Assembly (NCBI GenBank): GCA_022823055.1
Contig: JAJDXX010000040.1
Location: 1 to 32,686, forward strand
Length of the DNA stretch: 32,686 nucleotides
Reading direction: 5' to 3'
Origin: Candidatus Binatia bacterium
GTDB lineage: Bacteria; Desulfobacterota; Binatia; UBA9968; JAJDTQ01
How positions within the stretch are numbered: the stretch's first letter is position 1; every line of letters begins with the position of its first letter. Shown here in pieces: positions 1-32,686 of the stretch. Under the pieces are notes generated by a model that worked only from the letters and a program-made list of their open reading frames with translations, was not told the origin of the DNA and made no database searches. A program made the position numbers and the translations under genes.

Positions 1-7
1 AAGACAT

Positions 8-82
8 GGGGCGTTCCCTTCCTGGCTCTTCGTGGCTGTATGTTCGAGGTCGGCTAACCACAACATACCAGGGAACGACCCC
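8..82. other. Long imperfect stem-loop of unknown function
   Basis: Bases 8-19 pair with 70-82 over 12 base pairs with one bulged A (position 78). Inside this, GTATGTT (38-44) pairs with AACATAC (62-68), and GGT/ACC (48-50, 57-59) could close a small terminal loop. This could be a structured RNA, a terminator of a gene lying left of the window, or a mobile-element end. No poly-T follows and I do not recognise a known RNA family. Confidence 0.4.
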
Positions 83-165
83 TCCCTCACTCCTTCACAC
101 CAACTAAACCCCCTCACTCAGTGGGTTTTGCAAGTGGCTCCCTTGTTCAATGACCCCAATGAGTC

Positions 166-209
166 ATTCCCGCGAAAGCTTGCCCTCGACCCCGATCGGG
201 GGCGGGAAT
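166..209. repeat. REP-like palindromic repeat, long form
   Basis: ATTCCCGC (166-173) and GCGGGAAT (202-209) form perfect 8-bp terminal inverted repeats around a 28-base core containing the palindrome CCCCGATCGGGG. The same element, reverse-complemented, occurs at 32648-32686, cut by the window end. Confidence 0.75.
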
Positions 210-261
210 CCAGGCGGGGTGGGGCGGGGAAGCACTCCGATGGACCCCCCTCCACCCCTGG

Positions 262-281
262 ATTCCCGCTTCCGCGGGAAT
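262..281. repeat. REP-like palindromic repeat, short form
   Basis: ATTCCCGC, a 4-base spacer TTCC, and GCGGGAAT make a perfect 8-bp hairpin. It shares its arms with the repeats at 166-209, 22267-22283 and 32648-32686. Such ATTCCCGC/GCGGGAAT hairpins are widespread intergenic repeats in many bacteria. Confidence 0.75.
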
Positions 282-322
282 GACGATTCGGGGTGGAGGG
301 CGGGAATCCAAGCGGGGTGGGG

Positions 323-898
323 CTACCCCAGCGGTATGTCCACGCCGTTGAGGGTCAGCTCCGGCACCACGTCCACCGGGCGCCGGAGCGTGTTGGTGGT
401 GTAGCAGGAGCGTTCCAGCGCCTCGGTGAACTCGACGATGCGCTCCCGGCTGTCCGGGCTTTGCAACTCCAGCCGGTACACCAGCCGGGTGCACGCCGAC
501 GGCACGTCCGACAGCCCGAACTTTCCCTTCTGGTCGAACTCTCCGCGCACCGACATCTCGGCGCGCTCGATGCGGATGTCCATGAATGACGCCAACTGCG
601 TCACCTGGCTGAGCATTCAGAAGCCGATGGAGGCGACGAAGTACTGGAGCGGGGCCGCGCCCTTGCCGGTGCCGCCGCGCGATTCCGGCTCGTCGCACAG
701 GATGGTGTAGCCTTCCGATGTCCTGGCTTCCTTCAGGTGGTCGTTGACAAGGCGGATGCGCGCCTCGTGCACCGTGACCGCCTTGGACGGATCTTCCCGG
801 TAGACTTCCCGGCGGCGCTCGAACACCGCCTTGTGGTGGCTGTAGTCGATGGAGCAGCAGCCGGGATCGTCGAGCTCCCGTTCTTCGTCAATGGCCAT
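323..898 (-). CDS. OsmC/Ohr-family peroxiredoxin, predicted selenoprotein (TGA = Sec94)
   Basis: OsmC/Ohr proteins are cytoplasmic thiol peroxidases that reduce organic hydroperoxides with two cysteines. The frame is open from ATG at 898 (GGAGG ribosome site 5 bases upstream) to TAG at 323-325, interrupted once by TGA at 617-619. The 191-residue product has the family layout: GGTGKGAAPLQYFVASIGF, then the TGA codon, then a helix (MLSQVTQLASFMDI) and a beta-rich C-terminal half ending with SCYTTNTL. The TGA falls exactly where the first conserved Cys of OsmC stands (compare A-A-C-F in E. coli OsmC), and Cys165 fits the second, resolving Cys. A SECIS-like hairpin follows at 583-619. Length equals one complete OsmC-like protein. 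Alternatives are a disrupted gene or two ORFs joined by reinitiation at the ATG just after TGA. Both fit less well, because each half alone is an incomplete fold. Confidence 0.85.
583..619 (-). promoter_or_regulatory. Putative bacterial SECIS element in the OsmC-like gene
   Basis: Read on the minus strand, UGACGC (603-598) and GCGUCA (592-587) form a perfect 6-bp stem with loop AGUUG (597-593). The loop begins 20 nt after the UGA and has G as its second base, as expected for bacterial SECIS elements. The UGA itself plus one A (619-616) can pair with UUCA (586-583), closing the base of the structure as in the fdhF hairpin. The element lies inside the coding region, as required in bacteria. Confidence 0.75.
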
Positions 899-929
899 GT
901 TTCCTCCGTTTCCGTTGCATCCGTCCCTG

Positions 930-960
930 ATTCTTCGCCGGAAACCCCGCCGTGTGTCAA
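930..960 (-). promoter_or_regulatory. Possible sigma70 promoter for the OsmC-like gene
   Basis: A perfect TTGACA lies at 960-955 on the minus strand, followed after 19 bases by AAGAAT (935-930), which matches four of six -10 positions. It points at the ATG at 898. The spacer is longer than ideal, so confidence is low. Confidence 0.3.
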
Positions 961-1014
961 ACCGGCGGCAACGATCCCTTGCCTGCCGCGGAATTCCCGA
1001 GTAACAGGTGATCC

Positions 1015-2364
1015 ATGTCGCAGGACCTCAGAAGTTATCTGGAGTTGGTGGAAGCGGAGGACGATCTCGTCAGGATCGCCGGTCCCGTGGACCCGCGCTA
1101 CGAGGTGAGCGCACTGGTGGCGAAGCTGGCGCGCGAACGGCGGCGCCGGCCGGTGCTCCTGCTGGAGAACGTCAAGGGCAGCGCGCTCCCGGTGGTGACC
1201 AATCTCCATGCGAGCCGGCGGCGCATGGCATTGGCCATGAACACCGAGCCGCGGGACGTCCAGCGCGCGTTTCTGAAAGCCATGGAGCGCCCGGTGGCGC
1301 CGGTGGTGGTGGACGGTGGGCCGGTCAAGGAGGTGGTGCGTACGGGTGCCGACGTCGACCTGCTCGCGCTGCCCCAGATCGTCCATCACGCCGCGGACGC
1401 CGGACCGTACGTGACCGCCGCCATCTCGTTCGCGCGGGACCCCGAGGACGGCACCTGGAACTGCGCCTACAACCGCCTGATGATCATGGGCAGGGACCGC
1501 ACGTCCATTCACATCACGGCGTCCAAGCACCTGTGGGAGTTCTACCGGAAGGCGGAGGCCCGCGGCGAGGTGCTGCCCGTGGCCTTTGCCGTGGGCCTGC
1601 ATCCCGCCATCGGCTTGGGAGCACTGGCCATCGGTTCCATCGATGAGGACGAGCGCGCCATCATGGGCGGCGTCCTCGGAGAGCCGCTGGAGCTGGTGCG
1701 CTGCGAGACCTCGGACCTGCTCGTGCCGGCCCATGCCGAGATCGTGCTGGAGGGAGAGATCCTGCCCGGCGAGCGTACGCCCGAGGGGCCGTTCAGCGAG
1801 TTCACCGGCTACAGCCTGGGCGAGCGCCAGCGCGAGGTGGTGCGCTACAACGCCGTGACCATGCGGGAAGGAGCGCTGTTCCACGACATCTCCGTCGCCC
1901 AGGTGGACCACCTGCTGCTGTCCACAATCCCCATGGAGGCGAACCTCTACCGTGCCGTGCGCGCCATCGTCCCGTCGGTGACGGCGGTGCGCGTGCCCGC
2001 TCCATATAGCTGCTACGTCGCCATCGAGCAGCGGATCTCCGGGCAGGCGAAGAACGCCATCCTGGCGGTGCTGGGAGCCGACATGTACATCAAGCGCGTG
2101 GTGGTGGTGGACCACGACGTCAACGTCTTCGACGACCGGGAGGTGGCCTGGGCCCTGGGCACCCGCTGCCAGGCGGACCGCGACATCACGGTGATCTCCA
2201 ACACCCGCGGCTCGGACCTCGACCCGTCGACGGACTCGGACGGCTACACCGCCAAGTGGGGCGTCGACGCCACCGCCAAGCCCTCCCTGGCCGAGTACAC
2301 GCCGCGCAACCGCATTCCGCGGGACGTGCTGGAGCGCATCGACCTGGACAAGCTGGGGCTCTAG
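1015..2364 (+). CDS. UbiD family decarboxylase (prFMN-dependent)
   Basis: UbiD enzymes use prenylated FMN to (de)carboxylate aromatic or alpha,beta-unsaturated acids. The 449-residue product has the typical length and the catalytic triad spacing of fungal Fdc1: Arg154 in NCAYNRLMIMG, Glu257 and Glu262 in EGPFSEFTGY (Arg-Glu distance 103 here, 104 in Fdc1; the Glu pair is 5 apart in both). Start ATG is preceded by AGGTGA. It shares one base with the downstream acyl-CoA ligase (TAGTG), so the two are probably translationally coupled. No UbiX (prFMN synthase) is in the window. The substrate is unknown. A CoA-ligase partner fits aromatic acid metabolism, in either the carboxylating or the decarboxylating direction. 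It is divergent from the OsmC-like gene. Confidence 0.92.
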   Translation: MSQDLRSYLELVEAEDDLVRIAGPVDPRYEVSALVAKLARERRRRPVLLLENVKGSALPVVTNLHASRRRMALAMNTEPRDVQRAFLKAMERPVAPVVVDGGPVKEVVRTGADVDLLALPQIVHHAADAGPYVTAAISFARDPEDGTWNCAYNRLMIMGRDRTSIHITASKHLWEFYRKAEARGEVLPVAFAVGLHPAIGLGALAIGSIDEDERAIMGGVLGEPLELVRCETSDLLVPAHAEIVLEGEILPGERTPEGPFSEFTGYSLGERQREVVRYNAVTMREGALFHDISVAQVDHLLLSTIPMEANLYRAVRAIVPSVTAVRVPAPYSCYVAIEQRISGQAKNAILAVLGADMYIKRVVVVDHDVNVFDDREVAWALGTRCQADRDITVISNTRGSDLDPSTDSDGYTAKWGVDATAKPSLAEYTPRNRIPRDVLERIDLDKLGL

Positions 2365-3785
2365 TGTCCGTGACAGGAAACTTCGTCTGCCTGCTGGAGG
2401 AAACCGCCGCGCGCTGCCCGGAGAAGCCCGCGCTGGTCTGCCCCGACGAGACGCTCACCTACAAGGTGCTGCACGAACGCGCCGCGGGGTTCGCTCGGAA
2501 TCTGGCGAACCGGGGCGTCCGGCCCGGTGACCGGGTGGCGCTGGTGCTGCCCAATCACTGGACCTTCGCGGCGGCTTTGCTGGGTATCTGGAAGCTTGGC
2601 GCCACCGCGGTTCCTTTGAGCCCGCTGCTGAAGTCCGAGGAGCGGGACGCGATCCTGGCGGACGTGGATCCGTCCTTGGTGGTCGAGAGGATGGACGCGG
2701 GAGCGGGCGTGTGGACCACGGCGAAGGAGGGCGCCGCGCCGGCCCACTTCGGCTACAGCTCGGGCAGCACCGGACGGCCCAAGGGCGCCGTGTTCAGCCA
2801 CGCGGCCCTGACCTTCGCGAACCACTCATGGGCGGACATGATGGCGGTGGTGCCCGAAGACGTGGTGTTGTCGGTGCTGCCGCTGCCCCATTCCTTCGGT
2901 CTGAACGGCTCATTGCTGGCGCCGCTGCTCAGGGGCGCCACCGTCGTGTTGCCCGGCGGATTCGCTCCGGACAAGGTGCTCGCGGCCTTGCCGGAGCACC
3001 GGATCACCCTGTTCCTTGGCGTCGCGACCATGTTCCGGCGGCTTTTGAGCGCGCCGGAGTTTGCCGGCGCGGACCTTTCGTCGCTGCGCCTCTCGGTGTC
3101 GGGCGCGGCGCCGTGTCCCTGGGACCTGGCTTCCGAATGGCGCCGCCGGGCCGGCCACCGCATCCTCCGGGGTTACGGCATGACCGAGTTGTTCCGGCCC
3201 ATTTCGTATCTGGCGTCCACGGCGGAAGACCGGCCGGAATGCATCGGGCGCGCGGTTCCGGGCGTCGACATCCGGGTGGTGACGGACGAAGGCACGGCGG
3301 CCGGGAAAGGAGACGCGGGAGAACTCTGGATCAGGACCCCGGCCGCGCTGCAAGGGTACTGGAACGATCCCGCGCCGGTGCTGGAGGACGGCTGGTTCCG
3401 GACCGGCGATCTCGCCCGGATCTCCGCCGGCGGGTTCGTGGAGATCACCGGACGCTTGCGGGAGCGTATCCTCCGGGGCGGCTATTCGGTCTTCCCCCAG
3501 GAAGTCGAGGCGGTGCTGGCCGAGCACCCGGACGTTGCCGAGGCCGCGGTGGTTGGGGTGCCGCACCCGGAACTGGGCGAGGAGGTAGCTGCGTTCGTGG
3601 TGGTGAAGCCGGGTGCCAGTCCGGGGACCGGCACCCTGGCGGCCTACTGTGCGGACCGGCTGGCCCGCTTCAAGTACCCGCGGCACATCCGCCTCGTGTC
3701 CGAGTTGCCCAAGGGGGCCACCGGAAAGGTGATCAAGGCGGAGTTGGTGAGGGGTTGGCGTACGACTACTTCTTCGTTTGACTGA
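2364..3785 (+). CDS. AMP-forming acyl-CoA synthetase / ligase
   Basis: This ANL-superfamily enzyme activates a carboxylic acid to an acyl-adenylate and then a CoA thioester. The 473-residue protein shows the phosphate-binding loop YSSGSTGRPKG (131-141), GYGMTE (270-275), the hinge and ATP-binding TGDLA (347-351) and the C-terminal catalytic Lys455 in GATGKVIK. I chose GTG 2364, which overlaps the UbiD stop codon (TAGTG); GTG 2370 is an alternative. The frame is open further upstream but that part overlaps UbiD. It is slightly short for the family (usually 500-560). Its 3' end overlaps the convergent tctC-like gene by 20 bases. Acid specificity cannot be read; an aromatic acid is plausible from the UbiD neighbour. 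Confidence 0.9.
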   Translation: MSVTGNFVCLLEETAARCPEKPALVCPDETLTYKVLHERAAGFARNLANRGVRPGDRVALVLPNHWTFAAALLGIWKLGATAVPLSPLLKSEERDAILADVDPSLVVERMDAGAGVWTTAKEGAAPAHFGYSSGSTGRPKGAVFSHAALTFANHSWADMMAVVPEDVVLSVLPLPHSFGLNGSLLAPLLRGATVVLPGGFAPDKVLAALPEHRITLFLGVATMFRRLLSAPEFAGADLSSLRLSVSGAAPCPWDLASEWRRRAGHRILRGYGMTELFRPISYLASTAEDRPECIGRAVPGVDIRVVTDEGTAAGKGDAGELWIRTPAALQGYWNDPAPVLEDGWFRTGDLARISAGGFVEITGRLRERILRGGYSVFPQEVEAVLAEHPDVAEAAVVGVPHPELGEEVAAFVVVKPGASPGTGTLAAYCADRLARFKYPRHIRLVSELPKGATGKVIKAELVRGWRTTTSSFD

Positions 3786-4815
3786 CCAGGAAGGACAGGC
3801 TCTCCCTGACCTCCGCCGGCATGTTGATGATCCCGTCCACGAGTTTCTTCACCTCCGGACCCGGGACATACGTGACCACGAGCTTGGCCTTCTTGGCTTC
3901 CGCCAGCAGCTTGGGGTCCTTCAGGGTCTTTTCGTAGGCCTTCTGCAGGATCTCCAGGCGGTCCTTGGGTGTGCCCGGCGGCAGCGCCAGCATCCGCTGG
4001 AACGCCATCTGGAACGCCCATGAGTTGTAGAGCTTGAGGCCTTCCTCGTTCAGCACGTCCTTGAACAGCGGAATTTTCTGGATCTCCGGATCCGGATAGC
4101 TGTGGCTGTCGATGACGAAGGGAACGAGTTTCTGGTCGCCCTCGGCGTCCAGCATGCTGCGGGCGGTCACCCTCATGGACTCCCACTGGGAGCAGAAACC
4201 GTCGATCTCTCGTCCCTCCAGCGCCAATCGTATGGTGGCCGTCCCCCTGTACCCGGTGATGATCTTCAACTTGGTGCCCATGGCCTTGTTGAGAATCGCC
4301 GGGATGTCGTGGCCGGTGGAGCCGGCCCGGGTGGCGCCGATCTTGATGGGCTCCTTGGAGTTGATGACGTCCTTCCACGTGGTCTTGCCCGAGAAGGCCA
4401 TCATCATGCAGACGATCTCGCCCCTGCTGGGAGCGCCGACCCATTCCATCTTGTCGAAGGGCACCGCGCCGGCCTTCTTGTCGCCTAGCGCCGACTGTAC
4501 GATGAGCGAGTTGTTGAACACCGCGCCGGTGAGGCCGTCGGGCTTGGCGCGCCGGCCGATGTAGTTGGCGGAGATCAGGCTGCCGGCGCCGGTCATGTTC
4601 TGAACGAGCGTGGTGGGGTTGCCGGGAACGTACCTGCCGAAGTAACGGGCGATCAGCCGGGTGTACGTGTCGTAGCCGCCGCCGGGGGAGAAGCCCACGA
4701 TGAAGCGGAATGTCTTGCCCTTGTAGAAGTCTTCGGCGCGCGCCTCGGGAGCCGCCAACAGGGCGGCGCTTGCGATGACGGCCGCGGCCAGAAAGGAAAA
4801 ACCCTTGCGTTTCAT
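3766..4815 (-). CDS. TctC/Bug-family substrate-binding protein, orphan
   Basis: This is a periplasmic binding protein of the tripartite tricarboxylate transporter (TTT) class, which captures carboxylates for a TctA/TctB membrane pair. A signal peptide is clear: MKRKG, a hydrophobic stretch and an ARA|ED cleavage near residue 27. It is followed by the family hallmark F-I-V-G-F-S-P-G-G-G-Y-D, with RLIARYFGRYVPGNPT and the M-T-G-A-G-S segment. The 349 residues are a little longer than classical Bug proteins (about 320) and similar to the 359-residue homologue at 28745. No TctA or TctB lies next to it, so it may use the system at 26476-28640 or another one. It is convergent with the ligase and divergent from the Sec-glutaredoxin. 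Confidence 0.9.
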   Translation of the reverse strand: MKRKGFSFLAAAVIASAALLAAPEARAEDFYKGKTFRFIVGFSPGGGYDTYTRLIARYFGRYVPGNPTTLVQNMTGAGSLISANYIGRRAKPDGLTGAVFNNSLIVQSALGDKKAGAVPFDKMEWVGAPSRGEIVCMMMAFSGKTTWKDVINSKEPIKIGATRAGSTGHDIPAILNKAMGTKLKIITGYRGTATIRLALEGREIDGFCSQWESMRVTARSMLDAEGDQKLVPFVIDSHSYPDPEIQKIPLFKDVLNEEGLKLYNSWAFQMAFQRMLALPPGTPKDRLEILQKAYEKTLKDPKLLAEAKKAKLVVTYVPGPEVKKLVDGIINMPAEVRESLSFLVSQTKK

Positions 4816-4865
4816 GGATGTCCCTCCGTTTCGGTTTTGCCGGCGTCGTCGACGCCAAGCCCCCT

Positions 4866-4894
4866 TGGCTACAGAAGTGGCGCCGCCATGTCAA
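4866..4894 (-). promoter_or_regulatory. Possible promoter for the orphan tctC-like gene
   Basis: Minus-strand TTGACA (4894-4889) is followed after 17 bases by TAGCCA (4871-4866). The -35 is perfect and the spacing ideal, but the -10 matches poorly. Confidence 0.3.
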
Positions 4895-4902
4895 GGCGCA
4901 CG

Positions 4903-4931
4903 TTGAGAAACGCACCCGCCGATGTTATGAA
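4903..4931 (+). promoter_or_regulatory. Likely sigma70 promoter of the Sec-glutaredoxin gene
   Basis: TTGAGA (4903-4908, five of six), a 17-base spacer and TATGAA (4926-4931, four of six) lie just upstream of the GGAGG (4941-4945) and ATG (4951). The implied leader is very short, about a dozen bases. Confidence 0.45.
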
Positions 4932-4950
4932 AGCATCCACGGAGGTACCC

Positions 4951-5184
4951 ATGGCAGAATCCATCATCCTTTTCACGCAGCCCGGTTGACCGCCTTGTCA
5001 TCGAGAGAAGGAGTATCTTTCTCAAAAAGGCGTCGATTTCGTGGAGAAGAACATTCGCGAGGACGAGGAGGCCCTGAAGGACCTGCTGGCCCGCGGTTTC
5101 CAGAGCACCCCGGTGGTCATCATCGACGGTGAGGCGGTGGTCGGCTTCGATCAGGATCGGATCGACACCCTTCTCGGGCTCTGA
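4951..5184 (+). CDS. Glutaredoxin-like selenoprotein (U-P-P-C active site)
   Basis: Glutaredoxins reduce disulfides or glutathionylated thiols in the cytoplasm. ATG 4951 has GGAGG 5 bases upstream. The frame runs to TGA at 5182-5184 with one internal TGA at 4987-4989. With that codon read as Sec13, the 77-residue protein is a complete glutaredoxin/NrdH-type fold: strand IILFTQPG, active site U13-P-P-C16, the middle part GVDFVEKNIRED, the cis-proline motif QSTPVV (Pro54) and the C-terminal VGFD-QDRIDTLL that contacts thiol substrates. Sec therefore replaces the nucleophilic N-terminal Cys of C-P-x-C. A two-stem SECIS-like structure follows at 4991-5032. The same gene uses TGA as its true stop. 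The internal TGA hides this gene from ordinary ORF calling. A decayed pseudogene is unlikely, since everything downstream is intact and conserved-looking. Confidence 0.9.
4991..5032 (+). promoter_or_regulatory. Putative bacterial SECIS element in the glutaredoxin gene
   Basis: A lower stem CGCCTT (4991-4996) / AAGGCG (5027-5032) is perfect over 6 bp. An internal loop (8 and 3 nt) separates it from an upper stem GAGAAGG (5005-5011) / CTTTCTC (5017-5023) of 7 bp including one G-U. The apical loop is AGUAU (5012-5016), with G as its second base. It starts 23 nt after the UGA, inside the usual window for bacterial SECIS elements. Confidence 0.8.
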
Positions 5185-5187
5185 CCG

Positions 5188-5209
5188 GGAGGCCGCGCCC
5201 GCGGCCTCC
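5188..5209 (+). terminator. GC-rich hairpin after the Sec-glutaredoxin gene
   Basis: GGAGGCCGC (5188-5196) and GCGGCCTCC (5201-5209) form a perfect 9-bp stem with a GCCC loop, three bases after the stop codon. There is no T-tract, so it may be a weak or factor-assisted terminator, or a transcript-stabilising hairpin. Confidence 0.5.
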
Positions 5210-5305
5210 AACCACGACCACCGTTCCCGTTCCGGCCCGGCGGGCGGAGCGTTCGCTCGAGCGCGTGCAATGCACCGCGCTCGACGGTTGCCCGGCGCGG
5301 TTCCC

Positions 5306-5333
5306 CGGCCGGCGGCTACGGTTACGCCGGCCG
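5306..5333 (-). terminator. Hairpin over the stop codon of the Mo-hydroxylase operon
   Basis: CGGCCGGCG (5306-5314) and CGCCGGCCG (5325-5333) are perfect 9-bp inverted repeats with a 10-base loop. The loop contains the TAA stop (5322-5324) of the large subunit. It is convergent with the glutaredoxin gene. No T-tract is visible. Confidence 0.45.
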
Positions 5334-7550
5334 CTTGGCCTTGAGCGCCTTGACGATCTTCTCCGGTGTTATCGGGAGGTCGTGGATGCGCACGCCCACG
5401 GCGTCGAACACCGCGTTGGCCATGACCGCGGGCGGCGGAATGATCGGCGGCTCGCCCACGCCCTTGGCCCCCAGCGGGCCCGACGCGCAGGGGTGCTGGA
5501 TCAGGTGCACCTCCACGGGCGGGGCGTCCAGCGCGCTGAAGATCTTGTAGTCCAGCAGGTTGGGGTTGTCCATCTTCCCGTCGGTGAAGGTGCATGCCTC
5601 GCTGAGCGCCTGCCCCAGCCCCTGCATGACCCCGCCTTCTATCTGACCGCGCACCGACAGCGGATTGACCGCGGTGCCGACGTCCTGCGCGGCCACGTAG
5701 CGATGGATGCGCACGTGCCCCGTCTCCGGGTCCACCTCCACCTCGGCCGCGTGAGCCGCCATGGCCGGGTGCGGCGTGAGCCGGGACACGGACTGGGTGC
5801 TCACGATGGGGCCGCGCTCGTGTTCCAGGGCCATTTGACCCACCTCGCGCAGCGTCACGGAACGCTCCGGGCTCCCCTTGACGAACACGTTGTTGCCGTC
5901 GAGTTCCAGGTCGCCCGGGTCGGCCTCGAGCTTGTCCGCCGCCACCTGCTGGATCTGCCGCTTCGCCTCCCGCGCCGCCAGCAGCACCGCGCCGCCCATG
6001 CTCTTGAGGGCCTGACTGCCCGCGCTGAGGGTGGAGTGGGGCGCGAAGTCGGTGTCCGCCGTGCGCACGTGCACGTCGGCCAAGGATACGCCGAGCACTT
6101 CCGCGGCGATCTGGGCCAGGGAGGTGCTGGCGCCGCTCAGGTCCACCAAGCCCGTGAGGATGGCGACGGTGCCGTCCTCGTTGAGCTTGACGCCGGCGCT
6201 GGACGCCATGCCGCCCACCAGCCAGTGGGCCATGGCCATGCCCCGTCCGACGTTCTCTCCCGGCGGTTTCGGCACCGCGTTCATGGCCTCCGCCGCCTTG
6301 AGCAGCGTCTCCTTCGCGTGCACGTCCTCGAGCGGCGCGCCGGCGGGGGTTTCGTCACCGTCCACCATGGCGTTGCGCAGCCGCATCTCCACCGGGTCGA
6401 TGCCCAGCTCCCGGGCGATGATGTCCATCTGCGACTCGGAGGCGAAGGCGAGTTGGGGTCCCGCCGGTCCGCGGTAGGCGCCGCAGGTCGACGTATTGGT
6501 GTAGACGCAGTAGCTGTCGATCTTGAGGTTCGGGATGCGGTAGGGCCCGGGCGCGCGTACGGCGGCGCCCTGGCTGATCATGACGCCCGAACCGGCCGAG
6601 AAACCGGTCCCAAGCACCACCTCGATCTCCCGCGCGGTGATGGTGCCGTCGTGCTTGATCCCGGTCTTGTAGCGCAGGTGGAACGGATGGCGCGGGTTGG
6701 TGGTCTGGAAGTCCTCGCTCCGGCTCATGACGATGCGCACCGGGAGCCGCGCCTTGCGCGCCAGGGCCACCGCCGCGGGCTCCACGGTGGGCGACAGCTT
6801 GCCGCCGAAGCCGCCGCCGATCTCGGTGGGGATGACCCGGACCTTGGTCATGGGCATCCGCAGGACCTGCGCGATGGCGGCGCGCAGCGGGAACTGGGCC
6901 TGGGTGGACGCCCACACCGTGGCCTTGCCCGAGGCGTCGAAGCGGGCCGTGGCGGTGTGCGGTTCGATGTAGGTCTGGTGCACCATGGGCACGTGGAAAC
7001 GGTGCTCGAAGATCCGGTCGGCCTCCGCGAACCCGCGTGCCACGTCGCCGCGCACGATCTGCTTGTGGCCGCATATGTTGCCGCGCCGGTCCAGGTCCGG
7101 CTGCGACCAATAGTCGGCGTAGTCTTCGTGCAGCAGCGGCGCGTCCGGCGCCATGGCCTCCAGCCCGGAAGTGACCGAGGGCAGCACCTCGTAGTCCACC
7201 TCGATGAGCCGCGCCGCTTCCTCGGCGGTCTCCTCGTCCACCGCCGCCACCGCGGCGATGCGGTCGCCGGCATAGCGCGCCTTGGTGGTGGCGAAGTACG
7301 CCTCGTCGCGCACGAAGCGGCCGTAGCGGACGTCCGGCAGGTCGGCGGCCGTCACCACCGCCTTGACGCCCGGCAGCCGCTCGGCGCGCTCGGTGCGGAT
7401 GGCGGTGATGCGCGCGTGGGGGTGCGGGCTCAGCACCATTTTGCCGGCAAGCACCCGGTCGCCGGGCAAGACGTCCGCGCCGAACACCGACTGCCCGGTG
7501 ACCTTCTCCAGAATCTCGACCCTGGGAAGCTCCTGACCGACGACTCTCAT
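5322..7550 (-). CDS. Molybdenum hydroxylase large (Mo-binding) subunit, xanthine dehydrogenase family
   Basis: This is the catalytic subunit that binds molybdopterin and hydroxylates a carbon using water, passing electrons to the 2Fe-2S and FAD subunits. The 742-residue length is typical. It begins with the aldehyde-oxidase a/b hammerhead domain (VTGQSVFGADV...), contains the Mo-cofactor motif GGGFGGK (245-251) and GAYRGPAGPQ, and ends with the conserved catalytic Glu700 in GVGEPP. I chose ATG 7550, which overlaps the small-subunit stop by four bases (ATGA); longer open frame upstream is only shadow. The CO-dehydrogenase active-site loop (AYRCSFR-type) is absent, so it is not a form I CODH. 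An aromatic, N-heterocyclic or aldehyde substrate is possible. It is the third gene of the operon at 5322-8901. Confidence 0.93.
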   Translation of the reverse strand: MRVVGQELPRVEILEKVTGQSVFGADVLPGDRVLAGKMVLSPHPHARITAIRTERAERLPGVKAVVTAADLPDVRYGRFVRDEAYFATTKARYAGDRIAAVAAVDEETAEEAARLIEVDYEVLPSVTSGLEAMAPDAPLLHEDYADYWSQPDLDRRGNICGHKQIVRGDVARGFAEADRIFEHRFHVPMVHQTYIEPHTATARFDASGKATVWASTQAQFPLRAAIAQVLRMPMTKVRVIPTEIGGGFGGKLSPTVEPAAVALARKARLPVRIVMSRSEDFQTTNPRHPFHLRYKTGIKHDGTITAREIEVVLGTGFSAGSGVMISQGAAVRAPGPYRIPNLKIDSYCVYTNTSTCGAYRGPAGPQLAFASESQMDIIARELGIDPVEMRLRNAMVDGDETPAGAPLEDVHAKETLLKAAEAMNAVPKPPGENVGRGMAMAHWLVGGMASSAGVKLNEDGTVAILTGLVDLSGASTSLAQIAAEVLGVSLADVHVRTADTDFAPHSTLSAGSQALKSMGGAVLLAAREAKRQIQQVAADKLEADPGDLELDGNNVFVKGSPERSVTLREVGQMALEHERGPIVSTQSVSRLTPHPAMAAHAAEVEVDPETGHVRIHRYVAAQDVGTAVNPLSVRGQIEGGVMQGLGQALSEACTFTDGKMDNPNLLDYKIFSALDAPPVEVHLIQHPCASGPLGAKGVGEPPIIPPPAVMANAVFDAVGVRIHDLPITPEKIVKALKAKRPA

Positions 7551-8020
7551 GATTCCTTCGCTGCCTCCATGACCGCCTGGATGATGGTGCCGTAGCCGGT
7601 GCAGCGGCACAGGTTGCCGGCGATGCCGTGGGCGACTTCCTCGTGGGTGGGCGAAGGGTTGCGGTCCAGCAGGGCTTTGCCCGCCATGAGCATGCCGGGT
7701 GTACAATAGCCGCACTGGGCCGCTCCGGCGGTGGCGAAGGCACCCTGCAGCGGGTGCAACGCCTCGCCGTCGGCCAGCCCCTCCACCGTTTCCACTCGCC
7801 GGCCGTCCGCCTCCGCCGCGAAGATCAGGCAGGCGTCCACCAGCCGTCCGTCGAGGATCACCGAGCAGGCGCCGCACTCCCCCTCGCCGCACCCTTCCTT
7901 GGTACCGGTGAGGCCCAGGTCGTTGCGCAGGAAATCCAGCAGCGAGCGCGTCGCCGCCACGTCCTCCTGGTACGGTTCGCCGTTGACGGTCACCGTGATG
8001 CGGATGCGTGGAGGCTCCAT
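7547..8020 (-). CDS. Molybdenum hydroxylase small (2x 2Fe-2S) subunit
   Basis: This is the electron-transfer subunit with two [2Fe-2S] clusters. The 157-residue protein carries the plant-ferredoxin-like cluster ligands Cys44, Cys49, Cys52 and Cys64 (CGEGECGAC...C) and the helical-domain cluster ligands Cys103, Cys106, Cys138 and Cys140 (QCGYCTPGM and CRCTGY). All eight ligands are present. The start ATG 8020 shares one base with the TGA of the preceding FAD subunit (TGATG), and its own TGA overlaps the large-subunit ATG, so all three subunits are translationally coupled. No Tat signal is present, so the complex is probably cytoplasmic. Confidence 0.95.
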   Translation of the reverse strand: MEPPRIRITVTVNGEPYQEDVAATRSLLDFLRNDLGLTGTKEGCGEGECGACSVILDGRLVDACLIFAAEADGRRVETVEGLADGEALHPLQGAFATAGAAQCGYCTPGMLMAGKALLDRNPSPTHEEVAHGIAGNLCRCTGYGTIIQAVMEAAKES

Positions 8021-8901
8021 CAAGCTTCGCCTCGCGCGCGCCGGAACGCCTTCCAGATGGCTCTGCGCGTCAACACCCGGACCATTTCCCTCCGATAATC
8101 CGCGCCGGCGCGCACGTCGTCGATGGGCTGGGCGTCGGAGGCGGCGCACTCGCCCGCCTCCTCCACGACGCGTTCGTCCAGGCGGGCGCCCGTCAGACAG
8201 TTCTCCGCCGACGCCGTCCGCAGCGGCGTGGGTCCTACCGCCCCCAGCGCAATGCGCGCCTCCGCGACGGTGTCGGGGTCGTCCCCGTCCAGCCGCACGA
8301 ACGCCGCGCAGTTCACCAGCGCGATGTCCATGGCGGTGCGCACGCAACGCTGGAACGCGCTGCCGGCTCGGGCGGGCAGGGCCGGGACGAGGACCGCGGT
8401 CAAGAGTTCACCGTCCCGCAATGCGGTCCTGCCGGGTCCCAGGAACAATTGATCCACCGGCACTTGGCGGGTACCGGTTGCGTCCGCGGCCTCCGCCGAA
8501 GCGCCCAGCGCCATCAGCGGGGTGGCCGTGTCCGCCGCCGGGGAGGCGTTTGCCAGATTTCCGCCCAGGGTGGCGCGGTTGCGGGTCTGGATCGACCCCA
8601 CCACTCGGGCGGAGCGGGTCAGGGCTTCGTATTGGCCGGCGATCAGTGAGGAGGCGCCCAGGCTGTCCATGAGAGCAAGGGCACCGATCCGGACTCCGCC
8701 GTCCGCTGCCTCGATCCGGCCCAGTTCCGGAATCCGTTTCAGATCGACTACCGTGTCCGCCTGCGTCTGGCGGCGCTCCATCTTGAGGAACAGGTCCGTC
8801 CCTCCGGCCAGGGGAACGGCCTGGGGCGTCAGCAGTGCGAGGGCTTCGTCGAGGCTGCGCGGAGCCCGGTAGTGGAAAGGCCTCATGGTTTCAGCGGCCA
8901 T
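8020..8901 (-). CDS. Molybdenum hydroxylase medium (FAD-binding) subunit
   Basis: This subunit binds FAD and delivers electrons to NAD or another acceptor. The 293-residue protein has the two FAD-binding motifs of the family: PLAGGTDLF near residues 31-39 and TLGGNLANASPAADT near 110-125. These are followed by the CO-dehydrogenase flavoprotein C-terminal domain. The start is ATG 8901; an internal ATG at 8886 (MRPFHY) is a possible alternative, and neither has a strong ribosome site. It is the first gene of the operon. Gene order FAD, 2Fe-2S, Mo matches many xanthine dehydrogenase-like operons. No cofactor-insertion chaperone (XdhC/CoxF type) is adjacent. Confidence 0.93.
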   Translation of the reverse strand: MAAETMRPFHYRAPRSLDEALALLTPQAVPLAGGTDLFLKMERRQTQADTVVDLKRIPELGRIEAADGGVRIGALALMDSLGASSLIAGQYEALTRSARVVGSIQTRNRATLGGNLANASPAADTATPLMALGASAEAADATGTRQVPVDQLFLGPGRTALRDGELLTAVLVPALPARAGSAFQRCVRTAMDIALVNCAAFVRLDGDDPDTVAEARIALGAVGPTPLRTASAENCLTGARLDERVVEEAGECAASDAQPIDDVRAGADYRREMVRVLTRRAIWKAFRRARGEA

Positions 8902-9154
8902 TCATCGCACTTTTTTGCGGGGGATGCAATTCGGCCAAGATCCGGGAGGAATGTGGGAACCGGTGCAAGTCTATAAGGAGAGCGGGGACAACAAAGTGCC
9001 CGCGCGGCGTATCTTGGCGGGAAACGGCCCTTCCTGATAGTTCTTGGGGGGAGGGTCGTAGCCGGCCGCTCGATCGGATGCACCGTGATCGCGACGTGCG
9101 CGGAACCGTCCCCGGTACTTGTCCTGGCGCGTGAAGAAGAAGGAGAAGAAGACC

Positions 9155-9751
9155 ATGAAAACAACGACCATTACCGATGCCGGGAACGAGCGTCGGGCCG
9201 TTCTCGGCGGTCTCTCTGCTGCCGCCACAGCCGTCAAGGTGTCGTGGTTGGCGGTCCTCTTGCTGCTGTTGATCCCGATGACGGCCTATTCGGCGCCGCC
9301 GGACCTGCAGACTCCCGCCCCCGTAATCTATCTCGCCGACAACCTGGACGAGAAGGACAGGCTGGGTTGGTGCATCGATACGGTTGGACGGGGATTCGGC
9401 GAGAAGTTGCATGCGCACTCCTGCAAACCCCGGGGCGGCGACGTGCAGTTCCGCTACGACGGGGACGCGCGGCGGATCGCCTCGGCCACTTACGACGGCA
9501 AGTGCGCTACGCTGACGGCGCCGGCCGCGGCGGGTGTATCCTTGGGCCTGGTGGATTGCTCGACAGAATCCGCCGCTCAGAACTTCGACTACGATGCCCA
9601 GGCGATGGAGTTCCGGCCTGGGGCCGACAAGGCGCTTTGTCTCGTGGCGGGCGCGGCCAGCAGGTCCGCCGGGCCGTTCATGTCGCGGGCTCTCGAGCTC
9701 GCTCCGTGTGCCTCTGCGGACCCGGCGCGCAAGCAGTGGCGCATCAAGTGA
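9155..9751 (+). CDS. Secreted ricin-type beta-trefoil (lectin-like) protein
   Basis: The 198-residue product starts at ATG 9155 (AGGAG at 9141-9145). Its N-terminus has a twin-arginine-like ERRAVLGGLSAAATA followed by a strong hydrophobic segment (residues 29-44) and a likely cleavage near SA|PPD. The mature part has three repeats, each opening with a Cys strand and closing with an aromatic Q/K-x-x motif. These are WCIDTV...VQFRYD, KCATLT...AQNFDYD and LCLVAG...KQWRIK. Six cysteines occur as one pair per repeat. This is the classic QxW ricin-B beta-trefoil pattern, usually a carbohydrate-binding module. No catalytic domain is attached. I infer a periplasmic or cell-surface lectin-like role. 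It is monocistronic, with a different-looking gene on each side. Confidence 0.72.
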   Translation: MKTTTITDAGNERRAVLGGLSAAATAVKVSWLAVLLLLLIPMTAYSAPPDLQTPAPVIYLADNLDEKDRLGWCIDTVGRGFGEKLHAHSCKPRGGDVQFRYDGDARRIASATYDGKCATLTAPAAAGVSLGLVDCSTESAAQNFDYDAQAMEFRPGADKALCLVAGAASRSAGPFMSRALELAPCASADPARKQWRIK

Positions 9752-9836
9752 GATGGGTTGCAAAGTGTGGCCATAGGTGACGCCACGGAACGCCGGGCGC
9801 CGGAATACGGGCTCCTGCGCAATCGGTGAACGGTGG

Positions 9837-10889
9837 ATGACAAGCCAATCCAAATCCGGCGTCTCGGGCCGCGGGAGCAGCGACAATCCCCGGAACCGTT
9901 TCGAGTCCATTACCTTCGTCCCGGATGATTCCCCCGGCGGGCCGGCGACCACGTTTCTCAGGGATACTTCCCGGTCCATCATTGCGTACAACGACAGCCC
10001 CGACGTGGGCTTCGATGCCAGCGTCAACCCGTACCGCGGCTGTGAGCACGGTTGCGTCTACTGCTACGCACGGCCGACGCACGAATACCTGGGTTTCTCC
10101 GCCGGCCTGGATTTCGAGTCCAGGATTCTGGTGAAGGAGGCGGCGCCCGACCTGCTGAGGAAAGAGCTGTCCTCGCCCCGCTGGAAGCCCCAGGTGGTGG
10201 CCCTGTGCGGGGTGACCGACCCCTATCAGCCCGTGGAGCGGCGGTTGGAGTTGACCCGTGGCTGCCTCGAGGTGCTGGCCGCGTTCCGCAATCCGGCGGC
10301 CGTCGTCACCAAGAACCATCTGGTGACCCGCGACGTGGACGTGCTCGGGGAACTGGCGGCGCGCGACGCCGCGGTGGTGTTCATCTCGGTGACGACACTG
10401 GACCGGGATCTCTGCGGACGCATGGAGCCGCGGGCCTCCCAACCCCACCTTCGTCTGGACGCCATCCGGACTCTCAAGCAGGCGGGCATTCCCGTTGGCG
10501 TCATCGTGGCGCCGGTGATCCCGGCGCTCACCGACCACGAGTTGCCGGCGATTCTCTCCGCCGTCGCCGAGGCCGGAGCCGCCAGCGCCGGCTATTCGCT
10601 GGTGCGCCTGCCCTTCGGCGTCAAGGACCTGTTCGAGCGCTGGCTGGAAGAGAACTATCCCGACCGCAAGGACAAGGTGCTGAACCGCATCCGGGAGATT
10701 CGCGGCGGCAAGCTCAACGACGCCGGCTTCAAGACCCGCATGCGCGGGCAGGGGATCTTCGCCGGGCAGGTGGAGGCGCTGTTCGACGGCGCCTGCCGGA
10801 AGCTGAGCCTGTCGCGCAGAAGCTGGAGCCTGTCCACGGCGTCCTTCCGGCGTCCGACCGCCCAGCTCGGACTGTTCGATGGGGACTGA
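9837..10889 (+). CDS. PA0069-family radical SAM protein
   Basis: This is a radical SAM enzyme related to spore photoproduct lyase-like proteins; the reaction of the PA0069 family is unknown. The 350-residue product has the 4Fe-4S/SAM motif C69-x3-C73-x2-C76 in YRGCEHGCVYCYARPTHEY. Family features follow: GFDASVNPYRG just before the motif, CGVTDPYQPVE, VVTKNHLVTRDVDVL and VAPVIPALTD. The C-terminus ends with QLGLFDGD, a short tail reminiscent of the family. I chose ATG 9837, which gives MTSQSKSG; the frame is open further upstream but without a better start. It is convergent with the short-chain dehydrogenase, with the two stop codons 12 bases apart inside one hairpin. Confidence 0.88.
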   Translation: MTSQSKSGVSGRGSSDNPRNRFESITFVPDDSPGGPATTFLRDTSRSIIAYNDSPDVGFDASVNPYRGCEHGCVYCYARPTHEYLGFSAGLDFESRILVKEAAPDLLRKELSSPRWKPQVVALCGVTDPYQPVERRLELTRGCLEVLAAFRNPAAVVTKNHLVTRDVDVLGELAARDAAVVFISVTTLDRDLCGRMEPRASQPHLRLDAIRTLKQAGIPVGVIVAPVIPALTDHELPAILSAVAEAGAASAGYSLVRLPFGVKDLFERWLEENYPDRKDKVLNRIREIRGGKLNDAGFKTRMRGQGIFAGQVEALFDGACRKLSLSRRSWSLSTASFRRPTAQLGLFDGD

Positions 10890-10905
10890 GGCGCGGGAGC
10901 CTCAG
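10886..10905. terminator. Compact bidirectional hairpin spanning two stop codons
   Basis: CTGAGGC (10886-10892) and GCCTCAG (10899-10905) form a perfect 7-bp stem with a 6-base loop. One arm contains the radical SAM stop (TGA 10887-10889) and the other the minus-strand stop of the dehydrogenase (10904-10902). It could terminate both convergent transcripts, but lacks T-tracts. Confidence 0.45.
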
Positions 10906-11666
10906 GGCATCAGTTCGCCGCCGTTCACGCCCACGATCTGTCCGGTCATGTAGCTGCTGGCCGGGCTCAGCAGGAAGACCGCGAGGTCGGCCACTTCGCC
11001 CGGTTCGCCCAGCCGCCCCATGGGGACCAGCTTGGAGCGTTCCGACTTGCGCCGCTCCAGGGCTTCCCCGGTGAGGCCTCGGCGCCACATGGGCGTGTCG
11101 ATGGGCCCGGGGGCCAAGGCGTTGATGCGGATGCCGTACTCCGCCACTTCCCGTGCCACGGCCTTGGTGAGGGCCGCGATGCCCGCCTTGGCGGCGGAAT
11201 AGTGGGACGCCCATTCCTGGCCCTTGAGCCCGTGCATGGACGAAAGGCTGGCGATGACCCCGAACCTCGCTTCCATCATCAGCGGCAGCGCCGCGCGGAT
11301 ACAGTAGAAGGTCCCGTTCAGGTGCACGTCGATCATGTGCGCCCAGTCCTCGTCGCTGATTTCGTGCACGGGCTTCTGTTGCGAGATCCCGGCGACGTTC
11401 ATGAGGTACGCGAGGCCGCCGAACTCGGAGTGGGTCCTGGCGATGGCGGCGTTGACCTCGACCGAGCGGGTGACGTCCAAGGTCAAGGGCAGGGCGGTGC
11501 CGCCGCCGGCGGTGATGCGCGCGGCGGTTTCCCCGGCCTTGGCGCCGTCCACGTCGGCGACGGCCACCTTGACCTTCTGCTCTCCGAGCTTGAGCGCGAT
11601 GGCCTGGCCGATGCCGCTGCCGCCGCCCGTCACGAATGCGCCGTCGCGTTCCATGTCCCACTGCAT
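10902..11666 (-). CDS. Short-chain dehydrogenase/reductase (SDR)
   Basis: This is an NAD(P)-dependent oxidoreductase of the classical SDR family (254 residues, typical length). Visible motifs are the nucleotide-binding TGGGSGIG (13-20), NVAG in place of the more usual NNAG, the catalytic Ser region SLSSMHG, the catalytic pair Y156-x3-K160 in HYSAAK, and the PGPIDTPMW segment. The start ATG 11666 has GGAGG five bases upstream. Its substrate is unknown; many such SDRs oxidise hydroxy-acids or sugar alcohols. An aspartate (VADVDG) after beta-2 suggests NAD rather than NADP preference. It is divergent from the aldo/keto reductase across a 139-base spacer containing two dyads, so the two may be co-regulated. 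Confidence 0.92.
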   Translation of the reverse strand: MQWDMERDGAFVTGGGSGIGQAIALKLGEQKVKVAVADVDGAKAGETAARITAGGGTALPLTLDVTRSVEVNAAIARTHSEFGGLAYLMNVAGISQQKPVHEISDEDWAHMIDVHLNGTFYCIRAALPLMMEARFGVIASLSSMHGLKGQEWASHYSAAKAGIAALTKAVAREVAEYGIRINALAPGPIDTPMWRRGLTGEALERRKSERSKLVPMGRLGEPGEVADLAVFLLSPASSYMTGQIVGVNGGELMP

Positions 11667-11710
11667 AGTTGCCTCCAGGTTTCCGTTGGTTGTGGCGTCG
11701 AAAGCTAAGT

Positions 11711-11734
11711 AACACTTCGGTGTTGCCGCGGCAA
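11711..11734. promoter_or_regulatory. Adjacent dyads between divergent SDR and AKR genes
   Basis: AACAC-TTCG-GTGTT (11711-11724) is a perfect inverted repeat with a TTCG loop. Overlapping its end, TTGCCGCGGCAA (11723-11734) is a perfect 12-bp palindrome. They lie 45-139 bases from the two divergent starts. The second looks like a repressor operator; the first could be a 5' leader hairpin of the SDR transcript. Confidence 0.4.
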
Positions 11735-11805
11735 ATCTTCCCTTTGACCGCGTAGGTTCGCGCCTGAAGGGCCGATCTGGTACACAGGCGGCGGGAGGAT
11801 TCTTC

Positions 11806-12744
11806 GTGGAATACCGTCAGCTTGGATCTTCGGGTTTGCGGGTGTCGGCCATCGGACTGGGCACCAATCGGTTCGGTTCTCCGAAGCTGCCGCAGGAGCA
11901 GGTGACCGCCATCATGGACGCGGCGGTGGAACTGGGCGTCAACTTCATCGACACGTCCAACAGCTACCAGGACGGACGTTCCGAGGAGACGCTGGGCGCG
12001 GCGATGAAGGGCCGCCGGGACCGCTTCGTGGTGGCCACCAAGTTTTTCTTTCCCACGGGCGACGGCCCCAATGACCGCGGCACGTCGCGCTACCATCTCA
12101 TGAACGCCGTGGAGGGAAGCCTTCGGCGTCTCCGGACCGACCACATCGACGTCTACTACATCCACCGTTGGGACGCGTCGACGCCCATCGAGGAGACCCA
12201 GCGGGCGCTGGACGACCTGATCCGCCAGGGGAAGGTCCGTTACATCGGCGCCTCCGATTTCGCGTCGTGGCAACTGGCGCGGGCCAACGTCGTCGCCGAG
12301 TTCCGCGGCTGGACGGCGTTCGCCGTGCTCCAGTCCCACTACCACATGTTGGAACGGGAGGTGGAGCGGGAGGTGCTCCCCTATTGCGGCGCCCACGGCG
12401 TGGGTTTCGTGCCGTATTTCCCGCTGGCCGGCGGGTTCCTCACGGGCAAGTACGTCAAGGGCGAGAAGCCGCCGCCGGGCTCCCGCGGCGAAACCCAGCG
12501 CTATGTGCAGCAGTACATGACCGACCGCCACTACGACACCGTGGCCAGATTGACCGGCTGGGCGGAAGCGCGGGGGAAGGGCATGAACGAGCTGGCGCAG
12601 TGCTGGCTGCTGGCGCAGCCGCGGGTGTGCTCGGTGATCTCGGGCGCCACCCGCCTGGCGCAGTTCCGGGACAATGCCAAGGCCGCGGAATGGGCGCTCT
12701 CGTCCCAGGAACTCGCGGAGGTCGACGAGATGCTCGGTGAGTGA
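11806..12744 (+). CDS. Aldo/keto reductase
   Basis: This is a 312-residue NADPH-dependent aldo/keto reductase barrel. It carries the full catalytic tetrad: Asp49 and Tyr54 (FIDTSNSYQDGRSE), Lys79 (VVATKFF) and His120 (YYIHRWD). The GLGTNRFG N-terminal strand and the VISGATR cofactor-binding segment near the C-terminus are also present. I take GTG 11806 as start (GGGAGG about eight bases upstream); the sequence from there, EYRQLGSSGLRVS, is the standard AKR beginning. Its closest resemblance is to the YajO/Tas-type bacterial AKRs. The substrate is unknown. It is divergent from the SDR gene and convergent with the receiver-domain gene. Confidence 0.93.
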   Translation: MEYRQLGSSGLRVSAIGLGTNRFGSPKLPQEQVTAIMDAAVELGVNFIDTSNSYQDGRSEETLGAAMKGRRDRFVVATKFFFPTGDGPNDRGTSRYHLMNAVEGSLRRLRTDHIDVYYIHRWDASTPIEETQRALDDLIRQGKVRYIGASDFASWQLARANVVAEFRGWTAFAVLQSHYHMLEREVEREVLPYCGAHGVGFVPYFPLAGGFLTGKYVKGEKPPPGSRGETQRYVQQYMTDRHYDTVARLTGWAEARGKGMNELAQCWLLAQPRVCSVISGATRLAQFRDNAKAAEWALSSQELAEVDEMLGE

Positions 12745-12812
12745 GTCGGCGTGAGGCGGGAAACCCCTGCGGACTTCTCACGGCTGCGAAAGCGGCAAGG
12801 CGCCGGGTTGGG

Positions 12813-13292
12813 TCAGTGCAGGATCCGCATGGCGGGCTTGAGCTCGATGACCGGAATCTCGGACTCGTCCGCCGATGCGGCGTCAGGCTTTCTTCGGCGG
12901 GCGGCTTCGTTCAGCAACAGCACCACCATGCGCCACAGTTCCTGCTTTTCCACCGGCGCGTGCAGCAGCAGATCGGCGCCCGCCGCGAGCGCCCGCCGAT
13001 GCTCGGGTATGAGAGCGCCCGACAGGATCAGGATGATCGGGGTGTGCCGGTGCGCGCCCTGCTTCCGAATGGTGCGGCAGAGTTCGAAGCCGTTGAGCGG
13101 GCCCTTGAGGAAGGCGTTCACGAGGAACAGGTGAACTTCCTGCCCTTCGATCCGGGACAGCGCGTCGCGGCCCTCGTTGACGCCCAGGACGTCGATGACC
13201 GGCGACAGTTCCTGCAGATGCTTTGACAGCGCTTCCTGCTGGCTTGTGTAGCTGTCCGCTATGAGAATTCTGGGTCGTACGCTGCGTGGCAT
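12813..13292 (-). CDS. Degenerate response-regulator receiver (pseudo-receiver) protein
   Basis: This is a 159-residue stand-alone CheY-like receiver fold with no output domain. It starts MPRSVRPRILIADSY at ATG 13292. Alignment by eye to receivers shows one acidic-pocket residue kept (Asp13), but the phospho-acceptor position is Asn59 (FLVNAFLKG). Ser91 is conserved (ILILSG), and the conserved Lys before the last cis-Pro is Ala112 (LLLHAPVEK). It therefore probably cannot be phosphorylated in the normal way and may act as a protein-interaction or constitutively folded regulator. The C-terminal 30 residues (RRRKPDAASADESEIPV...) are charged and likely disordered. No kinase is adjacent. The much longer upstream open frame is non-coding. 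A good promoter lies about 100 bases upstream. Confidence 0.82.
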   Translation of the reverse strand: MPRSVRPRILIADSYTSQQEALSKHLQELSPVIDVLGVNEGRDALSRIEGQEVHLFLVNAFLKGPLNGFELCRTIRKQGAHRHTPIILILSGALIPEHRRALAAGADLLLHAPVEKQELWRMVVLLLNEAARRRKPDAASADESEIPVIELKPAMRILH

Positions 13293-13558
13293 GGCGCTCT
13301 CTCGTGACTGCTGCGCTGAAGACCGGGACCCCCCGGCCCGAATCCATCGCTCTTGTCCGAGTCCTCCGTGCCCTCCTCGGGACTCGGCGGAGAACAGTAT
13401 TGAATAATGCGGAACGACCGGTGTCAAGACCTCAACTAGTGAAAATTTGCCCACCGGAAGCCAAAAAACGAACAGAACTTCGTTTCCCGTTCCGCGATCT
13501 GCCCCGAATAACGGCGTCTTCGTGAGGGGCGGTCCGGTTTGCTCTTGGCGAGTCGTGT
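13293..13558. other. Intergenic region upstream of the receiver gene
   Basis: 266 bases between two minus-strand genes. I see no gene in it. It holds the promoter at 13399-13427, a leader of about 100 bases, and a locally AT-richer patch (13395-13480) unlike the surrounding GC-rich DNA. Confidence 0.6.
13399..13427 (-). promoter_or_regulatory. Likely sigma70 promoter of the pseudo-receiver gene
   Basis: On the minus strand a perfect TTGACA (13427-13422), a 17-base spacer and TTCAAT (13404-13399, four of six) are followed by the receiver gene ATG at 13292. Confidence 0.5.
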
Positions 13559-14368
13559 TCAGGCGCGCTGAAGGAAGTCTCGCATCGCGGCGTGAGCCGC
13601 GTCCGGGTTGGCGAAGAAGTAGCTGTGGCGTTCCCCGGACAGTACCACGAGGCGGGCTCCGGGTATGCCTTTCTCGAGGGTTTCCGACGACGTCCGGTGG
13701 GACAGGTCGCTGGTGACGTTGCGGTCGTCTTCGCCGACGAGGATCAGGGTGGGGCAACGGATGTCGCCGAGGCGGCCGCTGGTGTCGTGCCCTTGCCGAG
13801 CCAGCAGATGGCGGAAGTAGAACTCCACCGGCCCCATGTTGGCCATGCGCACGCGCAGGTAGTTCTCTACCCGGTCCGGATGGCGCTCGGCGAATTCCTC
13901 GGTGAATCCCACGAGGATGGAGTGGTCGCGGACGTATCTCTCATACCCCCATTCCACCATCTCCGTTGCGATCTTGAGCGGAATGCCCTTGGTGTGAGGA
14001 TAGGCCGCGCCGGTGGACGCCAGGACGAGCGCCTTGATCCTCGCGGGATGGTCCAACGCCATGACCTGCGCCACCCGGCCGCCCATGGAATGGCCGCAGA
14101 CGATGGCCTCGCCCGCGCCGAGGTGGTCGAGGAGGGCCATGGCGTCCTCCGCGAACATCCGCGTCGTGTAGGGTACGGACGGCTTCCCGGACTGTCCCGT
14201 GCCGCGGTAGTCCATGGTGATGACCTGGTGGTCGCGGGCGAACTCCGGCACCTGGTGGATCTTCCATACCTCGCCGTCGCAGTGTGTCTCGCTCAGGAAG
14301 AGCAAGGGCGTGCCCCGGCCGTGGACCTCGTAGTAGAGTTCGGTGTCGTTGACGGGCAGCAGGGGCAT
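13559..14368 (-). CDS. Alpha/beta hydrolase (soluble, 3-oxoadipate enol-lactonase-like)
   Basis: This 269-residue alpha/beta-hydrolase has the nucleophile elbow GHSMGG (Ser94), a catalytic acid in LVGEDDRNV and a catalytic His in SGERHSYFF. The N-terminal part (YYEVHGRGTPLLFLSETH) and MDYRGTGQSGKP follow the pattern of 3-oxoadipate enol-lactonases and C-C hydrolases. The actual substrate is not determinable. ATG 14368 is well supported by GGAGG just upstream; the open frame beyond it belongs to a shadow of the next gene. It is downstream of another hydrolase on the same strand with a 56-base gap, suggesting one operon. Confidence 0.88.
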   Translation of the reverse strand: MPLLPVNDTELYYEVHGRGTPLLFLSETHCDGEVWKIHQVPEFARDHQVITMDYRGTGQSGKPSVPYTTRMFAEDAMALLDHLGAGEAIVCGHSMGGRVAQVMALDHPARIKALVLASTGAAYPHTKGIPLKIATEMVEWGYERYVRDHSILVGFTEEFAERHPDRVENYLRVRMANMGPVEFYFRHLLARQGHDTSGRLGDIRCPTLILVGEDDRNVTSDLSHRTSSETLEKGIPGARLVVLSGERHSYFFANPDAAHAAMRDFLQRA

Positions 14369-14424
14369 GGGACCTCCAGCGGCTTTGGTGCAGGTCGAGC
14401 CGGACGCGGACAGCCGGGATGCGA

Positions 14425-15606
14425 TCAGTCCATGTAGCCGGTCTTCAACGCCCAGAGCCAGGTATAGACGATCTTCTCGTTGTAGAGCGCCCAGTGGCCC
14501 ATGTGGGTATACTTGGGCACCAGCCCCACGTGCACCCGGGCGCCGCCGGCCGCGTACTTGCCGGCCATGTACATCTCGCGCTTGTCGCCCAGGCTCTTGC
14601 CGCCGATCCAGTGGCCGTGGTCGTTCTCGCCCACCATGAGCAGCACCTTGAGATTCGCCAGCCACTCGGCCGGGGGGTCCTGCAGGTGGTCGAAGTATTC
14701 CTCCCGGGGCAGCCCGGTAACCCGGACGTACTCCTCCAGCCGCTCCGGGAAGACGTTGTGCTGGTTGTCGCGCAGGCCGATCTTGATCTGCGGCCGGGTC
14801 TTCTCGGTCAGCCGGAAGAAGTCCTCCATGCGGCCCCAGGGCGTCAGCTCCGGCAGGTCCTCGTAGTGGGACCGCCGGTAGGCCTCCACGGTGCGCCGGG
14901 AGATCTGCGCCAGGCCGTAGGGCTTGGGCGACTCCATGCCGGTGTTCTCGCGCCATTCCCGGCGCCAGCCGTCGGGTCCGCCGCTGCCCCAGCCGACGAT
15001 GCCGATGACCTCGGCCTCGTGGGTGAAACGGGTCACGTGCGCGGCCATGGGGCCGCCTGTGGAATGGCCGAAGGCGATCAGCCGCCGCCCTCGCAGGTGC
15101 CGGTCGGTGAGTTGCCCGGCCCCTTGGAGCACCACGTTGAAGGTGCACTTGAGCAGCCGGTCCTCCAGTTCCTCCTCGTCGATCCCGGCATCGAGGAGAT
15201 AGTACGGCACCCGCTCGGCGATGGGTTTGTCCCACTTGCCGCCCGGAGGCCAGAGACCCGGGTAGCTGAGGGCCAGCACCGTGAATCCCTGGGCGGCCAG
15301 CCGCCGCGCCAGACCGGGACGCCCGTCGGGGGTGACGTCCATGACCGTCTCGTTGGCGCCGCCGCCGTGGAAGACGACAAAGGCCGGGCGGTCGTCGCGC
15401 TCGCGCGCGGGCGTGTAGAGAGAGCCGTGCATGTCCCACTCGTAGCCGTTGCGCCGGTAGCGCTCCACCACCCCGGTGACGGTGTACGCGCTGTCGTCGT
15501 CCGGCGGCGGCATGCCGAGCCAGTCATCCCAACCGATGGGGATGAGGGTGTCGTCGGCCTCGAGAGCGCGGGTGAAGGCCTGGGTTCCGGCCGGTGGTTC
15601 GGGCAT
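14425..15606 (-). CDS. Alpha/beta hydrolase / serine esterase-like protein
   Basis: The 393-residue product is an alpha/beta hydrolase with the oxyanion segment FVVFHGGGANET, nucleophile elbow FGHSTGG (Ser182), an acid candidate in LMVGENDHGHW and a late His in YTHMGHWAL. The N-terminal 60 residues (WDDWLGMPPPDDDSAY...) precede the hydrolase core. No signal peptide is seen, so it is probably cytoplasmic. It may hydrolyse an ester or amide, but I do not recognise a specific family member. It is divergent from the LLM gene at 15714 with a 107-base spacer and is probably co-transcribed with the hydrolase at 13559. Confidence 0.8.
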   Translation of the reverse strand: MPEPPAGTQAFTRALEADDTLIPIGWDDWLGMPPPDDDSAYTVTGVVERYRRNGYEWDMHGSLYTPARERDDRPAFVVFHGGGANETVMDVTPDGRPGLARRLAAQGFTVLALSYPGLWPPGGKWDKPIAERVPYYLLDAGIDEEELEDRLLKCTFNVVLQGAGQLTDRHLRGRRLIAFGHSTGGPMAAHVTRFTHEAEVIGIVGWGSGGPDGWRREWRENTGMESPKPYGLAQISRRTVEAYRRSHYEDLPELTPWGRMEDFFRLTEKTRPQIKIGLRDNQHNVFPERLEEYVRVTGLPREEYFDHLQDPPAEWLANLKVLLMVGENDHGHWIGGKSLGDKREMYMAGKYAAGGARVHVGLVPKYTHMGHWALYNEKIVYTWLWALKTGYMD

Positions 15607-15713
15607 GTTACTCTCCTGCTCCTGATATCCTGTCCGGCGGGACGGCCGCCGTCCTTGTGGCGTATAGCGGGAACCGCGGCGGAAGACAACGCGGCAATCA
15701 CGGAGTGCACATC

Positions 15714-16598
15714 ATGGAGTTGGGTCTGTCCCTTTTTTCGACGGAGTTGTCGGGTCCCGTGGGCGACATCGCACGGGAGGCCGAGACTCTGGGCTTCGAG
15801 TCCCTGTGGTTTCCCGAGCACATGCTCATCCCGGTCCACTACGAATCGCGCTACAAGCGCACCCCGGACGGCAAGGTGCCCGAGTCCTTCGGCCACTTGC
15901 CCGATCCCTTTATCGCCGCGGCCATGGCCGCCCAGGCCACCGAACGCCTGCGCGTGGCCACCGGCATCTGCATCCTGCCGCAACGCGAAGTCATCGCCAC
16001 CGCCAAGGCGGCGGCCACGCTGGACCGCCACAGCGGCGGACGCCTCATCATGGGGGTGGGCGCCGGCTGGTTTCCGGAGGAAGCGGCGATCCTCGGCGTG
16101 ACGGCATTCCAGCGCCGCTGGCAGGCGTTGCGCGAGGGGGTCGAGGCGTTGCGCGTGCTGTGGACCCATGAAGACGCCGAGTACAGCGGCGAGTTCGTGC
16201 GCTTCCCGCCGGTGCGGGTCTTCCCCAAGCCGCTCCAGAAGCCGCATCCGCCGATCCACCTGGGGGTGCACGACCCCCGCCACGCGCCCAGGCGCGTAGC
16301 CCGGTACGCCGACGGCTGGTGTCCGGGGGACCTGCCCGTGGACGAGGCCGCCGACGCGGTGGCCAGCGTGCGGCGTGCGGCCGTCGAAGGCGGACGCGAT
16401 CCGGACGGGATCGAGTTCTCGGTGGTGCTGACTCCCTCCGGAGGCTTTCCCTCGCTGGACGACATGGTTCGCTACCGCGCGGCGGGCATGCGGCGCATCA
16501 TCCTGCGCGTGATGGAGGCCACCACGGGAAGCGGGGTCGAGGCGGTGCGGCGGCTGCATCCCTTCATTGAACAGGCGCGGCGGATCGGACCGCGCTGA
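15714..16598 (+). CDS. LLM class F420/flavin-dependent oxidoreductase
   Basis: This is a luciferase-like TIM-barrel oxidoreductase (294 residues) that uses FMN or F420. Landmarks are MELGLSLFSTEL, AETLGFESLWFPEHM, the LRVATGICILPQRE strand, SGGRLIMGVGAGWFPEE and the late YADGWCPGD strand. These fit the TIGR03619-type F420-dependent group. ATG 15714 is preceded by GGAG; an in-frame GTG at 15705 would add three residues. The substrate is unknown. It is not closely similar to the LLM pair at 17632-19833. It is convergent with the undecaprenyl-diphosphatase gene. Confidence 0.9.
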   Translation: MELGLSLFSTELSGPVGDIAREAETLGFESLWFPEHMLIPVHYESRYKRTPDGKVPESFGHLPDPFIAAAMAAQATERLRVATGICILPQREVIATAKAAATLDRHSGGRLIMGVGAGWFPEEAAILGVTAFQRRWQALREGVEALRVLWTHEDAEYSGEFVRFPPVRVFPKPLQKPHPPIHLGVHDPRHAPRRVARYADGWCPGDLPVDEAADAVASVRRAAVEGGRDPDGIEFSVVLTPSGGFPSLDDMVRYRAAGMRRIILRVMEATTGSGVEAVRRLHPFIEQARRIGPR

Positions 16599-16627
16599 TC
16601 GATTGCCGCGCCGCCCGGCTCGCCGGC

Positions 16628-17437
16628 CTATGCCGAAAGGCTCCTGGTCATGAGCACGGTGAGGCCCAGGCCCCAGCAGTAGAGCGCGAACCAGGTAAGC
16701 CGGCGTGACAGCAGGACCCTCAACAGCACCGCGATACCGAGGTAGCCGGTCGTGAACGCAGCCAGGAAGGCCACCGCGTACCCGAGCTCGTTGACGTCCC
16801 GAGTCCCGTCCAACCCGTGGGACAGGAGCTGGAGCGTGAATGCTCCCAGGATCGCGGGGATGGAAAGCAGGAACGAGTAACGCAGGCTGAGGTCGCGTCC
16901 GAGGCCGCTCAGGACCCCCGCGGCAACGGTGGCCCCGGAGCGAGACAGCCCTGGTATGATGGCCAGGCCCTGGACGACGCCGATGAGCAGGGCATGCCAC
17001 GCGCGCATTCTCTCGACATTCGCGCCGTGCCCGCGCGCACGGTCCGTGGCCACGAGCAGGGCGCCGGTCACCAGCAGCATGGTCGCCGCGGTGGGTACGC
17101 TGGAGAAAAGGCGCTCGAGTCCGTCCTTGAAGAGAACGCCGACCAAGGCCGTGGGCAGGGTGCCGGTCACAACCAGCGCGAGAAGGCGCAAGACCGCCGG
17201 GTCGGAGTGCCGGGGCATGAGCGCGGCGTGGGTCAACGCCGCGACATCACTACGGAAATACAACAACACCGCGCCGAGCGTTGCCAAGTGCACGGTGGCA
17301 TGGAACAATACGCCGGGTTCCTGGAAGCCGGGCAGCCACGACTGAACCAGGACCAGATGGCCGGAGCTGCTGACCGGCAGGAACTCGGTGAGCCCTTGCA
17401 GGATACCGAGCGTCGCAAGAGTCAGGGTAGGGCTCAC
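16628..17437 (-). CDS. uppP: Undecaprenyl-diphosphatase
   Basis: This integral membrane enzyme dephosphorylates undecaprenyl diphosphate to recycle the lipid carrier for peptidoglycan and other polymers, and confers bacitracin tolerance when overproduced. The 269-residue protein has both family signatures: GLTEFLPVSSSGHL near residues 15-28 and IPGLSRSGATVAAG in the second half, with about eight hydrophobic helices. The start is GTG 17437 (MSPTLTLATLGILQG). It stands alone between LLM genes; a housekeeping function independent of its neighbours is likely. Confidence 0.95.
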   Translation of the reverse strand: MSPTLTLATLGILQGLTEFLPVSSSGHLVLVQSWLPGFQEPGVLFHATVHLATLGAVLLYFRSDVAALTHAALMPRHSDPAVLRLLALVVTGTLPTALVGVLFKDGLERLFSSVPTAATMLLVTGALLVATDRARGHGANVERMRAWHALLIGVVQGLAIIPGLSRSGATVAAGVLSGLGRDLSLRYSFLLSIPAILGAFTLQLLSHGLDGTRDVNELGYAVAFLAAFTTGYLGIAVLLRVLLSRRLTWFALYCWGLGLTVLMTRSLSA

Positions 17438-17631
17438 GATTCGGGCTCGCGATTCCTCGTCCGCCGCACCGGGCCCGGGCGGGGATCGGCTGGAGATGAT
17501 GCATGAGTCTACTACGAAACAGGCCGCGAGGCCATGACGGCGCCGAGCGGGTCGGCGGCGAAGTCATGTATATGGAAAATTCGAGAAACTATTGAATTCG
17601 TCGCCGCCTTCCTTCCTCGACCCGGGACCCC

Positions 17632-18711
17632 ATGACGGTTTTCGACGGCAGGCTCAGCCTCCAGTTCGTCACTCACTTGGCGAACCACTACACGGTCAAC
17701 CGTTTCGTGGAACTGGCCGCGCTGGCCCGTGAACGCGGATTCGAACGGATCTGGCTCAATGACAACGCACGCTACCGGAGCCAGGTGGTGGTCCTTTCCG
17801 CCATCGCCGCGCGCGTGCCCATCGGCGTCGGCACGGCCGTGCTGGTGCCTTACTTCCATCATCCCATCGAGGTGGTGGATTCGCTGGCGGCTCTGTCCGA
17901 ACTGAGCGAAGGGCGCGAAGTGGGCTTCGGGCTGGCGCGCGGTTCCACGACCCAGACGCCGCAGCACGTGACCATGCACAGGCCCCTGGCGCTGGTGCGC
18001 GAGCTGGCCGTGTTCGTGTCGCGAGCGCTGGCCGGGGAGCGCCTGGTCTATGGCGACTTCCCGGTCTTGTGCGAGCACTATCGCTTCAATCCGGCCGGCA
18101 GGTTCGAGCTGGCGTTCACGCCCAAGTCCCCCGTGGTCATCTATTCGGGCGGCAACGGCCCCCGGTCGCTGCGCATGGGCGGTCAGGTCATGGAGGGGCT
18201 CATCAGCTCGGGGACCTTCATCCCCATGCTGCGCGCGGGCCGGCTCGAGGGAATGCTCGAGCTGGCGGAGGCCGGCGCCCGGAGCGTGAACCCGAACAAG
18301 GCCCTGCGCAAGATGGTGGAGCTCAACGTGTCGGTATCGCGGGACCGGGACGCGGCCATGGAGTTCCCCAAGCGCCAGGTGGCCCATTCGATCCCTCAGT
18401 GGGAATCGCTCGGGTTCACGCCCGACGAGTACGCACGGCTCGGCGTGGAGCGGCAGCGTGTTCTCGATCTCAAGGACGCCTTCGCCCGGGGCGCCACCAT
18501 CGAGGAGGCCGCGGCCCTGGTCACCGAGCAGATGGTCCTGTCGTACTACGTCGCCGGCACCCCGGCCGAGGTGGCCGACCAGGTCGTGGAGCTGGCCGGC
18601 CAGGCCCAGGAGATGGGTTACGACGAGATCGCCTTCGCCAAGCTCGGCCCCGACTACGAGGAGGCCATCGAGATGCTGGCGGAGAGTGTCGTGCCGCGGC
18701 TCAACGGGTAG
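17632..18711 (+). CDS. LLM class flavin-dependent oxidoreductase, tandem copy 1
   Basis: This 359-residue luciferase-like monooxygenase or methylene-H4MPT-reductase-like TIM barrel has RGFERIWLNDNARYRS, VPIGVGTAVLVPYFHHP, LSEGREVGFGLARG and YSGGNGPRSLRMGG. It is collinear without gaps with the next gene (18754-19833, same length), with about four of five residues identical by eye. The start ATG 17632 gives MTVFDGRLSLQFV, matching MTAFDGKLSLQFV of the copy. The 42-base gap suggests co-transcription. Substrate and cofactor (FMN or F420) are unknown. The upstream region contains an unusually AT-rich patch at 17566-17600. Confidence 0.9.
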   Translation: MTVFDGRLSLQFVTHLANHYTVNRFVELAALARERGFERIWLNDNARYRSQVVVLSAIAARVPIGVGTAVLVPYFHHPIEVVDSLAALSELSEGREVGFGLARGSTTQTPQHVTMHRPLALVRELAVFVSRALAGERLVYGDFPVLCEHYRFNPAGRFELAFTPKSPVVIYSGGNGPRSLRMGGQVMEGLISSGTFIPMLRAGRLEGMLELAEAGARSVNPNKALRKMVELNVSVSRDRDAAMEFPKRQVAHSIPQWESLGFTPDEYARLGVERQRVLDLKDAFARGATIEEAAALVTEQMVLSYYVAGTPAEVADQVVELAGQAQEMGYDEIAFAKLGPDYEEAIEMLAESVVPRLNG

Positions 18712-18753
18712 GCTGGGCACCCGGTTCCGGTACTTCGAAGAAAAGGGGTCTCC

Positions 18754-19833
18754 ATGACGGCATTCGACGGAAAGCTCAGTCTCCAGTTCGTGATCCACTT
18801 GGCGAACCAGTACACGGTGAACCAACTGGTGGAGCTGGCAGAACTGGCGCACCGGCGCGGCTTCGAGCGCATCTGGGTCAACGACAACGCGCGCTACAGG
18901 AGCCAGGTGGTGGTGCTCTCGGCCATCGCGGCGCGCGTCCCCATCGGCATCGGCACCGCCATCCTGGTGCCGTATCTGCATCATCCCATCGAAGTGGTGG
19001 ACTCGCTCGCGGCGCTGTCCGAGTTGAGCGAGGGGCGCGAGGTAGGCTTCGGGCTCGCCCGTGGCGATCTGGCGCAGACGCCGCAGCACGTGGACGTGCA
19101 CAAGCCCATCACGCTGGTCCGGGAGCTGGCCGTGTTCGTGCGGCGCTCGCTCGCCGGGGAGAGCGTGAGTTACGGCGACTTCCCGGTGCTGTGCGAGTAC
19201 TATCACCTCAATCCCGCCGGCAGGTTCAAGCTGGCGTTCACGCCCAAGTCCCCGGTCGTGCTCTATTCGGGCGGCAACGGGCCCCGGTCGCTACGCATGG
19301 GCGGCCAGGTGATGGACGGGCTCATCAGTTCGGGGACCTTCATCCCCATGCTGCGCGCGGGCCGGCTCAAGGGGATGCACGAGATGATCGAGGCGGGCGC
19401 CCGCGGCGTGGATCCGGACAAGACCCTGCGCAAGATGGTGGAGCTCAACGTATCGGTCTCGCAAGACCGTGACGCCGCCATCGAGTTCCCCAAGCGCCAG
19501 GTGTCCCATTCGATCCTGCAGTGGGAGGCCCTCCAGTTCACGCCGGAGGAATACGCCCGGCTCGGCGTGGAGCGGCAGAAGGTGCTCGACCTGAAAGACG
19601 CCTTCGCCCGGGGCGCCACCGTCGAGGAAGCGGCGGAGATGGTGACCGAGAAGATGGTGCTCGACTACTACGTCGCCGGACGCCCGGAGGAGGTGGCCGA
19701 CCAGATCGTGGAGCTGGCCGGGCAGGCCCAGGAGCTGGGCTACGACGAGATCGCCTTCGCCAAGCTCGGCCCCGACTACGAGGAAGCCATCGAAATGCTG
19801 GCGGAGAACGTGATGCCGCGGTTGCGTGGGTAG
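18754..19833 (+). CDS. LLM class flavin-dependent oxidoreductase, tandem copy 2
   Basis: This is the second member of the tandem pair. The 359-residue product begins MTAFDGKLSLQFV after an AAAAGG-type ribosome site. It keeps all the landmarks of copy 1 (YSGGNGPRSLRMGG, KLGPDYEEAIEML at the C-terminus). Differences cluster in residues 104-118 (GDLAQTPQHVDVH against GSTTQTPQHVTMH) and in scattered surface helices, so the pair may differ in substrate. Divergence at many third positions suggests the duplication is not recent. It is convergent with the TPR gene at 19885. Confidence 0.9.
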   Translation: MTAFDGKLSLQFVIHLANQYTVNQLVELAELAHRRGFERIWVNDNARYRSQVVVLSAIAARVPIGIGTAILVPYLHHPIEVVDSLAALSELSEGREVGFGLARGDLAQTPQHVDVHKPITLVRELAVFVRRSLAGESVSYGDFPVLCEYYHLNPAGRFKLAFTPKSPVVLYSGGNGPRSLRMGGQVMDGLISSGTFIPMLRAGRLKGMHEMIEAGARGVDPDKTLRKMVELNVSVSQDRDAAIEFPKRQVSHSILQWEALQFTPEEYARLGVERQKVLDLKDAFARGATVEEAAEMVTEKMVLDYYVAGRPEEVADQIVELAGQAQELGYDEIAFAKLGPDYEEAIEMLAENVMPRLRG

Positions 19834-19884
19834 CGGGCACCCTGCGCCAAGGTAACTGCCAACGAAAACCCGAACGGAACCACG

Positions 19885-20475
19885 CTAGAGACTGCGCTTT
19901 TTCTGCCGCTCCCGCAGGGTCTCCAGGTTCTGGCGCGCGCCGCCGGCGAAGGGGTGGACGGCGAGGGTGGCCTCGAAGGCAGCGATGGCGGCCTCGTCGT
20001 TGCCCATGGCGGTCATGATGAGGCCGAGCCCCGAGAGGGCGCCGAAGTGGCGCGGCTCGAGCTGCAGGGTGCGGTCGATGTCCTTCACCGACTCGCCGTA
20101 CTCGCCCATGAGATAGTAGACGGTGGCGCGCTTGTTCCAGGCCTCGGCGAATTCGGGGTCGATGTCGATGATATCGCCGAAGGTCCGCACCGCGGCCGGG
20201 TAATCCTGAGCGGACATCTCCGTCAGGCCCCGACGCATGAGCTCGTTGACGTCGTCGTCGTCCGACTGATGCCAGATGGCCCAGATCAGGTTGGTGACCC
20301 GCGCGGCGTCGCGGGCGTCGTCCGTGGTGTGGAGGCGGGCGAACAGGGTGTCGAGCCGCGGGTCTGTCTGGTCGGCCATGATGACAGGGGATGACGTCAA
20401 GAGAAACGCGATCAGTACCGCTCCGACGATGATCACGGCGCCACCATACAGGTTCGGGTTTCGGCGCGTCAACAC
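19885..20475 (-). CDS. Membrane-anchored tetratricopeptide-repeat protein
   Basis: The product (196 residues with GTG 20475) has an N-terminal hydrophobic anchor (about 11-31). TPR-like helices follow: MSAQDYPAAVRTFGDIIDID, AEAWNKRATVYYLMGEYGES, HFGALSGLGLIMTAMGND and a last helix pair. It is probably periplasmic, mediating protein contacts; no enzymatic motif is seen. The domain resembles small TPR proteins of alphaproteobacteria and marine bacteria. The start is uncertain: a downstream ATG (MADQTDPRLD) would remove the anchor. Confidence 0.75.
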   Translation of the reverse strand: MLTRRNPNLYGGAVIIVGAVLIAFLLTSSPVIMADQTDPRLDTLFARLHTTDDARDAARVTNLIWAIWHQSDDDDVNELMRRGLTEMSAQDYPAAVRTFGDIIDIDPEFAEAWNKRATVYYLMGEYGESVKDIDRTLQLEPRHFGALSGLGLIMTAMGNDEAAIAAFEATLAVHPFAGGARQNLETLRERQKKRSL

Positions 20476-20619
20476 GCGGCGGACGGCGTCGGGCCTGTTT
20501 GCCGGAGGCGGCCAAGTCGGTTATGGATGGGTCTGTGCCAAGCGGGAGGACGCCGCGCCGACGTCGGCCGTGCCCGTCCTCGATCCCAACCACTGTTCCA
20601 ACCAAGGAGTCAGGCAATC

Positions 20620-21567
20620 ATGGGAACGACACTAGTCACAGGAGTGGGCCTCGTGGGCACCTCGTTCGCGCAGTGTGCGCTGAAGCGCGACGAGAAGCTG
20701 GTCTTCTACGACTTCATGCCGCGCACGGAATACCTGCACCGGAAGCTCGGGACGGCGGACGTGGAGGTGGTGCAGAAGGACATCCGGGATCTGCCGGCGC
20801 TGACGGAGGCGATGTTGCGCTTCCGCCCGGATACCGTGGTGCATACCGCCGGACTCATCGGCGGGAGGGTGGTGGAGTCGCTCTACAACGGCCTGCAGAT
20901 CAACGTGATGGGGACCATCAACGTGCTCGAGGCGGCGCGGCTCACCGGGGTGAGGCGTTTCGTGCTGATCAGCACCTTCGGCGCCTATGACCGGCGGCGC
21001 GCCGGTGACCGACCGACCCACGAGGACATGCCGCGGGGCCCGGGCGCCGGCTACGGCAACTCCAAGGCCACCAAGGAGCTGATGGCCGAGGCGTACCAGC
21101 GCCTGTACGGTTTCGAGCTGCTGACGCTGAGGCTGGCCAACGCGTACGGGCTCGGGCACTTCTGGGGCGGTTCCGGTGGCGGCGAGAAGGTGCAGATGCT
21201 CCTGGAGGCGGGCATTCGCGGGGAGGTGGCGCGGATTCCGCAGGCCCAGACCATGACCTTCGAGTACGTCTACGCCAAGGACATGGGGCGCGCCGTGGAC
21301 CTGGCGACGACGGTGCCGATGCCGGAGAAGACCACCTTCAACATCGGCTCCGGCCAATTGACGACGTTCGACGACCTGGTGGGGGCGGTGGAGCGGCAGT
21401 TTCCCAAGCTGGAGGTGGAGGTGATCCCCGGAAGGCCTCCGGATGTGTCGGCCAGCACGCCGCTGGACATCTCCAGGGCGAAGCAATACCTGGGCTGGGA
21501 GCCGCGGTACACCATGGATGCGGCGTTCGAGGACTACGTCAAGGACCTCCGGGCGGTCATGGAGTGA
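20620..21567 (+). CDS. NAD-dependent epimerase/dehydratase family protein
   Basis: This is an extended SDR (315 residues) of the nucleotide-sugar epimerase type. It has the glycine motif TGVGLVG (7-13), VVHTAGLIGGR, and the catalytic Y145-x3-K149 in YGNSKATKEL. RLANAYGLGHF, YVYAKDMGRAV and the C-terminal TPLDISRAKQYLGW-EPRY end are also present. ATG 20620 is preceded by AAGGAG; an upstream in-frame extension is not needed. Such proteins act on NDP-sugars or, in some subfamilies, on other hydroxyl or keto substrates. The GTG/ATG of the next gene overlaps or closely follows its stop, so the two are likely co-transcribed. Confidence 0.9.
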   Translation: MGTTLVTGVGLVGTSFAQCALKRDEKLVFYDFMPRTEYLHRKLGTADVEVVQKDIRDLPALTEAMLRFRPDTVVHTAGLIGGRVVESLYNGLQINVMGTINVLEAARLTGVRRFVLISTFGAYDRRRAGDRPTHEDMPRGPGAGYGNSKATKELMAEAYQRLYGFELLTLRLANAYGLGHFWGGSGGGEKVQMLLEAGIRGEVARIPQAQTMTFEYVYAKDMGRAVDLATTVPMPEKTTFNIGSGQLTTFDDLVGAVERQFPKLEVEVIPGRPPDVSASTPLDISRAKQYLGWEPRYTMDAAFEDYVKDLRAVME

Positions 21568-21581
21568 AAGGCGGCGCCGCG

Positions 21582-22247
21582 ATGGAATTGCTTCACTGCG
21601 TATACGAGCCCGAAGGCGAGGGACCGCATCCGACGATCCTGGCGCTCCACGGGCGCGGCGCCAACGCCATGGATCTCCTGGGGCTGGCGCCGCATCTGTG
21701 CGGCGGCGCGTTCCGGGTCATCTGTCCGCAGGCGCCGCTGGAGGTGGCGCTGGGCCCGGGCATGACCGGATACGCCTGGTTCCCCATGTCCCTGGGAGGC
21801 GAGATCGATACCGCGGCCTTCCTTTCCGCCCGCGACCGGCTGCGGACGTTCCTGGATCAGTGCACCCGGCGCTACGCCGCGGACGGCGGCAAGCTCGTCC
21901 TCCTGGGCTTCAGCCAGGGCGGCGGCATGGCCTACAGCCTGGGGCTGTCCGATCCCGGCCTTTTCGCGGGCATGTGCGTGCTCAGCTCGTGGCTCCGCGA
22001 GGGGACGCTGGACGCCCTCGGGGTGTCCGATGGGGTGGACTCGTTGCCGACCCTGGTGCACCACGGCAGGCGCGACGAGCTGATAGATCTCCAGCGCGCC
22101 CAGCACTCCATCACGCTGCTCGAGAAGCTGCACGTCCCGGTGGACTACACCGAGTACGACATGGGCCACGAGATCACCTCCCGCAGCCTCGCCGACCTGT
22201 CCGGCTGGCTCAAGGACAAGGTGCTGGCGAGCCCCATCGCCCGCTAG
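21582..22247 (+). CDS. Phospholipase/carboxylesterase family alpha/beta hydrolase
   Basis: This 221-residue alpha/beta hydrolase is of the YpfH/EstB-type carboxylesterase group. It has oxyanion segment LALHGRGANAMDL, nucleophile elbow GFSQGG (Ser111), acid in HHGRRDELI and His in DMGHEI. I take ATG 21582; an in-frame GTG at 21564, overlapping the upstream stop (GTGA), is an alternative that adds six residues. It is probably in an operon with the epimerase-like gene. The esterase substrate is unknown. It is convergent with the EamA permease, with a REP-like remnant in the gap. Confidence 0.9.
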   Translation: MELLHCVYEPEGEGPHPTILALHGRGANAMDLLGLAPHLCGGAFRVICPQAPLEVALGPGMTGYAWFPMSLGGEIDTAAFLSARDRLRTFLDQCTRRYAADGGKLVLLGFSQGGGMAYSLGLSDPGLFAGMCVLSSWLREGTLDALGVSDGVDSLPTLVHHGRRDELIDLQRAQHSITLLEKLHVPVDYTEYDMGHEITSRSLADLSGWLKDKVLASPIAR

Positions 22248-22266
22248 CCCGGGAGGTCCTCTACCG

Positions 22267-22283
22267 TCGTTCCGCGAAAGCGG
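22267..22283. repeat. Degenerate REP-like repeat between convergent genes
   Basis: TTCCGC-GAAA-GCGGGAA is a hairpin missing one C relative to the ATTCCCGC/GCGGGAAT arms of the end repeats, and is followed by the same tail (TCCAGGTGGGGTGAGG). It lies in the 128-base gap between the esterase and EamA genes. Confidence 0.6.
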
Positions 22284-22375
22284 GAATCCAGGTGGGGTGA
22301 GGCGGGAAAGGTCGGCGGGAAGGACGGAGAGCGGCGGAAGGACGTTGGCGGGTGCCCGTGTTTCGTGCTGCCGGC

Positions 22376-23233
22376 TTATGCCAGGTAGATGGCGACGATG
22401 CCGGTGATCACGAAGACCGTGGCGATGCCGGTCTGGAGGTTCACCTGCTCGATGTCGCGGGAGAAGAGCAGGGTGCCGAGCAGCACCCATAGCGGCGCGA
22501 CGCACACGATGGGTCCCACCACCACCACGTTGCCGATTCCCAGCGCCGCCACCAGCGCCCAGATCCCCACCGCCTCGAAGACGCCCGTGGCCAGGAAGTA
22601 GGGCATGGCGCGCCGGTCGAACACGATGTTTTGCCGGGCTCGCCGGCTGGCCAGGTTGACCAGCAAGGGCGCCAATGCCGACAATCCCATGACCGCGCTC
22701 AGGAACAGGGGTTCGTTGCCGATGGTCAGCCCGTAGCGGCGGATCGGGTGGTTCACGCCGGCGGTCAAGGCGGCCGCCAAAGGGAAGATGAGCTCCCAGG
22801 TGCGGTAGGTCGTCTGCTGCTGGGGTTTCCAGGAAAGCAGCACGATGCCGAACACCACCGAGCCGGTGCCGAACAGCAGCAGCGGCGTCACCGTCTCGTG
22901 CAGGAAGATGACCGCGAGGGCGGTGCCGAACAAGGGGTTGGTGGACTGGACCGTGCTCGTGACGCTGGCGCCGAGACGCGCCACGCCGTGATAGGCGAAC
23001 AGGCGCGTGCCGAGCTGGAGCCATCCGCCGACCACGAAGCAGGCCGTGGCCAGCAAGGGGATGGCGGGGATACCGCCGGTCAGGAAGACGATCGTCCACA
23101 GGATCGCGGTGTTGACCGCCAGCGCCACGTAGGCGGCTGTCGACGGCGTGGAGTAGACGAGCCCGCGCCGGGTGGCCAGAAAGCAGCCCGCGTAGAAGAA
23201 CGACGTCACCAGGGCCAGAAATTGCGGGGTCAT
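22376..23233 (-). CDS. EamA/DMT-superfamily permease
   Basis: This integral membrane transporter of the drug/metabolite superfamily has 285 residues and about ten hydrophobic segments in two EamA halves. Features are MTPQFLALVTSFFYAGCFLA at the start, S-T-N-P-L-F-G in the middle (the segment before the second half of each EamA repeat) and a terminal LQTGIATVFVITGIVAIYLA. I chose ATG 23233; a TTG one codon upstream is possible. The exported solute cannot be predicted. It lies close to the DUF3750-like gene (25 bases), so they may share a transcript. Confidence 0.88.
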   Translation of the reverse strand: MTPQFLALVTSFFYAGCFLATRRGLVYSTPSTAAYVALAVNTAILWTIVFLTGGIPAIPLLATACFVVGGWLQLGTRLFAYHGVARLGASVTSTVQSTNPLFGTALAVIFLHETVTPLLLFGTGSVVFGIVLLSWKPQQQTTYRTWELIFPLAAALTAGVNHPIRRYGLTIGNEPLFLSAVMGLSALAPLLVNLASRRARQNIVFDRRAMPYFLATGVFEAVGIWALVAALGIGNVVVVGPIVCVAPLWVLLGTLLFSRDIEQVNLQTGIATVFVITGIVAIYLA

Positions 23234-23258
23234 CAACGTCGATCCGGGCGCCGGGTCT

Positions 23259-24080
23259 TCATCGTTCCGGCAAATCCCTGCTGACGCCGATGCGCTCCAC
23301 GAAGGGAAGCTTGAGCGCCGGCCGCGTCACGTCGAGTCCGATCACAAGCCCGAGAACGTTGATCTCTATCCCTTCCTGCAAGGCGAGCGTCACCCCCAGC
23401 GCGCCGTAGACGGAGAGCTGCCAGCCGGTGTTGCTGGGTGTCCGGGCGAAGAAGACGCCCTTGTCGAGATAGTCCTTGCCCAGGGCGTTGGATGGAAGCG
23501 CGGCCCCGAGTTCGGGCACCCGGCGGCCGATGTAGGCCGTGAAGGTGTTGCTATTGGGGCCGGGCCACAGCCGGTACTCCTCCGGATACGGGTAGCTCTC
23601 GGCGGCCTCGCGGATGCCTTCGATGGCGCGCTCGGCCGCCGCCCCGCGGAGATCCGCCATGATCCGCGGGCGGCTGTCGAACCACAGCCGGTCGGGGATG
23701 TCTTCCTGCACCGAAACCACCGGCAGGCCGCGGTACAGGCGCCAGCCCACCACCTGGTAGACGACGTACGCCGGCGCGCCGGGTTCCTTGGTGGCGATCC
23801 ACGTATGCACCCCGAAAATCCCGCGCCAGTTGAAGGCGCGCGCCGCATAGAGTTGAACCACCGCCTCGGGCGTGTGCGCGGGGTCCGGGGCGATGCCGGA
23901 GCTTTCCCGGCTGGCGGTGCGCCAGTCCCGGTTCCAAGCCCCAGACGCGCCGACCGCGAACACCGAGACGAGCGCCAGCGCCAGAAGAATCAGCAAGATG
24001 GTCAGGATGTTCCGCACGCGGCTGCCGTATAGGCGTCCCGACCATGCGGGACGCGGCCCCGCATACTTCTTGACACCCAA
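23259..24080 (-). CDS. DUF3750-like membrane-anchored protein
   Basis: The 273-residue product has an N-terminal transmembrane helix (about 24-45: NILTILLILLALALVSVFA). This is followed by an extracytoplasmic domain with YVVYQVVGWRLYRGLPVV, SYPYPEEYRLWPGPNSNTF and AYIGRR. The last matches the WPGPNSNTF hallmark I associate with DUF3750, a family of unknown function. The start is uncertain: TTG 24080 gives a positively charged leader before the helix, while GTG 24017 would start at the helix. Neither has a clear ribosome site. The upstream end overlaps the promoter-like sequence for the divergent amidohydrolase. Confidence 0.7.
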   Translation of the reverse strand: MGVKKYAGPRPAWSGRLYGSRVRNILTILLILLALALVSVFAVGASGAWNRDWRTASRESSGIAPDPAHTPEAVVQLYAARAFNWRGIFGVHTWIATKEPGAPAYVVYQVVGWRLYRGLPVVSVQEDIPDRLWFDSRPRIMADLRGAAAERAIEGIREAAESYPYPEEYRLWPGPNSNTFTAYIGRRVPELGAALPSNALGKDYLDKGVFFARTPSNTGWQLSVYGALGVTLALQEGIEINVLGLVIGLDVTRPALKLPFVERIGVSRDLPER

Positions 24081-24098
24081 TCCAAGGGTTCGTTAACT
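24070..24098 (+). promoter_or_regulatory. Possible promoter of the amidohydrolase pair
   Basis: TTGACA (24070-24075), a 17-base spacer and TTAACT (24093-24098, three of six) stand 70 bases before the first amidohydrolase ATG. The spacing is ideal and the -10 weak. Confidence 0.4.
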
Positions 24099-24167
24099 AG
24101 TGCTCGTGTGCGGGGTAGAGAAAGATACCTGTTGCGAGTCTAGGTGAATTCCGCCGAGGAGACAAAC

Positions 24168-25256
24168 ATGGCACGGAACGGACACCGCCTGGTAGTGGAC
24201 GCGGACGCCCACGTCCTGGAGACCGAGCGCACCTGGGACTACCTCGAAGGGTCCGACAGGAAGTTCAGGCCCGCGCTGTTCGGCTCGCCGGACATGGACA
24301 TGCAGTACTGGGTCATGGATGGCAAGATCCGCGGGGCGCGTTTCGCCACCTTGAGCGAGCAGCAGCTCGACGCCCTGTCCGAGAAGAAGGGGCGGCGGTT
24401 CACCACGCCCCAGGCCTCCCGCGAGGTGGACGACGTGGACCTGCGACTGGCGCACCTCGACGAACTGGGCGTGGACGTGCAGGTGATGCACAACACCATG
24501 TGGATCGAGCGGGTGACCGATCGGGCCGACGCCGAGGTCGCGCTGTGCCTGGCGTGGAACCGCTGGATGGCGGACGTGTGGAAGGCGGGGGAGGGCAGGC
24601 TCCGGTGGTCCTGCGTGATCCCGGCCATGGCGCTGGACGAAGCCGTGCAGCAGATGCGCTTCGCGCGCGAGCACGGCGCGGTGGCGGTGTGCATGCGCCC
24701 CTTCGAGGGCGACCGTCACCTGGTGGACCCTTACTTCTATCCCGTGTTCGAGGAGGCCTCGGCGCTGGACATGGCCATGGGCGTGCACATCGCCAACGCC
24801 AGCACCGGACTCATGGCGCACTTCCGCCCGCGCTACGACAAGACCGGCGGCTTCGCGCCGTTCCGCATCCCCACGGTGATCGCCTGCCTCTCGCTCATCA
24901 TGAGCGAGGTGCCGCGCGTCTTTCCCAAGCTGCGCTGGGGGTTCATCGAGACTTCGGCCCAGTGGATTCCGTGGATCGTCAACGAGGCCCGGCGGCGCTC
25001 GGGCACGGCCGACTATCCCGACAATCCCCTCAAGGAGTACAACGTCTACGTCACCGCCCAGTGCGACGACGACTTCCCGTACGTGCTGAAGTACGCGGGC
25101 GAGGACAACATCGTCATCGGCACCGACTACGGCCACACCGACACGTCCAGCGAGGTGGACGCCATCACGCGGTTCAAGGCGGAGCCGACGGTGGACGACG
25201 CGGCGCGCTGGAAGATCCTGAGCGACAACCCGAAGGCGCTCTACGGCATCGAATAG
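24168..25256 (+). CDS. Amidohydrolase-2 family protein, tandem copy 1
   Basis: This is a metal-dependent TIM-barrel hydrolase or decarboxylase of 362 residues in the amidohydrolase-2 family, which includes ACMSD and gamma-resorcylate decarboxylase. It begins VVDADAHVLETERTWDYL, with the metal-binding D-A-D-A-H. The LGVDVQVMHNTMW and VHIANAST regions provide further ligands, and the final Asp is in IVIGTDYGHTD. ATG 24168 is preceded by GAGGAGACAAAC. The next gene is a paralogue 49 bases downstream. A decarboxylase role would fit the UbiD neighbours, but hydrolytic function is equally possible. Confidence 0.88.
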   Translation: MARNGHRLVVDADAHVLETERTWDYLEGSDRKFRPALFGSPDMDMQYWVMDGKIRGARFATLSEQQLDALSEKKGRRFTTPQASREVDDVDLRLAHLDELGVDVQVMHNTMWIERVTDRADAEVALCLAWNRWMADVWKAGEGRLRWSCVIPAMALDEAVQQMRFAREHGAVAVCMRPFEGDRHLVDPYFYPVFEEASALDMAMGVHIANASTGLMAHFRPRYDKTGGFAPFRIPTVIACLSLIMSEVPRVFPKLRWGFIETSAQWIPWIVNEARRRSGTADYPDNPLKEYNVYVTAQCDDDFPYVLKYAGEDNIVIGTDYGHTDTSSEVDAITRFKAEPTVDDAARWKILSDNPKALYGIE

Positions 25257-25305
25257 CGGCCGGGCGGCCGCCGGCCCGGAGGCTTCGCAGGAAAGGAGAA
25301 GGAAC

Positions 25306-26391
25306 ATGTCCGGCAACGGCAAGACCCTGGTGGTGGACTCGGACGCCCACGTGGTGGAGACCGAGCACACGTGGGACTACCTGGACGCGTCGGAGAAGAA
25401 GTTCCGGCCCCAGCTCTTCGCCCCCGAGGACGCCACCACGCAGTACTGGGTGCTGGACGGGAAGGTGCTGGGTTTCCGCTTCCGCACCCTGAGCGAACAG
25501 CAGCTCGACGAGGTCTCGGCTCAGGCCGGGCGGCAGATGCAGACGCCGAAGGAGGCGCGCGAGCTGCGCGACGTGCAACTCCGAGTCGACCATCTGGACA
25601 AGCTCGGCATCGACGTGCAGGTGCTTTACAACACGCTGTGGATCGAGCAGTTGACGGACCGCGCCGACGTCGAGACAGCCCTGTGCGCGAGCTGGAACCG
25701 CTGGATGGCGGACGTGTGGAAGCAGGGCGGCGGGCGGCTCCGGTGGGTGTGCGTGGTGCCGGCCATGACCATCAGCGAATCGCTGGAGCAGATCCGCTTC
25801 AGCAAGGAGAACGGCGCGGTGGGCGTGTGCCTGCGCCCCTTCGAGGGCGACCGGCACCTGGTGGACCCGTACTTCTACCCGATCTTCGACGAGGCCATGC
25901 GCCTCGACATGATGATGGGCATCCACATCGCCAACGCCAGCCCGCGCCTGGCGACGCAGTTCCGCCCGCGCTACGACAGCGGCGGCGGCCTGCCAGTGTT
26001 CCGCATCCCCACCGTGTCCACCTGTTTCACGCTGATGATGAGCGAGGTGCCCAGGGTCTTCCCCGACCTGCGCTGGGGCTTCATCGAGTCGTCGGCCCAG
26101 TGGGTGCCGTGGGTGGTGAACGAGACCATCCGCCGGTCGGGCACGGCGGAATACCCCGACAACCCCATGAAGGCCTTCAACGTCTACGTGTCGGCCCAGA
26201 CCGACGACGACTTCCCCTACGTGCTGAAGTACGCGGGCGACGACAACATCGTCATCGGCACCGACTACGGCCACACCGACGCCTCCAGCGAGGTGGACGC
26301 CTTCACTATCTTCAAGGGCAACGGCGCCATCAGCGAGGAGCAGAAGCGCAAGATCCTGAGCGACAACGCGCGGGCGCTGTATGCGCTGTAG
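25306..26391 (+). CDS. Amidohydrolase-2 family protein, tandem copy 2
   Basis: This is a paralogue of the preceding gene: 361 residues, collinear throughout, starting VVDSDAHVVETEHTWDYL (D-S-D-A-H for the first metal site) and ending with IVIGTDYGHTDASSEVD. ATG 25306 has AGGAGAAGG upstream. The identical HTWDYL..., WNRWMADVWK, RPFEGDRHLVDPYFYP and GTDYGHTD blocks show a shared fold and probably related substrates. Differences in the LFGSPDMDM/LFAPEDATT region suggest divergence in the active-site lid. It is probably co-transcribed with copy 1 and ends at the terminator at 26416. Confidence 0.88.
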   Translation: MSGNGKTLVVDSDAHVVETEHTWDYLDASEKKFRPQLFAPEDATTQYWVLDGKVLGFRFRTLSEQQLDEVSAQAGRQMQTPKEARELRDVQLRVDHLDKLGIDVQVLYNTLWIEQLTDRADVETALCASWNRWMADVWKQGGGRLRWVCVVPAMTISESLEQIRFSKENGAVGVCLRPFEGDRHLVDPYFYPIFDEAMRLDMMMGIHIANASPRLATQFRPRYDSGGGLPVFRIPTVSTCFTLMMSEVPRVFPDLRWGFIESSAQWVPWVVNETIRRSGTAEYPDNPMKAFNVYVSAQTDDDFPYVLKYAGDDNIVIGTDYGHTDASSEVDAFTIFKGNGAISEEQKRKILSDNARALYAL

Positions 26392-26415
26392 CCGTTGTTC
26401 TCCGTCACTGCCGTG

Positions 26416-26449
26416 AAGGCCGGAACGGCGTGTGTGCCGCTCCGGCCTT
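26416..26449. terminator. Strong bidirectional hairpin between convergent genes
   Basis: AAGGCCGGA (26416-26424) and TCCGGCCTT (26441-26449) form a 9-bp stem. Inside it CGGC pairs with GCCG around GTGTGT, giving a long nearly continuous stem. It separates amidohydrolase copy 2 (plus) from tctB (minus). A short T-rich run (TTTCGCGTTT) follows on the plus strand. Confidence 0.65.
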
Positions 26450-26475
26450 TCGCGTTTCCGGGAACGGGTGCGGGA

Positions 26476-27042
26476 TCAGCCCTTGAACGGGCTTGTCACC
26501 TGGTAGCAGAAGCCGTTGAAGAGCGGGCTCGTGCTCAGGCCGCTCCAGGTGAAGAGCTTGCCTTCGGCGAAGAAGATGTGCATGCCGCAGTCGAACACCA
26601 GCACCACCCCGGCCAGCACCGCCACCGTGATGCCGATGACCGCCAACCACTTCTCGCCGGCGCACTTGAGGTAGAGCAGGGCCGCCAGCCCGATGCCGAA
26701 CTGGAAACCCAGCAGCCAGATGGCGGCGGCGAAGCCCAGGATCCAGGCGATGATCCGTGCGGTGCGGCGCCGTTCCTCGGCCGGGTCGAGGGGCTCGGCC
26801 TCACGCTCCACCAGCGAGGCGTCGAGGAGGCCCGGCCCGTCTTCATCGGGGGCAACGGCCTTCTCCGGCCGCCCGGCAAGCTCCCGCGCGAGCTGCGCCG
26901 CCAACAGCGCCGCCGTGGGCAGGCCGATGAGCCAGGCCATGAGGCTGGCCTGCAACTCCCAGCCGAAAGCCTCCCACAGCGCCCAGACCATCATCAGGAA
27001 CAATCCGCCGGTGAAGGCGATGGAAAGTCCGCGGAAGCTCAT
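26476..27042 (-). CDS. tctB: Tripartite tricarboxylate transporter small membrane subunit TctB
   Basis: This is the small membrane subunit of the TTT system, paired with TctA. The 188 residues hold about four hydrophobic segments in two blocks (GLSIAFTGGLFLMMVWALWE and the C-terminal WILGFAAAIWLLGF / WLAVIGITVAVLAGVVLVFD). They are separated by a charged linker of about 50 residues (RPEKAVAPDEDGPG...), longer than in typical 150-residue TctB. Its ATG overlaps the tctA stop by four bases (ATGA), so it is translated after TctA. No single invariant motif exists for this poorly conserved family, so the call rests on topology and position. Confidence 0.82.
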   Translation of the reverse strand: MSFRGLSIAFTGGLFLMMVWALWEAFGWELQASLMAWLIGLPTAALLAAQLARELAGRPEKAVAPDEDGPGLLDASLVEREAEPLDPAEERRRTARIIAWILGFAAAIWLLGFQFGIGLAALLYLKCAGEKWLAVIGITVAVLAGVVLVFDCGMHIFFAEGKLFTWSGLSTSPLFNGFCYQVTSPFKG

Positions 27043-28640
27043 GGGGCCGCCTCCGCAGACCGCCCGCGGCCGCGGTTCTTGATGAGCGGGTAGGCGATGC
27101 TCATCACGATGACGCCGAGGATGATCAGCACCCCCGGACGCGCGAGGAAGCCGAACTCGTAGCGCGAATAGCTGATCCAGAGGTAGTTGTCCGCCAGCCG
27201 GCCCAGCACCAGGCCCAGCAGCAGCGCCGGCCGCGACCAGTCGAACACCACCATGAGCCAGCCCAGGGCGCCGAAGATCAGGGTGACGATGATGTCGCCG
27301 AAGCTGTTGGTGTGGGTGTAGGAGCCCAGGTAGATGAACAGCAGCAGCGGCGGTATCAGCAGCGTCCCCTTGATGCGCGTGAGCCGCGCCAACTGGTTCA
27401 GGAACAGGAAGCACACCGACACGGTGATGACGTTGGACACCACCAGCACCCACACCAGCGAGAAGGTGACGTCCAGGTCCTTGGTCAGCATGGAAGTGCC
27501 GGGACGGAGCCCCAGCACGAGAAAGGCGCCCAGCAGGATGGCGGTGGTGACGTTGCCCGGGATGCCGAAGGCAATGGTGGGGATGAGCGCCCCACCGAGG
27601 GTCGAGTTGTTGGCCGCTCCGGGGCCCAGGACCCCCTCGATGACGCCGGTCCCCACTTGGTCCTGCTTGCCCGACGACTGCATCGCGTGGGCGTACGCCA
27701 CCCACTGGGATACGGGGCCCCCCATGCCCGGGATGATGCCGATGTAGGTGCCCATGGCGCTGCAGCGGGCCACCAGCCACCAGTGGCGCAGCGCGTCCTT
27801 GACCCCCTGGAACACGCCGCCGAGACGCCCGACGTGGGCCTGGGCGATGCTGCCGCCCTTGGTGGCGAGGTCGATGATCTCGGGGATGGCGAACAGCCCC
27901 ACCGTGGCCGGCACCAGGCCGATGCCGGCGCCGCCGGTCTCGCCCCCGCCCCAGAGGTACATGGTGCCGAAGGTGTAGCGTTCGGTGGCCGTCTGCATGT
28001 CCAGCCCCACCAGTGAGAAGATGAAGCCCAGGCCGCCGGCGGCCAGCCCCTTGATCACGCTGCCGCCGCTCAACGCTCCTACGAAGGTCACGCCGGCGAC
28101 CGTGAGCATGAAGAACTCCGGAGTGCCCAGCGCGAGCACCAGCGGCGTGACGATGGGTATGGCCACGGCGATGGCGCCGGCGCCGATGAGCGCGCCCATC
28201 AGCGAGCTCATGAGCGAGGCGCCCAGGGCTCGCCCGGCCTCTCCCTTCTTGGCCATGGGGTGGCCTTCGACGATGGTGGAGGCCGTGGACCCTTCACCGG
28301 GGATGCCGAAGAGAATGGAGGTGATGTCGCCGGTGGTGGCGGTGACGGCCATCATCCCGAGCAGGAAGGAGAAGGCCTCGACGGCGTCCATCTTGAGCTG
28401 GAACGCGAAACCGAGCATCAGGGCCATGGTGACGGGTCCGCCGAGACCCGGCAGCATGCCCACCGCGAACCCGATGAGATTGCCCAGCAGCAGGTAGCCG
28501 AAAGCGGGCCAGGAGAAGACCCGGACCAAGCCCTCCAGCGAGGCCGCGCCGATCTTCCCGGCCATGCCCTGGGCCAGGATGATCCACGCCGCCAGGACCG
28601 TGAGCAGGATGAGCCAGCCCAGACTGCGTTTGAAGGTCAC
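27039..28640 (-). CDS. tctA: Tripartite tricarboxylate transporter large membrane subunit TctA
   Basis: This is the channel subunit of the TTT carboxylate importer, driven by a cation gradient. The 533 residues contain about a dozen membrane segments and the family signatures GMLPGLGGPVTMALMLGF and GIIPGMGGPVSQWVAYAHA. FGIPGEGSTASTIVEGHPM and GVIEGVLGPGAANNST are also present. The start is GTG 28640 (MTFKRSLGWLILL), with a weak ribosome site. It is preceded by the binding-protein gene at 28745 and followed by tctB, giving the order C-A-B on this strand rather than the common C-B-A. The imported carboxylate is unknown. Confidence 0.94.
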   Translation of the reverse strand: MTFKRSLGWLILLTVLAAWIILAQGMAGKIGAASLEGLVRVFSWPAFGYLLLGNLIGFAVGMLPGLGGPVTMALMLGFAFQLKMDAVEAFSFLLGMMAVTATTGDITSILFGIPGEGSTASTIVEGHPMAKKGEAGRALGASLMSSLMGALIGAGAIAVAIPIVTPLVLALGTPEFFMLTVAGVTFVGALSGGSVIKGLAAGGLGFIFSLVGLDMQTATERYTFGTMYLWGGGETGGAGIGLVPATVGLFAIPEIIDLATKGGSIAQAHVGRLGGVFQGVKDALRHWWLVARCSAMGTYIGIIPGMGGPVSQWVAYAHAMQSSGKQDQVGTGVIEGVLGPGAANNSTLGGALIPTIAFGIPGNVTTAILLGAFLVLGLRPGTSMLTKDLDVTFSLVWVLVVSNVITVSVCFLFLNQLARLTRIKGTLLIPPLLLFIYLGSYTHTNSFGDIIVTLIFGALGWLMVVFDWSRPALLLGLVLGRLADNYLWISYSRYEFGFLARPGVLIILGVIVMSIAYPLIKNRGRGRSAEAAP

Positions 28641-28700
28641 GTTACGGGGGTCCTGCCGGCGTCGGGCTCAGGAAGAACGGTCTGTCGAGGGACTTCCCCG

Positions 28701-28749
28701 TTCGTCCTGAGCGTAGCGACGCCAAGCGGAGCGAAGTCGAAGGATCAGG
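28701..28749. repeat. Intergenic repeat with CCTGA/TCAGG ends between tctC and tctA
   Basis: The 49-base element reads TTCGTCCTGAGCGTAGCGAC, then GCCAAGCGGAGCGAAGTCGA, then AGGATCAGG. CCTGA near one end and TCAGG at the other are complementary. Related CGTCCTGAGCGTAGCGAAGTCGAAGGA-like units are common dispersed repeats in GC-rich genomes. It overlaps the last codons of the binding-protein gene and may limit readthrough into tctA. Confidence 0.45.
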
Positions 28750-29824
28750 GCTTCTGCGCCATCGCCTTGAGGATCTCCAGGGCCTCGGGATCGCGCTTCT
28801 GGATCTCCACCACCTTGTCGATGATGGCCTGGGCGGCGGGCGCGTTCAGGGACACGAGATCGAAGCCGATGGCCTTCTTGAAGTGGGCGCTCATCGCCTT
28901 GTCCTTCAGGAACCGGTCGAAGCTCGCCGCCATGGTGTCGAAGACGTTCTTGGGAACCCGCGCCGCGTAGACCCAGCCGCGCCGGACGCCGCCGAGGTAC
29001 GCCAGAAGCTCCATGGCCCGGTAGTTGGGGTCCTTGCGGACGGACTCCCCCTTGAGCTCCAGCACGATCTCGTAATAGGTGGGGAGGTCCGGCAGACGCG
29101 GATCGCGGATGATCTTGCCGTCCTGGACGGTGCCTTCCTGGGCGATGGGCACCACCGCGCCCTCCTCGACCATCGGCAGCACCGCGGCGAAGTAGCCGCT
29201 TTGGCTGTCGTTGGTCATGTTCAGCTCGCCCCGGCGGATGGCCGCGCGCATGTCGCCGCTGCTGCCGTACCCGGTCACCAGCTTGTGGTCCTTGCCCAGG
29301 ATCTTGAGGAGCAGCCGCGGGATCATCGAGCGCGGGCTCTGGATCGACGTGGTGCCGAAGAAGAGCTTTTTCTTGACGCCGCCCAGCTCGGTGCCCTTGG
29401 TGATGCCCAGGTCCTTGCTGACGAACGTGACGGTGGTCTCGCGCACGCCGCCCAGCCACTGGAGCTTGGCGAGCTCGAACTTGACCTTTGTCGGCTTGAA
29501 GATGGTGTCCGTCACCGAGGTGGAGAACTGGCCGATGATGGTGCCGTCGGCCGGCGCCGAGTTGTACACCCAGTTCTCGCCCACGATGCCGCCGCCGCCG
29601 GGCATGTTCTTGATGATGGTGGTGGGATTCCCCGGGATCTGCTTGCCGATGAACGGCAGCATCTGCCGCGCCATGATGTCGGCGGCGCCGCCCACGGAGT
29701 AGGGGATCAGGATGGCGACGGTCTTCCCCTTGAAGGAAACCTCGGCGGCTCCCCAGGTTGCGGTTCCCAAGGTGAAGAAAAGCGCGGCGATCACGGCCGC
29801 GAGGGTTGCGGAACGTCGGTTCAT
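28745..29824 (-). CDS. tctC: TctC/Bug-type tripartite transporter binding protein
   Basis: This is the periplasmic solute receptor of the TTT system encoded downstream. The 359-residue product has a signal peptide (MNRRSATLAAVIAALFF..., likely cut near WGA|AEV). The family motif ILIPYSVGGAADIMARQMLP, PGNPTTIIKNMPGGGG and the VTGYGSSGDMRAAIRRGELN segment follow, the last corresponding to the ligand-facing loop. ATG 29824 is preceded by GAAGGAG. The gap to tctA (104 bases) contains a repeat. It is one of two TctC-type proteins in the window; the other (3766-4815) has no transporter partner. Confidence 0.92.
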   Translation of the reverse strand: MNRRSATLAAVIAALFFTLGTATWGAAEVSFKGKTVAILIPYSVGGAADIMARQMLPFIGKQIPGNPTTIIKNMPGGGGIVGENWVYNSAPADGTIIGQFSTSVTDTIFKPTKVKFELAKLQWLGGVRETTVTFVSKDLGITKGTELGGVKKKLFFGTTSIQSPRSMIPRLLLKILGKDHKLVTGYGSSGDMRAAIRRGELNMTNDSQSGYFAAVLPMVEEGAVVPIAQEGTVQDGKIIRDPRLPDLPTYYEIVLELKGESVRKDPNYRAMELLAYLGGVRRGWVYAARVPKNVFDTMAASFDRFLKDKAMSAHFKKAIGFDLVSLNAPAAQAIIDKVVEIQKRDPEALEILKAMAQKP

Positions 29825-29865
29825 GGCGTGCTCCTTCCTGAGTTGGCTGATGTTCTGCCTACCCG

Positions 29866-29895
29866 CTTCTATTGCGGGTGGGCTCCGCCTGTCAA
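29866..29895 (-). promoter_or_regulatory. Likely promoter of the tctC-tctA-tctB operon
   Basis: On the minus strand TTGACA (29895-29890), an 18-base spacer and TAGAAG (29871-29866) precede the tctC start by about 40 bases. The perfect dyad ACCCGC/GCGGGT (29861-29866 and 29874-29879) overlaps the -10, a good position for an operator. Confidence 0.45.
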
Positions 29896-29920
29896 CCCAA
29901 ATCCCACGACCGGCGCCGGT

Positions 29921-29949
29921 TTGACAACCCCGGGTGCTTCGGCTAGAAA
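29921..29949 (+). promoter_or_regulatory. Sigma70-type promoter for the second UbiD gene
   Basis: TTGACA (29921-29926), exactly 17 bases, then TAGAAA (29944-29949, four of six) stand 55 bases before the UbiD ATG at 30005. It is back-to-back with the tctC promoter. Confidence 0.6.
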
Positions 29950-30004
29950 CCCGGAATCCTCGGAGAATCCGATACAAATCCAACACTTTCGCGAGAGGTG
30001 ACAC

Positions 30005-31450
30005 ATGCCCAAGAGCCTGGGTTCGTTTCTGGAAGATTGCCGCCGTGAGATTCCCAACGAAGTGGTGCACGTGACCAAGCAGGTGGATCCCGCCCACTAC
30101 GACGTGAGCGCGCTCATCAAGCACCTGGACGAGCTGCGCAAGTTCCCCATCCTGGTCTTCGACAACCCGCTCAACCTTCACGGGCAGCCGTCGGACATCA
30201 AGCTGACCATGAACTGCGAGATCTCCCAGGGCAAGACCCAGGTGGCGCTCGGCCTCGACAAGAACACGAGCCGGGAGGTCATGACCGACATATGCCTGGA
30301 GCGCGAGGAGCACCGCGTCGAGCCGGTGGTCATCGAGCGCGATCAGGCGCCCGTCATGCAGAACGTGCAGACCGGCAAGGACGTGGACATCTACCAGATC
30401 CCGGTGATGCGGCACCACTACATGGACGGCGGTCCCTACATCGTCATGTCCACCATCACCAAGGAACGAACCTCCGGCATCTACAACTGCTCATACCACC
30501 GCATGGAGGTGAAATCGCCCCAGAGCACGGCCCTCTACGCATCGCCGCGCCACCTGTGGAAGATCTTCAGGGACTACGAGGACAACAACATGGAGTGCCC
30601 CGTGGCCACCGTGTTGGGGCACCATCCGGCGTACCACATGGGCGCGTGCTACAGCGGTCCGTTCGAGGTGAGCGAGTTCGACATCATCGGCGGCTACATG
30701 CAGGAGCCGCTGCGGCTGACGCCGTCCTCCACCTGGGGCGACAACTTCCTGATCCCGGCGGACGCCGAGGTGGTCATCGAGGGCCTGCTGCAGCCCAACA
30801 AGCGCGTGGTGGAAGGCCCTTTCGGCGAGGCGCCCGGCTATCTCGGACCGCAGCGCTACACCACCTGCGTGGAATACAAGGTGACGGCCATGAACTGGCG
30901 CAAGGGCGCCATGTTCCAGTCCATCATCACCCCGGAAGGGGACAAGCCGTGGATGGACCTGCCGCGCGAGGGCGCCTATCTGCGCCGCTGCCGCGAGGCG
31001 GTACCCGGCGTGACCGCGGTGTGCAAGATGGGCCGCCACGCCCACTACAACGTGTTCATCGCCATGAAGAAGATGTCCGAGGGCGACCCCGGCCGCGCGG
31101 CGGCCGCGGCCCTCACCTTCGACCACACCAAGAACGTCTTCGTGTTCGACGAGGACATCAACGTGTACAACCCCACCGACATCCTGTGGGCGCTGGCCAC
31201 GCGCGTGCAGCCGCACCGCCAGGTGTCGATCCTGCAGCCGCTCTTCCGCGGCAACTTCCTGGATCCCTCGCTGGTGGACGAGATCAAGACCTCCGGCATG
31301 ATCGTCGACGCCACGCGGCCGCTGGACCGGCCCTTCTCGCCGGTGTCGAAGGTGCCGGACGAGGCCATGGAGCGGGTCAAGGTCGAGGACTTCATTCCGG
31401 GCGAGATCCTGTCGCACATCCCCATCGACCGCACCACGTACTGGTCGTAG
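30005..31450 (+). CDS. UbiD family decarboxylase (second copy)
   Basis: This 481-residue prFMN-dependent UbiD-family enzyme has catalytic Arg166 (in YNCSYHRMEV) and the Glu pair Glu270/Glu275 in EGPFGEAPGY. The Arg-to-Glu distance of 104 residues equals that of Fdc1. It is longer than, and only distantly similar to, the 449-residue UbiD at 1015. ATG 30005 has GAGAGGTGACAC upstream. It lies divergent from the TTT operon, with back-to-back promoters, and upstream of a zinc-ribbon gene and a nucleotidyltransferase. The imported carboxylate could be its substrate, but this is only a positional inference. Confidence 0.92.
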   Translation: MPKSLGSFLEDCRREIPNEVVHVTKQVDPAHYDVSALIKHLDELRKFPILVFDNPLNLHGQPSDIKLTMNCEISQGKTQVALGLDKNTSREVMTDICLEREEHRVEPVVIERDQAPVMQNVQTGKDVDIYQIPVMRHHYMDGGPYIVMSTITKERTSGIYNCSYHRMEVKSPQSTALYASPRHLWKIFRDYEDNNMECPVATVLGHHPAYHMGACYSGPFEVSEFDIIGGYMQEPLRLTPSSTWGDNFLIPADAEVVIEGLLQPNKRVVEGPFGEAPGYLGPQRYTTCVEYKVTAMNWRKGAMFQSIITPEGDKPWMDLPREGAYLRRCREAVPGVTAVCKMGRHAHYNVFIAMKKMSEGDPGRAAAAALTFDHTKNVFVFDEDINVYNPTDILWALATRVQPHRQVSILQPLFRGNFLDPSLVDEIKTSGMIVDATRPLDRPFSPVSKVPDEAMERVKVEDFIPGEILSHIPIDRTTYWS

Positions 31451-31519
31451 GCGGGCGGATCAATCCGGCGACCGTGTCGCACACCCCGCGGCATTCATTC
31501 AGAACGAAAGGAACCCCTC

Positions 31520-31666
31520 ATGGGCCAGGCAGTCGAAATCACTTGTCCGAAATGCAGTGAGAAGTTCGTGGTGAACCCGCATATGCTGGGCTCCGGCATG
31601 GAGTTCCACTGCCCCTTCTGCGACGTCTACTTCCCCGAGGAAGAGAGTCCCCACATCTGGAAGTAG
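31520..31666 (+). CDS. Very small zinc-ribbon protein (48 aa)
   Basis: ATG 31520 follows AAAGGAAC. The 48-residue product contains two CxxC knuckles, CPKC (9-12) and CPFC (30-33), separated by a short hydrophilic stretch, the pattern of MJ0042/FmdB-like zinc ribbons. It could bind nucleic acid or protein or act as a zinc/iron-site partner. Its TAG stop (31664-31666) is immediately followed, in the same frame, by the open region leading to the nucleotidyltransferase. It lies in the UbiD downstream region, so it may be co-transcribed with it. Confidence 0.75.
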   Translation: MGQAVEITCPKCSEKFVVNPHMLGSGMEFHCPFCDVYFPEEESPHIWK

Positions 31667-31765
31667 GAGAATTCGTCGCCCCACGACTTCTTCGATCTGA
31701 AGCGCCTCTTCGGCTACCGTGAGGCGCTGGAACGAATAGAGGCCGCGGACGCGCCCACGGCCGTC

Positions 31766-32623
31766 GTGGTGGACGGCCCGGAGCCCGTCCGTGGCGGCCG
31801 TGTGGGCGTATTGCCGGGCTCCTTCAACCCGCCTACCGCCGCCCACCTGGAGCTGGCGCGGGCGGCACGGCGGCGGTTTGAGCTCGACACCGTCGCCTTC
31901 TCCCTCAGCAGCGTCATCGTCGACAAGGAACGCGTGGAAGGGCTGTGCCGCGAGGACCGGCTCTTGCTGCTGGCACTGTTGACCGCGGACGACCCCTGGG
32001 CCGCGGTCGTGGTGGTCAACCGCGGCCTCTACTCCGAGCAGGCGCCCGCGTGCAGCACGTGTTTCGGCGGTGACGCGGACCTGCGGTTCATCGTGGGCAT
32101 GGACAAGGTGCTGCAGATCTTCGACCCCAGGTACTACGAAGACCGCGACGCCGCCCTGGACACGCTGTTCGCGCACGTGCGGCTGATCGCCGCCAACCGC
32201 GAGGACTGGGGCGACGAGGCGTTGCGCGCACTGCTGGACCGGCCTGAAAACGCCCGCTACAGGGACCGGGTGCAACCGCTGACGCTGTCGCCGCACCTCC
32301 GGGACCAGTCCTCCAGCGCGGTACGGCGCGGAGTGGAAGGGGGGGAGCCGGCCGGCGACGCGGTCGCGCCGGCCGTGCGGGAGTTCATCGAAGCCACCGG
32401 CGCGTACCGCGAGCCCTACGAGCTGCGCTTGGCGGCGCTCGACACCCTCTACACTGTACGTCTGTGGGCGGAGGAGCAGGTGGCACTGGACGCCTTGCTG
32501 GCGCGAGCAGAGGGACCCGGACAGACGGGTGGGTCCCTGCGCGAACTCCTGCTTACCCCGATGTCGTCCGAGGATATCAAAGCCGGGCTGGAGGCTCTGG
32601 GTCTGGCACGCTCTCGCGCTTGA
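31766..32623 (+). CDS. NadD-like nucleotidyltransferase with C-terminal extension
   Basis: This HIGH-superfamily nucleotidyltransferase (285 residues from GTG 31766) resembles nicotinate/nicotinamide mononucleotide adenylyltransferase. The first motif is GSFNPPTAAHLELA (TAAH replaces the usual H/TxGH). GMDKVLQIFDPRYY fits the substrate-binding region, and RDQSSSAVRRGV corresponds to the second motif (SSTxxR). About 80 C-terminal residues, from TGAYREPYELR onward, exceed the 200-215 residues of typical NadD. No ribosome site precedes the listed GTG. The frame is open back to 31667, directly behind the zinc-ribbon stop, with a coding-like FDLKRLFGYREALERI stretch but no normal start codon, so the true start may be farther upstream. 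Confidence 0.8.
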   Translation: MVDGPEPVRGGRVGVLPGSFNPPTAAHLELARAARRRFELDTVAFSLSSVIVDKERVEGLCREDRLLLLALLTADDPWAAVVVVNRGLYSEQAPACSTCFGGDADLRFIVGMDKVLQIFDPRYYEDRDAALDTLFAHVRLIAANREDWGDEALRALLDRPENARYRDRVQPLTLSPHLRDQSSSAVRRGVEGGEPAGDAVAPAVREFIEATGAYREPYELRLAALDTLYTVRLWAEEQVALDALLARAEGPGQTGGSLRELLLTPMSSEDIKAGLEALGLARSRA

Positions 32624-32647
32624 CGACCCAAAACGGCCCGGAACGTC

Positions 32648-32686
32648 ATTCCCGCCCCCGATCGGGGTCGAGGGCAAGCTTTCGCG
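32648..32686. repeat. REP-like repeat, reverse copy, cut by window end
   Basis: The 39 bases are the reverse complement of the left part of the 166-209 element (ATTCCCGC, then CCCCGATCGGGG, then AAGCTTTCGCG), truncated at the window edge. The same long repeat therefore occurs in inverted orientation at the two window ends. Confidence 0.75.

Follow-up and report, generated by a model that had tools for sequence, protein, structure and literature searches.

A probable OsmC-family selenoprotein of Candidatus Binatia with a covarying SECIS hairpin after its in-frame UGA

OsmC-like proteins containing selenocysteine (Sec) have been known since 2005. The Sargasso Sea survey described three such sequences with the motif UxxT (PMC1088965) and the GOS survey five (PMC2398784)—in line with the first-pass annotation of the present locus, which mentioned reports of such proteins from metagenomes—and the family is listed in reviews of 2022 (PMC9312934) and 2026 (PMC13188914). 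A curated NCBI model exists as well (NF041052, ‘OsmC-related (seleno)protein’); no biochemistry on the family was found in the literature. The gene analyzed here, from a Candidatus Binatia bacterium, is an expected addition to this family. With the Sargasso Sea and GOS sequences (PMC1088965, PMC2398784) it shares OsmC membership, an active-site UGA and a candidate SECIS after the UGA, yet its motif is UMLS (UxxS) rather than the published UxxT. It scores above the cut-off of NF041052 over the whole domain, with the predicted Sec at the active-site column, but the model leaves uncovered its first 44 residues, an N-terminal extension with a CC motif. Compared with the Ohr/OsmC organic hydroperoxide reductases (1zb8, 4xx2, E. 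coli OsmC), fold and both redox positions are common, whereas the window protein would have Sec for the peroxidatic Cys and has Leu for the Ohr catalytic Glu. Newly described here are the UxxS form, the extension with Cys14-Cys15, the number of paralogues, the Sec/Cys sister clades and a Cys clade lacking the SECIS.

The gene lies near one end of the 32,686-nt stretch of DNA that we analyzed (the window), with the following features:

323-898, minus strand: OsmC-like, putative selenoprotein gene, from ATG at 898 to TAG at 323; 191 residues
767-898, minus strand: N-terminal extension, residues 1-44, outside the NF041052 model and containing Cys14-Cys15
617-619, minus strand: in-frame UGA, predicted Sec94, at the peroxidatic Cys position
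587-603, minus strand: candidate SECIS apical hairpin, a 6-bp stem UGACGC/GCGUCA with loop AGUUG; positions 17-33 counted from the U of the UGA
404-406, minus strand: codon of Cys165, a resolving-type Cys invariant in alignment A1

Reading the minus strand confirmed that one frame runs from ATG 898 to TAG 323 and that its sole internal stop is the TGA at codon 94 (619-617), as first proposed. A GGAGG ribosome-binding site stands 5’ of the ATG and is kept in relatives. Translation table 11 alone yields ORFs of 93 and 97 aa, the two false short ORFs that the first-pass annotation had expected of standard annotation. An uninterrupted frame says little for Sec on its own, since the GC-rich window holds 105 TGAs with at least 40 open codons on either side; in only one of these 105, the TGA of the osmC-like gene, do all six pairs of a hairpin with a GU loop also form where a SECIS would lie. 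What lifts this frame well above chance is homology, together with conservation, selection and covariation.

The read-through protein matched NF041052 with 135.1 bits (curated cut-off, 95) and Pfam OsmC with 53 bits. All 21 aligned relatives likewise matched NF041052, whose active-site column holds Sec or Cys. The closest structure to the predicted model (mean pLDDT 76.9) was the OsmC-like protein 3cje (Z 14.3, rmsd 2.6 over 125 residues). S-adenosylmethionine synthetases also surfaced in the structure search (Z about 9, rmsd mostly near 4) and were set aside, since OsmC entries ranked above them and the family is evident from sequence. Predicted Sec94 and Cys165 align with the peroxidatic and resolving Cys residues of 1zb8, 1lql and 3cje. 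The assignment of the TGA to the peroxidatic Cys site of OsmC thus stands, as does that of a resolving-type Cys165 downstream, which is present and invariant throughout the 21-sequence alignment.

Conservation of the UGA was assessed within and beyond the genus. The TGA is kept in 7/7 same-genus orthologues found—one same-genus genome (G001) holds only the other paralogue—and likewise in genes from two further genera, at 65% and 60% identity. It occupies one identical position in all 59 TGA-bearing matches, some of which are a gene retrieved twice, the tree having 56 distinct rows. Homologues without TGA carry TGC or TGT there in eleven cases and AGC in one remote case, and a scan of genome contigs returned three Cys-type relatives only, because its patterns had been back-translated with Cys. 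Translating TGA as U and aligning to OsmC/Ohr proteins, as had been proposed, therefore places mostly Cys opposite the UGA. Within the genus, dN/dS was 0.14 5’ of the UGA and 0.076 3’ of it; the latter value implies that the downstream part is translated and under constraint. The assembly is a draft of 253 contigs, which leaves room for a pseudogene, or for a sequencing error in which TGC or TGT was miscalled. The same TGA, however, stands in eight independent genomes within the genus and elsewhere in the order, and the sequence downstream has a dN/dS of 0.076; we consider a nonsense mutation or miscall highly improbable.

The same matches bear on whether the locus might instead encode two chains of a split OsmC, the ribosome stopping at the UGA and restarting at the next ATG. 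An ATG does follow the UGA directly, here and in 19/59 TGA-bearing matches, and coupled genes are known to show the arrangement TGA-ATG. In the other 40/59, including the 60-65% identical genes, the next codon is CTG, CTT, CTC or CTA, which excludes restart at this ATG as a general rule. Met occupies the same residue in intact Cys homologues too, and restart would account neither for the full Sec machinery nor for the covarying SECIS. A split gene is thus very unlikely, if marginally less so than a pseudogene or miscall.

Support for a SECIS comes from comparison of the TGA-bearing genes. Among 49 distinct TGA sequences, six stem pairs formed in 40 and five in 6; the loop carries G at position 24 in 47/49 and U at position 25 in 49/49. 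Across 290 offsets along the genes, the SECIS offset paired best (5.7 of 6; next best, 4.3). In 18 diverse sequences, 94% of cells were paired and three pairs had changed on both sides, giving a covariation score of 0.557 as compared to a shuffled mean of 0.185 (reached by 0/500 shuffles) and to 0.06-0.21 when the hairpin was slid; RNAalifold recovered the same helix unaided. Twelve homologues without TGA formed from 0 to 5 of the six pairs, with U at position 25 in only two. Codon variation within the genus was also lower in the SECIS stretch, with 3/13 codons variable there versus 56/83 further on (p = 0.004). Folding energy of the window sequence did not favor the hairpin: the minimum-energy fold of the single sequence was a different structure (z -0.82), and an Rfam search of the window at gathering scores returned no match. 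The folding check suggested at the outset did not bear out the hairpin on the single sequence; comparison across relatives did. The apical hairpin at 603-587 falls inside the interval 583-619 in which a SECIS-like hairpin had first been noted. Just after the UGA and with a conserved loop G, as in bacterial selenoproteins, a SECIS is strongly suggested by covariation, not by folding energy alone.

The genome also encodes the machinery that Sec insertion would need. SelB (387 bits), SelA (579 bits) and SelD (373 bits) are encoded side by side on contig C247, and a tRNA-Sec was found with 73 bits and anticodon tca, so that selA, selB, selC and selD, for which a check had been advised, occur together in the genome, as expected for a bacterial selenoprotein. 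The SelD gene (G000:C247:6066-6992, L012) has an in-frame TGA of its own and is probably a selenoprotein itself, as SelD is in many bacteria. Since the osmC-like frame is open through the UGA, a reassigned code or a suppressor inserting an ordinary amino acid might be invoked. This is as improbable as a pseudogene or miscall, given that TGA ends 11/23 likely genes in the window, that the homologous residue is Cys and that the genome has a tRNA-Sec with the matching anticodon. The two-gene restart, the pseudogene and the reassigned code were accordingly rejected on TGA conservation, post-TGA codons, dN/dS and the use of TGA as a stop.

At a probability of roughly 95%, the best explanation as a whole is an OsmC-family selenoprotein whose UGA is decoded by SelB and tRNA-Sec. 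The reading of the internal UGA as Sec is strongly supported at the level of sequence comparison, and the initial proposal that Sec replaces the catalytic Cys gains from three observations, namely Cys in nearly all homologues without TGA, SECIS covariation and a full Sec machinery. On this comparative basis, SelB and tRNA-Sec would decode the UGA at 619-617 as directed by the hairpin starting 14 nt 3’ of it. Sec94 is predicted to take the position of the OsmC/Ohr peroxidatic Cys on the central helix, where it would probably attack peroxide or another oxidized substrate. Cys165 may then resolve Sec94 as a selenylsulfide, and a cellular dithiol may reduce the latter. Attack by Sec94 and resolution by Cys165, drawn from what the OsmC/Ohr family does, are likely.

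A role in reducing organic hydroperoxides is less secure. The catalytic Glu of Ohr, which precedes the peroxidatic Cys by ten to eleven residues, belongs to the motif NPEQL and helps position the catalytic Arg. In the window protein, Leu84 aligns with this E in 1zb8, which makes a peroxidase role uncertain, and organic hydroperoxide reduction can only be inferred. A true selenoprotein that is not a hydroperoxide reductase, with Sec94 and Cys165 serving another thiol, persulfide or disulfide reaction, is therefore a serious contender, if somewhat short of an even chance. Besides Leu84, the weak sequence similarity to Ohr (E 0.06) and the extra N-terminal pair Cys14-Cys15, kept in ten sequences of the window’s clade, point in this direction; retention of both OsmC/Ohr redox positions and of the OsmC fold argues against it.

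Related genes outline how Sec and Cys forms are distributed. A second OsmC-like gene with an in-frame TGA lies in the same genome (G000:C183:8241-8678, L073); it is of the UxxT type (ULLT), and its SECIS stem differs in sequence (UUUCCC...GGGGAAA). One genome held up to nine OsmC-family matches, some of them fragments or TGA-free, and genomes of this order carry several Sec-OsmC paralogues each. Of 297 genomes sampled from the phylum, three had Sec forms above the cut-off. The tree requires three Sec/Cys changes, one clade of six Cys proteins standing beside closely related Sec proteins of the same type; as the root and long branches are unsure, the tree does not fix which way these changes ran. 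We tentatively raise the idea, to which we give about one chance in three, of a distinct OsmC selenoprotein subfamily, defined by the N-terminal CC extension and lack of the Ohr Glu, which would use Sec for something other than reducing organic hydroperoxides, in a lineage whose genomes carry several Sec-OsmC copies and in which a sister type has Cys and lacks the SECIS.

As to genomic context, a UbiD-type decarboxylase gene lies opposite the osmC-like gene in every same-genus relative that carries the latter. The neighbor is not visible in the two other genera, and a functional link is therefore weak. Downstream of the osmC-like gene, window positions 160-320 contain a repeated inverted motif of the form CGGGAATCC...GGATTCCCG, likely a dispersed palindromic repeat. 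Elsewhere in the window, two pairs of adjoining genes are apparent tandem duplications: the highly similar 17632-18711 and 18754-19833, luciferase-like oxidoreductases by reading, and the similar 24144-25256 and 25306-26391, amidohydrolases by reading.

For a family seen mostly in metagenome fragments, this locus would provide a well-supported addition for which the genome has the complete machinery and the SECIS covaries; gene callers ignorant of selenocysteine would split the gene into two false ORFs. Within the order, nature provides the same protein in a Sec and a Cys form, with and without the hairpin, for comparison.

Follow-up and report, generated by a model that had tools for sequence, protein, structure and literature searches.

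Glutaredoxins in which selenocysteine (Sec) replaces the first Cys of the CxxC active site have been known for about twenty years. Ten such sequences were found in the Sargasso Sea data (PMC1088965), others were predicted in Geobacter sulfurreducens, Alkaliphilus and Moorella (PMC1794560), and a 2026 review lists them as UxxC proteins of the family PF00462 (PMC13188914). One of them, glutaredoxin 1 of C. oremlandii (Clostridium/Alkaliphilus), hereafter cGrx1, has already been characterised (PMC4479559, PMC7642778); it is a native selenoprotein with Sec at position 13 of a UPxC motif (UPHC, followed by KEFLS), and its known partner is a Sec-containing MsrA. The nearest curated models in the case studied here are those of the NrdH-redoxin (TIGR02194) and YruB (TIGR02196), which describe Cys proteins without the glutathione (GSH) motif. 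The mechanism of NrdH, which is fed by thioredoxin reductase, is known. Finally, the UXX-star selenoproteins (NF041212 and relatives) share a small glutaredoxin-like fold and have U in the corresponding position.

The gene that we describe here, from a Candidatus Binatia genome, is a further member of this known kind of selenoprotein, and the idea is not new, as reports of Sec-containing glutaredoxins go back to 2005 (PMC1088965, PMC1794560). What it adds is an extension of selenocysteine redoxins to Binatia, for which no report of a Sec glutaredoxin or of any selenoprotein was found in the literature searched (whose coverage was incomplete). The one paper in that literature joining Binatota to selenocysteine is a sponge methane-cycling study. 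The existing understanding of Sec biology is left unchanged by this finding.

The window (the whole stretch of DNA analysed, 32,686 nucleotides) is one contig of a 4.27-Mb metagenome-assembled genome. The gene lies on its forward strand at 4951-5184, stop codon included, and the reading of the initial annotation was accurate as to its landmarks: an ATG (4951-4953) preceded, with a 5-nt spacer, by a Shine-Dalgarno-like GGAGG (4941-4945), a TGA at codon 13 (4987-4989) and, after 64 open codons, a TGA stop (5182-5184). If the first TGA is read as Sec, the product has 77 residues (MAESIILFTQPGUPPCHREKEYLSQKGVDFVEKNIREDEEALKDLLARGFQSTPVVIIDGEAVVGFDQDRIDTLLGL), with Sec13 at the catalytic position of a UPPC motif. 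The resolving Cys of a cGrx1-like protein is present as Cys16 (TGT, 4996-4998), and so are, as had been claimed, the cis-proline motif of the thioredoxin fold (Ser-Thr-cis-Pro or STP, encoded by AGC ACC CCG at 5104-5112, read in the translation and in the alignment) and the C-terminal motif, here VGFD. With C in place of U, the product matches PF00462 (Glutaredoxin) over residues 5-63 with 56.2 bits (cut-off 22.9, E 4e-15). Its closest solved homologue is cGrx1 (PDB 7c10/7c12; the identity of 7c10 rests on its sequence and on PMC7642778), which aligns from residues 1-77 to 1-77 with an E value of 1.4e-20 and has its own Sec at the same position 13; the differences are the host phylum and UPHC instead of UPPC. 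The Geobacter, Alkaliphilus, Moorella and Sargasso proteins, compared by description, likewise have Sec for the first Cys of CxxC and a SECIS element just downstream (PMC1794560, PMC1088965). The gene escapes ordinary ORF calling, as had been foreseen: the mechanical ORF list has only unrelated overlapping frames at 4951-5184. Neither a sigma-70-like promoter nor a terminator was found around it. Elsewhere in the window, two pairs of clearly related neighbouring ORFs (17632-18711 and 18754-19833, of 359 residues each, and 24144-25256 and 25306-26391, of 370 and 361 residues) are apparently tandem duplications.

The nearest public relatives are two other Candidatus Binatia assemblies (L001 and L002), and both carry the identical TGA at syntenic positions. 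Codons 13-27 are letter-for-letter the same in the three sequences, with synonymous changes elsewhere; L002 departs from the window at 19 of 78 codons, and the fixed stretch 13-27 contains none of these (P 0.009). In the same comparison, pN is 0.014 and pS 0.333 over codons 14-77, from which we conclude that the frame downstream of the UGA is under strong purifying selection, the codon pattern of a protein read past this UGA. The more distant L015 (68% identity), in which the reading frame is also conserved, gives a pS of 0.68 and a pN of 0.20.

A search of the 395 genomes of the phylum retrieved a relative in 97 of them, and 69 loci (the best matches, together with almost every row in which an internal TGA was flagged) were read. 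The TGA falls exactly in the column of the first Cys in 51 of the 69, the window, L001 and L002 included, and the remaining 18 have Cys (UGC or UGU) there; these homologues being a biased sample, 51:18 should not be taken as a frequency. In all fetched matches flagged with one in-frame TGA, this TGA stands in the first-Cys column. None of the homologues is truncated, all continuing in frame beyond this column, and the UGA does occupy, as the initial annotation had it, the place of the first Cys of CPxC.

The same annotation had proposed a two-stem hairpin with the loop AGUAU 23 nt after the UGA. Its upper stem and loop are borne out by folding, homologue comparison and covariation: on the forward strand, GAGAAGG (5005-5011) pairs with CUUUCUC (5017-5023) in a stem of 7 bp, closed by the 5-nt apical loop AGUAU (5012-5016) with G at the second place. 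The spacing from UGA to loop is 22 nt, however, and the lower stem is weakly supported. Possible arms of the latter, GCCUU (4992-4996) and AAGGC (5027-5031), come from the minimum free energy (MFE) fold only, in which the lower part also includes 4988-4990/5032-5034; no single register is conserved, and 51% only is paired in the register seen in relatives. The published model of bacterial SECIS elements (loop of 3-9 nt with G within the first two places, spacing of 16-37 nt, upper stem of 4-16 bp and an MFE of at most -7.5 kcal/mol; PMC13188914) agrees in every respect with the hairpin of the window, whose MFE is -16.1 kcal/mol for 52 nt or -8.5 kcal/mol for 28 nt. Taken alone, the stability of this hairpin relative to shuffled sequences is modest (z about -2.1 to -2.3). 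The stem forms in just 63 of 100,000 synonymous recodings that keep the same residues and the codon usage of the window, and it is built on codons that are rare there (CTT, 3.7% of Leu; TCT, 2.0% of Ser). A search of the whole genome with the Rfam model SECIS_1 (RF00031) gave no match, and none in any control either, which makes it uninformative; cmscan of 4800-5300 gave a chance match only.

The upper stem is further supported by the comparison across the phylum. The loop reads AGUNN in 51/51 Sec loci, a Glu codon GAG is found in 51/51 as well, and each of the seven stem pairs is formed in 43-51 of the 51. In 38 sequences, 92.7% of the cells of the 7-bp stem are paired, versus 88.9% in shuffles and 29-66% in slid registers; 9 cells are changed on both sides, versus 1.1 in shuffles, and the covariation score was reached by none of 500 shuffles. 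The variants include C-G replaced by A-U and by U-A at alignment columns 20/36, and A-U replaced by G-C at columns 23/33. By contrast, the hairpin is absent from the Cys homologues as a group, the five middle and outer pairs forming in just 3-6 of the 18 (one Cys row, L039, may be misregistered, which does not affect the contrast).

The genome also has the full Sec pathway. The selA, selB and selD genes (579, 387 and 373 bits, all above curated cut-offs) lie together in a single run on contig C247; on contig C248 there is selC, with 73.1 bits against a gathering threshold of 47. The gene for SelD (G000:C247:6066-6992; L052, L091) carries a TGA, in frame and within the motif GUAAK, which we take to be the known Sec site of SelD, and is thus a selenoprotein gene itself. 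The co-occurrence of SelA with the redoxin gene cannot discriminate between hypotheses, since about 90% of the genomes of the phylum (355/395) have selA above the cut-off. In another genome of the same order (G198), we observed three UGA glutaredoxins with SECIS hairpins (L015, L055, L089); this metagenome-assembled genome, nominally 100% complete, has neither SelA, SelB nor tRNA-Sec above the cut-off. Its sel contig is probably missing through a binning gap, and otherwise a different explanation would be needed for this genome.

Given that the UGA is conserved, that the SECIS is constrained and covaries, that the frame downstream is under purifying selection and that the sel set is complete, we think that the gene is almost certainly that of a selenoprotein; its product, a small redoxin of the glutaredoxin/NrdH-like type, would have Sec13 of UPPC as its nucleophile and Cys16 as its resolving residue. 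The initial proposal of a Sec-containing glutaredoxin thus holds, and none of the three outcomes named there as refuting it (truncated homologues, a hairpin without covariation, a genome without the Sec pathway) was seen. SelB with Sec-tRNA(Sec) would bind the hairpin just 3' of the UGA, and Sec would be inserted instead of termination. According to the established chemistry of Sec/Cys redoxins, and by analogy with cGrx1, the Sec13 selenolate would then attack a target disulfide, and Cys16 would release the target, leaving a selenenylsulfide. The protein would accordingly be a selenol disulfide reductase, whose reactivity should be raised by the lower pKa and the better leaving-group behaviour of Sec. 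The pairing with a Sec MsrA seen in C. oremlandii is inapplicable here, as the two MsrA found in the genome are both Cys enzymes (GCFWG and GCFWC).

The origin of the electrons is less certain. The fold and the family name glutaredoxin are right, but glutathione as reductant is doubtful, and we lean towards a NrdH-like redoxin, the oxidised form of which would be reduced by the thioredoxin reductase TrxB. This preference comes from a good TrxB in the genome (405 bits), from the failure to find there a GshB-type glutathione synthetase, the one enzyme of glutathione synthesis searched for, with a search that does give matches in 8 controls, and from the residues of the product itself, which has STP and VGFD where a classical GSH-binding glutaredoxin has TVP and GGxD, as does the other, Cys-containing glutaredoxin of the same genome (L090, with TVP and GGFDEL). 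The alternative of a Sec redoxin that is nevertheless a classical glutathione-dependent glutaredoxin, with GSH and not TrxB as its donor, agrees with the top Pfam match (Glutaredoxin) and with the discussion of the monothiol form of cGrx1 in connection with GSH (PMC4479559); we consider it rather unlikely, though worth keeping in mind, in view of the above and of the top NCBIfam matches, which are of the YruB and NrdH types, both under their cut-offs (74.9 versus 88.55 bits and 59.3 versus 85.75 bits, respectively).

One could also suppose that the protein is not a redoxin but a member of the UXX-star selenoprotein families, for which a role as metal ligand was proposed, and NF041212 indeed matches with 52.1 bits (E 5.6e-14). 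This score is under the curated cut-off of 66 bits, however, those for NF041211, NF041114 and NF047338 fall short of theirs as well, and the product keeps its resolving Cys, whereas UXX-star family 1 is UxxT (PMC13188914), so this hypothesis seems to us very improbable. Even less credit should be given to a reading of the UGA as another residue (Trp, as in code 4) or to a read-through independent of SelB: an in-frame and conserved UGA would be expected here too, but 11 of the 22 major ORFs of the window, and the Sec-glutaredoxin gene itself, end normally in UGA, the residue aligned to it in relatives is Cys and never Trp, and the covarying SECIS and the full sel gene set argue against both versions. 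That a Cys codon became TGA in a pseudogene, or through a sequencing or assembly error, leaving a truncated product, would account for the mere pieces shown by the ORF caller, but we regard it as excluded for practical purposes by conservation, with this TGA recurring in two further Binatia assemblies and in the same column of about 50 loci across the phylum, a frame under selection after it and a SECIS stretch frozen among the Binatia assemblies.

Beyond the gene of the window, about fifty such genes are thus seen in related genomes, and ordinary ORF calling would split them at the UGA. It is conceivable, and we put this forward tentatively, that they belong to a group of Sec redoxins that is widespread in the phylum and for the most part unannotated, that is distinct from the GSH-linked glutaredoxins and that receives its electrons from thioredoxin reductase, Sec having been exchanged for Cys several times and the Cys members having a decayed SECIS. 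A tree of the 69 rows, with few columns and weak deep forks, calls for 7-8 exchanges of Sec and Cys, and therefore suggests that the family switched repeatedly between the two. The gain and loss of Sec can usefully be studied in such pairs of Sec and Cys forms, whose SECIS elements are live or decayed. Three Cys forms (L033, L043 and L036) are nested among Sec forms and have SECIS-like hairpins that are nearly intact (for instance GCGAAAG-AGTTT-CTTTCAA in L033 and GCCAAGG-AGTTC-CTTTCGC in L043); their sequences suggest that Sec gave way to Cys recently and that the SECIS is decaying. Another genome (G035) has several distinct UGA glutaredoxin paralogues (L017, L080, L081 and L083), which suggests a large selenoproteome, and two of these (L080 and L081) have ULFS instead of UPxC and have kept the SECIS, the predicted product being a monothiol Sec redoxin in which Sec was retained and the resolving Cys was lost.
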